A stretch of DNA of 64,000 nt, from positions 558,001 through 622,000 of the forward strand of contig NZ_CP147920.1 of NCBI RefSeq assembly GCF_039645995.1. The letters run 5' to 3'. The notes below the pieces were generated by a model. It saw only the letters and a list, made by a program, of their open reading frames with translations, was not told where the DNA came from and ran no database searches. The stretch comes from Sulfurimonas sp. HSL3-1. Its GTDB lineage: Bacteria; Campylobacterota; Campylobacteria; Campylobacterales; Sulfurimonadaceae. How positions within the stretch are numbered: position 1 is the first letter of the stretch; each line of letters starts with the position of its first letter. The position numbers were made by a program, and so were the translations under genes. Below are positions 1 to 64,000 of the stretch, one piece after another.

Positions 1-2
1 GT

Positions 3-437
3 TATATTGATACGAACTATAATGCTCCCGGGTCGGCGGGGGGCGTGTCCGAAAACGTTTCAACAGGGTATGTCGGTTTGAAGCTGGGCGGCGAGGAGGG
101 TGCCGTCCGATTTCTGCTCGACGGCGCTATCTGGCACACTGACGATTACAACTACGCCGGACGTATCGGCGGATCACTGCAGTACGTCTACCGTATGGCC
201 AAAACATTCGATCTCTTTTTCGGTGCGGCCTTCGGGGGTGCGAATTCCGTTGGTCGGACGAACGTCAACCTCTATTACGGCGCGGAAGGCGGGCTTGATG
301 TGGCTCTTTCTGGAGGGTGGTGGCTGCAGGCAGGCGGACGGTATGGCGATGTCGACGAAGGGAGCGATGATCAATGTATCCGTGACTTTTCTCAACTCTT
401 TCTGGCCGTCATCTATAAGTTCGGAGAGAGGCAATAG
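3..437 (+). CDS. Outer-membrane beta-barrel-like protein, 3' part only
   Basis: The reading frame is already open at the window edge (first readable residues YIDTNYNAPGSAGG), so this is the C-terminal part of a longer protein. It contains alternating hydrophobic/polar strands separated by Gly/Asn/Asp turns, such as LKLGGEEGAVRFLLDGA and WWLQAGGRYGD, which is the usual look of a small outer-membrane barrel. It ends LFLAVIYKFGERQ, so the terminal aromatic residue typical of barrels is not the last residue. No family could be named. A GTG at 45 lies in frame but is not needed, because coding continues upstream. Confidence 0.6.
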   Translation, partial: YIDTNYNAPGSAGGVSENVSTGYVGLKLGGEEGAVRFLLDGAIWHTDDYNYAGRIGGSLQYVYRMAKTFDLFFGAAFGGANSVGRTNVNLYYGAEGGLDVALSGGWWLQAGGRYGDVDEGSDDQCIRDFSQLFLAVIYKFGERQ

Positions 438-475
438 ATGCTCCGTTGCAATGAAATGCCAAAGGGATACTTCCG

Positions 476-901
476 ATGATCGAAACGCCGTATGTAAGTG
501 TCGACGGCATCGTTGAGCTCTTTGACAGTGAGGGGTGTTTTGTCGGCATCGTGCTGATATCGCGGAAAAACCCACCTTATGGTTGGGCTCTCCCCGGCGG
601 ATTCGTCGATATCGGTGAAACGGTCGAACAGGCGGTGTGCCGCGAGATGCATGAAGAGATCAGCCTGGAGGTGCAGGTGGATCGGCTGCTGGGGGTCTAT
701 TCGGATCCTGCCCGCGATCCGCGTTTTCATACGGTATCGGCCGTCTTTGTCTGTCGGGCAACGGGGGTGCCTATGGCGGCCGACGATGCGAAAGAGGTTC
801 GGGTCGTATCCCGGGATGAAGCGCACGCATTGCCGCTGGTCTTTGATCATCAGCGCATCATGGAAGACTACCTCTCAGGGAAGCAGTGCGTGACCGACTG
901 A
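476..901 (+). CDS. Nudix hydrolase
   Basis: This 141-residue protein probably hydrolyses a nucleoside diphosphate linked to another moiety; ADP-ribose pyrophosphatase-like members are the closest in appearance, but the substrate cannot be read from the sequence. The Nudix box spans about residues 42-64: GFVDIGE, then seven residues, then REMHEE. The Gly usually found near the end of the box is Ser63, while the metal-binding glutamates are kept. The ATG at 476 is preceded by AAGGGA at about 8 nt. It lies between an outer-membrane protein and glyQ with no obvious shared function. Confidence 0.88.
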   Translation: MIETPYVSVDGIVELFDSEGCFVGIVLISRKNPPYGWALPGGFVDIGETVEQAVCREMHEEISLEVQVDRLLGVYSDPARDPRFHTVSAVFVCRATGVPMAADDAKEVRVVSRDEAHALPLVFDHQRIMEDYLSGKQCVTD

Positions 902-934
902 GCCGTCGCCATCGATGCCTCAGAAAGGAGTGGC

Positions 935-940
935 TATAAT
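935..940 (+). promoter_or_regulatory. Extended -10 promoter element of glyQ
   Basis: The sequence TGGCTATAAT gives a perfect TATAAT with an extended TGn motif 28 nt before the glyQ ATG. There is no clear -35 box, which is normal for sigma-70 promoters in this phylum. The predicted start is near 947, and an AAGG at about 956 could serve as ribosome-binding site. Confidence 0.6.
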
Positions 941-967
941 GGCGTAATTTTTTTCAAGGCGATAGCG

Positions 968-1849
968 ATGTTGACATTTAGTGACCTGCTGCTCAAACTG
1001 CAGCAATTTTGGAAAGAACAAGGCTGTAATATCGTGCAACCCTACGATATCCCGGCCGGCGCGGGGACCTTCCACCCCGCGACTTTCCTCCGTTCGCTTG
1101 ATTCGACGCCGTGGTCGGTGGCTTATGTCGCCCCCAGCCGCCGTCCGACGGACGGGCGCTACGGCGAGAATCCCAACCGCCTGGGAAGCTACTACCAGTT
1201 TCAGGCCCTGATCAAGCCGAGCCCGGACAATATCCAGGAACTTTATCTCAAAAGCCTGGAGTACCTTGGACTGAATCTCCAAGAGCACGACATCCGTTTC
1301 GTCGAGGATAACTGGGAATCTCCGACACTCGGGGCCTGGGGCCTTGGCTGGGAAGTCTGGCTCAACGGGATGGAGGTGACGCAGTTTACTTACTTCCAGC
1401 AGGTCGGCGGTGTCGCCTGCGACCCCGTCGCCGTCGAGATTACCTACGGCACGGAGCGCCTGGCGATGTATCTTCAGGGCGTCGATACGGTCTTTGACAT
1501 CGTCTGGAACGAAAACGAATTCGGCAAAACACTCTACCGCGATATCCACAAAGAGGGGGAGATCGAGTTCTCCAAGTACAACTTCGAAGTGGCGGACACG
1601 GCGATGCTCTTTGCCGACTTCGATGCGAAGGCTGCGGAGTGCAAGCGTGCCCTCGATGCGGAACTTCCCCTGCCGGCCTACGACCTCTGTATGGCGGCCA
1701 GCCACACCTTCAACACACTCGACGCACGCAAGGCGATCTCCCAGACCGAACGCGCCAACTACATCCTCAAGATCCGTGAACTGGCCAAGGGGTGCGCGGA
1801 GCTCTACAAAGCCCAGGAAGCGGAGCGGCTGGCACGCGTAAAGGCGTAA
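968..1849 (+). CDS. glyQ: Glycyl-tRNA synthetase alpha subunit
   Basis: GlyQ is the catalytic subunit of the bacterial alpha2-beta2 glycyl-tRNA synthetase, charging tRNA-Gly in the cytoplasm. The 293 residues match the family length. The N-terminus [18 protein letters not shown], followed by [17 protein letters not shown] and [14 protein letters not shown], is highly characteristic, as is the [23 protein letters not shown] region. The beta subunit glyS is not in this window. In its place the next gene, 10 bp downstream on the same strand, encodes a RecD2-like helicase. Confidence 0.97.
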
Positions 1850-1859
1850 CCCCACTTTC

Positions 1860-4064
1860 ATGAAACTCATCGGCCAGATCGAGAAGATCTTCTACGAGGA
1901 CGAGGGGTTCTTTGTCGGCGTACTTGGGACGGGCGAAAAGATCAGCGGCCACTATTTCGAGAGCAGTGTCGCCAGCATCGAAAACGCAGCAGTCACCCTT
2001 GAGGGCGAATACGTCGAGCATCCCAAATACGGCCGTACCTTCAAATTCCATACCCTCAACGTCAACCAGCATGAACTTTTTTTCTTTCTCAACCGTGTCG
2101 TGAAGGGATTCCCAAAGAAGGTGACCGCGGAGCTGATCGAGCGCTTCGGCGAAGCGGGCCTCATTGACATCCTCGACAACGATATCGAAAAACTGACGGA
2201 ATTCGCGGGGATAAAACAGAAGCGGTTGGAACGGATCCAGGGGCGCTGGAAGCAGTTCCGTTCCATGCGGGAATTGGGGAGCCTTCTGGCCCCCTACGAC
2301 GTGACCCCCGCCATGTTGACGACGATTGCCGGGGCGATGAAAGAGGTTAAGGACCCTGTTGCGGCAATCCGGAAGAATCCCTATGTTCTGACGAATGTGG
2401 AGGGAATCGGGTTTAGGCGCGCCGATGAGCTGGCACTGAAGATGGGCGTCGATGCAGGCGACGAACGGCGTCTTGCCTGTGCCATGGAGTACGCGATCGC
2501 GCAGCGCTGCGAACGTGAAGGCAATAGCTGCCTGGGCAAAGCGGAGCTGTTCGCGGAGCTGGATACCCTGCTACAGGAGGGTGCCGTGTCGCAGCGTTAC
2601 GAAGCTGTGTTGGCGGAGCATATCGCGGAGGAGTCGATCCGCCCGTTGAACGGGGAGCTGCTCGCACCTGTCCGGTTGTACGAGGCCGAACGCTTCATTT
2701 ATGAGGAGTTCCGTCGCCGTTTGAAACGGCGCGACGAACCTTTAACGCGGGATCTCGAGGCTTTTCTGGCGAAGGCGTCCTTTACGCCGGGGGCGGAGCA
2801 GCGCGAAGCGCTCGAGACGCTTAATGGGGGAACGCGGCTGCTCTGTCTGGTAGGGTATGCCGGGACGGGGAAGAGTACGACGGCGAAGCTGCTGCTGGAC
2901 CTCCTGGCACTGCGGCATGGACGTGAACAGGTGATCACCTGTGCGCTCAGCGGGATTGCGTCGCAGCGCATCGGAGAGGTGAGCGGGTATGAGAGTGCGA
3001 CGATTCAGAGCCTGTTGGTGCGCTTCGAAGAGCGCGACTATATGCCCTACAAGGTCGTCCTCATAGATGAAGCCTCCATGATCAACGCGCCGCTTTTCGC
3101 CCGGCTGCTCAGCAAGTGCCACCGCGATGCGACGCTCATCATTGTCGGCGACGACGCACAGCTCCCGCCGATCGGTGCGGGGGATGTGCTGGGTGACATC
3201 ATCCGTTTCAAACTGATGCCGGTGGTGACGTTGACGAAGATCTACCGCCAAAGCGAGACACAGGCGATCCCGGCCATCGCCGATGCCGTGCGACACAGCG
3301 AGATCCCCGCACTTTTCGGTGAGTACGACGACTTCCGTTTCCTGCCGATCGCTTCGCGGGAGTTTCCCGACCGTGAGGCGCATGCCGGTGCGGTGCTGGC
3401 TGCCCTGGCGGAAGCGGCGGTGGGCATGATCCCGGTCTGCCGCGAACACCTGAAAGCCAAAGAGCTCTATCCCTATCTGACGGCTTTCCAGGTGATCAGC
3501 CCGATGAAGGGCGGGACCCTCGGCACCGAAAACCTCAACCGGGTGCTGCAGGGTTACTTCAACCCCTCTCCCCGCCAGACGGTTCAGCGGGGCGACAGAC
3601 GGTTTGCACTGATGGATAAGGTCGTTCACACGAAAAACGACAATATGCCCGCCTGGAGCCAGGAGGGGTACAAAGCGGAAGCCCCTTCGGAGAAGCACCG
3701 TATTTTCAACGGGATGCTGGGGCTGCTGTTCCGGATCGACGAGGAGGCGGAGCAGGTCTACGTCGTCTATCCTCTGGAGGAGATGGTCGTCTGCTACGAC
3801 TACACACAACTCACCTCCCATCTGATGCTTGCCTACGCCCTGACCGTGCACAAAGTCCAGGGAATGGAGTACGGCACTGTCGCGATGCCGCTGACCTTCA
3901 GTCACTATGCGATGCTGGACCGGAAACTGCTCTATACGGCGATCACCCGTGCGAAAGAGCACTGCTTGATCGTCGGTGAGACGGACGGGTTTGCACGTGC
4001 CCTGCTTCGGGGGGAAACCGTATCGCGCCGAACGGTGCTGCAGTATCTGGCAGACGTGCAATAG
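1860..4064 (+). CDS. recD2: RecD2-type ATP-dependent DNA helicase
   Basis: This 734-residue superfamily 1 helicase is of the RecD/TraA class that acts 5'-3' outside RecBCD. The N-terminal 300 residues form the RecD2-type extension with helix-hairpin-helix-like segments (VKGFPKKVTAELIERFG, NVEGIGFRRADELALK). The Walker A motif VGYAGTGKSTTAK lies near residue 333 and the Walker B-like VVLIDEASM near 400. The C-terminal UvrD-like segment AYALTVHKVQGMEYGTV lies near 657. Translation starts 10 bp after the glyQ stop with no clear Shine-Dalgarno, so the two are probably co-transcribed. A role in recombination or repair is inferred from the family. Confidence 0.88.
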   Translation: MKLIGQIEKIFYEDEGFFVGVLGTGEKISGHYFESSVASIENAAVTLEGEYVEHPKYGRTFKFHTLNVNQHELFFFLNRVVKGFPKKVTAELIERFGEAGLIDILDNDIEKLTEFAGIKQKRLERIQGRWKQFRSMRELGSLLAPYDVTPAMLTTIAGAMKEVKDPVAAIRKNPYVLTNVEGIGFRRADELALKMGVDAGDERRLACAMEYAIAQRCEREGNSCLGKAELFAELDTLLQEGAVSQRYEAVLAEHIAEESIRPLNGELLAPVRLYEAERFIYEEFRRRLKRRDEPLTRDLEAFLAKASFTPGAEQREALETLNGGTRLLCLVGYAGTGKSTTAKLLLDLLALRHGREQVITCALSGIASQRIGEVSGYESATIQSLLVRFEERDYMPYKVVLIDEASMINAPLFARLLSKCHRDATLIIVGDDAQLPPIGAGDVLGDIIRFKLMPVVTLTKIYRQSETQAIPAIADAVRHSEIPALFGEYDDFRFLPIASREFPDREAHAGAVLAALAEAAVGMIPVCREHLKAKELYPYLTAFQVISPMKGGTLGTENLNRVLQGYFNPSPRQTVQRGDRRFALMDKVVHTKNDNMPAWSQEGYKAEAPSEKHRIFNGMLGLLFRIDEEAEQVYVVYPLEEMVVCYDYTQLTSHLMLAYALTVHKVQGMEYGTVAMPLTFSHYAMLDRKLLYTAITRAKEHCLIVGETDGFARALLRGETVSRRTVLQYLADVQ

Positions 4065-4126
4065 AAGATTCGGGGTTCAGCGCAATGCATTAGGCTGACC
4101 GAAACTGCAGAATGTGCGGGTGGGGA

Positions 4127-4846
4127 CTATTCGCCGATGCCTTTGAAATAGTGCCGGGCGTCGGGCAGACTTTTACGGGGAATCTGCACAAGCAAGGGGC
4201 TCTTTGCCGGGTCGAGCCAGCGGATGATCGTTGCGAGCGCCTCTGCCGGCATCGACGTGCATCCGGCCGTACCGGCACCGGCGCCTCTTTCGATATGCAA
4301 AAAGATACAGGAGCCGCGCCCGGCTTCGGCTCCCCTGTTGTGTTCGACAACGACCCCCTGCCGGTAAAGCCCGTCCTCCCTCCGCATCCACTCAAAACTT
4401 CCGAAGGCGTGTCCCGGCCGAACGCGGATAATGCGGTTATAGGCTTCTGCGCGGCTGTCGTCGACGCAAACGAGGTCCGGCGTGGCCCGGAGGTAGGGCA
4501 TGGCTGACGCGGTTTTGTCGGCATAGCCGAAGACCGGACCCAGGGCAAAGATGCCCGCGGGTGCCCGACCGTCCCCTTCATGTTTGACCGGGTCGGAGGG
4601 GGCGTGGGGCAGCGCTATGGTCCCGATACCCCAGCCGAGTCCGTTTTGACCGAGGTTGACAGGAACCCTTTCGCCGACCGGTTCCCATCCGCCGGAAACA
4701 GCGGTGTAACGCTGCAGGAGTGCAGTGGAACGGTCCATGTCTTCCGCCACGACAAGCAGAAGCTGGTCGTGCGCGTAAACTGTCACACTTATCACATAAG
4801 AAAACAGATAAATCATATTTGCAAAACGTAACATCTCGTGGTACAC
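4127..4846 (-). CDS. Periplasmic L,D-transpeptidase (YkuD-type) family protein
   Basis: An N-terminal hydrophobic stretch (residues 5-25, ending VYAHDQ) looks like a signal peptide, and the rest carries the YkuD catalytic signature: His184 in IFLHIERG and the nucleophile Cys196 in GTAGCTSMP. The family makes 3-3 crosslinks or attaches proteins to peptidoglycan, or trims stem peptides. The usual S/T-H/R/x-G-C pattern reads T-A-G-C here. Two starts are possible: GTG at 4846, 2-3 nt behind a GAGGT, and ATG at 4834, 14 nt behind it. It is divergent from the acetyltransferase gene and convergent with the helicase gene. Confidence 0.8.
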   Translation of the reverse strand: MYHEMLRFANMIYLFSYVISVTVYAHDQLLLVVAEDMDRSTALLQRYTAVSGGWEPVGERVPVNLGQNGLGWGIGTIALPHAPSDPVKHEGDGRAPAGIFALGPVFGYADKTASAMPYLRATPDLVCVDDSRAEAYNRIIRVRPGHAFGSFEWMRREDGLYRQGVVVEHNRGAEAGRGSCIFLHIERGAGAGTAGCTSMPAEALATIIRWLDPAKSPLLVQIPRKSLPDARHYFKGIGE

Positions 4847-4902
4847 TTACCTCATAACGATAAAATGGTGATTACATCATAACATAGACGGCAGGGACGC
4901 AG

Positions 4903-5526
4903 ATGAATTTGAGTGTCAGAAAAGCGACGGAAAATGACGCCGATATCGTAGCAGACGCTATGCTTACAAGCTCGAGGGCCGGGAAGAAGATCGGTATTTT
5001 TGACCTGATTTTCGAAACGTCGGATAACGGGGCTTTGAAAGAGCATCTGCGTGCTTTGGCGCTGTCTACAACCAAAAGCTACTGCCATTACAGCAATTTT
5101 CTTCTTGCGGTGTCCGGCGGTGCCGTGGCCGGAACGATCTGCGGGTATGAACCCCGGGTGGCGACCCATGACGTCTTTACGAAAGCATTGGCCGAATTGG
5201 GCGTCGATGAAGGCTACCAGGAAAGGATCGCTACTTTTCTGCTGGTCAAACCGGAGATTGACCGCCAGACCTGGGTCGTGGATTTTATGACAGTGAATGA
5301 GGGGTACAACCCCCTTACCGTCTTTGCGGAGTTGATCAAAAAGAGCCTGCTCTCCGCGCGATTGAAAGGTTACCGGAAGGCACAAACGATGGTGGAAATA
5401 GGCTCTTCGGACGCGCAGATCCTTTATGAAAAGCTTGGCTTCGAAGTGATGGACGAGAAGCGAAGCGAGCTTTACGACGATCAGTTCGGGCGGGCCGGTA
5501 TCAAACGACTGCAGATGGCCCTGTGA
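4903..5526 (+). CDS. GNAT-family N-acetyltransferase
   Basis: The 207 residues start with the GNAT-like opening MNLSVRKATENDADIVADAM. Later comes a plausible acetyl-CoA binding strand-helix with WVVDFMTVNEGYNP, and the C-terminal IGSSDAQILYEKLGFEVMDEKRSEL is the classic GNAT motif B, where an aligned Tyr and GF follow the helix. The substrate is unknown. The last codons overlap the start of the antiporter gene (GTGA), so the two are translationally coupled and probably functionally linked. Confidence 0.75.
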   Translation: MNLSVRKATENDADIVADAMLTSSRAGKKIGIFDLIFETSDNGALKEHLRALALSTTKSYCHYSNFLLAVSGGAVAGTICGYEPRVATHDVFTKALAELGVDEGYQERIATFLLVKPEIDRQTWVVDFMTVNEGYNPLTVFAELIKKSLLSARLKGYRKAQTMVEIGSSDAQILYEKLGFEVMDEKRSELYDDQFGRAGIKRLQMAL

Positions 5527-6908
5527 CCTACACGCCTGACGTTTTTTCACTGCTGCCGCCTGTTGCGGCAATCGTGCTGGCTCTGCTGACACGGCAGGTG
5601 CTGCTCTCCCTGGCGGTCGGCACCCTGGCCGGGATTCTGGTCTATACCCATTTCGATCCGGCAGCGGCTGTCATCGAAATAGGAGCGCTTTTTGCCGGGC
5701 TCTTTACGACGCCGTGGATATTAAAGACCCTCGGATTCGCCGTTTTGGTGGGATCGGTCATGGAGCTTGTGCGGCGATCGGGCGGGATTGACGGGTTCGT
5801 CCATCTGCTACAGGAGCGTTACAAGATGCTCCGTTCCCGGCGCGGCGCGCTGCTGCTGGTCTACGTGACAGGGCTTGTCATTTTCATTGAATCCTCAATT
5901 ACCTCTTTGATCGCCGGTGCCATCGGCAGACCCCTGGCGGGGCGTTTCGGGTTCAGCCGCGAAAAACTGGCCTACGTTTGCGACTCCACGGCGGCACCAG
6001 TCTGTTCCCTGCTCGTTATCAACGGCTGGGGGGCGCTGTTGCTGGGGCTGATTACGACGCAGATCGCCGCGGGCTATCTCTACGGGGATGCGGTCAATAT
6101 CCTTGTCCATTCGGTGGTGTTCAACTTCTACGCCATGATTGCACTCGTGCTAACCTTTTCGGTGATCTGGTTTGAGTGGGATATCGGGCCGATGCGACGC
6201 TGCAGTGCAGAGCATGGGCCCTATGAACAGGAGGGACGGCACGGTGATGCTTCCTTGATGATCGTTCCGTTGCTGCTGATGGTGGCAGGGGTTTTCCTTT
6301 TCTTATGGATTTCCGGCGGCGGCGATCTGCTCAAAGGAAGCGGAAGCAGTGCCGTTTTCTATACGATGCTGTTGACGTTGGGCGGGATCGCGCTGCAATA
6401 CCGTCTGAAACAGGCTATATCGTGGCAGGAGTACTGGGACGCAGCCGTCAGCGGAGCGCGTGCACTGATCCCGATCGCCGCGATCTTGCTATTCGCTTTC
6501 GCGATCGGGAAGGTGATCGATCTGGTCGGGACCGGAAGCTACCTTGCCGGTTTCTTGGAGGAGGGGATGGCCCATGCCTGGCTTCCCGCTGCCGTCTTTG
6601 TACTGGCCTCGATCATGGCGTTTGCGACGGGGACAAGCTGGGGAACGTTCAGCGTGATGCTGCCCATTGCCGTGGTAATGGGGGCCGCGGGGGAGAGCTA
6701 TATGCCGCTGCTGATCGGTGCCGTGATCTCCGGCGGGGTGTTCGGGGACCACTGTTCTCCTATTTCCGATACGACGATCATCTCTTCCCTCGCGGCGGGG
6801 TGTGATCACATCGACCATGTACGGACTCAATTGCCCTATGCACTGCTGGCCGGAGGCGCAGCGCTTCTGATGTTCCTGGCGGTAGGATACGGTATCGAAG
6901 GGATTTAG
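5523..6908 (+). CDS. nhaC: NhaC-family Na+/H+ antiporter-like transporter
   Basis: This 461-residue inner-membrane protein has about a dozen hydrophobic segments. The fingerprints are FIESSITSLIAGAIGRPLAGRFGFSREK, DSTAAPVCSLLVINGWGA, FATGTSWGTFSVMLPIAV and GGVFGDHCSPISDTTIISS, which match the NhaC/Na+-H+ antiporter superfamily (COG1757 type). Substrate assignment within this superfamily is uncertain, since relatives also exchange malate/lactate or amino acids. Translation starts at GTG 5523, overlapping the acetyltransferase stop by four bases. It ends four bases into the convergent small gene. Confidence 0.85.
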   Translation: MTYTPDVFSLLPPVAAIVLALLTRQVLLSLAVGTLAGILVYTHFDPAAAVIEIGALFAGLFTTPWILKTLGFAVLVGSVMELVRRSGGIDGFVHLLQERYKMLRSRRGALLLVYVTGLVIFIESSITSLIAGAIGRPLAGRFGFSREKLAYVCDSTAAPVCSLLVINGWGALLLGLITTQIAAGYLYGDAVNILVHSVVFNFYAMIALVLTFSVIWFEWDIGPMRRCSAEHGPYEQEGRHGDASLMIVPLLLMVAGVFLFLWISGGGDLLKGSGSSAVFYTMLLTLGGIALQYRLKQAISWQEYWDAAVSGARALIPIAAILLFAFAIGKVIDLVGTGSYLAGFLEEGMAHAWLPAAVFVLASIMAFATGTSWGTFSVMLPIAVVMGAAGESYMPLLIGAVISGGVFGDHCSPISDTTIISSLAAGCDHIDHVRTQLPYALLAGGAALLMFLAVGYGIEGI

Positions 6909-7132
6909 GAGGAGAGGAGTTCGAAGCCTTCCGCTTTTTTGGCGGAGATGATGTTGAGCGAACTGAGCAAAGCCTCTTTTTTGCTGCTGAAGTAATGCTT
7001 TTTGGATGATTTTGAACAGTGAAGCCCGCAGTGGTGGATAACAAGATAATCGTTGAATAGCGTCGGGTAGAGGACGATCTTGTAGTAGGAGAGGGACCGG
7101 TTGTTTTTGCGTACCAGGGTCATTTTCCGCAT
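6905..7132 (-). CDS. Small WGR-like domain protein
   Basis: This 75-residue basic protein reads RSLSYYKIVLYPTLFNDYL, then HHCG, then YFSSKKEALLSSLN and KKAEGFELL. The pattern (aromatic-YKI strand, a short G turn, F-S-x-x-EA helix, K-x-x-GF end) resembles the WGR domain known from PARPs and MolR, with the WG turn reduced to CG. It consists of essentially one domain. The family call is an inference from pattern. The function is unknown; WGR domains often bind nucleic acid. It overlaps the antiporter gene by four bases, tail to tail. Confidence 0.5.
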   Translation of the reverse strand: MRKMTLVRKNNRSLSYYKIVLYPTLFNDYLVIHHCGLHCSKSSKKHYFSSKKEALLSSLNIISAKKAEGFELLSS

Positions 7133-7225
7133 TCCTGTTCGGTTTTGTTCATTGTAGCGGATTTGTTTTCAAAATGCAAAAAAACGGGGAAGAACACGGC
7201 AGGAGCCGACGCGGAGAAAAAGGAT

Positions 7226-7822
7226 CTATTCGTTGTCGGGAGCAGCGGCAGCAGTGTGGAAGGCTCCGCTATCGATATAGTGCAGCAGGGCTTTTGGGTA
7301 GACGGGCGGGATGGAAACGGTGAGCTCGCCTTTGGGCCCCAGGAAGAGCAGGGTCATTTCCGTCTGGGCTGCTGCTTCAAGCCACTCCCTCGGTACGCTG
7401 ATGTAAAAGTTGTCGTAATAGAGCCCGTCACGGATTTGGGAGGTATAAGGGAAAACATCATGCTGCTTTCCGGCAGTATCGATGGCTTTTTTGAACCCGC
7501 CCCAGGCAGTTGCCCTGAGACTGAAAAGGAGGAGATAGCGCGTGGGAATGATGTCGGTCACTTCGCCCGCATCGTCCAGGGTGAGTTGGACGGTAAAAGT
7601 CGTACTGATGGCCGCACGCTCTCCCAGAAAACGGGGGGAGGAGAGCCGGCTTGGCGGCACGATACTGACAAGGTTGCTTTCCGGATAGGAGACCTGCATG
7701 TGCTCAAGAAGATACGCTTCCGTCATGGGGTCGGGCACGGACTCCGGCACCGGTTTTTTGACACAGCCCGTAACAAGCAGGATAATAAGAAGCGGGAGTA
7801 ACCGGATGAGCGTTCGTTGCAT
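7226..7822 (-). CDS. Putative lipoprotein of unknown function
   Basis: I chose the ATG at 7822 because it gives a textbook lipoprotein signal: MQRTLIRLLPLLIILLVTGC, with a lipobox LVTG|C. Longer frames starting at 7840 and 7852 only add residues before it. The mature part (about 178 residues) has a central beta-rich segment (FTVQLTLDDAGEVTDIIPTRYL) and a later FYISVPREW and MTLLFLGPKGELTV. No family was recognised. Its start is only 38 bp from the divergent response regulator gene, so the two promoters must overlap, which could reflect a cell-envelope role. Confidence 0.72.
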   Translation of the reverse strand: MQRTLIRLLPLLIILLVTGCVKKPVPESVPDPMTEAYLLEHMQVSYPESNLVSIVPPSRLSSPRFLGERAAISTTFTVQLTLDDAGEVTDIIPTRYLLLFSLRATAWGGFKKAIDTAGKQHDVFPYTSQIRDGLYYDNFYISVPREWLEAAAQTEMTLLFLGPKGELTVSIPPVYPKALLHYIDSGAFHTAAAAPDNE

Positions 7823-7847
7823 TGTCGACAATTTTACCATATCCTGA

Positions 7848-7853
7848 TACAAT
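7848..7853 (+). promoter_or_regulatory. -10 box of the response regulator gene
   Basis: The sequence TGATACAAT supplies an extended -10 (TACAAT) that ends 7 nt before the ATG at 7861. No Shine-Dalgarno is present between them, so the mRNA would be leaderless or nearly so. This element also lies inside the longer possible reading frame of the divergent lipoprotein gene, which favours the shorter lipoprotein start. Confidence 0.5.
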
Positions 7854-7860
7854 CAACCGT

Positions 7861-8529
7861 ATGAAGAATGCGACAATCCTGCTGCTCGAAGACGATACGG
7901 CCCTGCATGAAACCCTGAGTGAATACCTTGAAGAGGAGGGGTTTGACGTAGTCGGCTGTTTCGACGGCGAGAGCGCGGAAGATCAGCTTTATGAGCGCAC
8001 CTTCGATCTTCTGATTCTGGATGTCAACGTCCCGGGAAAGAACGGTTTCGAGGTACTGAGGGAGGCGCGGGAACGCGGTGTTGAGACCCCGGCGCTTTTC
8101 CTGACGACGCGCGACAGCGCCGCCGATGCGGAACGGGGGTTCGAGAGCGGTGCGGATGACTATGTCCGCAAACCTTTTTCGCTCAAGGAGCTGCTGCTGC
8201 GGGTCCAGAGCATGCTCCGCCGCCGCTTCTCCCACCCCGTGAGCGAAAAGATGGATCTAGGGAGCGGGTTGGCCTTTGACCTGCAAAACGCACTGCTCTA
8301 CGACAACGGGGAACCGGTCAAACTGGCCGAAAAACCGCGAAAACTCCTGGAACTGCTGCTGCAGCGCCGCGGTGACGTCGTGACCCACGAAGTGATCAAC
8401 GCGCACCTTTGGGGCTTTGACGAGAGCCCCAGCGAGGAGGCGCTTCGCACCTACATCAAAACCCTCAGGAGTGCTGTTGGCAAAGACCGTATCATCAGTC
8501 ACAAACGTACGGGCTATCAGTTTCGCTGA
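7861..8529 (+). CDS. OmpR/PhoB-type response regulator
   Basis: This DNA-binding regulator has a receiver domain (about residues 1-115) and a winged-helix output domain (about 130-222). The acidic pair is in LLEDDTALHE, the phosphoacceptor Asp in FDLLILDVNVPGKNGFEVL, and the conserved Lys in DDYVRKPFSLKEL. The C-terminal part shows the typical LLELLLQRRGDVVTHE and RTYIKTLRSAVG segments. The ATG at 7861 is preferred to an upstream in-frame ATG at 7822, because it begins exactly at the receiver strand and lies just behind a -10 box. The partner kinase overlaps its 3' end. The regulated genes are not visible. Confidence 0.93.
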   Translation: MKNATILLLEDDTALHETLSEYLEEEGFDVVGCFDGESAEDQLYERTFDLLILDVNVPGKNGFEVLREARERGVETPALFLTTRDSAADAERGFESGADDYVRKPFSLKELLLRVQSMLRRRFSHPVSEKMDLGSGLAFDLQNALLYDNGEPVKLAEKPRKLLELLLQRRGDVVTHEVINAHLWGFDESPSEEALRTYIKTLRSAVGKDRIISHKRTGYQFR

Positions 8530-9667
8530 GAACCGGACGTTCCGCGCTTTTGTCCTGCTCTATACCCTGATGGGGCTTGCCATCCTGGCACTGCTGGGGT
8601 TGCTTTACTTTCAGACCTCCAAGGCGGAAATGCTCTCATCACACCGATTGGCGATGCAGCTCGAAGGGGAGAGCTACCTGCCGAACCTGATCAGATGGAT
8701 GCAGGGAGAACGGGCGGACTTTCCGGAGGACCCCGCCTACGACACGGCCTTTTATCTTGGGGGCAAACGGGTCGGAGGCAATCTGCCGATGCCGCCGCCG
8801 GATTTCGCACCCGGTATTCACGAAAGCACCGGCATGATCTACCTGATCATACCGATGGGTTCCTACGGACTCAAAGACGGCAAAACGGTGATGATGACGG
8901 TGGACGACGGGCTGTGGCGTCAGCTCTATTGGCGCAGCGCGGCCATGTATGGCGCGATTTTGTTTGTGCTGCTGCTGTTGACCGGGGTGGGACTGTCACG
9001 ACTTTTCCTCCGTCCGATGAAAGAGGCGGTGGCGCTGCTCGACAGTTTTATCAAGGATACGACCCATGAGCTCAATACGCCGGTGACGGCCATCCTGACG
9101 AATGTCGAGCGTCTTGATACGGCGGCACTGGATGAAAAACAGCGTAAAAAGATCGCCCGCATTGAAACGGCCGCGCGGACGATCGGGTCGATTTATGATG
9201 ATCTGACCTTTCTGCTGCTGCGCCGTGATGTACGTATCGAAGACGTTCCGATTGATATGGAGGCTTTTGTGCATGAACGCCTGGAGTATTTCCAGACTCG
9301 TTTTGATGCGAAAGGGTTGAAGCTTGATATCAGTGTCAGTGCACCGATGGGGGTCGTCATGGACCGTACACTGGCAGCGCGCCTGATAGATAATCTGCTC
9401 TCAAATGCGGTCAAATACAGTGACAGGGAGACGAAAGTATCGGTAGAGATCGGGAGGAATGTTCTGCAGATCGCCAATACCGGGGTACCGATCCCCGAAG
9501 CGAAACTCTCTCATATATTTGAGCGCTTCGCCCGGGCCGACGAGAGCCGGGGCGGTTTTGGTATCGGCCTTCACCTTGTCGCACAGATTGCAGCGCGCTA
9601 CCGTATCCGCATCGCGGTGGAAACGGAGGGGAAAGTGACGGCGTTCAGGCTTACTTGGCCCCGATGA
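8477..9667 (+). CDS. Membrane sensor histidine kinase
   Basis: The kinase pairs with the preceding response regulator. From the TTG at 8477 (5 nt after AGGAG) it has about 396 residues; a GTG at 8471 is too close to that ribosome site. A first membrane segment (FVLLYTLMGLAILALLGLLY) and a second (MYGAILFVLLLLTGVGLS) enclose a periplasmic sensor of about 110 residues. The HisKA box is KDTTHELNTPVTAI, the N box LIDNLLSNAVKYSD and the G box RGGFGIGLHLV. The signal is unknown. The gene overlaps the regulator by about 50 bp and, at its 3' end, the convergent cytochrome gene by 17 bp. Confidence 0.9.
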   Translation: MAKTVSSVTNVRAISFAENRTFRAFVLLYTLMGLAILALLGLLYFQTSKAEMLSSHRLAMQLEGESYLPNLIRWMQGERADFPEDPAYDTAFYLGGKRVGGNLPMPPPDFAPGIHESTGMIYLIIPMGSYGLKDGKTVMMTVDDGLWRQLYWRSAAMYGAILFVLLLLTGVGLSRLFLRPMKEAVALLDSFIKDTTHELNTPVTAILTNVERLDTAALDEKQRKKIARIETAARTIGSIYDDLTFLLLRRDVRIEDVPIDMEAFVHERLEYFQTRFDAKGLKLDISVSAPMGVVMDRTLAARLIDNLLSNAVKYSDRETKVSVEIGRNVLQIANTGVPIPEAKLSHIFERFARADESRGGFGIGLHLVAQIAARYRIRIAVETEGKVTAFRLTWPR

Positions 9668-9941
9668 ATTCGGCGATCGTTTTGATCTGCGTCTCGTCCA
9701 GGGAGGCAGCCTGCCCCTTCATCAGCGCTTTCATCGATCCGCCGTATGTTCCGTCCTTGTAGCCGTTGAGGGCAGTTTCGATCTCGGCGGGTGTCATCGT
9801 GTTGATGACTTTGCTTTTACCCAGGGCATGTTTTTCGCCGTTGGCACCATGACAGGCGGCACATTTATTAAAGAGAGCTTGTCCGTCCGCCGCGCTGAGC
9901 GCGACACCGAGGATGGTGATGAGTAACAGTGACTTTTTCAT
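9651..9941 (-). CDS. Periplasmic monoheme class I cytochrome c
   Basis: The 96-residue precursor has a signal peptide (MKKSLLLITILGVALSAADG) and one heme site, CAACH at residues 27-31. Methionines in GGSMKALMKGQ are candidates for the distal ligand. The C-terminal helix IKTIAEFIGAK is typical of small soluble electron carriers that shuttle between membrane complexes. AGGAG lies 7 nt upstream of the ATG, and TATACT further upstream is a likely -10. A two-component system lies convergently next to it, without evidence of co-regulation. Confidence 0.93.
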   Translation of the reverse strand: MKKSLLLITILGVALSAADGQALFNKCAACHGANGEKHALGKSKVINTMTPAEIETALNGYKDGTYGGSMKALMKGQAASLDETQIKTIAEFIGAK

Positions 9942-10269
9942 TGTGTATCTCCTAATGTTTTGATACAGGCAGTATAGAAAATCATTGTGGAGGGATTGTG
10001 AAGCCTAGGAAAGTGGCAAATAATCTGCCGGCTGATGAAAAATTGCCCGTATACTCAACGCCTTTATAATAAGGGAGATTGGGGCAGGAGAAGGGCTCTT
10101 TGAAACCGAATGGGGCAGCTTAACTTCTCTCTTTCAGGATGGTTATGCCTTCAACGACGTATAATTCCACACTTCGTTTTTGTATGCGGCCCGCACACAG
10201 TGTCTTAAGCGAAAGCAAACGGTGGGCTAAATACCATATAAGAACAGCAAAAGAGAGAAGGCAGACAAG
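9942..10269. other. Long intergenic region between cytochrome c and pckA
   Basis: No gene of credible length was seen in these 328 bases. On the minus strand near the left edge is the cytochrome promoter (TTCTATACTG). On the plus strand are several -10-like hexamers: TATACT at 10050, TATAAT at 10065 and TATAAT near 10160 (GACGTATAATTCC). The last could drive pckA with a leader of about 95 nt. The 10065 box could instead start a short non-coding transcript or give a long pckA leader. No strong hairpin was found by eye. Confidence 0.4.
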
Positions 10270-11862
10270 ATGATAAATGCGGAAGCACTGGAAGCATTAG
10301 GCATTAAGAATACCCAAGAGATTTTTTATAACCTTTCCATGGACGATCTGATCGATCATGAGCTCAAGAACGGCGAGTGTCATATGACCAGCAGCGGCGC
10401 GACCACGGTCGATACCGGTATTTTTACCGGCCGCAGTCCCAAGGATAAATTCTTTGTTTTTGAAGAGCCTTCCAACAAGTATATCGCCTGGGGCGACGTA
10501 AACCAGCCTGTTTCCAAAGCGGTGTTCGATGAGGTTTATGCCGTCGCCATCGAACAGCTTTCCGGCAAAAAGCTCTATGTCAACGATCTCTTCAGCGGCG
10601 CCAGCGCCTCCAGCCGCCGCAATATCCGCTTCGTCTCCGAAATCGCATGGCAGTCTCACTTCGTTCGCAACATGTTTATTGTGCCGCAGGCGGAGGAGCT
10701 TTCAGGGTTCACCCCCGATTTCACACTGCTCAATGCCTGTAAAGCTGTCAATGAAAAGTGGGAAGAGCATGGGCTCAATTCCGAGGTATTTGTCCTGTTC
10801 AACGTTGAAGAAAATATTGCCATCGTCGGCGGTACTTTCTACGGCGGGGAGATGAAAAAAGGAATCTTCTCCATGATGAACTATTGGCTGCCGCTTGAAG
10901 GCAAGATGGCCATGCACTGTTCCGCCAACGTCGGCAAGGACGGGGATACGGCGCTCTTCTTCGGGCTTTCCGGTACAGGTAAGACGACCCTCTCCACCGA
11001 CCCGAACCGCGCGCTGATCGGTGATGATGAACATGGCTGGGATGACGAAGGGGTTTTCAACTTCGAAGGCGGTTGTTACGCCAAAGTCATCGATATCGAT
11101 CCGAAGAACGAACCGGAGATCTACGCAGCGATCCGCCGCGGTGCCCTGCTGGAGAACGTCGTCTTCGACGAAGAGGGTGTGGTGGACTACGGTGATGGCA
11201 GTAAAACGGAAAATACCCGCGTCTCCTACCCGATCGAGCACATCCAGAACCGCCAGCAGAACCTGATGGCCGGGCATCCTAAAAACATCATTTTCCTGAC
11301 GGCGGATGCCTTCGGTGTACTGCCCCCGGTCTCCAAGCTCACCAAAGAGCAGGCGATGTATTACTTCCTCAGCGGCTATACGGCCAAGGTTGCAGGTACC
11401 GAACGTGGGATTACCGAGCCGGTCGCGACCTTCTCCGCCTGTTTCGGCGAAGCATTCCTGCCGCTGCACCCGACGGTCTATGCGAAGCTTCTTGGTGAGA
11501 AGATCGACAAACACGGCGTCAATGTCTACCTGGTCAATACCGGCTGGACGGGAGGCCCATACGGCATCGGAAGCCGCATGAGCATCAAGGATACCCGCGC
11601 CTGCATCAATGCGATTCTTGACGGTTCCATCAACGACTGCGAGTTCGATACGACGCGCACCTTCCGCCTCCAGGTTCCGAAAGCCCTCGGCGATATCGAT
11701 CCGAAGGTTCTGAATCCGCGCAACGCCTGGGACAACAAAGCGGAGTTCGATGCCGCTCGCGATCGCCTGGCGGCGATGTTCATCGACAACTTCCACAAAT
11801 ACGAAGAGGGTAGCGGCCACGAATTCGACTACCACGAAGCCGGACCGAAGATCGAGTCCTGA
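10270..11862 (+). CDS. pckA: Phosphoenolpyruvate carboxykinase (ATP)
   Basis: PckA converts oxaloacetate and ATP to phosphoenolpyruvate, CO2 and ADP, linking the TCA cycle (here probably reductive or branched) to gluconeogenesis. At 530 residues it has the normal length. The kinase signature [20 protein letters not shown] is near residue 237, followed by the metal-binding [21 protein letters not shown]. The substrate-binding GRSPKDKF is near residue 55. The gene stands alone behind a long upstream region, with AGAAGG about 8 nt from the ATG. Confidence 0.97.
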
Positions 11863-11910
11863 TATGACGGCGGGGGTCTCCCCGTTGACCTTTCCTTCTT
11901 CTCTTTAGAG

Positions 11911-11916
11911 TATAAT
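11911..11916 (+). promoter_or_regulatory. -10 box of the DedA-family gene
   Basis: A perfect TATAAT lies 27 nt before the ATG at 11944. A TTGACC at 11885 is 20 nt away, too far for a standard -35. Just upstream, CGGGG-GTCT-CCCCG (about 11872-11884) can form a hairpin that may help terminate pckA transcripts. Confidence 0.5.
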
Positions 11917-11943
11917 CCCCCAAATTTCTTTTTCGGACACTAT

Positions 11944-12507
11944 ATGGAAGATATGTTCTCCAACTTGACGACGTATGGCTATATTGCCCTTTTTCTCTAC
12001 TCGCTCGGTGGCGGCTTCGTCGGCCTGATGGCAGCCGGGGTCCTCTCCTACATGGGTAAGATGGATCTTGCCACTGCTCTGGCCGTTGCAATGGTCTCAA
12101 ACTTCCTGGGAGATACGCTGCTGTTTTACATGGCGCGCTACCATAAAAAAGAGGTGTTGAACTATTTTCATAAACACCGCCGCAAACTGGCTCTGTCGCA
12201 TATGCTGATGAAAAAGCACGGCAGCTGGATCATCTTCATGCAGAAGTTTGTCTACGGCATCAAAACGTTGATACCGCTGGCCATCGGTATCACGAAGTAT
12301 GACTTTACGCGCTTCTCCGTTCTCAACTTTTTCGCGGCGCTGCTCTGGACGCTGGTCGTCGGGCTGGGAAGCTACCTTGCGGGCAAACCGATCATGGGGG
12401 TGTACGAGGCGATCGTCGAACGTCCCTATATCGCGCCGCTGATCATCGTTGTGTTGGGTGGGCTCATCTGGTTCTACCTCAGCCGGGCAACAAAGAAGCG
12501 GGTTTAG
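11944..12507 (+). CDS. DedA (VTT) family inner-membrane protein
   Basis: The 187 residues contain re-entrant and membrane-spanning hydrophobic segments and the family fingerprints: [36 protein letters not shown], a basic helix [18 protein letters not shown], and [38 protein letters not shown] in which the phage-type F-x-x-R/K-F position is kept. DedA proteins are linked to membrane lipid recycling and to proton-motive-force homeostasis. Which of these applies here is unknown. It converges on uvrB with a four-base overlap. Confidence 0.85.
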
Positions 12508-14477
12508 AGCTGCCGGATCTTGGCGATCTCGTCGCGTAGACGTGCTGCCTCTTCAAACTCCAGCTTCTTGGCTGCTTCTTTCATCTTCTGGTTCAGTTCG
12601 GCCAGGATCTTTTTACGTTCGGCGGCCGGCATCTTCTCCATTTTCTTGCGTTTGTTGTAGAGTTTGCCCGTCTCTTCGAGCTTGAGGTTTTCGTCGAGCT
12701 TGCGTTTGACGGTCGTCGGCGTGATGCCGTGAGCCTCGTTGTAGGCCATCTGTTTTTCGCGGCGCTGGGTCGTGGTGTCGATGGCGGCCTTCATGGAACG
12801 CGTGGTCTTCTTGGCGTAGAGGACGACGCGCCCTTCGGCATTCCGCGCCGCGCGGCCGATGGTCTGGATCAGGGAGGTTTCCGAGCGCAGGAAGCCCTCT
12901 TTGTCGGCGTCAAGGATGGCGACGAGGCTCACCTCCGGCAGGTCCAGCCCCTCGCGCAGAAGGTTGATCCCTATGAGAACGTCAAACTCCCCCAGCCGCA
13001 GGCTGCGGATGATCTGGTTGCGTTCGATGGCATCGATATCGGAGTGCATGTACTGCACCTGGATGCCGAGGTCGGCCAGGTAGGTGGTGAGCGACTCGGC
13101 CATCTTCTTGGTCAGCACCGTGACGAGAATACGGTCGCCCTTCTCGACGGTCTTTTTGATCTCGTCGTGGAGGTCTTCGACCTGGTTGTCCGAATCCTTG
13201 ATGACGATCTGCGGATCAAGCAGCCCCGTCGGGCGGATGATCTGCTCGGCTTTGACGGCGCTGAGCTCCAGCTCGACTTCGGCAGGGGTGGCGGAGACGA
13301 AAAGGTAGTGGGGCGCTTTGTTGATAAATTCCTCGTACTTGAGCGGCCGGTTGTCCAGGGCGCTGGGGAGACGGAAGCCGTATTCGACGAGCACCTCTTT
13401 GCGGCTGCGGTCGCCGGCGTACATCCCGCGGAACTGTGGCAGGGAGACGTGGGACTCGTCGACGATGATCATATACTTGTCATGGTTGATTGAGAAGTAG
13501 TCCAGCAGGGTGTAGGGGGCTTCGCCCGGCTTTTTTGCGGTGAGGTGGCGGGAGTAGTTCTCGATTCCCTTGCACATGCCGACGGTCTCCAGCATCTCCA
13601 GGTCGAACTCGGTGCGCTGCTTCAATCGCTGCGCCTCGACGATCTTTTCGTTGGCGAGCAGATTGTCCAGCCGTTCGCCGAGTTCATCCTCGATCGTCTT
13701 CACGGCCCGGGAGAGTTTCTCCTGCCCGACGGTGAACTGGCTTGTGGCGTAGACGGTGACCTTCTCTTTCTCTTCGAGCTTTTTGTTGGCGATCACCTCG
13801 AAGGTGTAGATGGCTTCGATCTCGTCGCCGAAGAACTCCACCCGGATCGCCTCGTCCTCGAGGTAGGGCGGATAGATGTCAAGTACGTCGCCGCTGACGC
13901 GCAGGTGACCGCTGTCGAAGTAGGTGTCGTTGCGGCTGTAGCCCATTTCGACGAGCCGCAAGAGCAGCTCCTTCTGCCCGATCTCCTGTCCGACCTCGAG
14001 GATCTGGACCATCTTGGCGTACTCCTCCGGATCCCCCAGACCGTAGTTGGCGGAGACGGAAGCGATGACGATGACGTCGTCGTAGCTGAGCAGATTGGCT
14101 GTGGCCGATAGGCGGAGGCGTTCGAGCTCGTCGTTGATGGAACTGTCCTTTTCAATAAAGAGGTCCTGGCGTGGAATGTAGGCTTCGGGCTGATAGTAGT
14201 CGTAGTAGCTGATGAAGTATTCGACGTGGTTGTTGGGAAAGAAGGCCTTGAATTCACTGTAGAGCTGAGCGGCGAGGGTTTTGTTATGGGTCATGATGAT
14301 CGTCGGAAGCTGGGTCTTTTCAATGACCTTGGCCATCGTATAGGTCTTTCCGCTGCCGGTCACCCCTTCAAGGGTCTGGTAACGGTGCCCCTGGAGGACG
14401 CTCTTGGAAAGGGTGTCAATCGCTCCGGGCTGGTCTCCTGCCGGTGCATACTCGGTGACGACTTCAAATCTGCCCAC
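12504..14477 (-). CDS. uvrB: Excinuclease ABC subunit B
   Basis: UvrB is the damage-verifying helicase-like subunit of nucleotide excision repair. The 657 residues match the family. Visible motifs are the Walker A box [16 protein letters not shown] near residue 40, the beta-hairpin region [18 protein letters not shown] near 95, [11 protein letters not shown] and the helicase C motif [16 protein letters not shown]. The C-terminal UVR motif ([25 protein letters not shown]) contacts UvrC. Translation starts at GTG 14477, 6 nt behind AAAGGA. It is divergent from the coiled-coil gene at 14577. Confidence 0.97.
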
Positions 14478-14506
14478 GCATCATCCTTTACTCTTATCTC
14501 TTTGTG

Positions 14507-14542
14507 ATAGAATTATAGCCAAGCGCGGCAGGGAACGTTCCC
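14507..14542. promoter_or_regulatory. Overlapping divergent -10 boxes and a palindrome
   Basis: TAGAAT at 14507-14512 reads rightward toward the coiled-coil gene, and TATAAT at 14517-14512 reads leftward (TGGCTATAAT on the minus strand) toward uvrB, sharing one base. Just downstream on the right, GGGAACGTTCCC (14531-14542) is a perfect 12-bp palindrome, flanked by GGC and GCC with one bulged base. It could be an operator or a leader hairpin of the rightward transcript. Confidence 0.5.
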
Positions 14543-14576
14543 GCCGTACAAACGTGAGAAACAGGACAGAGAAATT

Positions 14577-14810
14577 ATGGAACAGCAAGGACAAAGCGTG
14601 GTTGACAGACTCGGCGGAAAAATTTCACAGGTTATGGCGCAGCTGCAGGCACTCAAAGAGGAAAATGAGGTTCTGAAAAACGACCTGATGAACCAGCAGA
14701 CGCAAAACGAAGCCTACCGTGGCCAGATCGAACGCCTCGAAGCGGACAATGCAGCCAAAGAGCGCGAGATCGAAGAGATCGTCAACAAGATCGAGAGTAT
14801 TCTCGGATAA
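14577..14810 (+). CDS. Short coiled-coil protein, ZapB-like
   Basis: The 77 residues are almost entirely one amphipathic helix with heptad spacing (VVDRLGGKISQVMAQL, LKEENEVLKNDLMNQ, QIERLEADNAAKEREIEEI), like the cell-division factor ZapB, which forms an antiparallel coiled coil. No other domain is present. It is followed 21 bp later by a second small gene whose product looks partly ZapA-like, and the two may be partners. As I recall, similar small genes occupy the same place next to uvrB in Campylobacter. The division role is inferred from shape and pairing only. Confidence 0.6.
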   Translation: MEQQGQSVVDRLGGKISQVMAQLQALKEENEVLKNDLMNQQTQNEAYRGQIERLEADNAAKEREIEEIVNKIESILG

Positions 14811-14831
14811 GCCGGAGGCCCCGGCAAGCGT

Positions 14832-15056
14832 ATGAGCAAAAAAGTCTCCCTCACCGTCAACCGCAGCCGTTTCGACATTGACCTCGATGACGCTTTCGCG
14901 GATTTCTTACTTGAACAACTCGATAAAGATTTTAAACTTGATGCCAATAATGATCTGAAAATACTGCTACAGGCGTATGTGCGCAAAAACTATGAGCTGT
15001 TCGAGCTCGAAAGCAGACTTGAAACGATATTGGCAACAGTAGACGGTAAAAAATAA
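14832..15056 (+). CDS. Small protein, possibly ZapA-like
   Basis: The 74 residues begin KKVSLTVNRSRFDIDLDD, a strand-turn-strand that resembles the start of ZapA, and end in an amphipathic helix (LLQAYVRKNYELFELESRLETILA) able to form a coiled coil. It is shorter than typical ZapA. It follows the ZapB-like coiled-coil gene closely on the same strand, so an FtsZ-ring accessory pair is a plausible but unproven reading. The pseudopilin genes begin about 90 bp downstream. Confidence 0.55.
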   Translation: MSKKVSLTVNRSRFDIDLDDAFADFLLEQLDKDFKLDANNDLKILLQAYVRKNYELFELESRLETILATVDGKK

Positions 15057-15145
15057 ACAAATCCATTAATCTTTCTATAAGTAAGAAGATTACATAATAA
15101 CATCAGGTTACGAGTGTGGCCAAAACTTAAGTTAAGGAGTCTCTT

Positions 15146-15628
15146 ATGAAAAGAGCTGGTTTTACAATGATCGAATTGATCTTCGTTATCGTTATTCTTG
15201 GTATTTTGGCGGCAGTCGCCATTCCGAAACTTGCTGCAACACGTGATGACGCAAAAATCTCGTCAATCATTGGAAATGCAAGAACGCTGATTGGCGACAT
15301 TACCGCGAAGCGGACTGCGTTAGGTCAAAATGGAATGATGGGGGAGCCCTATACAGGTATTTCGAGTGTTCCTGCACAGACAGCTTGTACGGTTCCACCT
15401 ACCCCTTTCGCAGCCGCTGCCGTGTTAGCTGGCACCTCTGCATTGCTGTGTGACACTACTATTGCCTGTGTCACAGTTGCATTGGATGGAAATGCTTCTC
15501 AAATTACAGTAACGACTGCAGCAGCAGGTGCAAGCACTGTTTGTGATGGTGTCAGGGATGATCCGGCGATTCAAGCCTATGTGACTGGTAGCCCGCTTGA
15601 TATTGGTGGATCACAGGTCGTACGCTAA
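15146..15628 (+). CDS. Type II/IV pseudopilin 1
   Basis: The N-terminus MKRAGFTMIELIFVIVILGILAAVAIPKL is a class III signal: a prepilin peptidase would cut after Gly5 and methylate the new Phe, and Glu at mature position 5 is present. The remaining 130 residues are a globular domain with paired cysteines. AAGGAG lies just upstream. DNA-uptake or secretion pseudopili use such subunits. Its position before priA matches the pilin-like gene in Campylobacter. Base composition is clearly AT-richer than the flanking genes. A hairpin CGAGC-AGAT-GCTCG (15646-15659) follows the stop. Confidence 0.85.
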   Translation: MKRAGFTMIELIFVIVILGILAAVAIPKLAATRDDAKISSIIGNARTLIGDITAKRTALGQNGMMGEPYTGISSVPAQTACTVPPTPFAAAAVLAGTSALLCDTTIACVTVALDGNASQITVTTAAAGASTVCDGVRDDPAIQAYVTGSPLDIGGSQVVR

Positions 15629-15772
15629 TAGCTAAAAATACTTCTCGAGCAGATGCTCGGGAAACATCCCTCTTTTCAAACTATCTGGTTAAAATCAAAA
15701 TTATACTCACTGAAACAGTTATTGCCTGTTCACTTTATGCTTTCGTTATATGTAATTCATAATAGTTGGTGG

Positions 15773-15778
15773 TATAAT
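15773..15778 (+). promoter_or_regulatory. -10 box of pseudopilins 2 and 3
   Basis: TATAAT in GGTATAATAAAAT lies about 19 nt before the ATG at 15798, with TAGGAG between them as ribosome-binding site. The surrounding 170-base gap is AT-rich, so the second and third pilin genes can be transcribed apart from the first. Confidence 0.5.
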
Positions 15779-15797
15779 AAAATTATAGGAGTTTGCG

Positions 15798-16253
15798 ATG
15801 AAGAGAACTGCCTTTACAATGATAGAATTGATTTTTGTTATACTCGTGTTGGGTATATTAGCGGTCATTGCGATTCCAAAATTGGCTGCGACGAGGGATG
15901 ATGCCGAGATTTCAAGAATGGCGACAGATATCATGACGGGTAGCTTTGAATGTGCTGCATATGTTGTGGCAAGGGGCGCAGTTGATCCGACGATGTCGAA
16001 TATGTCACGAGCCATCAAGAACCTTCTGATTGCAGGAAAAGCAACGGAATCACCACGGCATGTCTCTTTCATCATGGGCACTATTCCCAATTGTGTCATG
16101 CTTGATATCAATCAAAGCACTGACGGGAATGTGGAGCAAATTGAGCTGAGCTATGTAGATGGGAGTAGTGACCGTCTCTGCGAGGGGTTGCAGGACGTTA
16201 TTGACGAAGGGAAATTTCCCATTCCATTGAAAGGAAGAACCATTGTACGCTAA
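15798..16253 (+). CDS. Type II/IV pseudopilin 2
   Basis: The 151-residue precursor starts MKRTAFTMIELIFVILVLGILAVIAIPKLA, nearly the same as its neighbours except that the residue before the cleavage site is Ala5 rather than Gly. Prepilin peptidases tolerate Ala less well, so processing could be slower. Two cysteines (ECAAY, PNCVML) and a third near LCEGLQD could form a disulfide. The C-terminus PLKGRTIVR resembles the GSQVVR end of pseudopilin 1. The stop overlaps the start of pseudopilin 3 by 11 bases. Confidence 0.83.
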   Translation: MKRTAFTMIELIFVILVLGILAVIAIPKLAATRDDAEISRMATDIMTGSFECAAYVVARGAVDPTMSNMSRAIKNLLIAGKATESPRHVSFIMGTIPNCVMLDINQSTDGNVEQIELSYVDGSSDRLCEGLQDVIDEGKFPIPLKGRTIVR

Positions 16254-16692
16254 ACGATATGGATTTACAATGATCGAACTGGTTTTTGTTATTGTCGTAC
16301 TGGGGATTTTGGCGGCTATTGCCATTCCAAAGTTCGCAGCGACAAGAGAGGATGCCCAGATATCCAAAGGGGCGGCAGATGTCGCTGCGATCCGTTCCGG
16401 GATTATTTCTGTACGTCAGCAATACCTCCTGCGAGGGCAGACGTCCTACCCCTCTTCGCTGAGCGGTGCAGGCGTTGCAAGCGGGAAACTGTTTGACGGA
16501 AACGGAACGGGGACAATCCTGATGTATGCAGTGACACCAAAGACGGCCGGAGGCCATTGGCGTGGAGCAGATCCGAATTATATTTACCAGGTTGGTAATG
16601 TAAACTGCAGCTTTACATATACTCCTGCAAACGGTACGTTTAATCTCACAACTGCCGGTCAGGACTATTGTGACGGGCTTGTCGGCAATTGA
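16243..16692 (+). CDS. Type II/IV pseudopilin 3
   Basis: Translation most likely starts at TTG 16243, 6-7 nt after AAGGAAG and inside the last codons of pseudopilin 2, giving MYAKRYGFTMIELVFVIVVLGILAAIAIPKF. Gly7 before Phe is the expected processing site. The globular part (about 120 residues) contains a tyrosine- and glycine-rich region (WRGADPNYIYQVGNVNCSF) with two cysteines. Three related pseudopilins in a row suggest a small pseudopilus, either for DNA uptake or for type II secretion. No assembly ATPase or secretin gene is in the window. Confidence 0.83.
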   Translation: MYAKRYGFTMIELVFVIVVLGILAAIAIPKFAATREDAQISKGAADVAAIRSGIISVRQQYLLRGQTSYPSSLSGAGVASGKLFDGNGTGTILMYAVTPKTAGGHWRGADPNYIYQVGNVNCSFTYTPANGTFNLTTAGQDYCDGLVGN

Positions 16693-16701
16693 TGTCGTTG
16701 C

Positions 16702-16740
16702 GGCCATCGTGAAACTTTTTTCTCTCCTTTCACGATAGCC
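16702..16740 (+). promoter_or_regulatory. Strong hairpin directly before priA
   Basis: ATCGTGAAA (16706-16714) and TTTCACGAT (16728-16736) pair perfectly over nine bases. Beyond one mismatch, GGC (16702-16704) pairs with GCC (16738-16740). The 13-nt loop is pyrimidine-rich. The stem ends 1 nt before the priA ATG and no Shine-Dalgarno is visible. It could attenuate read-through from the pilin genes or limit priA translation. No T-run follows, so it is not a standard terminator. Confidence 0.55.
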
Positions 16741-16741
16741 A

Positions 16742-18577
16742 ATGCCCTATTTCGAACTTTCTCTTTTAAACACCCCACTTGCTGCACTGACTTACGCGTC
16801 TGAAATACCCTTGGAACAGGGTCAGGTCGTTGAGGTGTCGCTACAGTCTAGAAAGCGCCTCGGTATCGTAATAAAGCAGGTAGATCGGCCTACCTTCGAA
16901 ACCGAAGAGATCACTGCGATACAAAGCACTTATTTCAAAAATTGGCAAATCGAATTCGCAAGATTTATCTCCGAATACTATTTTTGTTCTCTGGGGGAAG
17001 CGCTGGGCCTTTTTGTCCCTTATGACGGTTTGTCAGACGAAGCAGGTATGACGCTGCACGGTTCTATTGTACTATCGAAACGCCAGGAAGAGGCGTTTGG
17101 TTTTCTGAAAAAGCATCCGGTCTCCCTGCTATTCGGCGATACCGGCTCGGGCAAAACAGAGATATATATGAAGTTTTTCGAAGAGATGCTTGCGCAGGGG
17201 AAACGCTCCTTGTTCCTGATGCCGGAAATTTCGCTGACACCGCAGATGCAGAAGCGCCTGGAGGCGCATTTCGGGGATGCCGTGGTGATGTGGCACTCGA
17301 AACTGACGAAGAAGCAGAAAGAGAAGGCGCTTGAGAAGATCCGTAGCGGAGAGGCCGGGATTATCGCCGGGCCACGCTCGGCGCTTTTCCTTCCCGTTGA
17401 CGATCTCGGAGTGATCGTCGTCGACGAGGAGCATGACGATAGTTACAAATCTTCATCGCGGCCGCGCTACCATGCCCGCGATATGGCGATCTACTACGGT
17501 AAACTGCTCAAGGTCCCGGTCGTGCTCGGCAGTGCGACCCCTTCGCTCAGTTCCTATGTGAAATTCCCCCACTACCGGCTCAAAGGCGGGCATTTTCAGA
17601 GCGAGAGGCGCTTCGAGTTCGAAGCCCATGCCGAGGGGATTACGCCGAAGATTGAATCGGCGATTGAGGCGGTTGTGGCGCAAAAAGAGCAGGCAATGCT
17701 CTTTATCCCGACCCGGGCGAACTTCAAGTATCTCATCTGCAGCAGCTGCGGCTATACCTATGAGTGCCCCTTCTGCAGTGTCGGGATGAGCGTACACCGC
17801 TACCGCCGCCAGGTGCGCTGCCATTACTGCGGCTACGCCGAAGCGATCCCCCAGCACTGTCCCGAATGCCAAACCGGCGACCTTGTCAGTTCCCGTCTGG
17901 GCACGGCGGAAGCGGTCGAATATTTCCATGAGCAGCGGCCGCAGTGGCGGGTGGCGCAGTTCGACCGGGACAAGATCACAACTCAGAAAAAGCTCAAGGA
18001 GCTGCTGCACGCTTTTAACGAACACGAGATTGATCTGCTTGTCGGGACGCAGATGCTCTCCAAGGGGCATGATTACCATGCGGTGACGCTCGCGGTCGTT
18101 TTGGGTCTGGACAATCTTCTTAGCCTCAGCGATTACCGAGCACGGGAGCGTGCATTGTCGCTGTTGCTGCAAATTGCGGGGCGCAGCGGTCGTAAAAAGG
18201 CGGCACGTGTCATCGTGCAGACCTTCAATGCTGAGTTCTTTTCTGCCTACGTCGATACGTATGAGCGCTTCCTGGAAGAGGAGAAACTCTTCCGGGAGGG
18301 AATGTACCCACCCTACAAGAAGCTTTGCCGGGTCCTCTTTGCCCATAAAAAAAGCGAGAGCGCCGAAGCGGCGATGCGTCAGATGGAGACGGGGCTCAGC
18401 GCATTTAAGAGTGTTGAGATCGTCGGTGCGGGCAAAGCACCGATCGAAAAGATCGCGGGGAAATACCGTTATCAAATCCTGCTGCGCGCCGATAAGAGCA
18501 CCGATCTGATCCGGGCGCTCAAAACGACGAAGGTGCCGCTGGCGGAGATCGACATGGATCCCATCGAGTTCGGCTAA
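16742..18577 (+). CDS. priA: Primosomal replication protein N' (PriA helicase)
   Basis: PriA restarts stalled forks by loading DnaB, whose gene lies two genes downstream. The 611 residues are short compared with about 730 in E. coli, as is usual in this phylum. After a 3'-DNA-binding N-terminal domain come Walker A FGDTGSGKTEIYMKF near residue 136 and the DEAH-type VIVVDEEHDDSYK near 228. A zinc-binding cluster (ICSSCGYTYECPFC, then RCHYCGYAEAIPQHCPEC) with eight cysteines and the helicase segment LVGTQMLSKGHDYH follow. The ATG is immediately behind a hairpin and lacks an obvious ribosome site. Confidence 0.96.
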   Translation: MPYFELSLLNTPLAALTYASEIPLEQGQVVEVSLQSRKRLGIVIKQVDRPTFETEEITAIQSTYFKNWQIEFARFISEYYFCSLGEALGLFVPYDGLSDEAGMTLHGSIVLSKRQEEAFGFLKKHPVSLLFGDTGSGKTEIYMKFFEEMLAQGKRSLFLMPEISLTPQMQKRLEAHFGDAVVMWHSKLTKKQKEKALEKIRSGEAGIIAGPRSALFLPVDDLGVIVVDEEHDDSYKSSSRPRYHARDMAIYYGKLLKVPVVLGSATPSLSSYVKFPHYRLKGGHFQSERRFEFEAHAEGITPKIESAIEAVVAQKEQAMLFIPTRANFKYLICSSCGYTYECPFCSVGMSVHRYRRQVRCHYCGYAEAIPQHCPECQTGDLVSSRLGTAEAVEYFHEQRPQWRVAQFDRDKITTQKKLKELLHAFNEHEIDLLVGTQMLSKGHDYHAVTLAVVLGLDNLLSLSDYRARERALSLLLQIAGRSGRKKAARVIVQTFNAEFFSAYVDTYERFLEEEKLFREGMYPPYKKLCRVLFAHKKSESAEAAMRQMETGLSAFKSVEIVGAGKAPIEKIAGKYRYQILLRADKSTDLIRALKTTKVPLAEIDMDPIEFG

Positions 18578-18613
18578 TATCGATTTGAAAGCTCAAACTA
18601 ACGCCCATCTGGC

Positions 18614-18619
18614 TAAAAT
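18614..18619 (+). promoter_or_regulatory. -10 box of ispG with almost no leader
   Basis: TGGCTAAAAT is an extended -10 ending 6 nt before the ispG ATG. No Shine-Dalgarno lies between, so initiation on a leaderless transcript is expected if this promoter is used. Confidence 0.5.
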
Positions 18620-18625
18620 CCCTCT

Positions 18626-19687
18626 ATGATTAAGCGCTATCCTACCAAGCAGATTTATGTCGGAAATGTCCCCGTCGGCGGGGATGCGCCTATTTCCGTC
18701 CAGTCGATGACCTACAGCCGTACCCGCGACGTCAAAGCGACGGTCGAGCAGATCAATCGCCTCCATTTTGCGGGGTGTGACATTGTGCGTGTCGCCGTCC
18801 CGGATATGGAAGATGCGCTGGCACTCAGATCGATCAAGGAAAGGATCTCGCTGCCGCTTGTCGCCGATATCCACTTCAACTACAAACTGGCCCTCGTGGC
18901 GGCGGAGGTCGTCGACTGCATCCGCATCAATCCGGGTAATATTGGTGAAAAAAGCAGGGTAAAGGATATCGTCAAAGCCTGTCAGGAACGCAACATCCCG
19001 ATCCGCATCGGCGTCAATGCGGGCAGCCTGGAAAAACAGTTCGATGCGCAGTACGGTCAGACGGCGGAGGGGATGGTTGCCTCGGCGGAGTACAATATTA
19101 AATTTCTCGAGGACCTCGGCTTTACCGATATCAAGGTTTCCCTCAAGGCCAGCGACGTGCAGCGTACCGTAGAAGCATACCGCCTGCTGCGTCCGAAGAA
19201 CAACTACCCCTTCCATCTTGGGGTGACCGAGGCGGGCACGAAGTTCCACGCGACGGTTAAGAGCGCCATCGGACTGGGTACGCTGCTGCTGGACGGGATT
19301 GGCGACACGATGCGGGTCTCCATCACCGGTGAGCTCGAAGAGGAGATCAACGTCGGCCGTGCCATCCTCAAAGACTCCGGCGCGGCGGGCGAGGGGCTCA
19401 ATATCATCTCCTGCCCGACTTGCGGCCGGATCGAGGCGGACCTGGTGAGTGCGGTGGACGAGATAGAGCGGCGGACCAAGCACATTAAGGCCCCGCTCAA
19501 TGTCTCCGTCATGGGCTGTGTCGTCAATGCCATCGGCGAAGCGCAGCATGCCGACGTTGCAATTGCGTATGGCAAGGGGAGCGGCCTGGTGATGGTCAAA
19601 GGTGAAGTCGTTGCGCGCCTGGAGGAGAAAGAGCTTGTGGACAAGTTCGTCGACGAGGTCGAGAAGATGGCGGAAGGGAACGAATAA
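18626..19687 (+). CDS. ispG: 4-hydroxy-3-methylbut-2-en-1-yl diphosphate synthase
   Basis: IspG (GcpE) catalyses the penultimate step of the MEP isoprenoid pathway using a [4Fe-4S] cluster. Its length of 353 residues fits. The N-terminal TIM-barrel part starts [34 protein letters not shown]. The cluster cysteines are in [13 protein letters not shown] and [17 protein letters not shown] near the C-terminus. The stop overlaps the dnaB start by one base (TAATG), so ispG and dnaB are co-transcribed. A -10-like box 6 nt before the ATG suggests a leaderless mRNA. Confidence 0.97.
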
Positions 19688-21129
19688 TGGAAGAGAAACT
19701 CTACAACCTCGCCTTTGAAAAGGCGGTGCTCAGTTCAATCATCTTCGAACCCTCCCAGTTCGAGGAGCTCGAAGCGATTCTGAAGTCCGAGGATTTCTAC
19801 CTGCCGGCACACCAGGATATCTACGGTGCCATCGTCACCCTCTCCCGCCGTGACGAGCCGATCGACGAGGAGTTTATCCGCAAAGAACTCAACACGAAGA
19901 AAAAGTTCGACGAGAACGTGATGCTTGAGATCCTCTCGGCCAACCCGATCTCGAATACGGCGGCCTATGTCAAAGAGCTGAAGGACAAATCCCTCAAGCG
20001 CCATCTGCTGACCCTGACGACGGAGATCAAGAAGGTTGCGCTCGAAGAGGAGTGGCCCAGCAGCGAAGTCGTGGACATGGTCGAGAAAAAGCTCTACGAG
20101 ATCACCCAGGATTCGCAGACAAGCGACTTCAAAGACGCCGAGTCGGTCACCATCGATACGATGCGCTACATCGAAGAGATGAAAGCGAGGGGCAACTCCG
20201 TGCTCGTCGGCGTCGATACTGGGTTCGCCGAACTTAACAAGATGACGACGGGCTTCGGCAAGGGGGACCTCGTCATCGTCGCAGCGCGTCCGGCGATGGG
20301 GAAGACCTCCTTTGCGCTCAATATGGTGCAGAACTTGCTCAAAAAGGGTAAAGGGGTCGCTTTCTTCTCCCTGGAGATGCCGGCAGAGCAGCTTATGCTG
20401 CGTCTGCTCTCCGTCGATACCTCCGTACCGCTGCAGAAACTGCGTGTCGGGGATATGAACGACGAGGAGTGGACAAGACTCGGCCAGGCGGTCGAGCGGA
20501 TGCAGTCGAGTAAACTCTTCGTCGACGATCAGGGTTCGGTCAATATCAATCAGCTCCGCTCCCGCCTGCGCAAGCTCAAGGGGCAGCACCCCGAGATCGA
20601 GATGGCCGTCATCGACTACCTTCAGATCATGAGCGGCACGGGAACACGGGACCGCCACCTGGAAGTCAGCGAAATGTCCCGGGGGCTGAAGATGCTGGCG
20701 CGTGAGCTGGAGATGCCCATCGTCGCACTCTCCCAGCTCAACCGCGGCCTGGAGTCGCGCAACGATAAGCGCCCGATGCTCAGCGATATCCGCGAATCCG
20801 GCTCCATCGAACAGGATGCCGACATCATTCTCTTCGTCTACCGCGACGACGTCTACCTCTACAAAGAGGAGAAAGAGCGTGAAAAGGCGGCGAAGGCCGA
20901 GGGCAAGGAGTTTACGCCTACTTATGTCGAAAAAGAGGAAGAAGAGGCTGAGATCATCATCGGCAAGCAGCGTAACGGTCCGACGGGCCATGTCAAACTG
21001 CTCTTCCAGAAGCGGCTGACCCGTTTTATCGACATGCCGACCTATAACGCGACGGAGATCGTCTACGAGAATGTCGATACGTCGAGCGCTCAGATGGACG
21101 TCGGCACGGTTTCGATGCCGACGATCTGA
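19687..21129 (+). CDS. dnaB: Replicative DNA helicase
   Basis: DnaB is the hexameric 5'-3' helicase of the replication fork. The 480 residues contain the all-helical N-terminal domain (LAFEKAVLSSIIFEP, AHQDIYGAIVTLSRR) and a RecA-like C-terminal domain with Walker A VAARPAMGKTSFALNM near residue 205 and AVIDYLQIMSG near 310. The arginine-finger region follows, with SQLNRGLESRNDKRPMLSDIRESG. A charged insertion (EEKEREKAAKAEGKEF) precedes the final strand VEKEEEEAEIIIGKQRNGPTG. It is coupled to ispG and shares the neighbourhood with its loader-system protein PriA. Confidence 0.97.
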   Translation: MEEKLYNLAFEKAVLSSIIFEPSQFEELEAILKSEDFYLPAHQDIYGAIVTLSRRDEPIDEEFIRKELNTKKKFDENVMLEILSANPISNTAAYVKELKDKSLKRHLLTLTTEIKKVALEEEWPSSEVVDMVEKKLYEITQDSQTSDFKDAESVTIDTMRYIEEMKARGNSVLVGVDTGFAELNKMTTGFGKGDLVIVAARPAMGKTSFALNMVQNLLKKGKGVAFFSLEMPAEQLMLRLLSVDTSVPLQKLRVGDMNDEEWTRLGQAVERMQSSKLFVDDQGSVNINQLRSRLRKLKGQHPEIEMAVIDYLQIMSGTGTRDRHLEVSEMSRGLKMLARELEMPIVALSQLNRGLESRNDKRPMLSDIRESGSIEQDADIILFVYRDDVYLYKEEKEREKAAKAEGKEFTPTYVEKEEEEAEIIIGKQRNGPTGHVKLLFQKRLTRFIDMPTYNATEIVYENVDTSSAQMDVGTVSMPTI

Positions 21130-21160
21130 TACTCCGACACTCCCGCTTCAAAAAGTTTTG

Positions 21161-21194
21161 ATAGAATATCTATAAACCAAAATAGTTATTCTAT
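21161..21194 (+). promoter_or_regulatory. Inverted repeat between the -10 box and start of comEC
   Basis: ATAGAATA (21161-21168) and TATTCTAT (21187-21194) are perfect inverted arms 18 nt apart. The first arm covers the TAGAAT -10 box (TGATAGAAT) and the second ends directly at the comEC ATG. The arrangement could be an operator or an RNA stem over the ribosome landing site. Confidence 0.45.
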
Positions 21195-22460
21195 ATGAAA
21201 CTAGAGCCCCCTTCTCTTTTAAGCTCCCCACGGGAAGTTGCACTTTTTCTGGGTTTCGTGACCGTTGTATTTCTTCTCTCCCTGGGCGGGGAGTATCGCG
21301 CCTATAAGCGACTGACCCGTTATGACGATGCGGTGATCTCTGCGACCGTCGAGCAGCAGTATGAAAAACGCAAGGCGGAGCGGACCTACCAGGTGCTGAA
21401 GCTGCGCAGCGAGGCGGGTGCCTCCTTTTATATGACGGCCCCGGCGGCCCTGCGGAACCTGCAGGGGTATGGGGTACGGGTCTGGCTGCGAACGGACCGG
21501 TTGGATTTCAGGCACTATCTCAGCGGCTTTTTCGCCCATGGCGCTGTCGATGCCGTCATGCCGCAACGGCAATGGAAGTTTCGGGCGGGGGAGTGGTTCG
21601 CCGCTCAGCATGACGAGGGACGAAGCGGAGCGCTTTTTGCCGCGCTTTTTACGGCAACGCCGTTGCCGCCCGCGTTGCGAACGTCGCTGGGGCAGCTGGG
21701 TATCAGCCACCTGCTTGCGATCAGTGGTTTTCACCTGGGATTGCTCAGCGTGCTTCTTTTTACACTGCTCCGTTTTCCCTACCGGGCCCTGCAGTCGCGC
21801 TGGTTTCCCTGGCGCAACGCGCACAGGGATCTGTTCGCTGTCACGGCCATCATACTGTTGGGCTATGCCCTCTTTTTGCAGCTGCCGCCCTCCGTGTTAC
21901 GTGCCTTCGCGATGATGCTCATCGGTTTTTTTCTTTATGACCGCGGCCTCCGGCTGCTCTCGTTCCAATCCCTGATGATCGCCGCCGTACTTTTGATCGC
22001 CCTCTGGCCGCGGCTGCTTTTTTCCGTCGGGTTCTGGCTCTCCGTGGCGGGGGTTTACTACATTTTTCTTTTTTTGCACACTTTCGCCGACCGGGGCAAA
22101 ATATTCACCTTCGTCGGGATGCACGTGTGGGTCTACCTCATGATGCTGCCGATCGCGCTGGCAATTTTCGGCACCTTCTCGACCCTGCATCCGCTCTCCG
22201 TCCTCTGGACAATGCTCTTTATACCCTTCTATCCGTTGGCACTGCTGCTGCACGCAGTCGGTGCGGGAGGTGTTCTTGATGCACCGATCGTCTGGATTCT
22301 CGGACTGCCCGTGTCCGCGGTCAGGGTAGAGACAGGGTGGTGGCTGCTGATCTCCTGGGGCGTTCTAAGCCTGCTTGCGCTTCCATCCAAGACGGTCAAA
22401 ATGCTCCTGCCCTTTCTGGCCGCGGCGGTATTTGTAGGCGCGGTCTATCAGGTAGCATAG
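21195..22460 (+). CDS. comEC: ComEC/Rec2 family DNA uptake channel
   Basis: ComEC forms the inner-membrane channel for single-stranded DNA in natural transformation. The 421 residues include a soluble N-terminal domain and a competence domain with the motif LGQLGISHLLAISGFHLGLLSVLLFTLLR near residue 165, then PPSVLRAFAMMLIGFFLYDRG and several more membrane helices. The metallo-beta-lactamase-like C-terminal domain of Bacillus ComEC is absent, as in the short epsilonproteobacterial ComE3 proteins. The nearby pseudopilins would fit a DNA-uptake pseudopilus. Its last 96 bases overlap the convergent YihY-family gene. Confidence 0.9.
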   Translation: MKLEPPSLLSSPREVALFLGFVTVVFLLSLGGEYRAYKRLTRYDDAVISATVEQQYEKRKAERTYQVLKLRSEAGASFYMTAPAALRNLQGYGVRVWLRTDRLDFRHYLSGFFAHGAVDAVMPQRQWKFRAGEWFAAQHDEGRSGALFAALFTATPLPPALRTSLGQLGISHLLAISGFHLGLLSVLLFTLLRFPYRALQSRWFPWRNAHRDLFAVTAIILLGYALFLQLPPSVLRAFAMMLIGFFLYDRGLRLLSFQSLMIAAVLLIALWPRLLFSVGFWLSVAGVYYIFLFLHTFADRGKIFTFVGMHVWVYLMMLPIALAIFGTFSTLHPLSVLWTMLFIPFYPLALLLHAVGAGGVLDAPIVWILGLPVSAVRVETGWWLLISWGVLSLLALPSKTVKMLLPFLAAAVFVGAVYQVA

Positions 22461-23246
22461 CTTGAGGCCGTAGACGAAGATGATCCACGAGGTGTAGATC
22501 CAGATGAAGGTGAAGAGGACGATCGAGAAGGAGCCGTAAACGGTCGAATAGGTCTTGTTGTAGAAGATGTAGTAGACGAAACCGTTCTTGGCCAGCGTCC
22601 AGACGGCGGCGATGATAAAGGAGGTGATAAAGGCGGCCTTAGTGTCGACGTTGGTGTTGGGCGAGATCTTGTAGATGATGAAGAAGAGCATCCAGACGAT
22701 GATGTAGGGGAAGATGCTCACCAGGTTGAACCATGCCGTCGCCCCGTACTCGCCGAGTACGGCGGCGGCCCGGGTCGAGAGGTAGATGGAGAGACCGAAG
22801 GCGATCGGGCTTAATGTCACCAGGGTCCAGTAGGTCGTGACGGATTGCCAGATGGAACGGCGCTTGGTATGGAAGACCTTGTTGACGATGTACTCGTAGT
22901 TCTCGAAAAAGAGCATGGAGGCGACGACGATCATCACGGAACCGACGACGCTGAGCTTGACGGCGTTACTGAGAAACTCGTCGATATACTGGGAGATCTG
23001 TTCGGACTGTACGGGCAGAAGGTTCTCGATGAGAAAGGTCTTCAGATCCGCGTAATACTCCTGGAAACTCGGCATCGTGACCGCGATGGAGAGAATGATC
23101 ATCAGTAGTGGTATGACGGTGAAGATCGTGTAGAAGCTGAGGCTCGAAGCGTAGTAGGTCAGCTCGGAGTCAAGGAGCTGGTTCCAGTAGTAGCGGGCGT
23201 GCCGCCTGAAGCGTTTCCAGGAGTAGCGGTGGATGTTCTCTTGCAT
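22365..23246 (-). CDS. YihY/BrkB family membrane protein
   Basis: The protein (293 residues from the ATG at 23246) has about six membrane segments and family fingerprints: YYASSLSFYTIFTVIPLLMIILS, FENYEYIVNKVF, FIITSFIIAAVWTLAKNGFVYYIFYN and YGSFSIVLFTFIWIYTSWIIFVYG. It is often labelled ribonuclease BN in databases, but that activity belongs to another protein; the true function is unknown. TACAAT lies 6 nt before this ATG on the minus strand, which argues against the longer TTG start at 23264 and suggests a leaderless mRNA. The gene overlaps comEC by 96 bp tail to tail. Confidence 0.88.
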   Translation of the reverse strand: MQENIHRYSWKRFRRHARYYWNQLLDSELTYYASSLSFYTIFTVIPLLMIILSIAVTMPSFQEYYADLKTFLIENLLPVQSEQISQYIDEFLSNAVKLSVVGSVMIVVASMLFFENYEYIVNKVFHTKRRSIWQSVTTYWTLVTLSPIAFGLSIYLSTRAAAVLGEYGATAWFNLVSIFPYIIVWMLFFIIYKISPNTNVDTKAAFITSFIIAAVWTLAKNGFVYYIFYNKTYSTVYGSFSIVLFTFIWIYTSWIIFVYGLKLCYLIDRAYKYRRGQKGQEHFDRLGWKRKQA

Positions 23247-23309
23247 ACGAAAATTGTAGCACAAAGCACTTTACGGAAGCGGTGCAGGGGGGGCACCGGG
23301 AGAGGCGGT

Positions 23310-24695
23310 TTAGTCGAGCCCCATTTTGTTCGGGTTGAGGATATTGTTGGGGTCGAAGGCTTTTTTGATCGCCTTGAAGAGATTCATCTCCTCGTCGGTG
23401 AAGGCCATGCCCATGTAGGGGGCCTTCGCCAGGCCGATGCCGTGTTCGCCGCTCAGCGTCCCGCCCATATCGATGGTGGCCTGGAAAACCTCCTCGATTG
23501 CTTTGTAGCCGATTTTGACCTGTTCGGGGTCCTTGCCGTCGACCATGACGTTGGTGTGGACGTTGCCGTCGCCCGTGTGGCCGAAGCAGGGGATGTTGAT
23601 GTCGTATTTCTCGGCGATGGCGTAGAATTTCTCGAGCAGTCCCGGCAGGGCGGAACGGGGGACGGTGACGTCCTCGTTGAGTTTCTTACTGCCGTAGACG
23701 GCGAGGGACTGGCTGGCGTTGCGGCGCGCAAACCAGAGGTCTGCCGCTTCGGCCTTGTCCTTGGCAATGACGAAGTCCGAACAGCCGTTCTCGCGGAAAA
23801 CCTTTTCGATCTGGGCGAGCTGGAAATCCAGGTCGGGTTCGAGATTGCCGTCGACATCGGTGACGAGGATGGCGCCGGCGTCGACGGGCAGCCCTTTGCT
23901 GAAGGTCTGTTCGACGGCACGGATGGTGAGGTTGTCGAGGAACTCCATCGCCACCGGCGTGACGCCCGAGGCCATCGTTTTGTAGACCGCTTCCATCGCT
24001 TCGGTGACGGAGGGAAAAACCCCCATCGCCGTCTTCGTCATTTTCGGTTTGGCGATCAGCTTGAGGGTCACTTCCGTCGTGACGGCGAGGGTCCCCTCCG
24101 AGGCGATCAGGATCCCGGCGATATTGTAGCCTGCGACATCCTTGATGGTTCGTTTGCCCGCCTTGACGACGTCGCCGTTGGGCAGTACGGCACGGATGGC
24201 CATGACATAGTCCTTGGTGATGCCGTATTTGGCCGCGCGCATGCCGCCGGCGTTCTCAGAGACGTTGCCGCCGATGGTGGAATAGTCCTGGCTGGCCGGG
24301 TCCGGCGGGTAGAAGAGTCCGACCTCTTCGACGGCGCGCTGCAGGTCCATGTTGATGACCCCGGGCTGGACGACGGCGACCATGTTCTGCATGTCGATCT
24401 CGAGGATCTTGTTCATATGTTTTTCAAAGGCGAGGACGATCCCGCCGTGGCTCGGAAGGGCCCCGCCGGTGAAGCCGCTGCCCGCACCGCGTGGAACGAT
24501 GACAATGCCGTGTTCGTCGCAGTAGCGCAGGATGTCGCTGACGTCCTGCTCATGGCGCGGGAAGAGGACGGCATCGGGTTCGAAACGTTCGCGGGTCGCA
24601 TCGTAAGAGTAGGCGAGAAGATGCGCTTTGTCGCTGTAGATGTTGTCGTCGCCGACAACGGCGGCAAAGTGCTGCAGGTGCTTGGGATCGATCAT
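23310..24695 (-). CDS. glcD: FAD-linked 2-hydroxyacid dehydrogenase (GlcD family)
   Basis: This 461-residue flavoprotein belongs to the glycolate oxidase subunit D / D-lactate dehydrogenase family. The FAD-binding PCMH domain carries PRGAGSGFTGGALPSHGGI near residue 85 and IGGNVSENAGGMRAAKYG near 150. The C-terminal cap has the metal-binding-type segments CFGHTGDGNVHTNVM and SGEHGIGLAKAPYM. Electrons would go to the quinone pool or a GlcF-type partner, which is not in the window. It overlaps the downstream-of-promoter pgbA-like gene by four bases. H. pylori has the same adjacency (HP0509-HP0508, from memory). Confidence 0.92.
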   Translation of the reverse strand: MIDPKHLQHFAAVVGDDNIYSDKAHLLAYSYDATRERFEPDAVLFPRHEQDVSDILRYCDEHGIVIVPRGAGSGFTGGALPSHGGIVLAFEKHMNKILEIDMQNMVAVVQPGVINMDLQRAVEEVGLFYPPDPASQDYSTIGGNVSENAGGMRAAKYGITKDYVMAIRAVLPNGDVVKAGKRTIKDVAGYNIAGILIASEGTLAVTTEVTLKLIAKPKMTKTAMGVFPSVTEAMEAVYKTMASGVTPVAMEFLDNLTIRAVEQTFSKGLPVDAGAILVTDVDGNLEPDLDFQLAQIEKVFRENGCSDFVIAKDKAEAADLWFARRNASQSLAVYGSKKLNEDVTVPRSALPGLLEKFYAIAEKYDINIPCFGHTGDGNVHTNVMVDGKDPEQVKIGYKAIEEVFQATIDMGGTLSGEHGIGLAKAPYMGMAFTDEEMNLFKAIKKAFDPNNILNPNKMGLD

Positions 24696-25501
24696 GGCTG
24701 GCCCTTCAGGTCAAATTCGTCTAATAATTGCTTATCGGCGCTTGGATGTGACTGAATAAAGTCGTATAGTTTCTGCGAGTGCGGGTTGTTTTCAACGAGC
24801 AGTTCGAGGTAGTGGGGTTCATAGGCATCGAGCCTGCCGCTGCCGCTGCCGAACCAGTTGGCATCGATCTCTTCGACCCGGGTGTAGAAAGGGAGCTGCG
24901 GCTTGTCGTAGCTAAGCCCCGCCTCGGTCATCTGCAGCAGGCTCAGGCTCTGGCAGTCCAGGGTGAAGAGGGTGTCATCCAGGTAGAGAAAGAGCAGGCC
25001 CGTCGTGGCGACGGTGCAGAAGCCGGCCAGGTCTTCCTTGAGCGGCGTCGGATGTCCCCGGTAAGAGAGGTAGGTCGCCAGAGTATCGGGATGCATCCAG
25101 TCGACACTGCCGAGCTGTTCCGTCAACTTGAAGTAGGTGGCACGCGTCGGGGCGATCAGTACGCCGCGGGTGTAGGCGAAGGCGAGGATGAGCTCGTCCC
25201 CCGCATGGGGCTGCCACTCGCCGCGGGGCAGGGAGTTTTGCTGCAGACCGCTGTATTCGGAAAAAGCGACGGTGAGAATGCCGGCCGCATCGTCATACTG
25301 CTCAGCGACGGCATTGGCGATGATCGCACTGTGCTTCGGTGTGAAGTGGCGGACGACAAAACCGCTGACACCCGGTTCGACGCGCGCCGTCTTGATCGTA
25401 CCGGTCTCGTTCTCGGCGGAGACGCTTTCGAGGGAGAGGTGCAGTGCGCCGGCATGAAGAAACCCTAAAAATAACGGAAGAATATAGAAGACTTTTATCA
25501 C
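24692..25501 (-). CDS. pgbA: Plasminogen-binding protein PgbA-like, N-terminal domain type
   Basis: After a signal peptide (VIKVFYILPLFLGFLHAGA) the protein follows the PgbA N-terminal pattern: PGVSGFVVRHFTPKHSAIIANA, LQQNSLPRGEWQPHAGDEL, YTRGVLIAPTRATYFKL and MHPDTLATYLSYRGHPTPLKEDLAGFC. I placed the start at GTG 25501 because AAGG lies 6 nt before it; the TTG at 25516 has no such site. H. pylori PgbA binds host plasminogen through a C-terminal lysine, but this protein ends LKGQP without one, and the organism seems free-living, so the ancestral role is probably different. It is coupled to glcD. Confidence 0.8.
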   Translation of the reverse strand: MIKVFYILPLFLGFLHAGALHLSLESVSAENETGTIKTARVEPGVSGFVVRHFTPKHSAIIANAVAEQYDDAAGILTVAFSEYSGLQQNSLPRGEWQPHAGDELILAFAYTRGVLIAPTRATYFKLTEQLGSVDWMHPDTLATYLSYRGHPTPLKEDLAGFCTVATTGLLFLYLDDTLFTLDCQSLSLLQMTEAGLSYDKPQLPFYTRVEEIDANWFGSGSGRLDAYEPHYLELLVENNPHSQKLYDFIQSHPSADKQLLDEFDLKGQP

Positions 25502-25631
25502 TGAAAACCTTGGCAATCTAAATGGGAAAAAATTATAGCCTAGCCTTGATAAATGGGCTCTTTATACCCTTTAGAGCTGGGCTTTAGGACGAATCTGCTA
25601 CCCTTTCACATCCGTTGGATGGAGGTGAGAT

Positions 25632-26846
25632 TTGGTTCGGGTCTTTTGGCTGCTTTTGGCGCCCCTGGTGTTGTTGGCGTCGTCGGTGGAAACGTACAAA
25701 TGGAGCGAGGGTGAGAGCTATCTGATGTTCTTGGAGCGCCTCCATCTTCCGCAGGCGCTTTATTACGATATCGACAGCGACGATCAGAAGCTGACGGAGG
25801 AACTTCGCACCGGCATGCCCTATCAGGTGATGCATGATAGCAATGGCACGATCGAACAGGTGCTCATCCCCGTCTCCGACGAACTGCAGCTGCATCTCTA
25901 CCGCAAAGCGGGCACCTTTGCCTTCGAAGCGATCCCGGTGATTGCGTCGACCAAGCAGGAGTCGATCACGCTCTCCATCGAAAACTCCCCTTATTACGAC
26001 ATACTCAAAGCGACAGGCTCCCGCTCATTGGCGCATGCCTTCGTTGCGGGCTTCAAAAACTCCCTGAACTTCCGCCGGGATCTGCGCAAAGGGGACCGGC
26101 TGGTGATGGTCTATACGCAGAAGTACCGCCTCGGAAGCCCCTTCGGCATGCCGGAGCTGAAGGTCGGTATGATCGAAATGCGGGGGAAACGGCACTCGGT
26201 CTACCTCAACAGCGATGAGCGCTATTATGATGAAAAAGGGCGCCAGGTAGAGGGATTCCTGCTCTCCAGACCCGTTCGAAACGGCCGGGTGAGTTCCGGG
26301 TTCACGCTGCGGCGCTACCATCCCATCCTCAAACGTTACCGCGCGCATCTCGGGGTGGACTATGCCGCCCCCCGTGGCACGCCGATCGTGGCCGCCGGCA
26401 GCGGTACGGTCATTTTTGCAGGACGCACCCGGGGGTATGGGAAGCTGATCAAGATCCGTCACAGCGACGGGTATGTGACGCTGTATGCCCACCAGAAGGC
26501 GTTCAGACGCGGCATTCATAGCGGCATGCGCGTCAAACAGGGGCAGGTGATCGGCTATGTGGGCAGTACGGGGCTTTCGACCGGACCGCACCTCCATTTT
26601 GGCCTCTATAAGAATGGCCGGGCGATCAATCCGGCACGGGTAGTCCAGGTGACAACGAAACAGCTCGGCGGTAAGGCACTTAAAGCCTTCAAAGGCCGGA
26701 TGGCAAGTCTTGATACCCAGGTCGAGGAAGTACTTGCGCATCCGACGGAGGCCGTGAAAGTAGAGACGATCGATAACGCCTGCTATATCGATCCCGAAAG
26801 CTGCCGTCCGCTGAAAGGGGGGAAGATCAATGAAACACATCAGTGA
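25632..26846 (+). CDS. csd3: M23 peptidoglycan peptidase, Csd3/HdpA-like
   Basis: Translation starts at TTG 25632, closely behind GGAGGTGA. A signal peptide (VRVFWLLLAPLVLLASS) leads to a two-part inhibitory or LysM-like region and then an M23 domain. The zinc ligands are in HLGVDYAAPRGTPIVAAGSG and the HxH of STGPHLHFGLY, with YVTLYAHQKA between them. The length of 404 residues matches H. pylori Csd3, a D,D-endopeptidase/carboxypeptidase needed for helical shape, and the adjacency to pgbA and glcD is as in H. pylori (HP0506-HP0509 region, from memory). It overlaps mgtE by 17 bp. Confidence 0.85.
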   Translation: MVRVFWLLLAPLVLLASSVETYKWSEGESYLMFLERLHLPQALYYDIDSDDQKLTEELRTGMPYQVMHDSNGTIEQVLIPVSDELQLHLYRKAGTFAFEAIPVIASTKQESITLSIENSPYYDILKATGSRSLAHAFVAGFKNSLNFRRDLRKGDRLVMVYTQKYRLGSPFGMPELKVGMIEMRGKRHSVYLNSDERYYDEKGRQVEGFLLSRPVRNGRVSSGFTLRRYHPILKRYRAHLGVDYAAPRGTPIVAAGSGTVIFAGRTRGYGKLIKIRHSDGYVTLYAHQKAFRRGIHSGMRVKQGQVIGYVGSTGLSTGPHLHFGLYKNGRAINPARVVQVTTKQLGGKALKAFKGRMASLDTQVEEVLAHPTEAVKVETIDNACYIDPESCRPLKGGKINETHQ

Positions 26847-28176
26847 GATCAAGCACGCCTTCGAGCAGTTCCTGCTGGCCAAGACGGAACATCTTCCCCA
26901 TGCCAGCGAGATCGCTTACCTGCTTAAAAACGTTCACCAGGAGAACCCCGAGGATTTCCGGGGAATGCTTGGCCGGATCCCTCAGGATGTCCGGGGAGAG
27001 GTCCTGCTCGAACTGCCCGAAAAGCTCAAAGAGGAGGCGATCGAGTGTTACTCCAGCGAAGAGCTCGCTGAAGCAGTCGAGGGTCTGGATTCGGATGACG
27101 CCGCAGAGCTGATCGAGGATATCGTCGATTTCGACGAGGATAAGTCCGAGGCCGTTTACGAAAAGCTCGACGAGGAAGACCGCGAAGATATCGACAAGAT
27201 CCGCAGCTACGAAGATGACCAGGCCGGGGCATGGATGCAGACGGAGCTCTTCGAAGCGACCCTTGACGAGACGGTACGCGATGCGATCGCCCGGCTCAAA
27301 CGCCTGAAAGAAGAGGGCGAACTGGAGAACGTCCACCAGCTCTACATCGTCAATGACGAGCACCGTCTGGTTGCGACGCTTGCACTGGAAGATATGATCC
27401 TGATGGACTTCGAACAGACGTTCCGTGCGCAGATGGGACCCAAAGAGTTCCGGTCGGTCGAAGCGACCGATGACATCGACGAAGTAGCGACGATCTTCGA
27501 ACAGTACGACTTCGCCGTGCTGCCGGTCGTCGACCATGACAGCCGACTTGTCGGGCGGATCACTTCGGATGATATCTTCGACGTCATCGAAGAGCGCGCC
27601 ACCGAGCAGATCTATAACCTCGCCGGGGTCAACGACGAGGTCGAGCAGGAAGAGGATATTAAAGGGGTTTTCAAAAACCGCGCAAGCTGGCTATTTGTCA
27701 ACCTCCTGACGGCCATCCTCGCTTCGGTGGTCATCGGCCTCTTCGATGCGACGATCGCCGCCTATGTCCCGCTGGCGATTCTGATGCCCATTGTCGCGTC
27801 GATGGGGGGCAATGCGGGCACGCAGACCCTGACGGTTATGGTACGCCAGATGGCGCTGGGGGACATCGAGTTCGGCAATGCCAAATCGGCGCTCTACAAG
27901 GAGATTGCCGTTGCGCTGCTCAACGGGCTGCTCTTTGCCCTGATTATGGGGCTGATCGCCTGGGCCTGGTTCCAGCTGCCGCTGCTGGGGGTGGTCATCG
28001 GGATGGCGATGATCATCAACCTCTTTATTGCCGGCTTTTTTGGCGCGTCCATCCCCCTGCTGCTCAAGCGGCTCAACATCGACCCGGCGGTCGGCTCGAC
28101 CGTTTTGCTGACGACGGCGACGGACGTCTTCGGCTTCTTCAGCTTCCTCGGCCTCGCCAAGATTATCCTTCTTTGA
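26830..28176 (+). CDS. mgtE: Magnesium transporter MgtE
   Basis: MgtE is a homodimeric Mg2+ channel gated by cytosolic magnesium. The 448 residues comprise the helical N domain (about 1-125, rich in Glu/Asp), two CBS domains (about 130-255, with [19 protein letters not shown] and [22 protein letters not shown]) and five membrane helices. The selectivity-region motif [26 protein letters not shown] is near residue 318. The ATG lies inside the end of the csd3-like gene, with AAAGGGGGG just upstream acting as ribosome site. Confidence 0.95.
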
Positions 28177-28255
28177 TTTTTCATTGAAGGGTTTGGCTCC
28201 CTCGTAAACATTTCTATAAGATCATTGATATTTGACGGTGCGGAAGAGCGCCATA

Positions 28256-28373
28256 GATGCATGCCCCCGAGGTAGTACATTTATGGCATGAGTCCATTGC
28301 TAAAGCAGGCATAGCGTCAGCGAAGTAGCCGAGCTTTTCAAGTAAATATCGCGAGGCGAAGGGTCGCTTTTAC
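28256..28373 (+). repeat. Dispersed structured repeat, copy 1 (most diverged)
   Basis: It aligns with the next copy over about 118 bases: GAGTCCATTGC / AAGCAGGCATAGCGTCAGCG, then TTTTCAAG and ATATCGCGAGGCGAAGG. The short stem TCGC-GAG-GCGA is at 28349-28359. Another stem, TGCT...AGCA (28298-28307), replaces CCGCT...AGCGG of copy 2, so both arms changed together. Orientation is given relative to the other copies. Confidence 0.55.
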
Positions 28374-28392
28374 AGTTTGTAAAAATAAATGA

Positions 28393-28529
28393 AGTGCGGT
28401 TGACTGCACGCGCCCCGGAGGAAGTGCCCTTGGGGTATGAGCCCGCTGCTGAAGCGGACACAGCGTCAGCGTAGCCGGAGGGGCTTTCAAGGAAACATCG
28501 CGATGCGAACGGTACCCTTGTTTTGCTCC
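28393..28529 (+). repeat. Dispersed structured repeat, copy 2
   Basis: The element begins with a hairpin GTGC...GCAC (28394-28409), followed by CGCGCCCCGGAGGAAGTGC and the stem CCGCT-GCTGA-AGCGG (28443-28457). Then come CACAGCGTCAGCGTAG and GGGCTTTCAAGGAAACA. The stem TCGC-GAT-GCGA (28498-28508) is enclosed by CAAGG and CCTTG, and the copy ends TTGTTTTGCTC. The same boxes occur in the copy at 54931-55100. Confidence 0.7.
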
Positions 28530-28536
28530 TGCGGCG

Positions 28537-30558
28537 TTAGAATTTATATGAAACGTTGGCGTAGAAGTAGCGGCCCGGTTCGTTCAGCAGCATGACATCC
28601 CCGGCGGGATCGAGGCTAAGCAGTGTCAGGTCTTTGTAGGTGTTCGAAACGGCGTAAGTAGCGTTGAACACGTTGTCGATACCGGCGATCAGACTGAAGT
28701 TGCGGTTGATGCGGTGATCGATCTTGAGGTTCATGACCGCCCAGGCGCCGATGGCCTGTTCACCGTTCTGTGCGTCGTACCGGTCCCACTGGTGCGCGGC
28801 GACACCTTCGATGGTCGCCAGGCTGTCATCATGATAGTTCCAGTTGAGCGCCAGGTGGCCTTTGAGCGGCGGGATGTCGGCGAGGTTAGTACCGTTCTGG
28901 TCTCTGAGCGCACTGTCCTTTTTGCCGTACTGGTATGCCGCACCGAAGTCGAGGTAGAGGGTATCGCTGGCAAACCATGTCCCGGCGATTTCGGCACCCC
29001 AGATCGTGGCATCGATGTTCTCGAACTTGTTCTGCGTGATCGTCGGCGTGGCGTTGTAGTAGATGTAGTTTTTCAGGCGGCTGTAAAAGAGACGCGTCTT
29101 CAGGTTGAAATTGCTGTAGGTGTTTGTCATCCCCAGGTCGGCTTCGTAGTTCGTCGTCTGATCAAGATCGGGTGTACCGACGATACTGCCACTTTTTTGG
29201 AAATAGAGCTCGCGGGCGTCCGGGACGCGGGAGGCCATACCGATCCCGCCGAAGAGGCCGAGGCTCTCCGTCAGGGAGTAGTCGGCAAAGAGGTTGAGGC
29301 CGACGGAGGTGTAGTCGTTGTCCTGCAGGGCGGGATTCCCCGAGGTGATGGCCGTGTCGTCGTAACGCAGTCCCAGCTTGTAGGCAGCATCGGTATAGCG
29401 TTTTTCCAGTTCGGCGAAGAACGCGACGTTGCGGGTGTCGGCATCGTTGATGCTTGGGCCCATATAGGTGCCGTTCATGTCATAAGCACCGTCCCAGTTG
29501 CGCAGGCTGCCGTCGAGGCCGAGGGTCAGGTCCAATGTGTCTGAAAGGGCCGTGGTGTTTTTGAGCGTCGCCCCCTGGATCGTGGAAGTGAGGTGGTTGG
29601 TCATCGTTCCCATCATCATGGAGGATTTGCGCCATTCGGTCCACATCGGGTGGTCGACGTAGGAGTAGTAGTAGGTGGCGCGGATCTCTTTAGACCAGCT
29701 TGTCAGATCCGTGGCCACGTACTGGACGTTGTAGAGGTCCGAATTGTCGTAGCGGGCGTCCATCCCGGAGTTGGGGTAGAGGACGCCGTCGCTGCGGTTG
29801 CCGGTATAGCCGAAGCGGAGCTCCTGGTTCTCGGCCAGGTTGACAAAGAGCTTTGCCATCACGGAGCGTTTCGCATAGGCGCTGCGGTCGCGTTCGGAGG
29901 GCAGGTAGGCATTCGAGGCTTTGGCGGTGCCCGCGGCGACGGCATTGTCGATCTGGTCGGCGAAGGTATTGCCGCTGCCGTCCTCGTACTGGCCGCTCCA
30001 TTCGCCCGAGACGCCGATCAGCGCGCGGACCGTATCGTTCCCGCCTGTGAGGGTGCCGGCGACTTTCGAATAGCCGAAGCTGCCGATCCCGGCGTTGAAG
30101 TTGCCGTGCACCCCTTTGTCCGGTTGGACGGTATCGACGGTCACGAGGCCGCTGAGCGTGCCGGCGTGTTCGACGTCATAGGGCCCTTCGATGATGCTGA
30201 TCGAGGAGATGTTGTTCGTGATGACATGAGAGGTCGGCGGGTCCATACGGTTGGGGCAGGCGCCGTAGATCTTGCCGCCGTCGACGATGACGTTGATATT
30301 GTCGCGCTTCTGCCCGCGCAGGATGATATCGTTGGCGATACCGCTGCGGCGTACCAGGGTGATGCTCGGCACCTGTTTGGCCAGCGCTTCCGCAGTGTCG
30401 GCGGATTTGATCTCTTCGGTGTTGACATCGCTGAGCGATGAGCTTTCGACGACGATGCTGCCGAGTGTCGCGACGTCACCGTCCGTGGCGTTGTTCTCTG
30501 CCGCGTCATTGGCCAGCAGTGCGGCCGCGGCCAGCGAAACCAATACTGTTTTCTTCAT
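28537..30558 (-). CDS. TonB-dependent receptor, OprC/NosA copper type
   Basis: The 673-residue precursor has a signal peptide, a plug domain and a 22-strand-type barrel ending in VSYKF. In the plug, KIYGACPNRMDPPTSHV (residues 97-112) matches the signature of the OprC/NosA copper receptors, including the Cys and Met that bind copper there. A Met/His-rich stretch KSSMMMGTMTNHL near residue 310 could give further ligands. A receptor of this kind would import copper across the outer membrane, for instance for nitrous-oxide reductase or cytochrome oxidases. The ATG is preceded by AAGGAC. No copper enzyme gene lies beside it. Confidence 0.85.
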   Translation of the reverse strand: MKKTVLVSLAAAALLANDAAENNATDGDVATLGSIVVESSSLSDVNTEEIKSADTAEALAKQVPSITLVRRSGIANDIILRGQKRDNINVIVDGGKIYGACPNRMDPPTSHVITNNISSISIIEGPYDVEHAGTLSGLVTVDTVQPDKGVHGNFNAGIGSFGYSKVAGTLTGGNDTVRALIGVSGEWSGQYEDGSGNTFADQIDNAVAAGTAKASNAYLPSERDRSAYAKRSVMAKLFVNLAENQELRFGYTGNRSDGVLYPNSGMDARYDNSDLYNVQYVATDLTSWSKEIRATYYYSYVDHPMWTEWRKSSMMMGTMTNHLTSTIQGATLKNTTALSDTLDLTLGLDGSLRNWDGAYDMNGTYMGPSINDADTRNVAFFAELEKRYTDAAYKLGLRYDDTAITSGNPALQDNDYTSVGLNLFADYSLTESLGLFGGIGMASRVPDARELYFQKSGSIVGTPDLDQTTNYEADLGMTNTYSNFNLKTRLFYSRLKNYIYYNATPTITQNKFENIDATIWGAEIAGTWFASDTLYLDFGAAYQYGKKDSALRDQNGTNLADIPPLKGHLALNWNYHDDSLATIEGVAAHQWDRYDAQNGEQAIGAWAVMNLKIDHRINRNFSLIAGIDNVFNATYAVSNTYKDLTLLSLDPAGDVMLLNEPGRYFYANVSYKF

Positions 30559-30665
30559 TCTTGTCCTTCATTCATTTGCATTCAAAACCGTCAATAGTAG
30601 AGCAAAAGTGTTAGGAGTCTGTTAAATTTTTATCGCTTCTCGGAGGATGCGTTACAATGGCGCCC

Positions 30666-30815
30666 ATGAATGACAAAACGAAACAGATCATCAAAATCGT
30701 GCTGCTGCTCGCCGGGTCGGCCTTCTTTCTTTTTCAGGGCTTTTCCCTGCTCTTCACGGAGCAGGAGGTGACGCCGGAGAAGGTCGAAGCCGTTATGCAG
30801 GGCAGCGCAGAGTAA
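30666..30815 (+). CDS. Small single-span membrane protein, 49 residues
   Basis: The frame starts MNDKTKQIIKIVLLLAGSAFF and ends EAVMQGSAE. A basic N-terminus, one hydrophobic helix (residues 9-29) and an acidic tail suggest a one-pass inner-membrane protein with its tail outside. TACAAT (30653-30658) ends 7 nt before the ATG, the same leaderless layout seen at other genes here, which supports it being real. It overlaps the end of the convergent agmatine deiminase gene by 23 bp. Function unknown. Confidence 0.5.
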   Translation: MNDKTKQIIKIVLLLAGSAFFLFQGFSLLFTEQEVTPEKVEAVMQGSAE

Positions 30816-31836
30816 CGCAGGCGGGGAACTGCATCGTCACGCAGTGCAGCGAACCGTGCTGGCGGATAAGGACGCTGCAGTCGATGCCGATGACTTCCCG
30901 GCCCGGGAAGAGCGTTCTGAAAACGGCCAGGGCCTCGTCGTCGTGGGGGTCGTTGTAGACCGGGACGAGGACGGCGCCGTTGATGATAAGGAAGTTCGCG
31001 TAGGTCGCCGGCAGCCGTTCGCCCTCAAAATGGATCGCCTCGGTCATCGGCAGGGGAACGAGGGTGAAGGGCTCGCCATGGTCGTCGCGCAACGCGTGGA
31101 GCTCCCGCTCCATCTTCTGAAGGGCTTCGTAGTGCTCGTCGGCGGCATCCGTGCATTGGACGTAGCAGATGGTGTCGGCGTCGCAGAAACGGGCGAGGGT
31201 GTCGATGTGGCTGTCGGTATCGTCCCCGGCAAGGTAGCCCGAGGTGAGCCAGAGAGTCCGTTTCACTCCCAGGGTCTCGGTTAGGACGGCTTCGATCTCC
31301 GCACGGCTTGTCAGTGCGCTGTTGCGGTTGGGGTTGAGCAGACACTCTTCGGTGACGAGCAGCAGCCCTTCGCCGTTGCTCTCGATCCCGCCCCCTTCGA
31401 GAATGAAACGGTGCGAAGTTGTGGGAGCGCCGTAGCATCCGGCGATCGCGGCGGTCATGGCGCTGTCCCTGGCCGCTTCGAACTTGCCGCCCCACCCGGT
31501 AAAGGTGAAGTCCTGGATCAGGCATCCCCCCTCCGTTTCGACGGTAATGCCGCTGCAGTCGCGGGCCCAGGTGTCGTCGGTCTTGTACGCGACGAAAGAG
31601 CGGTTCTCTCCCGGGGCGACGTAGCGCTGAACGCGGGCGATGTCGTCGCAGACGATCAGGCAGGGCTGGTAACGGGAGACGGCTTCGGCGATGCGGGCAA
31701 ACGTGCGGCACGCTTCGTCCAGATAGGGGGCCCAGTCGCTGTCGGCGTGGGGAAAGATCAGCTGGACGAAGGACTGGGGTTCAAACTCGGCGGGGAGACG
31801 TTTCGGCTGGGGCACTGCTGGGCTCGCTATATTCAA
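30793..31836 (-). CDS. aguA: Agmatine deiminase family protein
   Basis: The 347 residues show the guanidino-group-modifying fold. DDTWARDCSGI near residue 87, FILEGGGIESNG near 145, HIDTLARFCD near 210 and the nucleophilic Cys in HGSLHCVTMQFP close to the C-terminus are all present. Agmatine deiminase makes N-carbamoylputrescine for polyamine synthesis; the N-carbamoylputrescine amidase gene is not in the window. The start could be TTG 31836 or GTG 31815 (before PQPKRLPAEFEPQ); neither has a ribosome site. It is divergent from alr across a palindromic promoter. Confidence 0.9.
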   Translation of the reverse strand: MNIASPAVPQPKRLPAEFEPQSFVQLIFPHADSDWAPYLDEACRTFARIAEAVSRYQPCLIVCDDIARVQRYVAPGENRSFVAYKTDDTWARDCSGITVETEGGCLIQDFTFTGWGGKFEAARDSAMTAAIAGCYGAPTTSHRFILEGGGIESNGEGLLLVTEECLLNPNRNSALTSRAEIEAVLTETLGVKRTLWLTSGYLAGDDTDSHIDTLARFCDADTICYVQCTDAADEHYEALQKMERELHALRDDHGEPFTLVPLPMTEAIHFEGERLPATYANFLIINGAVLVPVYNDPHDDEALAVFRTLFPGREVIGIDCSVLIRQHGSLHCVTMQFPACVTLRCPA

Positions 31837-31841
31837 TTTAT

Positions 31842-31855
31842 GACATTATAATGTC
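31842..31855. promoter_or_regulatory. Palindromic divergent promoter of agmatine deiminase and alr
   Basis: GACATTATAATGTC is a perfect 14-bp palindrome in the 21-base gap. It holds TATAAT on the plus strand (31847-31852) and TATAAT on the minus strand (31850-31845), overlapping by four bases. The plus box ends 5 nt before the alr ATG, so alr mRNA would be leaderless. Only one direction can be bound by polymerase at a time. Confidence 0.6.
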
Positions 31856-31857
31856 GT

Positions 31858-32877
31858 ATGGCTTTTATCACCCTAGACCGCAAAGCGTTCCACCACAATC
31901 TCAATATGATCTCCAAACAGCTCCAGAGCCGTGACAAGATCGCACTGGTCCTCAAGGACAATGCGTATGGACACGGATTGAAGCAGATCGCGCAGGTCGC
32001 GAGTAAATACGGTGTCACCCGGGCTGTCGTCCGCACGATTGACGAAGCGGAACAGGTCCGGGACAAGTTCCATTACATCCTCGTCCTCGCGGATACGCCC
32101 GCAGTGCTGATGCCCGCGTACTGTTTTACCATCAATGCGATGGAGCAGATCAAGAGCTTTCCACCCGGCAGCCGGGTAGAGCTCAAGGTCGATACGGGGA
32201 TGCACCGCAACGGGGTCCCGCCGCACCTGCTGCACCACGCTTTTGAAAAGATCAGCAAGAACGGATTGAAGCTCGAAGGGGTGATGACCCACCACCGCAG
32301 TGCGGACGAAATGGGGAGCGAATATTTCTGGCAGCGGCACACCTTTGAAAGCGTCAAACGCGAAGCCTTGATGCTGGCCAAACGCTACGGTTTCTCGAAG
32401 CTCCGCTTCCACTCCGCGAACTCCGCCGCGACCTTTAGAAGTCATGAAGGGCATGATGATATGGTACGCGTCGGTATCGCGGCGTACGGCTGTCTGGAGA
32501 TGCCCGAGGGGCTGCCGCAGCCGGACCTGCTCCCCATCCTTTCACTCTGGGGCGAAAAGATCTCACAGCGGCGGCTCAACCAGGGGGAACGCGTCGGATA
32601 CGGCGGCTGTTTCAGTGCCGACCGCCAACTGCAGGTCAGCAACTACGACGTCGGGTATGCCGACGGGCTGCTGCGGACGGCATCGAACCGCTACAGCGCA
32701 CCCGGCGGCGAAAAAATGCTGGGGCGGGTCTCCATGGACAACTGCAGCTTCGTCGGCGAGGCGGATCAGCTACTCATCTTCAATGATGCCCGCAGCTACG
32801 CGCACGCGGCCGGGACCATCTCTTACGAGGTCCTTGTCGGCCTGGATCCCCGCCTGCCGCGCAAGATCATCGAGTAG
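31858..32877 (+). CDS. alr: Alanine racemase
   Basis: Alr interconverts L- and D-alanine with pyridoxal phosphate, supplying D-Ala for peptidoglycan. The PLP lysine is in LVLKDNAYGHGLKQIA near residue 38. Other fingerprints are ELKVDTGMHRNGVP, the second catalytic Tyr region ERVGYGGCFSADRQ, and GRVSMDNCSFVGEAD near the C-terminus. The 339 residues are slightly short for the family but complete. The ATG sits directly behind a TATAAT with no Shine-Dalgarno, pointing to leaderless translation. Confidence 0.94.
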   Translation: MAFITLDRKAFHHNLNMISKQLQSRDKIALVLKDNAYGHGLKQIAQVASKYGVTRAVVRTIDEAEQVRDKFHYILVLADTPAVLMPAYCFTINAMEQIKSFPPGSRVELKVDTGMHRNGVPPHLLHHAFEKISKNGLKLEGVMTHHRSADEMGSEYFWQRHTFESVKREALMLAKRYGFSKLRFHSANSAATFRSHEGHDDMVRVGIAAYGCLEMPEGLPQPDLLPILSLWGEKISQRRLNQGERVGYGGCFSADRQLQVSNYDVGYADGLLRTASNRYSAPGGEKMLGRVSMDNCSFVGEADQLLIFNDARSYAHAAGTISYEVLVGLDPRLPRKIIE

Positions 32878-32892
32878 CGCTTAAAGGGGTGG

Positions 32893-33285
32893 TTACCCGG
32901 TGACTTTAATCACCGCTTCGGCGAACACGACCCCGTCGATCCCCTCGAACGCCATCGCCTCGATCTGTGTCTCATCCTCAATATAGGCCAGCACCTTCGC
33001 ATCGAAAAGATAGGTCTCGGCGACCTTCTGTACCGAAGGAGCCAGGGCGCTCTCGACAAGAATAAAGCGCGCGCCCGCGTTTTCGGCGAAGAGCGCCTCT
33101 TTCACGGACCCGGCTTCGAGGGCGAAGGGGATGTCGTTCGCGTTGCAGTAGGAAACAAGGTCGAGGTTCGCTATCCCCCACGCGAAAAGCACCGTACTGC
33201 CCGCAGGGGTCGTCGCGATCGCTTCGGGGCTGTCGATGTGGTAGAAAGGGTCAGAAGCAAGGTGCGGGTGGCCGAAGATCAGCAT
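32893..33285 (-). CDS. Conserved hypothetical protein, 130 residues
   Basis: I placed the start at ATG 33285, two bases after the upstream stop and 8 nt behind GGAGGG. The protein starts MLIFGHPHLASDPFYHI, alternates short strands and helices (TVLFAWGIANLDLVSYC, ARFILVESALAPSVQKVAETYLFDAKVLAYI) and ends GVVFAEAVIKVTG. This looks like a small Rossmann-like or TIM-barrel fragment fold. I do not recognise a characterised family. It is the last gene of the ribA-rsmG cluster, so it is probably co-transcribed with them. Confidence 0.7.
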   Translation of the reverse strand: MLIFGHPHLASDPFYHIDSPEAIATTPAGSTVLFAWGIANLDLVSYCNANDIPFALEAGSVKEALFAENAGARFILVESALAPSVQKVAETYLFDAKVLAYIEDETQIEAMAFEGIDGVVFAEAVIKVTG

Positions 33286-33286
33286 C

Positions 33287-33517
33287 TCAGGCGCCCTCCA
33301 TGCAGCTTTTTGAACAGTAGTATTTTCCCTCTTTGATAAAGGCTTCCTTGACGCTGACGAAGACGCCGCAGGCTTCGCACGGCACCATCGTGTCATCGTC
33401 GCTCTTTTTAGCAGCCGTGTCGGACTTCGGTTTCTTGGTCACCGGGGTGCTTTTTTTGAAGAAGATGAAATAGACGGCGGCGATAACGCCGAGGACAAGC
33501 AGGATTTTCAAGAGCAT
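33287..33517 (-). CDS. PP0621-family small zinc-ribbon membrane protein
   Basis: The 76 residues start with one membrane helix (LLKILLVLGVIAAVYFIFF), then a Lys/Asp-rich linker and a compact C-terminal domain with VPCEACGVFVSVKEAF and YYCSKSC. The two CxxC-type pairs should bind zinc. This arrangement fits the PP0621 family of uncharacterised proteins. Its start overlaps the end of rsmG by 10 bases, and its stop is 1 base from the next start, so it sits inside a tightly packed operon. Confidence 0.75.
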   Translation of the reverse strand: MLLKILLVLGVIAAVYFIFFKKSTPVTKKPKSDTAAKKSDDDTMVPCEACGVFVSVKEAFIKEGKYYCSKSCMEGA

Positions 33518-34101
33518 GCGGTCTCCTTGGGAGGGTTGATAAGAAGGTAGTGGCGTTCCCCGGTCTCGATGATGCGGTAGGGCAGATCCTCGGGCACTTC
33601 GTTGTAGACGTTCTCGCCCTTGTAAAAGAGCAGCATTGTTGCCGCGTCCCGGTAGGGGGCACTGAGGTTCAGGAGCATCCCGGTATCGGTCACGGCCCGG
33701 GAAGTGATGAGGTCGAAGCGCTGATCAGGAAGCGCCTCGACGCGGCAGTTGGCAACAGTGACGTTCTCCAGGTTCAGCGTTGCTTTGACGAACTGCAGGA
33801 ACCCGGCACGTTTTTGCAGCGGTTCGACAAGGGTCCAGCGGGTCTGCGGCTGCGCCATGGCGAGGATCAGCCCGGGGAACCCCGCGCCGGTCCCGATATC
33901 CATCGCCGTCGCTACCGGAGGCAGAAAGGTGACGGGGTAAAGGGCGTCGTAAAGGTAGTATTCGATCGTCGCGGCATCTTTGTAGCCGCTGAGGTTATGG
34001 ACCTTGTTCCACTGCAGGAGCAGGTCGCGGTAGCGCTCCAGGTGGGAGAGCAGCTGCGCGGGGGCGTCGGGGAGGGCGGCGATCTTCTGGGCGAACGTCA
34101 T
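33508..34101 (-). CDS. rsmG: 16S rRNA (guanine527-N7)-methyltransferase
   Basis: RsmG (GidB) methylates G527 of 16S rRNA with S-adenosylmethionine. The 197 residues show LLQWNKVHNLSGYKD near the N-terminus, the SAM-binding MDIGTGAGFPGLILAMAQP near residue 67, and ITSRAVTDTGMLL near 131, all typical. It begins 2 bases after the ribA stop, in an operon ribA-rsmG-PP0621-hypothetical. The final CS residues arise where the next gene overlaps. Confidence 0.95.
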   Translation of the reverse strand: MTFAQKIAALPDAPAQLLSHLERYRDLLLQWNKVHNLSGYKDAATIEYYLYDALYPVTFLPPVATAMDIGTGAGFPGLILAMAQPQTRWTLVEPLQKRAGFLQFVKATLNLENVTVANCRVEALPDQRFDLITSRAVTDTGMLLNLSAPYRDAATMLLFYKGENVYNEVPEDLPYRIIETGERHYLLINPPKETACS

Positions 34102-34103
34102 GA

Positions 34104-34673
34104 TTAAATGAGATGCCCCATCTGCTCTTTTTTGACCTGCAGATAGTTTTCGTTGTGCTCGTTGGGGTCGATGACGATGGGCAGACGCTCGACGATCTCG
34201 ACCCCCTCGATGGCGTTGATCTTCTGCGGGTTGTTGGTCAGCAGGCGGATCTTCTTGATGCCGTAGTGCGCGAGGATAAACTGGACCATTTCGTAGGTAC
34301 GTTCGTCGGCCGCAAACCCCAGCTGGTGATTGGCCGCGACGGTGTCGAAGCCTTTGTCCTGCAGGGCGTAGGCGTTGATCTTGTTGAGCAGCCCGATGTT
34401 ACGCCCCTCCTGTCGCAGGTAGATGACCATGCCGCCCTCTTTTTCGATCATGTTGAGGGCATAGGCGAGCTGGTCGCCGCAGTCGCACTTGAGACTGCCC
34501 AGGGCGTCGCCGGTGAGGCACTCGGAGTGGACCCGTACGACCGGGGTGTCGCCGAAAGGCTCGCGCAGGATGGCAAGGTGCTCTTTATGGCCCTGTTTGA
34601 AGGCCTGGACTTTAAACTTCCCGAAACGGGACGGGAGGTTGGCAACATCAGAAATTTTTATATTTTGAAGCAA
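34104..34673 (-). CDS. ribA: GTP cyclohydrolase II
   Basis: RibA opens GTP to start riboflavin synthesis. At 189 residues it is the stand-alone form, not the RibBA fusion. Zinc-binding cysteines are in CLTGDALGSLKCDCGDQL near residue 53, the catalytic-region MVIYLRQEGRNIGLLNKINAYALQD near 90, and LGFAADERTYE and LLTNNPQKINAIEG follow. The best start is TTG 34673 (MLQNIKISDVANLP), although no strong ribosome site precedes it. It is divergent from hemB and first in a four-gene cluster. Confidence 0.95.
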   Translation of the reverse strand: MLQNIKISDVANLPSRFGKFKVQAFKQGHKEHLAILREPFGDTPVVRVHSECLTGDALGSLKCDCGDQLAYALNMIEKEGGMVIYLRQEGRNIGLLNKINAYALQDKGFDTVAANHQLGFAADERTYEMVQFILAHYGIKKIRLLTNNPQKINAIEGVEIVERLPIVIDPNEHNENYLQVKKEQMGHLI

Positions 34674-34735
34674 AAACAGTTCTTTAACGATGGAATTGTT
34701 ACAATGCGATTATAGCAAAATTGTCAAGGGTGAAC

Positions 34736-35701
34736 ATGTTCCAACGTTTCCGCCGTAACCGGCTCAATTCCCATCTGCGTGCTCTGGTACGCGAATACCA
34801 CGTCCGTGCGGACGATTTTATCTATCCTCTTTTCGTGCGTTCGGGCGAGGGCATCAAGACGGAAGTCGCCTCGATGCCGGGCGTTTTCCAGATGAGTATC
34901 GACGAAGCCATCCGCGAGTGCGACACGCTCAAGGCACTGGGGATCTACTCCATTATCCTCTTCGGGATTCCCGACGTCAAAGACTCCGTGGGCTCCGATG
35001 CGCTGGACGAGAACGGCATCATCGCCACGGCCGTCAAAGCGATCAAGCGGGCCCACCCCGAGATGTTCGTCGTCACGGACCTCTGCTTCTGCGAATACAC
35101 CGACCACGGCCACTGCGGGATCATCGACCATGTGCACGAGACCGTTGATAACGACGCGACACTCGCCATCTCCGGCCAGCAGGCGATCATCCATGCCCAG
35201 GCGGGGGCGGATATGATCGCGCCTTCGGGCATGATGGACGGGATCATCGAGACCCTGCGCACGGCACTTGACGGCAACGGGTTTGAGAACCTGCCGGTCA
35301 TGAGCTACTCGACGAAGTTCGCCAGCGGTTACTACGGGCCGTTCCGCGACGTTGCCGAATCGACGCCGTCCTTCGGGGACCGCGCCACCTATCAGATGGA
35401 CCCTGCCAACCGCCGCGAGGCGATCGCCGAGAGCATCGCGGACGAGATGCAGGGCGCGGACATCCTGATGGTCAAACCGGCCCTGGCCTACCTTGATATT
35501 ATCCGCGACATCCGCGAAGCGACCTCTCTGCCGCTCGCGGTCTACAACGTCAGCGGCGAATACGCCATGCTCAAACACGCAGGAGCGGCCGGGCTGATTG
35601 ATTACGAACGGGTCATGATGGAGACGATGCTCGGCTTCAAACGCGCCGGCGCGGACATCATTATCAGCTACCACGCCAAAGAGGTGGCGGGGCTGCTGTA
35701 G
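34736..35701 (+). CDS. hemB: Delta-aminolevulinic acid dehydratase
   Basis: HemB joins two 5-aminolevulinate molecules into porphobilinogen for heme synthesis. The ATG at 34736 is preferred over TTG 34721 because AAGGGTGA precedes it by about 4-7 nt. The 321 residues show the zinc-type site [14 protein letters not shown] near residue 112, the first substrate lysine in [17 protein letters not shown] and the Schiff-base lysine in [12 protein letters not shown]. It shares the heme theme with hemJ at 41214 and several cytochromes in the window. Confidence 0.96.
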
Positions 35702-35720
35702 CCTTTTTCGCACTTTACGA

Positions 35721-35726
35721 TATAAT
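35721..35726 (+). promoter_or_regulatory. -10 box of argF
   Basis: TATAAT in ACGATATAATGGG lies 44 nt before the argF ATG at 35771, giving a leader of about 38 nt that contains CGGGGAAACCCG, a potential small hairpin. No ARG-box-like palindrome was recognised. Confidence 0.5.
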
Positions 35727-35770
35727 GGGCGCTTTCATTCCGGGGAAACCCGTTACGCCGTGAGCAGAAA

Positions 35771-36691
35771 ATGCGACACTTTTTAACCCTCAGAGATTAC
35801 ACCAAAGAGGAGATCCTCTCCATCATCGACCTCGGACTGCAGATCAAGTCCGAGTGCAAACGCCGCGAACACAAGCCCTATCTGGACAAGCAGACGCTGG
35901 CGATGATCTTCGAGAAGAGTTCGACACGGACCCGGGTCAGTTTCGAGACCGGGATCTACCAGCTCGGCGGACAGGGGCTCTTCCTCTCCAACCGCGATAT
36001 TCACCTGGGCCGTGGCGAGCCGGTCAAAGATACGGCCCGCGTCATCTCCTCCATGTGCGACATGGTGATGATCCGCACCTTCGAGCAGAGCATGCTCGAA
36101 GAGTTCGCCTCCTTCTCCAAGGTCCCCGTCATCAACGGCCTCACCGACAGCTACCACCCGGTGCAGCTGCTGGCCGATTATATGACGATGATCGAACACG
36201 GTCAGGCGGAGAACCCTGTTGTCGCCTATGTCGGTGATGGCAACAATATGACCCACTCGTGGCTGATGCTCGCCGCCAAGCTCGGTTTCGAACTGCGCGT
36301 GGCAACGCCGAAAGGGTATGAAGTTGATGCGGCGATCCTGGCGGACGCCCTGGAGATGGCAAAGAGGAGCGGTGCCGTCATCAAGGTCGGGAATGACCCG
36401 AAAGAGGCTATTGCCGGTGCGACAGTCGTGACGACGGACACCTGGGCCTCCATGGGGCAGGAGGACGAAAAGGAGCAGCGCGTCCGCGATTTTGCCGGCT
36501 ACATCGTCGACGAAGCGAAAATGGCGCTTGCTGCGGAAGATGCGATCTTCCTGCACTGCCTGCCGGCCTACCGGGGGCAGGAAGTGAGCGAAGGGGTCCT
36601 CGAAGGTCCCCAGAGTGTGATCTTTGACGAGGCGGAGAACCGCCTTCATGCCCAAAAAGGATTGATGGTCTGGCTCGATCGGGCGCGTTAA
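35771..36691 (+). CDS. argF: Ornithine carbamoyltransferase
   Basis: ArgF makes citrulline from ornithine and carbamoyl phosphate in arginine synthesis. The 306 residues carry the carbamoyl-phosphate motif [15 protein letters not shown] near residue 47, [12 protein letters not shown] near 130, the ornithine loop [15 protein letters not shown] near 220 and the [13 protein letters not shown] signature near 260. It stands as a single gene between hemB and the pentaheme cytochrome gene, each with its own promoter. Confidence 0.96.
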
Positions 36692-36702
36692 AATCTGTTT
36701 AA

Positions 36703-36752
36703 TTGACTTTGATGCTCCTTCACCCTATAATAGTTTTAATCATAATTAAACT
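36703..36752 (+). promoter_or_regulatory. Consensus sigma-70 promoter with operator-like dyads
   Basis: TTGACT (36703-36708), a 17-nt spacer and TATAAT (36726-36731) form a near-perfect promoter, unusual in this phylum where -35 boxes are weak. AGTTTTAAT-CATA-ATTAAACT (36732-36752) is an imperfect dyad over the expected start site. GTTTAATT at 36697-36704 repeats the half-site in front of the -35. A regulator bound here would block the promoter. Confidence 0.65.
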
Positions 36753-36772
36753 GTTAAAAAGGGACCAAGGTT

Positions 36773-37975
36773 ATGAAACGTTTTGCCGCGACTCTCCTGA
36801 CGTTTGCCGCTATCGGCGCCTCACTGTATGCTACGGAGGCTGCCCCCGAACTCAATTCACAATACCACGACTCGAGCAAGTGTAAATCCTGCCACGCCGC
36901 CATTGTTAATGAATGGTCCGGTTCCTATCACGCCAAATCACATTATAAACATGACGAGTATCTCCGCCAATCGATGGAGTACTACGCCCGCAAGACGCGC
37001 AAGCCCATCAACGCCGTGAAGGTGGAGTGTGCCGCCTGCCATAATCCCCGCGTCGCCGTGACGTCGACGGACATCAATTACCAGATCGATGTTCTGATGG
37101 GATTGGACGAAGGGAGCGAGGTCAATGCCGCGGTCAGCGACAGTTCGCTCTCAGAGGGGGTCAATTGCCTCGTCTGCCACAACGTCGACAGTATCAACCA
37201 TGACCTTCCGGCGGACAAGCGGGGCGTGCACCGGATCAAGTGGAACCCGGTCGGCATCATGAGCGGTCCGATCGAGGACGCGAAGTCCCCATATCACAAG
37301 ACACAGTACCGTGACTTCTTCGGCAAGGACCCAAAACAGCTCTGTTTCGTCTGCCACGCCAATGACCGTTCAACGGAGAACTTTGTCTTTGCCAACACGC
37401 AAAAAGAGTACAAAGATACGAAGAAGCAGTGCGCCGACTGCCATATGAGCCCGAAAAAAGAGGGGGTCGCGTCGAACCTTCCGATCGACAACGGCAAACC
37501 GAAGAAGCGTATGGTCCGCGAACACGGCTTTGTCGGTGCCCATACGAACTGGCTCTGGCAGGATGCCCTGGGGATCGAAGCGAAAAAGAGCGGCGACAGC
37601 TTTATCGTGACGCTCAGCAATGAAAACCCCCACAACATCCCGACAGGCTTCGGCGCCCGGGAGTTGATCCTCGACGTCATCTACCGCAGCGGTTCCAAGG
37701 TGATCGAAACGAAGAGCATCTCGATGACCCAGCACTATACGGACAAACGGGGCAAACCGACGATCCCGCACCTGGCGTCAAGCTCGACAGATGATATGTC
37801 CGTCCCGGCACAGGGTTCGAAGACGTTCAAAGTCCCGATGGTCAAAGGGGCCGGACAGGTGACCTTCGAACTGCACTACCGCCTGGTGAATGACGAAATC
37901 CGCTCACTGCTTGAGCTGAAAGAACCGCAGTGGAGCGAGAAGAAGTTCATCAACCGTACGACCATCCGGCTCTAA
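36773..37975 (+). CDS. Periplasmic pentaheme cytochrome c
   Basis: After a signal peptide (residues 1-20, ending ASLYA) five CxxCH sites appear: CKSCH 37-41, CAACH 86-90, CLVCH 132-136, CFVCH 191-195 and CADCH 220-224. Their spacing suggests a cytochrome c554-like multiheme fold in the N-terminal 240 residues. The C-terminal 160 residues (SNENPHNIPTGFGARELILDV and following) look like a beta-sandwich without hemes. It could act as a terminal or intermediate redox enzyme for nitrogen or sulfur compounds; which one cannot be read. It is a single gene with a strong promoter. Confidence 0.88.
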   Translation: MKRFAATLLTFAAIGASLYATEAAPELNSQYHDSSKCKSCHAAIVNEWSGSYHAKSHYKHDEYLRQSMEYYARKTRKPINAVKVECAACHNPRVAVTSTDINYQIDVLMGLDEGSEVNAAVSDSSLSEGVNCLVCHNVDSINHDLPADKRGVHRIKWNPVGIMSGPIEDAKSPYHKTQYRDFFGKDPKQLCFVCHANDRSTENFVFANTQKEYKDTKKQCADCHMSPKKEGVASNLPIDNGKPKKRMVREHGFVGAHTNWLWQDALGIEAKKSGDSFIVTLSNENPHNIPTGFGARELILDVIYRSGSKVIETKSISMTQHYTDKRGKPTIPHLASSSTDDMSVPAQGSKTFKVPMVKGAGQVTFELHYRLVNDEIRSLLELKEPQWSEKKFINRTTIRL

Positions 37976-37995
37976 AGCGGGGCCGGGGAGCCCGC

Positions 37996-38205
37996 TTAGC
38001 GGTTAATGAGCTTGATCATCACTTCGTCGTCCGCGGTCTCGGCGGGGCGGAAGAAGTGTTTTCCGCAGAACTCTTCATTGATGGTTCTGCACAATCCTTT
38101 GGCATAGATCATCGCGGCGTCTTTGGTATCAAACGACATTTCCGAATCAATGTTTCTCGCATCTTTGAAGCATCCGCACTCTTTTTCCAACTTTACCGTA
38201 ACCAT
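37996..38205 (-). CDS. Small CGCF protein 1
   Basis: This 69-residue protein starts MVTVKLEKECGCFKDA. It has Cys10, Cys12, Cys39 and Cys47 with His50 (LCRTINEEFCGKHFF), and ends ETADDEVMIKLINR. The cysteine/histidine pattern could hold a metal, or the Cys could form disulfides. A close paralogue of the same length lies at 38367-38576. I know of no characterised family. AAGGAAAG precedes the ATG by about 6 nt. It is convergent with the cytochrome gene, 20 bp away. Confidence 0.75.
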   Translation of the reverse strand: MVTVKLEKECGCFKDARNIDSEMSFDTKDAAMIYAKGLCRTINEEFCGKHFFRPAETADDEVMIKLINR

Positions 38206-38366
38206 TGTTCTTTCCTTATCGTGGTGTTTTACAGAGATAAAACTGCGGTTGCATAGGCTATTCTACAGCGGGGTATAAAAGGGCCGGAAAAGGTGTTGAT
38301 CAGAGAGAAGAGTGGGGGAGATAACGGTGCCGCCGATACCGGCGGCTTCGCGGTGTGACGAACGGC

Positions 38367-38576
38367 TCAGCCGTTCATCGCCAGGTTGATGGTCATTTCG
38401 TTGTCCGCCGTTTCCGTAACGCGGAAAACATGCTTCTGGCAGAAAGTCTCGTTCATATCGCTGCAGAGCTCCTGAGCATACAGGAGGGCGTCGTCTTTGT
38501 TCTCGAAGGTCTTGACCGCTTCATAGTCCGAACGTTTGAAACAGCCGCACTCTTTTTCCATTTTAACTGTGATCAT
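38367..38576 (-). CDS. Small CGCF protein 2
   Basis: I placed the start at ATG 38576 (MITVKMEKECGCFKRS), 6-10 nt behind GAGGATAG, rather than at the upstream in-frame start at 38609, because this aligns exactly with its 69-residue paralogue. Cys10, Cys12, Cys38, Cys46 and His49 are kept, as are YA, LC, NE, FC, KH, FR and ETAD. The two copies lie 161 bp apart in the same direction, each with its own ribosome site, which suggests tandem duplication followed by divergence. Function unknown. Confidence 0.75.
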   Translation of the reverse strand: MITVKMEKECGCFKRSDYEAVKTFENKDDALLYAQELCSDMNETFCQKHVFRVTETADNEMTINLAMNG

Positions 38577-38674
38577 TTCTCTATCCTCAATGAAATTCAG
38601 GAGCAGCATTCTACAGAGGCAGGATTAAGGGGGAGTAAAAAGATGAAGTCAGGTCGCCCGGGGTGGGCGGGGCG

Positions 38675-39640
38675 TCAGTAAGCGGCGCCGGTAACGCTGC
38701 GGACTTTCTCCATGATCTCGCGGGCGGCTTCGCTGGCCTTGGCCGCGCCGGCTTTGAGAATGTCGCGGACCTCGTCCTGGTGCGCTTCGTAGTAGGCGCG
38801 TTTTTCGCGGTAGGGGCGGAAATGTTCCCAGATCACCTCTGCCAGGTAGAGCTTGAAATGGCCATGCCCTTCGCCGCCGCGCTCGTAGCGCTCCTGGAGC
38901 GCGAGGCACTCATCCTCGTCGAGGAAGAGCTTGGCGATATTGTAGACGTTGCATCCGCGCCACTCTTTGGGCTCTTCCATCGGGACGGCTTCGGTGACGA
39001 TCTTCTTGATCGTCTTGAGCTGGGCTTTCTCGTCGCCGAAGATGTTGATCGTGTTGCCGTAGCTCTTGCTCATCTTCTGTCCGTCGATGCCCGGGACCGT
39101 CGCCACGTTTTCATCGACACGGAATTCGGGCAGTTTCAGGATGTCGCCGTAGGCGTTGTTGAAACGGATGGCGATATCGCGGGCGATCTCGACGTGCTGG
39201 ATCTGGTCCTTGCCGACGGGGACGACGTCGACGTCATAGAGCAGGATGTCAGCCGCCATCAGCACCGGGTAGGCAAAGAGGCTGTGGTTGGCGGAGATCC
39301 CCTTGGCGACCTTGTCTTTGTAGCTGTGGGCGCGCTCGAGCAGCCCCATCGGGGTGAAGGAGGAGAGGAACCAGTAGAGCTCGAGCACCTCTTTGACGTC
39401 GCTCTGGACCCAGAAGGTCGATTTTTCCGGGTCGATGCCCAGGGCGAGGAAGTCGGTGGCGGCCTGCATCGTCAGTTCGGAAAGGCGCCGGCCGTCCTGG
39501 ACCGTCGTCATAGCGTGATAGTTGGCGATAAAGGCAAAAACCTCGTTCTCCGCCTGCGAATCGACCATGGCCTTGATCGAGCCGAAATAGTTGCCGATAT
39601 GCAGGTCACCGGAGGGTTGGATGCCTGTAAAAACTCTCAT
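38675..39640 (-). CDS. trpS: Tryptophanyl-tRNA synthetase
   Basis: TrpS charges tRNA-Trp. The 321-residue class I synthetase has the HIGH-type motif GIQPSGDLHIGNYFGSI at residues 6-22 and the KMSKS motif DGQKMSKSYGNTI near residue 194. In between, VPVGKDQIQHVEIARDIA is typical. TATAAT on the minus strand (39670-39665) is a likely -10 about 25 nt before the ATG. It is divergent from hpf. Confidence 0.96.
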   Translation of the reverse strand: MRVFTGIQPSGDLHIGNYFGSIKAMVDSQAENEVFAFIANYHAMTTVQDGRRLSELTMQAATDFLALGIDPEKSTFWVQSDVKEVLELYWFLSSFTPMGLLERAHSYKDKVAKGISANHSLFAYPVLMAADILLYDVDVVPVGKDQIQHVEIARDIAIRFNNAYGDILKLPEFRVDENVATVPGIDGQKMSKSYGNTINIFGDEKAQLKTIKKIVTEAVPMEEPKEWRGCNVYNIAKLFLDEDECLALQERYERGGEGHGHFKLYLAEVIWEHFRPYREKRAYYEAHQDEVRDILKAGAAKASEAAREIMEKVRSVTGAAY

Positions 39641-39718
39641 TGCTTCTCCTCTTTTAGTCGCGGCATTATAGCGTAAGAGGTTGAAAAGGGGCGCAGCGCC
39701 CCGCTGACGGCGGAATAT

Positions 39719-39750
39719 TTGATATCAATTTAGATATCTTCTGTTATACT
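39719..39750 (+). promoter_or_regulatory. hpf promoter with two tandem palindromes
   Basis: TTGATATCAA (39719-39728) and AGATATCT (39732-39739) are adjacent palindromes sharing the core GATATC, with centres 12 bp apart. They occupy the place of the -35 region of the -10 box TATACT (39745-39750) for hpf. Upstream, GGGGCGCAGCGCCCC (39688-39702) is a GC-rich hairpin between trpS and hpf. A dimeric regulator site is plausible. Confidence 0.5.
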
Positions 39751-39781
39751 TTTTTTATCCCAAAAAGAAAAAGGATTTACG

Positions 39782-40111
39782 ATGAATACTCCTATTCGCA
39801 CAAAAGATATTACATTGACGGACAATACCCGCGACCACGTTCTGAAAGCCAAAGAACAGTTCATGAAATTCGGACTCGATATTACGACGATCAATGTCCT
39901 GCTGAGCAAAGTCAAAAACGGCGTTGAAGCAGAATTCGATATCCATATCGCCCATAACACACCGGTTGTGATTAGCCAGCAAGACGCCGACCTTGATGCG
40001 GCGATCGATATGGCCGTCGAGCGTGCGAATAAAGCCCTCCGCCGTCTGCACGACAAACTTAAATCCCACCGCGGACCGGGCCTCAAAGACCTCGAGGTTC
40101 AGGAGGCCTAA
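39782..40111 (+). CDS. hpf: Ribosome hibernation factor, short HPF/YfiA type
   Basis: The 109 residues fit the short HPF/RaiA fold, which binds the decoding centre of idle ribosomes: IRTKDITLTDNTRDHVLKAKEQFMKF is the first strand-helix and VISQQDADLDAAIDMAVERANKALRRLHDKLKSHRG the second helix with its basic face. No C-terminal dimerisation domain of long HPF is present. AAAAAGG lies upstream of the ATG. It is followed after 5 bases by trxC. The promoter carries tandem palindromes that could report growth state. Confidence 0.9.
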   Translation: MNTPIRTKDITLTDNTRDHVLKAKEQFMKFGLDITTINVLLSKVKNGVEAEFDIHIAHNTPVVISQQDADLDAAIDMAVERANKALRRLHDKLKSHRGPGLKDLEVQEA

Positions 40112-40116
40112 GAGTC

Positions 40117-40548
40117 ATGGACAAGCGCAAAGTGGTCTGCCCCCACTGCGGGCAGGTCAATGCCGTCCCGGTCAAAGAGACCTACGCCAAGGCCAACTGC
40201 GGCCACTGCAGACACTCCCTCCTCGATACGAAACCCATTGCCCTTGACGCGAGCGCCTTCGACAACCAGATCGCCAACAGCGATATTCCGGTCATCGTCG
40301 ACTTCTGGGCCCCGTGGTGCGGTCCCTGCCGCATGATGGCGCCGGCGTTTGAGGAAGCCGCGACTTCCTTTGTGCTGAAAGCCAGGTTCGCCAAGGTCAA
40401 TACGGAAGAGCAGCAGGCGCTGGCATCGCGCTTTCATATCCAGTCCATTCCGACGCTGATCGCCTTCAAAGGGGGGCGGGAAGTCGACCGGGTTTCCGGC
40501 GCCCTCAGCGCCGAGCAGCTCCGGCAGTGGGTCGGGCGTTTTCTCTGA
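40117..40548 (+). CDS. trxC: Thioredoxin 2
   Basis: The 143 residues have a zinc-binding N-terminal extension (VCPHCGQVNAV, then NCGHCRHSLL) that separates thioredoxin 2 from thioredoxin 1, then a thioredoxin fold with the active site FWAPWCGPCRMMAP near residue 67 and the cis-Pro IQSIPTLIAFKGG. It reduces protein disulfides in the cytoplasm and is often linked to oxidative stress. It starts 5 bases after hpf, so the two probably form one transcript. Confidence 0.94.
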   Translation: MDKRKVVCPHCGQVNAVPVKETYAKANCGHCRHSLLDTKPIALDASAFDNQIANSDIPVIVDFWAPWCGPCRMMAPAFEEAATSFVLKARFAKVNTEEQQALASRFHIQSIPTLIAFKGGREVDRVSGALSAEQLRQWVGRFL

Positions 40549-40562
40549 TATAATGCTGCCCC

Positions 40563-41204
40563 ATGAAACGGGGCACGACATTGAAACTACTTCTTTTACT
40601 TCTACTCTCTTTAACACTGGCAACGGCAGACGACAATGTGACAGCGGAGGATAACGACTATTCCGTGCGGGTCGGATACGGTTTCTCCGATGAAAGCGAT
40701 CTCGGTGAAATTATCTCCTTGATGGGCAACCAGCACCCGGCGGATACGTCGGCGGGCGGTGTCGAGTTCGGATACCGTTTTTCCCGTGATACATGGGGGC
40801 TTCCCCTGGACTTCTACCTCAAAGGGGGCGTGAACCGTTTCTTCGAAAACGGGTATCAGAACGACTTTATGGAGATGACCCTTTATATCAAGGCCTATTG
40901 GAACTTCCGGCCGTGGGAGCGCACGATCCGCCTCGGGTTCGGGGAGGGCGCCTCTTATGCCTGGGGCATTCCCTACGTCGAGAAACTCGAAGCCCAGGCC
41001 GAAGGCGATCACAACTCGCGCTTTCTCAACTACCTCGACATCTCCTTCGATTTCGACCTGGGGCGCATGGTCGGCTACCGGCCGCTATACGATACCTATG
41101 CCGGGTACGCCCTCAAGCACCGTTCGGGCATCTACGGGGCGATCAACGGTGTGCGCCGCGGCGGATCGAACTATAACCTCTGGTATGTCGAACACAACTT
41201 TTAG
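40563..41204 (+). CDS. Outer-membrane beta-barrel protein
   Basis: The 213-residue precursor has a signal peptide (KLLLLLLLSLTLATA) and beta strands with aromatic girdles (YSVRVGYGF, GGVEFGYRF, FYLKGGVNRFF, LYIKAYWNF), ending EHNF with the usual terminal Phe. ALKHRSGIYGAINGVRRGG faintly resembles the active-site region of PagL-like lipid A deacylases, but the Ser/His/Glu set is not clearly met, so that is only a possibility. TATAAT (40549-40554) ends 8 nt before the ATG, implying a leaderless or nearly leaderless mRNA independent of trxC. Confidence 0.75.
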   Translation: MKRGTTLKLLLLLLLSLTLATADDNVTAEDNDYSVRVGYGFSDESDLGEIISLMGNQHPADTSAGGVEFGYRFSRDTWGLPLDFYLKGGVNRFFENGYQNDFMEMTLYIKAYWNFRPWERTIRLGFGEGASYAWGIPYVEKLEAQAEGDHNSRFLNYLDISFDFDLGRMVGYRPLYDTYAGYALKHRSGIYGAINGVRRGGSNYNLWYVEHNF

Positions 41205-41213
41205 GAGTACTAC

Positions 41214-41648
41214 ATGCAATACTACAACTGGATTCTCGCCTTTCACGTCATGAGCCTTATCAGCTGGATGGCCGTGCTGTTTTACCTGCCGCGCCTCTTT
41301 GTCTACCACACCGAGTATGCGTCCAATGCAGGCTTTGTTGAGGTCGTCAAGATCCAGGAACACAAGATCTACCACTATATCGGCGTGCCGGCGATGTGGG
41401 CGACGATCCTGAGCGGCGGGGCGATGATCGCGCTGAATCCTTCGCTGTTCCAGAGCGGCGGCTGGCTGCATGCGAAGCTGACGGCGGCGCTGCTGCTGAT
41501 CATCTATCATTTCACCCTCGGGCGCTACAAGAAGCAGCTGGCGGAGGGGACGTGCACCAAGAGCGGCAAGTTTTTCCGTGCCTACAATGAAATCCCGACC
41601 CTGCTGATGATCTTTATCGTCATCATGGTGATCGTCAAGCCCTTCTAA
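41214..41648 (+). CDS. hemJ: Protoporphyrinogen IX oxidase, HemJ type
   Basis: HemJ performs the penultimate step of heme synthesis in many proteobacteria lacking HemG or HemY. The 144 residues have four membrane helices. The essential His is in ILAFHVMSLISWMAVLFYLPRLFVYH, with a second His/Arg set in GGWLHAKLTAALLLIIYHF and a conserved Lys. It starts 9 bases after the outer-membrane gene and overlaps the convergent GGDEF-like gene by four bases. It complements hemB at 34736. Confidence 0.88.
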   Translation: MQYYNWILAFHVMSLISWMAVLFYLPRLFVYHTEYASNAGFVEVVKIQEHKIYHYIGVPAMWATILSGGAMIALNPSLFQSGGWLHAKLTAALLLIIYHFTLGRYKKQLAEGTCTKSGKFFRAYNEIPTLLMIFIVIMVIVKPF

Positions 41649-42580
41649 CTCTGCAGTGCCTCGGCTTCGGCCAGGCAGGCCAGCCCGAAGGTTTCCGCAT
41701 CGGTTTCGGGGGAGTACTCCTCCGTCTGCATGGCAAGCAGGTGATCGTTTTTGAGCATGCGCTGCAGACGCTCCGACAGCGGGACAAGGTCCGCCGCATG
41801 GGCGTGGGATGTCAGGAGTGCGAAGGCGGCAGGTGAGAGGCGGAAGAGCTTCTCTTCCCTTCGGCAGCTGTCGTGCAGATCCTTGACAAGCTGCTTGAGG
41901 TTTCGCCGGTGGATGGCTTCCTTGTCAAAGACCATCAGGATAACGGAAAAAGAGGCATGTTCGCGCCGGGCGGCCAGGGCATGTCCCGTACACTCATCCA
42001 GGAAAGCCTGGGTATTGTACAGCCCGGTCTGAAAGTCGATGCGCTGATTGGTTTCCAGGTCGATACGGACGTACCGGTAGATAAGGTAGAGCAGGTAGAA
42101 GATCAGCAGGCTGCCGAAAAGTCCCAGCATAAAGAGCGTATTGAGCAGCCGTTTGCTTTTTTCTTTCATGACGTTGTGCAGGTCAAAAAGCGTGTGATTG
42201 CCGTGCAGCCAGCAGAGCTCCCCCTCTTTTTTCAGTGTTTCGTCCGCGAAGCCCGATGCCGTTTTGATCGTTTCCCAACACGCCTTCATCACGCCGTAGC
42301 TTCCGGCCAGCGTTCTCTCGGCTTCGCCGGGGTGCAACAAGGCGGGATACACCAGCTCCGAGGAGCGGAAAGCTTCGTCGATCTCCGTCTCTATCCCGGC
42401 GTTTTCCGCCGGATTCGTGATATAGCGCTGAATGGAACCGCCGATGAAGGTGAGCCGTTTGAGCAGGGCCTCGTCATCGTTCCGGTTGTCGAGCTGGTAG
42501 GAGACGGTGAAGTATGCCAGCGGCAGCAGTAACAAGAGGATGACGGTAAAGGCCGCCAGAAAACTGGACCGATTCTTCAC
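41645..42580 (-). CDS. Membrane protein with a degenerate GGDEF domain
   Basis: I placed the start at GTG 42580, 5 nt behind AAAGGAG. Two membrane helices (FLAAFTVILLLLLPLAYFTV and LNTLFMLGLFGSLLIFYLLYL) enclose a periplasmic region of about 120 residues. The cytoplasmic part opens like a diguanylate cyclase (IDFQTGLYNTQAFLDEC), but the site where GGDEF belongs reads FRLSPAAFALL, so the catalytic loop is lost. It cannot be an active cyclase by this motif; it could sense or bind a partner. The sensor domain was not recognised. Confidence 0.7.
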   Translation of the reverse strand: MKNRSSFLAAFTVILLLLLPLAYFTVSYQLDNRNDDEALLKRLTFIGGSIQRYITNPAENAGIETEIDEAFRSSELVYPALLHPGEAERTLAGSYGVMKACWETIKTASGFADETLKKEGELCWLHGNHTLFDLHNVMKEKSKRLLNTLFMLGLFGSLLIFYLLYLIYRYVRIDLETNQRIDFQTGLYNTQAFLDECTGHALAARREHASFSVILMVFDKEAIHRRNLKQLVKDLHDSCRREEKLFRLSPAAFALLTSHAHAADLVPLSERLQRMLKNDHLLAMQTEEYSPETDAETFGLACLAEAEALQS

Positions 42581-42748
42581 GTGCGCTCCTTTTGAATAGA
42601 TTGTACTTGATTTCAACAAAAATCATTATGCCATACTTGAGCGTTTCAGGGCTACTTTCGCGCCGCAAAGCCAGAGAGGTATCGGCGCTTTTTCGTTATA
42701 ATTGCAAAAAATCAAGGGCACCTCTGAAAGCCCTCAATTGGGATATTG

Positions 42749-44170
42749 ATGAAAAAACTGGCCATTATCGGGCGACCGAACGTAGGCAAAAGCTCCTTTT
42801 TTAACCGTCTGCTCAAGGAGCGCGATGCCATTACGTCGGAGATGGCGGGGACGACGCGCGACGTCAAAAAACGGGTCGCCACTGTTCTCGACCGGGAGGT
42901 TGAAGTGCTCGATACCGGGGGCCTTGACGAGGGAAGCGAACTCTTTGACAAGGTACGCGAGAAGTCGATTGCGGCCGCCAAGCAGGCGGATATCATCCTG
43001 TTCATGGTCGACGGCAAGAACCTGCCGATCGAAGAGGACAAGAAGCTCTTCCACGAACTCGAAGCGATGGGCAAGAGCATGGCCCTCGTCGTCAACAAGA
43101 TCGATAATGACAAGATGAAAGAGAAGGTGTGGGAGTATTACGAGTTCGGTACCCAGACGATCTTCGGTATCTCCGTCTCCCACAACCGTTCCATCAACCC
43201 GCTGCTCGAGTGGATCGCCAAACAGCTGCCCTACATCCCCCAGGCAGGGGAGCTGGAGGCGGCAGAACCGGACATGATGGACGAATTCGACGATCTCCTC
43301 GACGCGTATATGGAGGAGGACGAGGAAGAGGGCTCCATCTACGACGAGAATGACGAGATGAAAGAGAGCGACGAGGACCCGAACCATATCAGCGTCGCGA
43401 TCATCGGCCGGGTCAACGTAGGCAAAAGCTCCCTGCTTAACGCCCTGCTGGGGGAGGAGCGCTCCGTCGTCAGCGACGTCGCCGGGACGACGATAGACCC
43501 CATCGACGAAACGATTGAGCGCGACGACAAGACGATCACCTTCATCGACACGGCCGGTATCCGCAAACGCGGCAAGATCGAGGGGATTGAACGCTATGCA
43601 CTCTACCGTACCCGCACGATGCTCGAGCGCGCAAACCTCGCTCTGCTGGTGCTCGATGCCTCCGAGCCGTTCCGCGACCTTGACGAGAAGATCGCCGGCC
43701 TCATCGATGAGAACCGTCTCGCCTGTATGATCGTACTCAACAAATGGGACAAGGCGCCCAGGGACGATTACGACAAGATCGTGCAGCAGGTACGCGACCG
43801 TTTCAAGTTTCTGCACTACGCCCCGGTCATCACGGTGTCGGCATTGACGAAGCAGCGCATCCATAAACTTTACGACATGATCATCCAGATCAACGACAAC
43901 TACTCACAGCGTATTACGACGTCGCGGCTCAACGAGGCGCTGGCGTTTGCCATGCGCAAACACCCCATCCCGTCGATGCACGGGCAGGTGATCCGTCTGT
44001 ACTACGCGACGCAGTACGCAACGCGCCCGCCGCAGATCGCGCTCATCATGAACAAGCCCAAGGGGCTGCACTTCACCTACCGCCGTTTCCTCGCCAACCA
44101 GCTGCGTGAGGCATTCAATTTCGAGGGGACCCCGCTGCTCTTCAAAGCGAAGAAGCGGGGCGAGAAGTAG
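42749..44170 (+). CDS. der: Ribosome-associated GTPase Der (EngA)
   Basis: Der has two tandem GTPase domains and a C-terminal KH-like domain and works in 50S subunit assembly. The first P-loop is IIGRPNVGKSSFFNR at residues 7-21 and the second IIGRVNVGKSSLLNALLG near 220. Both have the DxxG (LDTGGLDEG, IDTAGIRKRG) and NKxD (VVNKIDND, VLNKWDKA) motifs. An acidic linker (MEEDEEEGSIYDENDE) joins them. The ATG at 42749 is chosen over the TTG just before it. The 473 residues match the family. Confidence 0.96.
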   Translation: MKKLAIIGRPNVGKSSFFNRLLKERDAITSEMAGTTRDVKKRVATVLDREVEVLDTGGLDEGSELFDKVREKSIAAAKQADIILFMVDGKNLPIEEDKKLFHELEAMGKSMALVVNKIDNDKMKEKVWEYYEFGTQTIFGISVSHNRSINPLLEWIAKQLPYIPQAGELEAAEPDMMDEFDDLLDAYMEEDEEEGSIYDENDEMKESDEDPNHISVAIIGRVNVGKSSLLNALLGEERSVVSDVAGTTIDPIDETIERDDKTITFIDTAGIRKRGKIEGIERYALYRTRTMLERANLALLVLDASEPFRDLDEKIAGLIDENRLACMIVLNKWDKAPRDDYDKIVQQVRDRFKFLHYAPVITVSALTKQRIHKLYDMIIQINDNYSQRITTSRLNEALAFAMRKHPIPSMHGQVIRLYYATQYATRPPQIALIMNKPKGLHFTYRRFLANQLREAFNFEGTPLLFKAKKRGEK

Positions 44171-44173
44171 GGC

Positions 44174-44962
44174 TCAGCCTGCCGCCAGAAACAGCGGCTC
44201 CTCTTCGACCTGCTGCCGATGGAAGTGCAGCAGTTTCCACTCTCCCTCCATCGTCTCCACAACAGCAGTACACGACTCCACCCAGTCGCCGCAGTTGAGG
44301 TAGTGCACTCCCTCGATGTTGCGGTTCTCCGCTTTATGGATGTGGCCGCAGATGACCCCGTCGAATTCGCGCCGTTTTGCTTCGGACACAAGAACCTGCT
44401 CGTAATCATCAATGAACATCACCGCTTTTTTGACGCTCTGCTTGGCGAAGTTTGAAAGGGACCAGAAGCGTTTGTAGCCGATCAGGCTGCGGATGCGGTT
44501 GATGGGTTTGTTGAGCTTGAGCAGCATTTCGTAACTGATGTCGCCGAACTTCGCCAGCCACTTCTTTGTCATCGTGATGCTGTCGAAGAAGTCGCCGTGG
44601 GTGACGAGGTACTCTTTGCCGTCTGTAGCGGTAAAGTGAAATTCGTTGGTGACCTCGATGTTGTCCCCCAGTGTCAGGGGGAGAAAGGAGCGGACAAATT
44701 CGTCGTGGTTGCCGAGGACATAAACAATTTTGGTCCCCTTGCGGGCGCGGCGCAGCAGTTTCTGGATGACGTCGGAGTGCTCCTGCGGCCAGCTCCAGCG
44801 GCGGCGAAGCGCCCAGCCGTCGATAATATCGCCGACAAGGAAGAGCTGTTCGCTTTCGAACTCGCGGAAGAAATCGAGCAGGGCATCGGCCTGGGCGTGG
44901 CGGGAACCCAGGTGGATGTCGGAGAGAAAAACGGAACGGTACTGCTTGACGCTGTTATCCAT
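44174..44962 (-). CDS. LpxH-like metallophosphatase
   Basis: The protein has all calcineurin-type metal motifs: SDIHLGSRHAQAD, LVGDIIDGWAL, YVLGNHDEFVR, THGDFFD and CGHIHKAENR. It belongs to the UDP-2,3-diacylglucosamine diphosphatase-like group (COG2908), whose members are found next to glycolipid glycosyltransferases. Here such a transferase is divergently adjacent, so a lipid or glycolipid substrate is likely; a true LpxH role is not certain. I chose ATG 44962 (MDNSVKQYRS); ATG 45004 is also in frame but only 9 bp from the neighbour's start. Confidence 0.85.
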   Translation of the reverse strand: MDNSVKQYRSVFLSDIHLGSRHAQADALLDFFREFESEQLFLVGDIIDGWALRRRWSWPQEHSDVIQKLLRRARKGTKIVYVLGNHDEFVRSFLPLTLGDNIEVTNEFHFTATDGKEYLVTHGDFFDSITMTKKWLAKFGDISYEMLLKLNKPINRIRSLIGYKRFWSLSNFAKQSVKKAVMFIDDYEQVLVSEAKRREFDGVICGHIHKAENRNIEGVHYLNCGDWVESCTAVVETMEGEWKLLHFHRQQVEEEPLFLAAG

Positions 44963-45013
44963 TTGTGTCACTTTCGTTTGGTTTGTGAAACCATACTCCA
45001 CCATAATTGCGAA

Positions 45014-46165
45014 ATGGATACAACAGTATTACTGATCAGCGACACGGTCTACGACGCCAACGGGGTGTCGCGTTTCATCCAGGATATGGCCGCACAGTCC
45101 CGTCAGAGGGACGGCCGTTTCTCGGTATTGAGCGCTTCGCCGCTTGGCGGGGAGGAGGTTGAGAGCAACATCGTCAACCTTCGGCCCTTCTGGTATGTCC
45201 GAATGCCCTTTTACCGGGAGCAGTTCCTCACCATCGTCCCGCCGTGGATGCAGATGTACCGCTACGTCAAGGCGGCTTCGCCGGATGTCATTCACATCTC
45301 AACGCCGGGACCGCTGGGAATCTGTGCGATGCTGATTGCCAAACGGTGCGGCATCCCCGTGGCAGGGACCTATCATACGGATTTTCCCTCCTACATCCGT
45401 AAGCAGATCAAGCTGGAGATGGCCGAAGCGGTGACGCGGCGCTTCATGCGCTTCTTCTTTCAGCGGATGCAGCGGGTGTTCTCCCGTTCGCAGCACTATA
45501 TGGAGGTACTGGAGCGGGAGCTGAAAATGGAAGAGCGGAAACTGCGCTTCCTGCCGCCGGGGAGCAATACGGAACGCTTCTCCCCCCGTCACCGGGACCC
45601 GGCGGTCTGGCCCCGTTTCGACATTCCCGTCGACACGCTGAAGATCCTCTACGTCGGCAGGCTCAGCGTCGAGAAGAACTTCCTATTTGTCGTCGACCTC
45701 TTCGAGACGCTGCAGCACACCTGCGACGTGCCGCTCTCCCTGATCGTCGTCGGCGAGGGGAGCCTGGCCGAGAGCGTGAGCCGGCGGCGCAACAGCCACA
45801 TCCACTTGCTGGGTCTTCAGGGCGGTTCGGACCTCTCAGCCCTCTATGCTTCCTCGGACCTGATGCTGTTCGCCTCCGTCACCGAAACGCTGGGGCAGGT
45901 CGTGATGGAGGCGCAGGCCTCCGGGCTGCCTTGCATTGTCAGCGACCAGGGCGGCGTCACCGACACCGTGGCACACGGCAAAACGGGCTACTGCCTCAGT
46001 GTCGAAGAGGACGACGAGTGGCAAAGCAAAGCTAAAACGATGATTGAGAACAGTGTGTTGCGTCAACAGATGGGTATGGCCGGCTGGCAGCGGATGCAGG
46101 AGCGCTCCATTGCGCAGACCTATGAGCGTTTTATGCAGGCGCATGATGAAATTGTCAAGAGTTAA
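45014..46165 (+). CDS. Glycosyltransferase family 4 protein
   Basis: The 383 residues form a GT-B fold. The acceptor-side domain has DTVYDANGVSRFIQDM and THIS-type GTYHTDFPSYI. The donor domain has ILYVGRLSVEKNF near residue 212, and the E-x7-E motif region is in FASVTETLGQVVMEAQASGLPCIVSDQGG. It resembles alpha-mannosyl/glucosyl transferases that build glycolipids. CATAAT (45002-45007) ends 6 nt before the ATG with no Shine-Dalgarno, so it may be leaderless. The stop codon TAA is formed inside the first unit of a heptamer repeat. Confidence 0.88.
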   Translation: MDTTVLLISDTVYDANGVSRFIQDMAAQSRQRDGRFSVLSASPLGGEEVESNIVNLRPFWYVRMPFYREQFLTIVPPWMQMYRYVKAASPDVIHISTPGPLGICAMLIAKRCGIPVAGTYHTDFPSYIRKQIKLEMAEAVTRRFMRFFFQRMQRVFSRSQHYMEVLERELKMEERKLRFLPPGSNTERFSPRHRDPAVWPRFDIPVDTLKILYVGRLSVEKNFLFVVDLFETLQHTCDVPLSLIVVGEGSLAESVSRRRNSHIHLLGLQGGSDLSALYASSDLMLFASVTETLGQVVMEAQASGLPCIVSDQGGVTDTVAHGKTGYCLSVEEDDEWQSKAKTMIENSVLRQQMGMAGWQRMQERSIAQTYERFMQAHDEIVKS

Positions 46166-46222
46166 GCGTTAAGAGTTAAGAGTTAAGAGTTAAGAGTTAA
46201 GAGTTAAGAGTTAAGAGTTAAG
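46161..46222 (+). repeat. Heptamer tandem repeat GTTAAGA, nine units
   Basis: Units begin at 46161, 46168, 46175 and so on every seven bases to 46217. The first ends in C and the last is GTTAAGG; the seven between are identical. The first unit contains the stop codon of the glycosyltransferase gene (AGT TAA). Since seven is not a multiple of three, the array places TAA in all three frames. Changes in unit number would leave the protein unchanged. Confidence 0.95.
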
Positions 46223-46307
46223 GCGCGCAGCGCTGAGAGCGCAAGGCGCGAGAGCTTTCCGCTGAGGAGGAAAACTCGATATGTGCGCCCTGAGCGAAGC
46301 GAAGAAG

Positions 46308-46354
46308 TCCCCTTCGGGGGATTAGCGCAGTCGAAGGGGCTTTTGCTCCTTCGA
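46308..46354. other. Tandem hairpins between convergent genes
   Basis: CCCC-TTC-GGGG (46309-46319) is a short hairpin. TCGAAGGGG (46331-46339) pairs with CTCCTTCGA (46346-46354) over nine bases with a six-base loop CTTTTG. They lie between the heptamer array and the end of the peroxiredoxin gene, which is read toward them. They could end peroxiredoxin transcription, although no long T-run follows on either strand. Confidence 0.45.
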
Positions 46355-46369
46355 CGTACTGTTGGTATA

Positions 46370-46966
46370 TTACAGCTCTTCGGAGTGTTTTGCGAGGTAG
46401 TCTGCAACACCGGCAGTGTCGGCTTTCATACCTTCGTCACCCTTGTTCCAGCCTGCAGGACAGACTTCACCGTGCTCGTTCGTGAAGAGCATTGTGTCGA
46501 CCATACGCAGCATCTCGTCGATGTTACGGCCGAGCGGGAGGTCGTTGATGACAGCGTGGCGGACCGTACCGTCTGTGTCGATCAGGAAAGAGCCGCGCAG
46601 TGCGACGCCGCCGTCGAGCAGAACGTCATAAGCTTTGGAGATCTCTTTGGTGAGGTCAGCGACGAGCGGGTAGCGGACCTGGCCGATACCGCCGTTTTCA
46701 ACCGGCGTGTTTTTCCACGCGAAGTGGCTGAACTGAGAGTCGATGGAGACACCGATAACGTTGATGCCGCGATCCTGGAACTCCTGGAGGCGGTGGTCAA
46801 ACGCGATGATCTCTGACGGGCAGACAAACGTGAAGTCCAGCGGGTAGAAGAAGAGGACAGTCCCTTTTTCGCCGAAGTTTTCGTAGAGGTTGAAATTGTC
46901 GACGATCTGGTTGTCGCCGAGAACGGTAGTCGCGGTAAAGTCCGGTGCTTTTTGTGTAACGAGCAT
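46370..46966 (-). CDS. ahpC: 2-Cys peroxiredoxin (AhpC/TSA family)
   Basis: The protein reduces peroxides using the peroxidatic Cys in PLDFTFVCPSEI (near residue 49) and the resolving Cys in NEHGEVCPAGWNKG (near 170). I placed the start at ATG 46966 (MLVTQKAPDF), 8 nt behind CAGGAG, giving 198 residues, the length of the abundant H. pylori AhpC. Thioredoxin is the usual reductant in this phylum. A 12-bp perfect hairpin sits in the presumed 5' leader. Its 3' end faces a heptamer repeat. Confidence 0.95.
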   Translation of the reverse strand: MLVTQKAPDFTATTVLGDNQIVDNFNLYENFGEKGTVLFFYPLDFTFVCPSEIIAFDHRLQEFQDRGINVIGVSIDSQFSHFAWKNTPVENGGIGQVRYPLVADLTKEISKAYDVLLDGGVALRGSFLIDTDGTVRHAVINDLPLGRNIDEMLRMVDTMLFTNEHGEVCPAGWNKGDEGMKADTAGVADYLAKHSEEL

Positions 46967-46998
46967 GGTTGAAACTCCTGTTTTTATGGGTGTAAACA

Positions 46999-47031
46999 CA
47001 CGGCTGAAACCAGTGGAACGTTTCAGCCGTG
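46999..47031 (-). promoter_or_regulatory. Perfect 12-bp hairpin in the peroxiredoxin leader
   Basis: CACGGCTGAAAC and GTTTCAGCCGTG are exact inverted repeats with a 9-nt loop, ending 33 nt before the start codon. If transcription begins near 47040 the hairpin opens the mRNA. It could stabilise the transcript or act as a protein site. It has no T-run and so is not a terminator for this gene. Confidence 0.65.
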
Positions 47032-47166
47032 CGGTTGACAGTGCACATTCTATTCAAATACTCTTTTAAAAAAAATTATCGTTTAGACGAGGTGCATTCG
47101 CTTTAAAAATGCTTCAGCACAGCGTTGCTGGTTCCGCATATGCATTGGGGCAGATCGGGTACGACA

Positions 47167-47236
47167 CACACCGTTCCGATACGGAACGTGTTACGAAAAA
47201 CTTAAAAACAGCACAGGCAAACCCGTGTACATCCAT
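47167..47236 (+). other. Two hairpins far upstream of metK
   Basis: CGTTCCG-ATA-CGGAACG (47172-47188) is a perfect 7-bp stem, extended by ACA/TGT around a bulged C. AACCC-G-TGTAC (47219-47229) pairs with GTATA-GGGTT (47227-47236) around a small loop and is followed by TTTT, so it may terminate a short transcript. Both lie before the putative metK -10 and may belong to a separate small RNA. Confidence 0.4.
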
Positions 47237-47253
47237 GTATAGGGTTTTGGAAG

Positions 47254-47259
47254 TGCCCT
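47254..47259 (+). promoter_or_regulatory. Putative -10 box of metK
   Basis: TATACT in TTTGGCTATACTTCG fits an extended -10 element. A start near 47266 would give a metK leader of about 110 nt that contains the long hairpin at 47309-47353. Confidence 0.4.
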
Positions 47260-47308
47260 TTGGCTATACTTCGATGATTTTTAGCTTTTTGCTATCTTTC
47301 ATCAACTG

Positions 47309-47353
47309 GGCACCTCATAAGCTCCTCGAGATGACGGGGGTTTTTGAGGTGCC
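47309..47353 (+). promoter_or_regulatory. Long hairpin in the metK leader
   Basis: GGCACCTCA (47309-47317) and TGAGGTGCC (47345-47353) pair perfectly. Inside, after one T-T mismatch, AAGCTCCT pairs with GGGGGTTT through G-U wobbles, leaving a loop CGAGATGAC. The stem ends about 11 nt before the ribosome-binding site AAAGGA. A control element of S-adenosylmethionine synthesis is possible. No known SAM riboswitch consensus was recognised. Confidence 0.55.
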
Positions 47354-47375
47354 GATTTTACGATAAAGGAAAGAT

Positions 47376-48533
47376 GTGTCTAAAGAGTATATTTTTACTT
47401 CCGAATCCGTCACTGAAGGACATCCGGACAAGATGGCCGACCAGATCAGCGATGCGATCTTAGACGATATTATTTCAAAAGACCCCAGTTCCCACGTTGC
47501 CTGTGAAACCCTCGTTTCCAATGGATTCTGCGTTATTGCCGGCGAATTGAAAACCCATGCGTATACCCCGATGCAGGATATCGTGCGCAACGTTGTCAAA
47601 GAGATCGGATACACGGACTCCACCTACGGGTTCGACCACCGCTCCGCCGCGGTGCTCAATGCCATCGGCGAGCAGTCCCCGGAGATCGACCAGGGCGTTT
47701 CCCGCGAAGGCGGCGAGATCGGTGCCGGCGACCAGGGACTGATGTTCGGGTACGCCTGCCGGGAAACCGACGTGCTGATGCCGCTGCCGATCTACCTGGC
47801 GCACCGCATTACCGAACGGCTTGCCGAAGCGCGCAAGGAGGGGATCATCCCCTACCTGCGTCCCGACGGCAAGGCCCAGGTCAGCGTCCGCTACATTGAC
47901 GGTGAGCCCGTCAGTGTCGAGACGGTTGTCGTCTCGACCCAGCACCATGAGAACATCCCGCAGGAGCAGATTCACAACGATGTGATCGAAACGGTGATCA
48001 AGCATGTTATTCCCGCCGAACTCCTGAGCGAGAACATTGTCTACCATATCAACCCGACCGGCTCCTTCGTCGTCGGGGGACCGCAGGGCGATGCCGGTCT
48101 GACCGGTCGCAAGATCATCGTTGATACCTACGGCGGCTCCTGCCCGCACGGCGGGGGAGCGTTCAGCGGGAAGGACCCGACCAAGGTCGACCGTTCCGCA
48201 GCGTACGCGGCGCGCTACGTCGCGAAGAACCTTGTCGCTTCCGGTGCCTGCGACCGCGCAACGATCCAGGTCGCCTATGCCATCGGCGTCGTCGAGCCGA
48301 TCTCGGTCATGGTCGATACCCACGGCACGTCCGTCGTGGACGAAGAGAAGATCGAGGCGTGCGTCCGCGAACTTTTCGACCTGACACCGAAAGGGATCAT
48401 CGAGAGCCTCGATCTGCTGCGCCCGATCTACCGCAAAACGGCCGCTTACGGCCACTTCGGTCGGGAACTTCCGGAGTTTACCTGGGAGAAGATCGACAAA
48501 GCCGAAGCGATCCGCGCCTATCTCGGATTCTAA
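47376..48533 (+). CDS. metK: S-adenosylmethionine synthetase
   Basis: MetK makes S-adenosylmethionine from methionine and ATP. The start is GTG 47376 ([19 protein letters not shown]), about 6 nt after AAAGGA. The catalytic loops are [33 protein letters not shown] near residue 117, and the P-loop-like [25 protein letters not shown] near 237. The 385 residues match the family. The upstream region is long and rich in potential RNA structure. MetF at 55110 feeds the same methyl cycle. Confidence 0.97.
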
Positions 48534-48723
48534 CCGGCGTCGTGAGGGGAAACGGCGGTGCCAAAACGGCCGTTTTTCCCGCCATGCACGCCGTTTCGGC
48601 GATTTTTCCTGTTACCAATCTTCAGTCCTATTTTTGCATGCTCGTTTCAGCCCCATTTTTTAGGAATCATTAAAGTTCTTTCGCTAAACTTTTTTCACAT
48701 CTACCATAATTGAAGGAGAAAAT

Positions 48724-49008
48724 ATGGCAGTATTGATTAACGACACATGTATCAACTGTGGTGCCTGTATTGACGAATGCCCGGTTGAGGCGATCGTAGA
48801 CGAGGACGATAACCCGACGGGTGAAGAGATCTACTACGTTTACGGCGACAAATGTGTTGAATGTGTTGGCCACCACGATGAGCCGGCATGTGCAACTGCT
48901 TGTCCGACAGAAGGATGTATCACATGGGACGCAGTCGGCGAAAGCCCGTCTCACCGCGATGACATCTCAGACGACATGCGCAGCGACCACACACCGGTTG
49001 TTGAGTAA
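48724..49008 (+). CDS. Ferredoxin, 2[4Fe-4S] type
   Basis: The 94 residues bind two [4Fe-4S] clusters: the first motif is CINCGACIDECPVEAI (residues 10-25), and the second is CVECVGHHDEPACATACP, with the long C-x2-C-x8-C-x3-C spacing of the YfhL/Allochromatium type, giving one low-potential cluster. AAGGAG precedes the ATG. Campylobacterota use such ferredoxins with pyruvate and 2-oxoglutarate oxidoreductases. A strong terminator follows. Confidence 0.93.
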   Translation: MAVLINDTCINCGACIDECPVEAIVDEDDNPTGEEIYYVYGDKCVECVGHHDEPACATACPTEGCITWDAVGESPSHRDDISDDMRSDHTPVVE

Positions 49009-49028
49009 TCGAATCAAATAATGTACCC

Positions 49029-49055
49029 TTGCGCCTTCGGGCGCAACCCTTTTTT
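49029..49055 (+). terminator. Rho-independent terminator after ferredoxin
   Basis: TTGCGCC-TTCG-GGCGCAA is a 7-bp stem with a stable TTCG tetraloop, followed after CCC by six T residues. It ends the ferredoxin transcript 20 nt after the stop codon. Confidence 0.9.
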
Positions 49056-49148
49056 CACAATTCTTCAAAAAAATTCCCATTTCATCAGAATCAGATCTTT
49101 TTTTTGCTATAATTCCACCCTATTTTTGACTACTATAGGAGATACCGA

Positions 49149-49562
49149 ATGGAACAAACACTGTCCATCATTAAGCCGGATGCCGTAGCGAAGGGTGTCG
49201 TCGGCAAGATTCTTGATCGTTTTGAAAGCAATGGTCTGCGCGTCGCTGCAACGAAAATGCTGCAGCTTTCCCGCAAAGACGCTCAGGATTTCTATGCCGT
49301 TCACAAAGAGCGCCCTTTCTTCACTGACCTGGTCGAATTCATGGTCAGCGGCCCGGTGGTGGTCAGCGTTCTTGAAGGTGAAAACGCCGTAGCCAAAAAT
49401 CGTGACCTGATGGGCGCGACAAACCCGCAGGAAGCGGCGGCGGGCACGATCCGCGCCGATTTCGCGGAAAACATCGATGCCAACGCGGTTCACGGCAGCG
49501 ACTCTCTTGAGAACGCTGAGATCGAAATTCGCTTCTTCTTCGCACAGAGAGAGATCTCCTAA
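49149..49562 (+). CDS. ndk: Nucleoside diphosphate kinase
   Basis: Ndk transfers the terminal phosphate between nucleoside triphosphates and diphosphates through a phospho-histidine, His in [18 protein letters not shown] near residue 117. The opening [19 protein letters not shown], and [30 protein letters not shown] are classic. The 137 residues are standard. TATAAT (49108-49113) and AGGAG before the ATG give a clear promoter and ribosome site. It leads the cluster DUF177, rpmF, plsX, fabH. Confidence 0.97.
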
Positions 49563-49567
49563 CGCAG

Positions 49568-49915
49568 ATGAACATCCCGTTTCGTCGCGTCACAGCCGAC
49601 CCCCAGCCCTTCGTTCTCGAGAAGAACGGTGCACGGTTAGAGGGGACGCTACGCAAGTACCGCAGCGGTCTGGTACTGCTCGAAGCGACGATGCAGGGGA
49701 GTCTTGGCGTAGATTGCTATCTCTGCGGCGATTCCTTTGCTATAATGCCGGATGAAAAAGTCGAATTTCTGATTTCTGACGGTGTTTTTCATGGTCAGGA
49801 TGAAACCTATGATGTGGTCGAGATGCATGATGGCACCATCGACCTCGACGAAGTGTTCGATTCGGAAATCGCTTTGATCGAAAGCGATTATCACGCCTGT
49901 CCCAAGTGCAGGTAA
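49568..49915 (+). CDS. DUF177/YceD-family protein
   Basis: The 115 residues begin MNIPFRRVTADPQPFVLEKNG, contain a Cys-x2-Cys knuckle (CYLCGDSF) and end in a second one (ACPKCR), a zinc-ribbon-like pattern typical of YceD. YceD genes nearly always precede rpmF, and plant relatives take part in 23S rRNA maturation. Here too rpmF follows by 21 bases. The ndk stop is 5 bases upstream, so the gene is read in the same transcript. Confidence 0.85.
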   Translation: MNIPFRRVTADPQPFVLEKNGARLEGTLRKYRSGLVLLEATMQGSLGVDCYLCGDSFAIMPDEKVEFLISDGVFHGQDETYDVVEMHDGTIDLDEVFDSEIALIESDYHACPKCR

Positions 49916-49936
49916 TCTACAAAGAAAGGAAATAAC

Positions 49937-50086
49937 ATGGCAGTACCTAAGAGACGCGTATCCCACACGCGTGCAGCAAAACGCCGCACCCACTACAAAA
50001 TCAAACTGGCACGTCCGGTCAAAGACAGTGACGGCACTTACAAAATGCCGCACCATGTCAATCCGACAACCGGCGAGTATAAATAA
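49937..50086 (+). CDS. rpmF: 50S ribosomal protein L32
   Basis: The 49 residues read [20 protein letters not shown] and end VNPTTGEYK, the bacterial L32 pattern. The zinc-binding cysteines of C+ L32 forms are absent, so this is the C-minus type. AAAGGAAAT lies before the ATG. The stop codon is followed with no gap by the plsX start codon, the conserved rpmF-plsX arrangement. Confidence 0.95.
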
Positions 50087-51079
50087 TTGAAGGTCAAAAT
50101 CGCGATTGACGCGATGGGTGGGGACTTCGGTCCCGAGCCTATTGTCAAAGGAACGATTGCGGCACTGAAGCATTACCGTTTTGAGCCGATCCTTGTTGGA
50201 AAGAAAGAGGAGATTTTGCCTTTGATTCCGGGCGGGTTCAAAGACAAGATTTCGATTGTCGAAGCGGAGGATGTCATTGCGATGTCCGATGCAGCGACCG
50301 ATGCGCTCAAGCGCAAAGAGAGCTCCATCTACAAAGCGGTTGATCTGGTCCGTAACGGTGAAGCCGACGGCGTCGTCTCCGCAGGGCACAGCGGCGCGAC
50401 CATGTCGGTAGCGACCCTGCGCCTTGGACGTCTCAAGCACGTCCTGCGTCCGGCGCTGGTGACGCTGATGCCGAACAAGAACAAGAAGCGTACCGTGCTG
50501 CTTGACGTCGGCGCCAACGTCGACTGCAAACCGGAGCATTTGGCTCAATTTGCTGTGATGGGGAGCTGTTACGCGCATGACATGTGGGCGATTACCCTCC
50601 CGACCGTCGGCCTCCTGGCCAACGGCGAAGAGGAGACCAAGGGCAACGACGTGACGAAGGGGGCCTTCCAGAAGCTTCGCGGCATGGAGGGGTTCGTCGG
50701 CAATGTCGAAGGACGGGATATCTTCAATGGTTCCGTCGACGTCGTTGTCTGCGACGGTTTCATCGGGAACCTTGTCCTCAAGTCTTCCGAAGGGGTTGCG
50801 AGTACGATCACACACCTGATCAAGGACTATATCCGCAAATCGCCTATCGCGATCACGGGCGCGCTCCTGATGCGGAAGGTCTTTAAGCTTCTGAAAAAAG
50901 AGCTTGATTATGCCGAAGTCGGCGGGGCTCCGCTGATCGGGGTCAAGGGGTGCACCATCGTCAGCCACGGCAAAAGCAACTCCAAAGCGATTAAAAACGC
51001 GATCAAACAGGCGATCGACTTTGTCGATACCGGGGTCAACGTTCACATTGAACGCGCCCTGGATGCCACTGCCAAGTAA
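50087..51079 (+). CDS. plsX: Phosphate acyltransferase PlsX
   Basis: PlsX makes acyl-phosphate from acyl-ACP for phospholipid synthesis. It starts at TTG 50087, directly after the rpmF stop, giving [22 protein letters not shown]. Other fingerprints are [36 protein letters not shown] and [16 protein letters not shown]. The 330 residues are normal. Translational coupling to rpmF is expected because the TTG has no separate ribosome site beyond rpmF's end. FabH follows after 11 bases. Confidence 0.96.
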
Positions 51080-51090
51080 AAGGACAAGCC

Positions 51091-52095
51091 ATGTATGCAG
51101 CTTTTCGTTCCATCGGGGCATACGTCCCCGAGCGTATTCTGACCAACGCCGACCTGGAGAAGATGGTCGATACCTCTGACGAGTGGATCACGAAACGCAC
51201 CGGTATCAAAGAGCGCCATATTGCCGCCGACGACGAGTTTACCAGCGACATGGGGGCCAAGGCGGCTGCACTGGCGATCGAGCGTGCCGGCATCGCCAAA
51301 GAGGAGATCGATCTCGTGATCTGTGCGACGATCTCTCCGGACTACTTCAATATGCCCTCAACCGCGACTATCATCTCTTCCAAACTGGGCCTGCCCCAGG
51401 TGATGGCCTTCGATATCTCCGCTGCATGTACGGGATTTGTTTACGTCGTCAGCATGGCGAAGGCCTTTATCGAGTCGGGGATGAAAAAGAACGTCCTCGT
51501 CATCGGGGCGGAGAAACTCAGCGCCATTACCGATTACACGGACCGTACGACTTGCATCCTCTTCGGTGACGGCGCCGGGGCGGCGGTGATCAGTGCGACG
51601 GAGAACAAGGACGAAGCGATCCTCGACGTGCATACGGGTGCCGACGGCACCTACGCCGATCTGCTGATGACGCCGAACGGCGGCACGGGTTCGGCCCATG
51701 ACGCACTGGACGCGGAAGCGAAGACCGGCTGTTTTATGCAGATGAAGGGGAACGAAACCTTCAAGGTCGCCGTGCGAACCCTGACCAGCGACGTCAAGGA
51801 GATCCTTGCCGAAAACGGCATGAGCGCCGATGACATCAAGCATTTCGTGCCGCACCAGGCGAACTACCGTATCATCAAAGCGGTCGGTGACGCCCTGAAC
51901 CTGCGCGAAGAGCAGGTGGTGCTGACCGTGCACAAGTACGGGAACACCTCCGGGTCATCTATCCCCATCGCGATCAACGACCTTTATGAAAGCGGCAAGC
52001 TGCAAAAGGGCGATATGATGCTGCTCGATGCCTTCGGCGGCGGTCTGACCTGGGGAAGCGCGCTGGTGCCGTTTGCAGGACCGGCTTCGGTATGA
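51091..52095 (+). CDS. fabH: 3-oxoacyl-ACP synthase III
   Basis: FabH condenses acetyl-CoA with malonyl-ACP to begin fatty acid synthesis. The catalytic triad is visible: Cys in [16 protein letters not shown] near residue 114, His in [14 protein letters not shown] near 253 and Asn in [15 protein letters not shown] near 284. The substrate-binding [14 protein letters not shown] near 30 is also typical. AAAGGAC lies before the ATG. The 334 residues match the family and the plsX-fabH order is widely conserved. Confidence 0.97.
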
Positions 52096-52130
52096 TATAA
52101 TCCCCGGGACATCGGGTAGGAAAGAGGCAC

Positions 52131-52397
52131 ATGGTTTACGCGGCAATCGGGATTTCACTGTTATTCGTCATACTGCTGATTGCTTTTAACGTTCGTTCGA
52201 ACCACTGGCGCAACCGTCGCGAGAAAAAGCGCCGTGAAGTCGCCGACCGCCGTGTGAACAAAGGGCGCCGCAAGCGTAACAACCTTGACCATGAAAGCAG
52301 TCTCCCCGACCGCCGTTACGGCGGTGACCGCCGCGTCGGTCCGGAGACGCGCCGCCACAAAAAGCGCCGGGCGGAAGACCGCTTTGGCCACAATTGA
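52131..52397 (+). CDS. Small basic membrane-anchored protein
   Basis: The 88 residues have one N-terminal membrane helix (VYAAIGISLLFVILLIAFNV) and a long tail extremely rich in Arg and Lys (REKKRREVADRRVNKGRRKR and RRHKKRRAEDRF). No family was recognised. It probably inserts with the basic tail in the cytoplasm, where it could touch nucleic acid or ribosomes. TATAAT (52096-52101) begins immediately after the fabH stop and GGAAAGAGG precedes the ATG. The end overlaps the HIT gene by 14 bases. Confidence 0.7.
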   Translation: MVYAAIGISLLFVILLIAFNVRSNHWRNRREKKRREVADRRVNKGRRKRNNLDHESSLPDRRYGGDRRVGPETRRHKKRRAEDRFGHN

Positions 52398-52755
52398 CCT
52401 CCCCCTTCTTTTTATAGAAGTCCACGACAGCGAAGTGCCGTGGCTGAAAATTTTTGTCCGCCGCACCGTACGTGAATTCAGCGAGTGCAACGCCGAAGAG
52501 AAAGCGGCGGTCTGGGACGCCCTTGACGTGATCGAGCGGGAGATGCTCGAGTACTACCGTCCCGAAAAGATCAACATCGCCTCTTTTGGCAATATGCTGC
52601 CGCAGGTCCACTGGCACATCATGGCCCGTTTCAAAGAGGACAGCTACTTTCCCGAACCCATGTGGGGCCCGAAACAGCGCGAAGGTGCACTTGAGCTGCC
52701 GCCGCTAGGAACGTTTCTTGAACGTCTGGCGAAAAAGTTTTCCGCCGAATCCTGA
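52384..52755 (+). CDS. HIT-family protein
   Basis: The likely start is TTG 52384, about 6 nt behind GCGGAAG, giving 123 residues (MATIDLPLLFIEVHDSEVPW). A longer in-frame start at 52285 would run inside the basic protein gene and adds low-quality sequence. The histidine-triad segment reads QVHWHIMARFKEDSYFPEPMWG: two histidines are present but the third position is Met, as in some HIT subfamilies. It may hydrolyse dinucleotide polyphosphates or AMP-conjugates, or have lost activity. Confidence 0.78.
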   Translation: MATIDLPLLFIEVHDSEVPWLKIFVRRTVREFSECNAEEKAAVWDALDVIEREMLEYYRPEKINIASFGNMLPQVHWHIMARFKEDSYFPEPMWGPKQREGALELPPLGTFLERLAKKFSAES

Positions 52756-52805
52756 CTTCATCTCTTTTTGGTTAGAATTGGTCGAAAACGAAGAAAGGGA
52801 AAACC

Positions 52806-54917
52806 TTGCAACGTTTTCACTCCTATCCGGTCAGACTTGACGGAACGGATCCGCAGGCGACACGCGACGCGATCCGAAACGATTTCCTCAGTGCTTATTC
52901 GCTTTTTGAAGCCCTCTTCGGGCTGTTGAAGGACGATAACGTTTTCTATCGCCGTTCGGAACGGACCCGCCATCCGATGATCTTCTATTTCGGCCATACG
53001 GCAACGTTCTTTATCAATAAACTTGTACTTGCGAAGGTGATCGACAAGCGGATCAATCCGGATTTCGAATCCCTCTTCGCGATCGGTGTCGACGAGATGG
53101 CCTGGGATGACATGGACAGTTCACGCTATGAGTGGCCCGGAGTCGATGCCGTACGGGAGTACCGTACCCTGGTAAAGACACAGGTCCTGGAGCTGATCGA
53201 TACCCTTCCGCTGCAGCTGCCGATCACCCAGGAGAGCCCCTGGTGGGTCATCCTGATGGGGATCGAACATGAACGGATTCACATCGAGACGTCGAGCGTG
53301 CTGCACCGCCAGATGCCCCTGGAGGAGATCCGCCCCTCTGAAGCGTTCCAATACTGCAACGACGCCGGCTTGCCGCCGGAGAATAGCTTGACAGTGATCA
53401 GCGGCGCGGCCGTCCAGCTAGGAAAAGAAAGAGGGGATCCCTATTACGGCTGGGATAATGAATACGGCAGCGCGCGCATGGAGGTTCCGGAGTTCCGGAC
53501 GGCGACGATGCTGGTCAGCCATGGGGAGTTCCTCCCCTTCGTCGAAGCGGGCGGCTATGAAGATCCCGTTTACTGGGACGAGGAGGGGATGCGTTTCCTG
53601 GAGCGGAGCGGCGCGAAACATCCGCCCTTCTGGGTAGCGAAAGCAGCGGGGGGCTACCGGCTGCGCCTGCTGGACCGGGAGATCGACCTGCCGATGGACT
53701 GGCCGGTGGAGGTCAACTGCCTCGAGGCACAGGCGTTCTGCCGCTTTAAAAGCGTGCAGGAGGGGCGTGCGTACCGCCTGCCGACGGAAGCGGAGTGGGT
53801 AAGGATGCTCGAGAGCTCCACGGCGCTTGCGGGCGAACGGTTCGACGATACCAACGCAAATATCAATTGGAACCACTTTGCCTCCTCCGTCCCCGTCAAC
53901 ACCTTCTTGCAGGGCGGGCTGTACGATGTCGTCGGAAACGTCTGGCAGTGGACGTCATCGACGATTGACGGCTATACGGGGTTCGAACCGCATCCGGTCT
54001 ATGACGACTTTTCCCTGCCCACCTTCGACGGCAAACATAATCTGATTAAAGGCGGCTCGTGGGCCTCGACGGGGAACGAGACCCTGCGCCATTCGCGCTA
54101 CGCTTTCCGCCGCCACTTCTATCAGCATGCGGGGTTCCGTTACGTGGAAGCCGATGCCCCCGCTGAGAGCATGCCGGAGAATATTTACGAAACGGACAGC
54201 CTGGTGGCGCAGTACTGTGAATTCCAGTACGGGCCGGACTGTTTCGGCGTGAAAAACTTTGCGCGCAACTGCGCGGAGCATGCCGTCGCTTTCACGGCTT
54301 CCACGCCTCAGAAGCGGGCGCTGGATCTCGGCTGCGCGACGGGACGAGCCTCCTTCGAATTGGCCAGGGTGTTCGACGACGTCACCGGGATCGACTTCTC
54401 CGCCCGTTTCATCCAGGTCGGTACAGCCCTGAAAGCGCAGGGACAGATTGCCTATGAACGGGTAGAGGAGGGGGACGTCACGACCCGCCAGATCCACTCG
54501 CTCGAGGAGTTCGGATTGAAAGAGACGGCCGGGAATGTACAGTTCTGGCAGGGGGACGCCTGCAACCTCAAGGCGCATTTCAGTGGGTATGACCTGATCA
54601 TGGCCACCAACCTGATCGACCGCCTCTACGAACCGGAGCGCTTTTTGGCGCAGGTGCATGAACGGTTGAACGACGGTGGGATACTGCTGCTGACATCGCC
54701 CTATACCTGGCTGGAGGAGTACACGCAAAAAGCACACTGGCTCGGCGGCTATTATGACGAAAACGGGGAAGCTGTCGAGAGTTTGAGCGGGCTCAAGGCA
54801 ATCCTCTCGCCGCATTTCGAGCTGCTCGAGACCTTCGACGTGCCTTTCGTGATCCGCGAAACGGCACGAAAATATCAGCATACGCTCTCACAGATGAGCG
54901 TCTGGAAAAAACGATAA
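52806..54917 (+). CDS. ovoA: Ovothiol biosynthesis protein OvoA (sulfoxide synthase-methyltransferase fusion)
   Basis: OvoA joins cysteine to histidine as 5-histidylcysteine sulfoxide and later methylates the thiohistidine. From TTG 52806 (4-5 nt after AAAGGGAAA) it has 703 residues. An iron-binding DinB-like domain has His64 in FYFGHTATFF and His155/His159 in GIEHERIHIETS. An FGE-sulfatase-like domain follows (about 200-450, with GGLYDVVGNVWQWTS and LIKGGSWASTGNETLRHSR). The C-terminal SAM methyltransferase has ALDLGCATGRASFELA near residue 504. The separate cysteine-sulfoxide lyase needed for ovothiol is not visible. Confidence 0.93.
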   Translation: MQRFHSYPVRLDGTDPQATRDAIRNDFLSAYSLFEALFGLLKDDNVFYRRSERTRHPMIFYFGHTATFFINKLVLAKVIDKRINPDFESLFAIGVDEMAWDDMDSSRYEWPGVDAVREYRTLVKTQVLELIDTLPLQLPITQESPWWVILMGIEHERIHIETSSVLHRQMPLEEIRPSEAFQYCNDAGLPPENSLTVISGAAVQLGKERGDPYYGWDNEYGSARMEVPEFRTATMLVSHGEFLPFVEAGGYEDPVYWDEEGMRFLERSGAKHPPFWVAKAAGGYRLRLLDREIDLPMDWPVEVNCLEAQAFCRFKSVQEGRAYRLPTEAEWVRMLESSTALAGERFDDTNANINWNHFASSVPVNTFLQGGLYDVVGNVWQWTSSTIDGYTGFEPHPVYDDFSLPTFDGKHNLIKGGSWASTGNETLRHSRYAFRRHFYQHAGFRYVEADAPAESMPENIYETDSLVAQYCEFQYGPDCFGVKNFARNCAEHAVAFTASTPQKRALDLGCATGRASFELARVFDDVTGIDFSARFIQVGTALKAQGQIAYERVEEGDVTTRQIHSLEEFGLKETAGNVQFWQGDACNLKAHFSGYDLIMATNLIDRLYEPERFLAQVHERLNDGGILLLTSPYTWLEEYTQKAHWLGGYYDENGEAVESLSGLKAILSPHFELLETFDVPFVIRETARKYQHTLSQMSVWKKR

Positions 54918-54930
54918 AAGAATCACTGAA

Positions 54931-55100
54931 GCACAGTTTTACTGTGCGCGCACCGGAGGAAGTGCTCTTGGAGTGTGGGCACTCCGCTGAGGATGAAGCT
55001 TGCGGAATTCCACAACGCAGTGAGGAGAAAGCACAGCGCTAGCGTAGGAATCCGGGCTTTCAGGAAACATCGCTTCGCGAGCAGTCCCCTTGTTTTGCTC
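54931..55100 (+). repeat. Dispersed structured repeat, copy 3
   Basis: It begins with a perfect hairpin GCACAGT-TTT-ACTGTGC (54931-54947), followed by GCGCACCGGAGGAAGTGC. An insertion of about 40 bases follows, then CACAGCGCTAGCGTAG, GGGCTTTCAGGAAACA, the stem TCGC-TTC-GCGA (55070-55080) and CCCCTTGTTTTGCTC. The boxes occur in the same order as at 28393-28529. The copy fills the space between the ends of ovoA and metF. Confidence 0.7.
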
Positions 55101-55109
55101 GGATTCCGT

Positions 55110-56006
55110 TTAAGCCAGTAGTTCCGCCGCGACGCTGAACTGGTTGGCCATCATCAGGTGCACTTTCGGGTGCAGGGCCATGATGTCGTCGAAGAGCTTT
55201 TTGCTCAGATCGAAGCCGATCTTGTAGGCATCGTCCGTCTCTTTGGCGCTGCCGAGGGCTTCGAGCCAGGAGGGCGGAACGTGAATGCCCGGAACGTGGG
55301 CATCGAGGAACTGGGCCGTGCGCAGTTTCGTAATGGGGAAGAGGCCGAGGATAAGCTGGGCGCTTGTGCCGTGCTTTGCATTGGCTTCGTCCATCAGCTC
55401 CAGCAGTACCTTGGCGTTGTCGAGGTCGAAGACCGGCTGGGTGATGATCCCCTGCGCGCCATGTTCGACTTTTTTGGCCATCTTCTTGTAGAGGCTTTTT
55501 GGATTGCGGGCAAAGGAGTTGACGACGGCAAAGGGGAGAATCGGCTGCGGTGCGACGGAGAAGGCTTTGCCCTCCAGGTCGGTGCCGGCGTTAAAGGCGG
55601 CGATGATGTCCAGCAGCAGGGTACTGTCGCTTTCAAAGACCCCCTTGGCGTCTTTCTGGTCGGAGTTTTTGGCCGGGTCGCCGGTCAGGGCCAGGATGGC
55701 ACGGACGCCGGCTTCATTGGCCCCGAGCAAGTCGCTTTGCAGGGCGATGCGATTGCGGTCGCGCATGCTCATGGTCGCCAGGACCGGTTTGCCGAAACGC
55801 TGTTGCATCGCCACGGCGGCGAAAAGGGCGTTGTATTTCAGCTTGGCAAGGGGGTTGTCGGTGGTACTGAACGCGTCGACGCGCTCATGCAGGCCGAGGG
55901 ATTCGATCGTGTCGATGACGGGGGCGAAGGAGGCGGAGTGTGACGGTGTTGTCTCGAGACTGACATAACGTCCGTTTTTTAGCTTTGCTTCCAGTGCGTC
56001 AAACAC
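55110..56006 (-). CDS. metF: Methylenetetrahydrofolate reductase
   Basis: The 298-residue TIM-barrel flavoprotein reduces 5,10-methylene- to 5-methyl-tetrahydrofolate for methionine synthesis. Visible features are the early Glu in YVSLETTPSHSASFAPV, ILALTGDPAKNS near residue 105, FAVVNSFARNPKSL and HGAQGIITQPVFDLDNAKVLL near 180, with LILGLFPITKLRTAQFL. The opening differs from E. coli MetF and matches the broader family, so a related pterin-dependent role is possible. It is divergent from serB across a palindromic promoter. Confidence 0.85.
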   Translation of the reverse strand: MFDALEAKLKNGRYVSLETTPSHSASFAPVIDTIESLGLHERVDAFSTTDNPLAKLKYNALFAAVAMQQRFGKPVLATMSMRDRNRIALQSDLLGANEAGVRAILALTGDPAKNSDQKDAKGVFESDSTLLLDIIAAFNAGTDLEGKAFSVAPQPILPFAVVNSFARNPKSLYKKMAKKVEHGAQGIITQPVFDLDNAKVLLELMDEANAKHGTSAQLILGLFPITKLRTAQFLDAHVPGIHVPPSWLEALGSAKETDDAYKIGFDLSKKLFDDIMALHPKVHLMMANQFSVAAELLA

Positions 56007-56026
56007 GATTTACCCCTGCGGTGCGA

Positions 56027-56044
56027 TATAATGGCGCCATTATA
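56027..56044. promoter_or_regulatory. Palindromic divergent promoter of metF and serB
   Basis: TATAATGGCGCCATTATA is a perfect 18-bp palindrome. Its left half is a TATAAT reading right toward serB (56027-56032) and its right half a TATAAT reading left toward metF (56044-56039), separated by GGCGCC. Expected start sites lie near 56039 and 56032, so the promoters face away from each other with overlapping polymerase footprints. Confidence 0.65.
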
Positions 56045-56045
56045 A

Positions 56046-56093
56046 CCTAGGGCCCCGCCAAAAAACCTGTACCGGTCGGGGGATGCCCTTAGG
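56046..56093 (+). promoter_or_regulatory. Structured leader of serB
   Basis: CCTA-GGGC (56046-56053) pairs with GCCC-T-TAGG (56085-56093) over eight bases with one bulge. Inside, CCCG (56054-56057) pairs with CGGG (56077-56080) and ACC (56065-56067) with GGT (56074-56076). The predicted transcript start is at about 56039, so this would be the 5' leader, followed by AAAGGA before the ATG at 56111. No known riboswitch class was recognised. Confidence 0.4.
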
Positions 56094-56110
56094 GAGCGTA
56101 AAGGATAGCG

Positions 56111-56734
56111 ATGCGGTTGTGCGTGTTTGATTTCGATTCGACGTTGATGGACGGAGAGACCATCGACTTTTTTGCCGAGGCGCTGGGCATAGGTGAAAAG
56201 GTCGCCGTGATTACGGAGCGGGCCATGAACGGGGAGCTTGACTTTTTCGAGAGCCTTCAGCAGCGGGTCAAACTGCTCGAAGGGCTTGACGTCGAGACGG
56301 TGGAGCGCATCAGCCGATCCCTTCCCTACATGCCGGGAGCGAAGGAGACGATCGCGGCACTGAAAGCGCAGGGGATTACCGTCGTCTGTTTCAGCGGCGG
56401 TTTCCGAACGGCGACCTCCTACGCCAAAGACGTGCTCGGTTTCGACGCGGACTTCTCCAACGCGCTGCATGCCAAAGAGGGTAAGCTGACCGGCGAAGTC
56501 GGCGGGGACATGATGTTCAACTGGTCGAAGGGGGACATGCTTGTAAGGCTGCAGGGGCTGCTCAAGGTGACGCCGGAGGAGACGATGGTTGTCGGGGACG
56601 GGGCCAATGACCTCAGCATGTTCGCCCATGCCGGGACACGCGTCGCCTTCTGCGCAAAACCGGTCCTGAAAGAGGCGGCGAATATCATCATCGACACCAA
56701 AGATCTCCGCGAAATCCTGGGGCGTCTCGTATGA
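56111..56734 (+). CDS. serB: Phosphoserine phosphatase
   Basis: SerB removes phosphate from phosphoserine in serine synthesis. The 207 residues carry all HAD motifs: FDFDSTLMDGET at residues 6-17 (nucleophile Asp7), the Ser/Thr motif VVCFSGGFRTAT near 97, the lysine in NWSKGDMLVRLQ near 140 and VVGDGANDLSMFAHAG near 162. The N-terminal ACT domain of longer SerB is absent. A 70-nt structured leader precedes it. It overlaps the next gene by four bases (ATGA). Confidence 0.92.
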   Translation: MRLCVFDFDSTLMDGETIDFFAEALGIGEKVAVITERAMNGELDFFESLQQRVKLLEGLDVETVERISRSLPYMPGAKETIAALKAQGITVVCFSGGFRTATSYAKDVLGFDADFSNALHAKEGKLTGEVGGDMMFNWSKGDMLVRLQGLLKVTPEETMVVGDGANDLSMFAHAGTRVAFCAKPVLKEAANIIIDTKDLREILGRLV

Positions 56735-57045
56735 ACCTGTGGGAACGCTATAACCCTGAAACAGTGCTCGGCAGTGTCCTGGGGGAGATGACGGGGCTGC
56801 CGATGATGCTGTGCCCGGAAAAAACGCTTTTCGAAGCGCTCAAGCGCCACCTGACGCGCAAAGAGCTGCGCTGCTGGGTGATGGCCCGGGGCGGGGTTGA
56901 CCCGGAGACGATCGGCACGGAGACAGGTCTTGGCGCGGAGGAGATCGACAATGCGCTCCGCAAAGCCTCCAAAAAGATTCGCCAGCCCAAGCTCCGGAGT
57001 GAATTCCAACAGCTTCTCGGCGCCCTGGAAGCGGAGGATGAGTAA
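56731..57045 (+). CDS. Hypothetical protein, possible helix-turn-helix
   Basis: The 104 residues are helical. LRCWVMARGGVDPETIGTETGLGAEEIDNALRKASKKIRQPKLR in the second half resembles a sigma-factor region 4 or LuxR-like helix-turn-helix, where GVDPETIGTETGLG would be the first helix and turn. I do not recognise a named family. The start codon overlaps the serB stop, so the two are co-translated, and a link to serine supply or its control can be proposed but not shown. Confidence 0.65.
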   Translation: MNLWERYNPETVLGSVLGEMTGLPMMLCPEKTLFEALKRHLTRKELRCWVMARGGVDPETIGTETGLGAEEIDNALRKASKKIRQPKLRSEFQQLLGALEAEDE

Positions 57046-57131
57046 CGGACAATGTTAAGTTTTCTTTATCTTTCGTTCAGCCTTTCGTGATAGAATTGTG
57101 TTACTTTAACGGTTTAGGAGGGATGGAAAGA

Positions 57132-57467
57132 ATGCAAAAATCACTATCAGCCCTGTTGGGCGCGGCACTGCTGCTCGGGAGCTTTTCAACGGCGGCGAAC
57201 GCCGATGTCAAACGGGGGCAGAAAGCCTATCTGAAAAAGTGTAAACGCTGTCACGGCAACGGTACGAAGGGGGCCGCGATGAAGACCCAGAAAGAGTGGG
57301 CGGACGCTTTCGCGGATGATGCCGCGCTGTTCAGATCGTGGCACAAAGATGACAAGAAGGCGATGAAATATATCGACAGCAGCCGCTTCAAGAAAGATGC
57401 ACCGAACCTGAAAGATTTCCTCTACGAATACGGTTCGGATTCCGGTAACGTCCCCTCCTGCGGGTAA
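57132..57467 (+). CDS. Small periplasmic monoheme cytochrome c
   Basis: I chose ATG 57132, 10 nt behind AGGAGG, since the ATG at 57123 lies only 1 nt behind it. A signal peptide (LSALLGAALLLGSFSTAANA) leads to one heme site, CKRCH at residues 37-41. The mature protein is very basic (KRGQKAYLKKCKRCHGNG) and ends NVPSCG, with a free cysteine near the C-terminus. TAGAAT about 25 nt upstream of the ribosome site is a candidate -10. It may pass electrons to a periplasmic reductase, but no partner is adjacent. Confidence 0.85.
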   Translation: MQKSLSALLGAALLLGSFSTAANADVKRGQKAYLKKCKRCHGNGTKGAAMKTQKEWADAFADDAALFRSWHKDDKKAMKYIDSSRFKKDAPNLKDFLYEYGSDSGNVPSCG

Positions 57468-57501
57468 GCCCGCCACCGTCCCTCCGGGACACCCTTCCTC
57501 T

Positions 57502-58911
57502 CTACTCCGGCTCATCACTGTTGATTTCGATGGCGCCGTACTCCTGTAAAAGTTCTATGATCTGCTTGCGCTGATGTTTCTGCGCGATCCGCATGGCGCT
57601 CATCCCCTGCGGCGAGATGCGGTTGACGTCACAGCCGCATTCGCACAGAAAACGGCAGACATCAATGTGGTTGTAGTAGACCGCCAGCATCAGCGCGCTC
57701 CAGCCGTAGTGGTCGATGCGGTCGATATCCGCGTAGTTGTTAATAAGCACTTCGACCGCCGACTGTCGCCCCATGGAGGCGGCGACCATCAGCGCCGTCC
57801 GACCGTTCTTGTCGGTATAGTTGACGTCGCTGCCCAGCTGCATCAGCAGGCGGAGGTGTTTTTTGATCCCGTCGTCCTGGCGACGGGCGACGGTGTGAAA
57901 GAGCGGCGTCCAGCCCGCCCGGTTCGTCGGAATGTCCGTATGGGCCCCGTGGTCGAGCATAATACGCAGCAGGTTGCGGTAACTGTCGGCGATCTCCGGG
58001 TAGGTCTCGATGCCGCGATGCACCAGGGAGAGCGGCGTATGCAGGCCGTCGTAGGTGAGAATGTTCGCGCCGTGACGGATCAGCGCGGCGGCCCCGTCGG
58101 GGTTGCCGTTGCGCAGGGCGATGGTCAGGGCCGTCGCATGGTTGTCCGTACGGTGCTCCAGGGTAGGGTAGCGCTGCAGCAGTTTTTCCAGGAGGCGCAC
58201 GAACTTGGGGTGGGAAGAGGCAATGATGACCGGCGTGATCCCGTGCAGGTCGCCGGCGTCAATCGCGAGGCCCTTGTTGAGCAGGTAGGTGACGAGTTTC
58301 GGGTTGTTCCCGAACACGGCGTGGTGCAGCAGTGTCCGGTTCTGGACATCGCGTTTGGAGAGCTCCATCGGCGTCGCCTCGGCATTGACGATGGCGTAGA
58401 GGTTCCCCTTGGATGCCAGCTCGAAAAGATCCGGCTCGGCCGGGAGGTCGAAAACAGGCTGGACCTCTTCGAGCAGGGAGAGGAGGGTTTTGCTTTTTTG
58501 GGCTTTGGCAATGGCGGTGGGGGTCAGCCCTTCGCTGTTCTTTGCAAGGGGGCGGGCGCCGTACTGCAGCAGCTGCAGGACGATCTCTGGGTCGCCGAGT
58601 TTGACGGCGAAGTGCAGGGGCGTTTCCTGCTCCCGGTCCGCGAGGTTGGGGTTGGCGCCGTGCATGAGGAGGTGCTCGACGATCCGCGTACGCTGCTGCA
58701 TCACGGCGACGATCAGCGGGGGACGGTGGCCGAAGGCGTGGTAGTCGACGTCGAACCCCTCCTCGATCATCGACAACAGTGTCGCCTTGTCGTCGCTGCG
58801 GATGGCGTTGAAAAAGGTCTCGCTTTTGTGTTCGATGATCTCTCCGGCACTGGGGTCGTAGAGATGCGTTCCCAAAAGCATGGCGCTGTGCAGACGCTCC
58901 ATAAAGGGCAT
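57502..58911 (-). CDS. Ankyrin-repeat protein
   Basis: The 469 residues consist of about ten ankyrin repeats, shown by repeated strings such as QETPLHFAVKLGDPEIVLQLLQYGA, RTLLHHAVFGNNPKLVTYLLNKG and NGRTALMVAASMGRQSAVEVLINN. The first 40 residues have no signal peptide, so it is cytoplasmic and probably a protein-binding scaffold. The partner is unknown. It is convergent with the small cytochrome gene 35 bp away, where GTCCCTCCGGGAC forms a short hairpin. Confidence 0.88.
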   Translation of the reverse strand: MPFMERLHSAMLLGTHLYDPSAGEIIEHKSETFFNAIRSDDKATLLSMIEEGFDVDYHAFGHRPPLIVAVMQQRTRIVEHLLMHGANPNLADREQETPLHFAVKLGDPEIVLQLLQYGARPLAKNSEGLTPTAIAKAQKSKTLLSLLEEVQPVFDLPAEPDLFELASKGNLYAIVNAEATPMELSKRDVQNRTLLHHAVFGNNPKLVTYLLNKGLAIDAGDLHGITPVIIASSHPKFVRLLEKLLQRYPTLEHRTDNHATALTIALRNGNPDGAAALIRHGANILTYDGLHTPLSLVHRGIETYPEIADSYRNLLRIMLDHGAHTDIPTNRAGWTPLFHTVARRQDDGIKKHLRLLMQLGSDVNYTDKNGRTALMVAASMGRQSAVEVLINNYADIDRIDHYGWSALMLAVYYNHIDVCRFLCECGCDVNRISPQGMSAMRIAQKHQRKQIIELLQEYGAIEINSDEPE

Positions 58912-59087
58912 AACGGCTCCTGCAATCGAATGGATTTTGTTCTATCCTAGCATAAAAGTGTAAAAGGGGATTGAAAAAATGGGTGAAAAAATAGACTCAA
59001 AGCTCCGATGCGGGCGCTTCAAAGATCGAAACTGCCGGGGCGGACAGTTGTGAACACTATCCGCGGGAGCCGGCTGTTATGCAATGT

Positions 59088-60140
59088 CTAGATCCCTTTA
59101 AACTCGAAGGGTTCGCTTGTCTTGAAGAATTTGTTGGCTTCCCCGGCGTACACCTCACCGTGATCCAAGGTGAGTTTCTTGACCGGCGCGCCGGGACTGA
59201 GGTCCGCTTTTTTGAGGTCTACCCAGACAACATTCGGTGTCAGGACGTTTTCAAAGTAGTAGACAAGACGCTTTTGATCCGCCACTGCTCTCCAGCGCGT
59301 ATTTGAGATATGGGGTTGGTTCGGTGTTGATATGCCGTAGGGGACGGACACATTCCTGATCACACTGAAAACACTTGCCACTGCAATACGGGTATTGCTT
59401 GTCTGCGGAATGGCATTGATATAGTATGAAGCACGTACAAACCGATCCGGCGCCCTGTTCGATCCCGGCAGGAACGTGGTTCCCGGGATCTGTTCCCAAT
59501 AGCCTTTAACGGCAAGCTGTTCCTCGAACACGGGATCGTTTGTCATCACCTGGTACGCCGGGTTGTGATGGATGATCAATCTACCGTTGATATATTCCAG
59601 GATTGCGCTGTCTCCTGTCGCATCGGATAGAGAGAGGTGCACCGTCGTGAATTTATCCGTTCCGGGAATGAAGTCCGTAACGATGGTGAACTTCTCTTTT
59701 CCAAACGCCTCCACCGCCTCCGCAACCGTCGCGAAATTGTCGAGTGCGTACTGGGCCCAGGCCGCGATCGTCAACCCTTTCTTCTTCCCCTTTTTGTCAA
59801 ACGCGGGATATTGCGATTTGACGAGCCAAAGCATATTGGCGACCAGCCCCTTCTCGTTCATCCCGTCCGGTGCGGCGATATCCCAGGAACTGGCGACAAC
59901 GCTCCCGTAGCGCGAGGTCCAGGTGATTGAATTGGGTCCGACCTCCCCGCTGCGTTTCATGCCGCGGGGAAAAAGCCAAAGGTTGGCGGGAATATCGATG
60001 GAAAAATCCATCGTACGGCCGGTGATCACCGTTTGGTCAGGGCCTTTATACACCACCCTTGTGCATGCCATGGCATCGACGGCAACGAAAATACCCAGTG
60101 TAAGCATTCCAAAAGCCAGCAGAGGTTTCATGAACTTCAT
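59088..60140 (-). CDS. Secreted linear amide hydrolase (choloylglycine hydrolase family)
   Basis: From ATG 60140 (9 nt behind AAGGA) the protein has 350 residues. A signal peptide (MKPLLAFGMLTLGIFVAVDAMA) is followed directly by the nucleophile Cys26 in ACTRVVYKGPDQ, as expected for Ntn hydrolases, which need a free N-terminal Cys. Arg and Asp of the pocket are in TGRTMDFSIDIPANLW, and NMLWLVKSQ, TNDPVFEEQL and RASYYI match the family. Gram-negative relatives cleave penicillin V, bile salts or acyl-homoserine lactones; the substrate here is unknown. Composition is AT-richer than the neighbours. Confidence 0.85.
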   Translation of the reverse strand: MKFMKPLLAFGMLTLGIFVAVDAMACTRVVYKGPDQTVITGRTMDFSIDIPANLWLFPRGMKRSGEVGPNSITWTSRYGSVVASSWDIAAPDGMNEKGLVANMLWLVKSQYPAFDKKGKKKGLTIAAWAQYALDNFATVAEAVEAFGKEKFTIVTDFIPGTDKFTTVHLSLSDATGDSAILEYINGRLIIHHNPAYQVMTNDPVFEEQLAVKGYWEQIPGTTFLPGSNRAPDRFVRASYYINAIPQTSNTRIAVASVFSVIRNVSVPYGISTPNQPHISNTRWRAVADQKRLVYYFENVLTPNVVWVDLKKADLSPGAPVKKLTLDHGEVYAGEANKFFKTSEPFEFKGI

Positions 60141-60370
60141 TGTGTACGTTCCTTGATAGCGATGGGGTGTTTTTATGAACGGCATTGTTGGATTTCCCTT
60201 TTCGGTGATATCTGGAATGTTCGGCTATCTACGATAGTGAAATCACAAAATAGTATACGAAAATATTTTTGGACTTACTGAATTTTGGTACAGTTTAGAA
60301 GATTGATGAGGTGGTATGTAATTGGGGGAAGGAGTGGCGAAGGCGGCCTGCCTCCGCCGGTCGAGCGAAA
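60141..60370. other. Gene-poor gap before rpsR
   Basis: These 230 bases hold the leader and promoter area of the amide hydrolase gene and the space beyond the rpsR stop. GGCGG-CCTGCCT-CCGCC (60342-60358) is a hairpin that may end the ribosomal transcript on the minus strand, though no T-run follows. The middle (60230-60300) is AT-rich and featureless. Confidence 0.4.
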
Positions 60371-60634
60371 TTACTTGATAATTTCGAACGGGTTGACGAC
60401 AACTTCCTTGCGGGAAATTGTGTACGGGATGATCGCAGCGGAACGTGCACGCTTGATCGCGATCGTAACCATGTCCTGGTGGCGCTTGCAGTTACCTGTC
60501 AGGCGGCGCGGCATGATTTTGTAGCGCTCAGAGAGTGAGTGCTTGAGGCTAGAAGCGTCTTTGTAGTCGATGAAGTCGACTTTCGCTTCACAGTATTTGC
60601 AATAACGTTTTTTATATTTGCGTTTTTCTGCCAT
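60371..60634 (-). CDS. rpsR: 30S ribosomal protein S18
   Basis: The 87 residues show [69 protein letters not shown], the S18 pattern. CKYC and CKRH form a Cys/His set as in C+ forms that bind zinc. It is the last gene of rpsF-ssb-rpsR. The start follows the ssb stop by 26 bases. Confidence 0.97.
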
Positions 60635-60660
60635 GGTTTTTTTCCTTGCTGTCTATTATT

Positions 60661-61188
60661 CTAGAATGGGATCTCGTCTTCGTCGATGTCGATCTCGGGA
60701 ATCGTATTCTCCGGCATCTGCTGTTTCGGCGGCTGGTAGGCATTCTGCGGTTGCGGCTGCTGCGGCGGCGGGTTGTAGCCCTGCTGCGGCGCGTTGTATC
60801 CCTGGGAGCTCGGGGCGTTGTAGCCGCCGTTGCCCTGGGGCGCGTCGTATCCGCCCTGATCGCCGCGGGAATCCAGCATCTTCATCTCTTCGACGTTGAT
60901 CGAGTGTTTCGAGCGTTTCTGCCCGTTCTGGTCCGTCCACTGCTCAAGCATCAGTCGCCCTTCGACGAGGACTTTACTCCCCTTGCGAAGGTACTGGTTT
61001 GCAATCTCGCCGCTGCGGCCGAAGAAGGTGATGTCGATGAACATCGTTTCATCCACCATCTCGCCGTTTTGTTTCTTGAACTTGCGGTTGGTCGCAATGC
61101 CGGTTTTGGCGATGGCCATACCGCCTTGCGTGTAACGAAGCTCAATGTCGCGTGTAAGATTACCTACCAGAATGACTTTGTTGAACAT
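60661..61188 (-). CDS. ssb: Single-stranded DNA-binding protein
   Basis: SSB coats single-stranded DNA in replication and repair. The OB fold occupies residues 1-110 (MFNKVILVGNLTRDIELRYT, AIAKTGIATNR, VLVEGRLMLEQWTDQNGQKRS). A glycine/proline/glutamine-rich linker (QGYNAPQQGYNPPPQQPQPQ) follows, and the tail DIDEDEIPF is the conserved partner-binding tip. It lies between rpsF and rpsR as in most bacteria. The 175 residues are typical. Confidence 0.97.
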   Translation of the reverse strand: MFNKVILVGNLTRDIELRYTQGGMAIAKTGIATNRKFKKQNGEMVDETMFIDITFFGRSGEIANQYLRKGSKVLVEGRLMLEQWTDQNGQKRSKHSINVEEMKMLDSRGDQGGYDAPQGNGGYNAPSSQGYNAPQQGYNPPPQQPQPQNAYQPPKQQMPENTIPEIDIDEDEIPF

Positions 61189-61208
61189 ATGGAAACTCTC
61201 CTAACTGC

Positions 61209-61586
61209 TTAAGAAGCGGCGCTTTCGCTGCTCTCTTCGGTTTTCGCCGGCTGTTGCTTTGTCTTCTCGACCAAATCGTTCCATGCTTTGACTTCGCGCT
61301 TGGAATCGTATTTGATCGTGACGTAACGGAGGAGTTCCTCGTTGATGCGGAAGCGGCGTTCGATCTCCGCGATCGCAGACGGCTCGATCATGTAATAGAC
61401 AACGTGGAAGTAACCACGCGGGCTTTTTTCAATCGGGTAGGCCAGTTTGCGCATACCCATCTCGTCGCGTGCAACGATTTCGCCACCGTTTTCAGTGATG
61501 ACGGCTTCGATCGCAGCGATGCTGTTTTTGATCTCTTCTTCTGTCAGGGTCGGTTTGACGATGACAAGGTTTTCGTAATGTCTCAT
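61209..61586 (-). CDS. rpsF: 30S ribosomal protein S6
   Basis: The 125 residues start MRHYENLVIVKPTLTEEEI and contain GMRKLAYPIEKSPRGYFHVVYYMIEPSAIAEIERRFRINEELLRYV, the S6 fold. The C-terminus is a charged, disordered tail (KTKQQPAKTEESSESAAS). AAGGAG lies before the ATG. In several bacteria S6:S18 represses its own operon through a structured leader; the 60-base leader seen here was not recognised as that motif. Confidence 0.96.
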   Translation of the reverse strand: MRHYENLVIVKPTLTEEEIKNSIAAIEAVITENGGEIVARDEMGMRKLAYPIEKSPRGYFHVVYYMIEPSAIAEIERRFRINEELLRYVTIKYDSKREVKAWNDLVEKTKQQPAKTEESSESAAS

Positions 61587-61795
61587 GTAGAGTATTTCTC
61601 CTTATGGTTTCATCCCTCATGGCTCTCGGTCACGGGTCATCCCGCGCGATAATATGCATTGCGTCGCAAAGCACAAAGAGTAAGGAACGCGCAATAATAC
61701 ATAATTACGGCTTAATTTAAGGTGAAATTCAGACGTTGCATATCGAGTGGAACGGCGGCGGCACACTGCAGGGGGTTCAGCCGCTCTTGGCCGGC
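61587..61795 (-). other. Leader and promoter region of rpsF
   Basis: The 209 bases between the holA stop and the rpsF ATG hold the rpsF promoter. TATTAT near 61655 (CATATTATCGCG on the minus strand) is a candidate -10. Between it and AAGGAG lies a GC-rich stretch (GCGCGGGATGACCCGTGACC) that could pair within itself. No other gene or repeat was seen. Confidence 0.4.
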
Positions 61796-62767
61796 CTACA
61801 GGAGGGACTGGACTTTCAGGAAGGTCGCGGCGAGGAGGGCGCTTTTGCTCCCGCCGCCCGCCGATTTCATTTGCAGCTCCGTCTCGCCGAGCAGGCTCAT
61901 CATCCGGGTGTACTGCGGCTGTTTGAAGCGTACGCTCTGCTGCTGCCTCGCCTGCTCGATGCGCGGGGGGAGTTTGTAGCCGAGGATCTTGGCCGAATCC
62001 GCCGCGCCGTTCAGGCGGATGGAGGCGTAAAAGAGATAGAGCTGGGCGATATGGTTCGAGAGCGCCGTCAGCAGCCTGATTTCATCTTCGCCGTGTTCGA
62101 GCAGGCGGCGCATCAGGGGAACGAAATCCTGTTTCTGGAGCAGGGCGTCGATGAGCTGGTCGACCTTGACCTCCGCGACGCCGTAGACGAGCTCGTCGAT
62201 CTCCTTGATGCCGATACGCCCCTGCAGAAGTGAGAACTTGTCCAGTTCGTTGATGGTGAGGGCGAGGTCGCCGTTTTGCGATTCGAGCAAATGGGTCGCG
62301 GCGTAGGGGTCGAGATTGATGCCGCGCGCAGCCGCCTCGTTCAGCACGATCTGGCGCGCCTCGTTGGGAAAGGGGCGGAAGAGCCTGACGTCCGCACCAC
62401 CCGATTTCGGGCCGAATGCGCTGGTGGCGCTTTTTTTGAAGTCGGTGCCGAAATAGGCGTAGATGAAGAGGTTGCCGGGATTCTTCTGTACCAGGTCGAT
62501 CAGGGCAGTGAGGTCGTTTTTCGGCAGTTTCTTCTCACTCTTGACGATAAGGACGTTGCGGCCGCCGAAGAGTGACCCCTGCGAGAGATGCGCCTTGGCG
62601 CTCGAGAACTGGTACTCATCAAAGTAGACGCTGAGCATGTTGGGGTCCTCGACGGCGGCGAGCTGTTTGGTGTAGTGCTCGATCAGGAAGTGGCTCTCGC
62701 CGTAGAGCATGACGGCCCCGGGGGCCTTGTCCTGTCGGATCAGGTTGTCAAGATCCTGCCGCTTCAT
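61796..62767 (-). CDS. holA: DNA polymerase III subunit delta
   Basis: HolA is the clamp-loader wrench that opens the sliding clamp. The 323 residues start MKRQDLDNLIRQDKAPGAVMLYGESHFLIEHY, continue with QGSLFGGRNVLIVKSEKKLPKN near residue 60, and have a middle helical part NGDLALTINELDKFSLLQG near 190. The weak similarity typical of delta means the call rests on these patterns, length and gene order (holA between rnr and rpsF, as I recall in H. pylori). Its start overlaps the rnr stop by four bases. Confidence 0.85.
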   Translation of the reverse strand: MKRQDLDNLIRQDKAPGAVMLYGESHFLIEHYTKQLAAVEDPNMLSVYFDEYQFSSAKAHLSQGSLFGGRNVLIVKSEKKLPKNDLTALIDLVQKNPGNLFIYAYFGTDFKKSATSAFGPKSGGADVRLFRPFPNEARQIVLNEAAARGINLDPYAATHLLESQNGDLALTINELDKFSLLQGRIGIKEIDELVYGVAEVKVDQLIDALLQKQDFVPLMRRLLEHGEDEIRLLTALSNHIAQLYLFYASIRLNGAADSAKILGYKLPPRIEQARQQQSVRFKQPQYTRMMSLLGETELQMKSAGGGSKSALLAATFLKVQSLL

Positions 62768-64000
62768 TCGCGCTCCTTGGAGAGGGTCGCATGGGACTCC
62801 ACGGTGCGGACGAAAGTCGTATGGATCCGCGCGGTGGCCAGGCTGACGTTCTCGATACGCAGTTCGATGTCGTCAAAGAGCATGACCGGCTCGTTCGTAA
62901 CGACTTTGACTTTGGCGCCGCGCAGCGGTCCGGTGATCTCGGCGCGCAGTTCCGGGTCGGTGGCGTAGACCCGCGCCGGGAAGACCTCGCCGATATGTTC
63001 ATTGGCCCAGCGGGCGAACTTGCGGTCCATGAAACGCACTTCAATGTCGCTCGCCTCGCGCTCCTTATCGCTGATGGCGAAACAGAGCGCGTCGATGTTG
63101 CGAAGGACGTAGGAACCCTCCTCCTTGTCGCCGCGCTGGATCGCCTTGAGCAGCCGGTGGACGATGAGGTCCGAGTAGCGGCGGATGGGGGAGGTGAAGT
63201 GGGTATAGCGCTCGAACCCCAGCCCGAAGTGCCCGACGTTGTCCGGGGCGTAGCGCGCCTGCATCTGGGAACGGATAATGAGGGTATCGACTTCGTGGGC
63301 GATCCCGCGCTTCTGCGCTTCGTGCTGGATGCCCGTAATGGTCTCTTTGAGGCTCTCTTTCTGTTCCGCGATGATCCCGATGCCGGCCAGTTCGGTATAG
63401 AGGCTCTGCAGTTTCGCCGGGCTCGGGGGTTCGTGGATACGGAAAACACCGCGCTCGTACATCGCCGCCGCGGCCTTGTTCGCCAGCAGCATACAGTCTT
63501 CGATGAGGGCATGCGAGGGGGTCTCCTCCGCGACGGTCGTCCCCAAGATGTTCTGCGCGTCATCCAGGGCCATCTCCAGCTCCTCGGAACGGAAGTCGAA
63601 GCCGATTTTGAGGCGTTTTGCGCGCAGGGCGTCGGTCAGTTTGCGCAGTTCGAAAAGGTTGGCGATGACGGTGCGTTCGTCGTCGTTTGCCGGCGCGGCC
63701 TTGTCCGGAGCGTCAAAGAGCGCGTCGACCTCTTCGTAGTTGAAGCGCCGTTTGGAGTGGATGATGGACTCGAAGAGTTCCGTCTCAACGACCTCGTGGC
63801 TCTCCGGGTCAAGGACCATCTTGAAGGTGTAGGCGAGGCGGTCGACGTGGGGCTGCAGGGAGCAAAGCGTCTCCGAGAGCTCGCGCGGCAGCATCGGGAT
63901 GGAGCGGTGGGGCAGGTAGATGGAGAAGCTGCGGTAGATCGCCTCGGCATCGATGGGGCCGAAGGGGGTGACATAGGCGCTGACGTCCGCAATGGCGACA
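62764..64000 (-). CDS. rnr: RNase R family exoribonuclease, 3' part of gene
   Basis: The frame is open to the window edge, so the N-terminal cold-shock domains and the start are missing. The first visible residues VAIADVSAYVTPFGPIDAEA belong to the RNB catalytic core that binds the Mg2+-coordinating aspartates. Then come IPMLPRELSETLCSL, NKAAAAMYERGVFRIHEPPS, and FTSPIRRYSDLIVHRLL near the end. The S1 domain ends in ARIHTTFVRTVESHATL. The enzyme degrades structured RNA 3'-5'. It is the leading gene of the rnr-holA pair, upstream of rpsF-ssb-rpsR. Confidence 0.92.
   Translation of the reverse strand, partial: VAIADVSAYVTPFGPIDAEAIYRSFSIYLPHRSIPMLPRELSETLCSLQPHVDRLAYTFKMVLDPESHEVVETELFESIIHSKRRFNYEEVDALFDAPDKAAPANDDERTVIANLFELRKLTDALRAKRLKIGFDFRSEELEMALDDAQNILGTTVAEETPSHALIEDCMLLANKAAAAMYERGVFRIHEPPSPAKLQSLYTELAGIGIIAEQKESLKETITGIQHEAQKRGIAHEVDTLIIRSQMQARYAPDNVGHFGLGFERYTHFTSPIRRYSDLIVHRLLKAIQRGDKEEGSYVLRNIDALCFAISDKEREASDIEVRFMDRKFARWANEHIGEVFPARVYATDPELRAEITGPLRGAKVKVVTNEPVMLFDDIELRIENVSLATARIHTTFVRTVESHATLSKERE

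Follow-up and report, generated by a model that had tools for sequence, protein, structure and literature searches.

Comparison of a dispersed repeat in the window (the whole 64,000-nt stretch of DNA analysed) with its copies in the same genome and in related genomes points to a family of mobile, non-autonomous DNA hairpins of very small size, and not to an RNA gene or terminator family. Judging from sequence, we place the probability of this reading at about 0.7. The repeats are dispersed, their stems covary, one strand is preferred for folding, and each module, as well as the whole element, is cleanly gained or lost between genomes; from these genomes we infer movement. The base would be a composite of three hairpins (P1-P3-P4, ~95 nt) with a REP-like GTAG at the foot of P4. 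Into this base the P2 unit would have inserted between P1 and P3, module D into the P3 loop and also into D itself, and module C into hairpin loops of three kinds (P4, another dispersed repeat, an unrelated host hairpin). The outcome would be a mosaic of nested hairpins whose composition varies between sister species.

Along the folding strand, from 5' to 3', the hairpins occur in a fixed order: P1, P2, P3, the GTAG-footed P4 and, within the P4 loop, module C. P1 has highly variable arms, and a stem of at least 5 bp precedes P3 in 29 of 33 other copies. P2 (27 nt) consists of the box GCGCCCCGGAGGAAGT and a hairpin, for example GTACCC-TT-GGGGTAC. It is followed by GGGC, by P3 with the loop GCYGA, and by the conserved linker ACACAGCGTYAGCGTAG that ends in GTAG, which is present at the foot of P4 in most of 76 distinct copies. 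P4 itself has variable arms around GGGC-TTT-GCTC, followed by CGTA. Module C (36 nt), with the sequence CAAGGAAACATCGCnnnGCGAGCGGTACCCTTGTTT, is located in the TTT loop of P4, and module D (33-36 nt), running from TGTAGCGTAGCGGAATTCCGC to GTGAGGAC, in the loop of P3. At four loci (L065, L066, L059 and L069) the P2 box is reversed next to P3, which indicates that modules can also flip. Another repeat, seen at several gene ends (L017, L018, L021), combines the P2 box with a longer conserved tract containing CCCGAAAGC..CTTTCGGG and CTTTCTTCTTTG.

The initial annotation had described three diverged copies with ordered boxes in the window. All three are where it placed them, and every stem that it named can be read directly in the sequence: the stem TCGC-NNN-GCGA with the loops GAG (28349-28359), GAT (28498-28508) and TTC (55070-55080), the second stem changed on both sides, the two opening hairpins, and the location of both sites in gaps between convergent genes (Table 1). 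Copies 1 and 2 share 73.5% identity over 102 nt (E 4e-12, BLAST in the set of fetched loci), and copy 3 was found in a genome BLAST with copy 2 as query, in two pieces (E 4e-9 and 2e-6). A P3-P4 model (R1), with no window copy in its training set, recognizes copy 2 (E 7.2e-10) and copy 3 (E 6.3e-6); when the C insert is allowed, the matches extend over 28439-28538 (E 4e-15) and 54977-55110 (E 8.5e-9). The module C model matches three times in the window, with E-values (5.2e-19, 8.9e-16 and 5.3e-5) that are not independent, since the window copies belong to its 24 training sequences. Two features had been overlooked: module D, which splits stem P3 of copy 3, and a fourth site, likewise in a convergent gap (R1 match 46252-46358). 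About eight tandem GAGTTAA heptamers (46164-46225) stand directly after a stop codon and just before this fourth element, and similar short tandem runs precede elements at L129, L130 and L227.

Table 1. Elements and modules of the repeat family in the window.
Feature	Position	Strand	Basis
Copy 1, decayed: P2-like box, P3 (TGCT/AGCA 28298-28307), module C (28339-28376)	28256-28380	+	Sequence, identity to copy 2, C model
Copy 2, hairpin P1 (GTGCGGTTGACTGCAC; GTGC..GCAC)	28394-28409	+	Direct reading
Copy 2, P2 box (GCGCCCCGGAGGAAGT and GTGCCC-TT-GGGGTAT hairpin)	28410-28438	+	27-nt module, gained/lost elsewhere (L055 vs L014; L009 vs L138)
Copy 2, hairpin P3 (CCGCT 28443-28447/AGCGG 28453-28457) and conserved linker ACACAGCGTCAGC	28439-28470	+	R1 match, covariation
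Copy 2, GTAG foot (28471-28474) and hairpin P4 (arms 28474-28484, 28525-28535)	28471-28535	+	Reading, R1, pair table
Copy 2, module C, 36-nt hairpin insert in the TTT loop of P4	28488-28523	+	C model; empty/filled sites at other loci
Fourth site: partial P1/P3, P2-like box, P4 (46330-46355) with empty TTTT loop	46222-46358	+	R1
Copy 3, hairpin P1 (GCACAGT/ACTGTGC)	54931-54947	+	Direct reading
Copy 3, P2 module; missing at G006 orthologous site	54948-54976	+	L009 vs L138
Copy 3, hairpin P3 and linker, split by module D	54977-55043	+	Orthologue comparison, R1 with insert
Copy 3, module D, 33-nt insert in P3; missing at G006 orthologous site	54994-55026	+	L009 vs L138
Copy 3, GTAG foot and hairpin P4 (arms 55047-55057, 55097-55107)	55044-55107	+	Reading, R1
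Copy 3, module C in P4 loop; missing at G006 orthologous site	55061-55096	+	Orthologue comparison, C model

Further copies are plentiful. The window's own genome (G000) gives 25 BLAST matches and 42 P3-P4 matches with R1 at E<=0.5, that is, ~40 copies, and its congeners carry 25-39 P3-P4 copies each, the exceptions being the draft genomes G003 (3) and G004 (11). Of the 18 genera that were sampled in the family, 17 contain the P3-P4 core. It also occurs in further families of the order, in one of which (f10) the matches listed include at least about 20 core copies per genome. Module C occurs in 63 of 151 family genomes and in 33 of 397 genomes of the class. A search for its exact pattern in 84,980 species returned only records titled Sulfuricurvum, Helicobacteraceae or Campylobacterales. 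The exact pattern had no match in viral contigs, and viral spread was dismissed as a candidate. No description of this repeat in Campylobacterales was found in the part of the literature that was searched. One genome (G035) has four P3-P4 copies of equal score, and the two examined (L242 and L243) are identical and lie ~10-20 nt upstream of a 23S rRNA gene. Element strand seems to depend on the half of the chromosome, with + prevailing in the first and - in the second, which might reflect the direction of replication.

The fold is kept while its sequence changes. Among 15 insert-free copies, 51 pair cells are altered on both sides, compared with 20.9 in shuffles; the share of paired cells is 91%, and 34-51% when the partners are slid. 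The 76 distinct copies contain 316 two-sided cells against 116 +/- 11 after shuffling, in an alignment that favours the model because it was fitted to it. The short stem in C covaries as well (CGC/GCG, CGGC/GCCG, CCC/GGG, CAC/GTG). When one conserved G.U pair and one marginal outer pair are left out, G.U pairs outnumber A.C pairs by 64 to 7, and the written strand is therefore the folding strand. The covariation that the initial annotation had suspected is strong, and the fold is indeed kept between copies, but among orthologues of one copy compensatory change is scarce. Of 25 changed pairs at such orthologues, two are two-sided and kept, ten are one-sided and kept, and 13 are gained or lost. 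Since compensatory changes among orthologues are so few, the covariation consists mostly of differences between copies. Stems that diversified while the fold was needed for spreading would be expected of such a repeat family. Between-copy covariation is no evidence of per-site selection for RNA, and the case carries a warning that covariation between dispersed copies need not imply a functional RNA.

Orthologous sites compared in G000 and three congeners (G006, G007 and G001) provide the evidence for mobility. Downstream of a gene that we take, from its sequence, to be radA, G006 has the hairpin AACGCCAACTGCTTGGCGTT, and G000 has the same hairpin with 36 extra nucleotides, module C, in its loop (L008 vs L139). 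As G005 and G002 also carry C at this site, G006 has probably lost it; an exact loss is as notable as an exact gain. The P4 loops of three loci are filled with C in G000 and empty in G006 (L005/L047, L009/L138, L020/L143), and some of the C differences in G006, at the L008, L020 and L002 loci, look more like loss than gain. Module D provides a case in the other direction: 36 nt in a P3 loop are found in G006 and are missing in G000, G007 and G001 (L144 vs L002 and L028), and presence in only one of the four species therefore indicates a gain. D is also present inside D (L053 in G001, filled; L135 in G021, empty). The 27-nt P2 is present in G006 and missing in G000 at one locus (L055 vs L014), and the reverse holds at that of copy 3 (L009 vs L138), where D is missing in G006 too. 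Module C forms tandem arrays of three units in G006 (L032) and four in G010 (L177), in which the copies join exactly at the T run. Gene conversion between copies is unlikely as the source of C gain and loss, because the P4 arms stay locus-specific and C is also found in unrelated hairpins.

Whole elements behave in the same way. An entire element lies between two overlapping co-directional genes in G000 (L003) and is missing in G006 and G007 (L141, L150); its ends show a 4-nt overlap, GTGA/ATGA. The second whole-element insertion relative to G006 has a TTTA repeat (L192 vs L214). Such 4-nt overlaps, as the target site duplications of MITEs might leave, are seen at these two whole-element insertions only, and inspection by eye of the clean insertion ends of L003 and L192 revealed no terminal inverted repeat, which in MITEs matches a transposase. 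These clean empty and filled sites in sister species support the small non-autonomous element that had been one of three interpretations offered at first.

Insertion targets of module C were judged by folding energies with genomic controls. When the flanks of 38 distinct C sites in the family are joined, the junction falls in the loop of a hairpin of <= -10 kcal/mol at 20 sites (53%), compared with 4.9% of control positions. The signal comes mostly from P4 hosts, the other host hairpins being individual examples, and the preference was not seen outside the family (0 of 13 sites in other families). In related genera, C occupies the loop of another hairpin that is dispersed as well, GGTGAGC-TTGTCGAACC; one genome (G053) has 34 empty copies of it. 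A dispersed hairpin GGTGAGC-NN-GTCGAACC, often with CCCTTCGACAGGCTCAGGGCGAACGG nearby, was noted in G053, G058 and G075, with dozens of copies in one related genome. We suggest that the elements move as folded single-stranded DNA and that a trans-acting enzyme may use hairpin loops as targets. Their persistence may be due chiefly to the low cost of insertion between genes.

The strong covariation between copies, the G.U bias, which also fits selection on RNA, and the copies just upstream of 23S rRNA genes in G035 would agree with site-by-site selection that maintains a structured RNA (a small RNA, a leader or a 3'UTR). We nevertheless regard this as improbable. Apart from the 23S rRNA that adjoins the element in L242 and L243, Rfam gave no match above the gathering threshold. 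Gene context, taken from codon-usage gene calls at 37 surveyed genome sites, shows random orientation to tandem transcription, as the element runs along the genes 11 times and opposite to them 12 times. Presence and modules differ between sister species, and there is little compensatory change within orthologues; the non-coding RNA family envisaged at the outset finds no support in these data. Bidirectional intrinsic terminators between convergent genes, suggested by the convergent gaps at all three window sites and by the GC-rich hairpins, can be given hardly any credence. No intrinsic terminator (a GC-rich hairpin followed by a T run) was matched in the region searched, 28100-28600, and L003 inserted between co-directional genes that overlap. 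The surveyed gaps (23 tandem, 9 convergent, 4 divergent and 1 unclassified, with 0 of 37 sites within a gene) are close to the window's own background of 41, 13 and 12. A preference for convergent gaps has no support beyond the window, and convergent placement is a property of the window's sample and no genome-wide preference.

If the repeats are mobile hairpins, the mover has to be considered. A GTAG-tagged REP/BIME family moved, now or until recently, by a RAYT (an HUH enzyme of the IS200/IS605 type), with the loop modules as REP variants, would account for P4 as a short hairpin whose foot reads GTAG in most copies and for the strand-specific folding. Y1 genes occur in many family genomes; G000 has a single intact RAYT-like Y1 transposase gene of 177 aa (L072 1255-1788; G000:C1:2318328-2318858, minus strand), and G006 has a broken Y1/RAYT fragment. 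Yet the inverted repeat that flanks the intact gene (GTTCCCACCGTCTCGGTGGGAATGC; GTTCCCACCGTCTCGGTGGGAATGCAT) is a different one, particular to that gene, and no Y1 transposase was found at E<=0.001 in five congeners (G001, G002, G005, G006 and G007) that carry 25-39 P3-P4 copies each. The two clean whole-element insertions also have 4-nt repeats, which no Y1 enzyme is known to produce. We consider this explanation unlikely and reject RAYT as a necessary mover for the genus; as a broken copy persists in G006, it may have acted earlier. For cyanobacterial SDRs, a copying route by way of RNA and reverse transcriptase has been proposed. Module C, which reads as a stem followed by UUUU and joins its tandem copies at the T run, would suit such a route; but no reverse transcriptase domain was found in seven of the eight genus genomes, including all four complete, single-contig ones (G000, G005, G006 and G007), which makes this route very improbable and led us to reject the enzyme as mover.

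For the mobile hairpins that we favour, a further proposal is tentative, possible rather than probable: module C and its kin may rank with the smallest known mobile DNA units, as hairpins of 27-36 nt that insert order-wide into the loops of hairpins by an undescribed trans-acting activity that is neither Y1 transposase nor reverse transcriptase. The way in which repeats only a few tens of nucleotides long spread through bacterial genomes has been debated for many years. The short units, the exact empty and filled sites, the recent differences between species and the absence of two usual suspects for the mover from several complete genomes make a defined system for an enzyme hunt.

The SDRs of Nostoc and relatives (attributed to Elhai et al. 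2008) are reportedly units of a few tens of nucleotides, with predicted hairpins that show compensatory changes, nested insertions and recent mobility. By these descriptions, the present family shares all of these features: C, D and P2 are mobile units of this size, nested to the point of D in D and of tandem C x3/x4. It differs, in a comparison by description, in its Campylobacterales hosts, its 27-36-nt units and complete host genomes without reverse transcriptase. SDRs are cited in PMC2884548 and PMC3116915. REP/BIME/REPIN sequences are GTAG-tagged palindromic repeats (PMC3733652, PMC3116915), and REPs within other palindromes have been reported for three species (PMC3733652). Like them, the present repeats are short intergenic hairpins in tens of copies with GTAG at one foot (here P4), mosaic combinations and strand-specific folding; unlike them, they have a core of three hairpins and several independent 27-36-nt modules nested in loops, most congeners lack a dedicated Y1/RAYT, and two clean insertions have 4-nt repeats. 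By its sequence P4, an extragenic multicopy GTAG palindrome, qualifies as a GTAG-REP, but it lacks the link to a RAYT gene, as the RAYT is not flanked by the same repeat. Frequent nesting of intergenic hairpins is also seen in the short palindromic repeats found in Volvox organelles (PMC2670323) and in hairpin elements of mitochondria (PMC2800124), whereas the repeats described here reside in bacterial chromosomes, have conserved module identities and show several clean empty sites when species are compared. Insertion at the symmetry axis of REPs is described for IS elements (PMC1525189), which likewise take the centre of a palindrome as target; the inserts described here, in contrast, are 27-36 nt long and noncoding.
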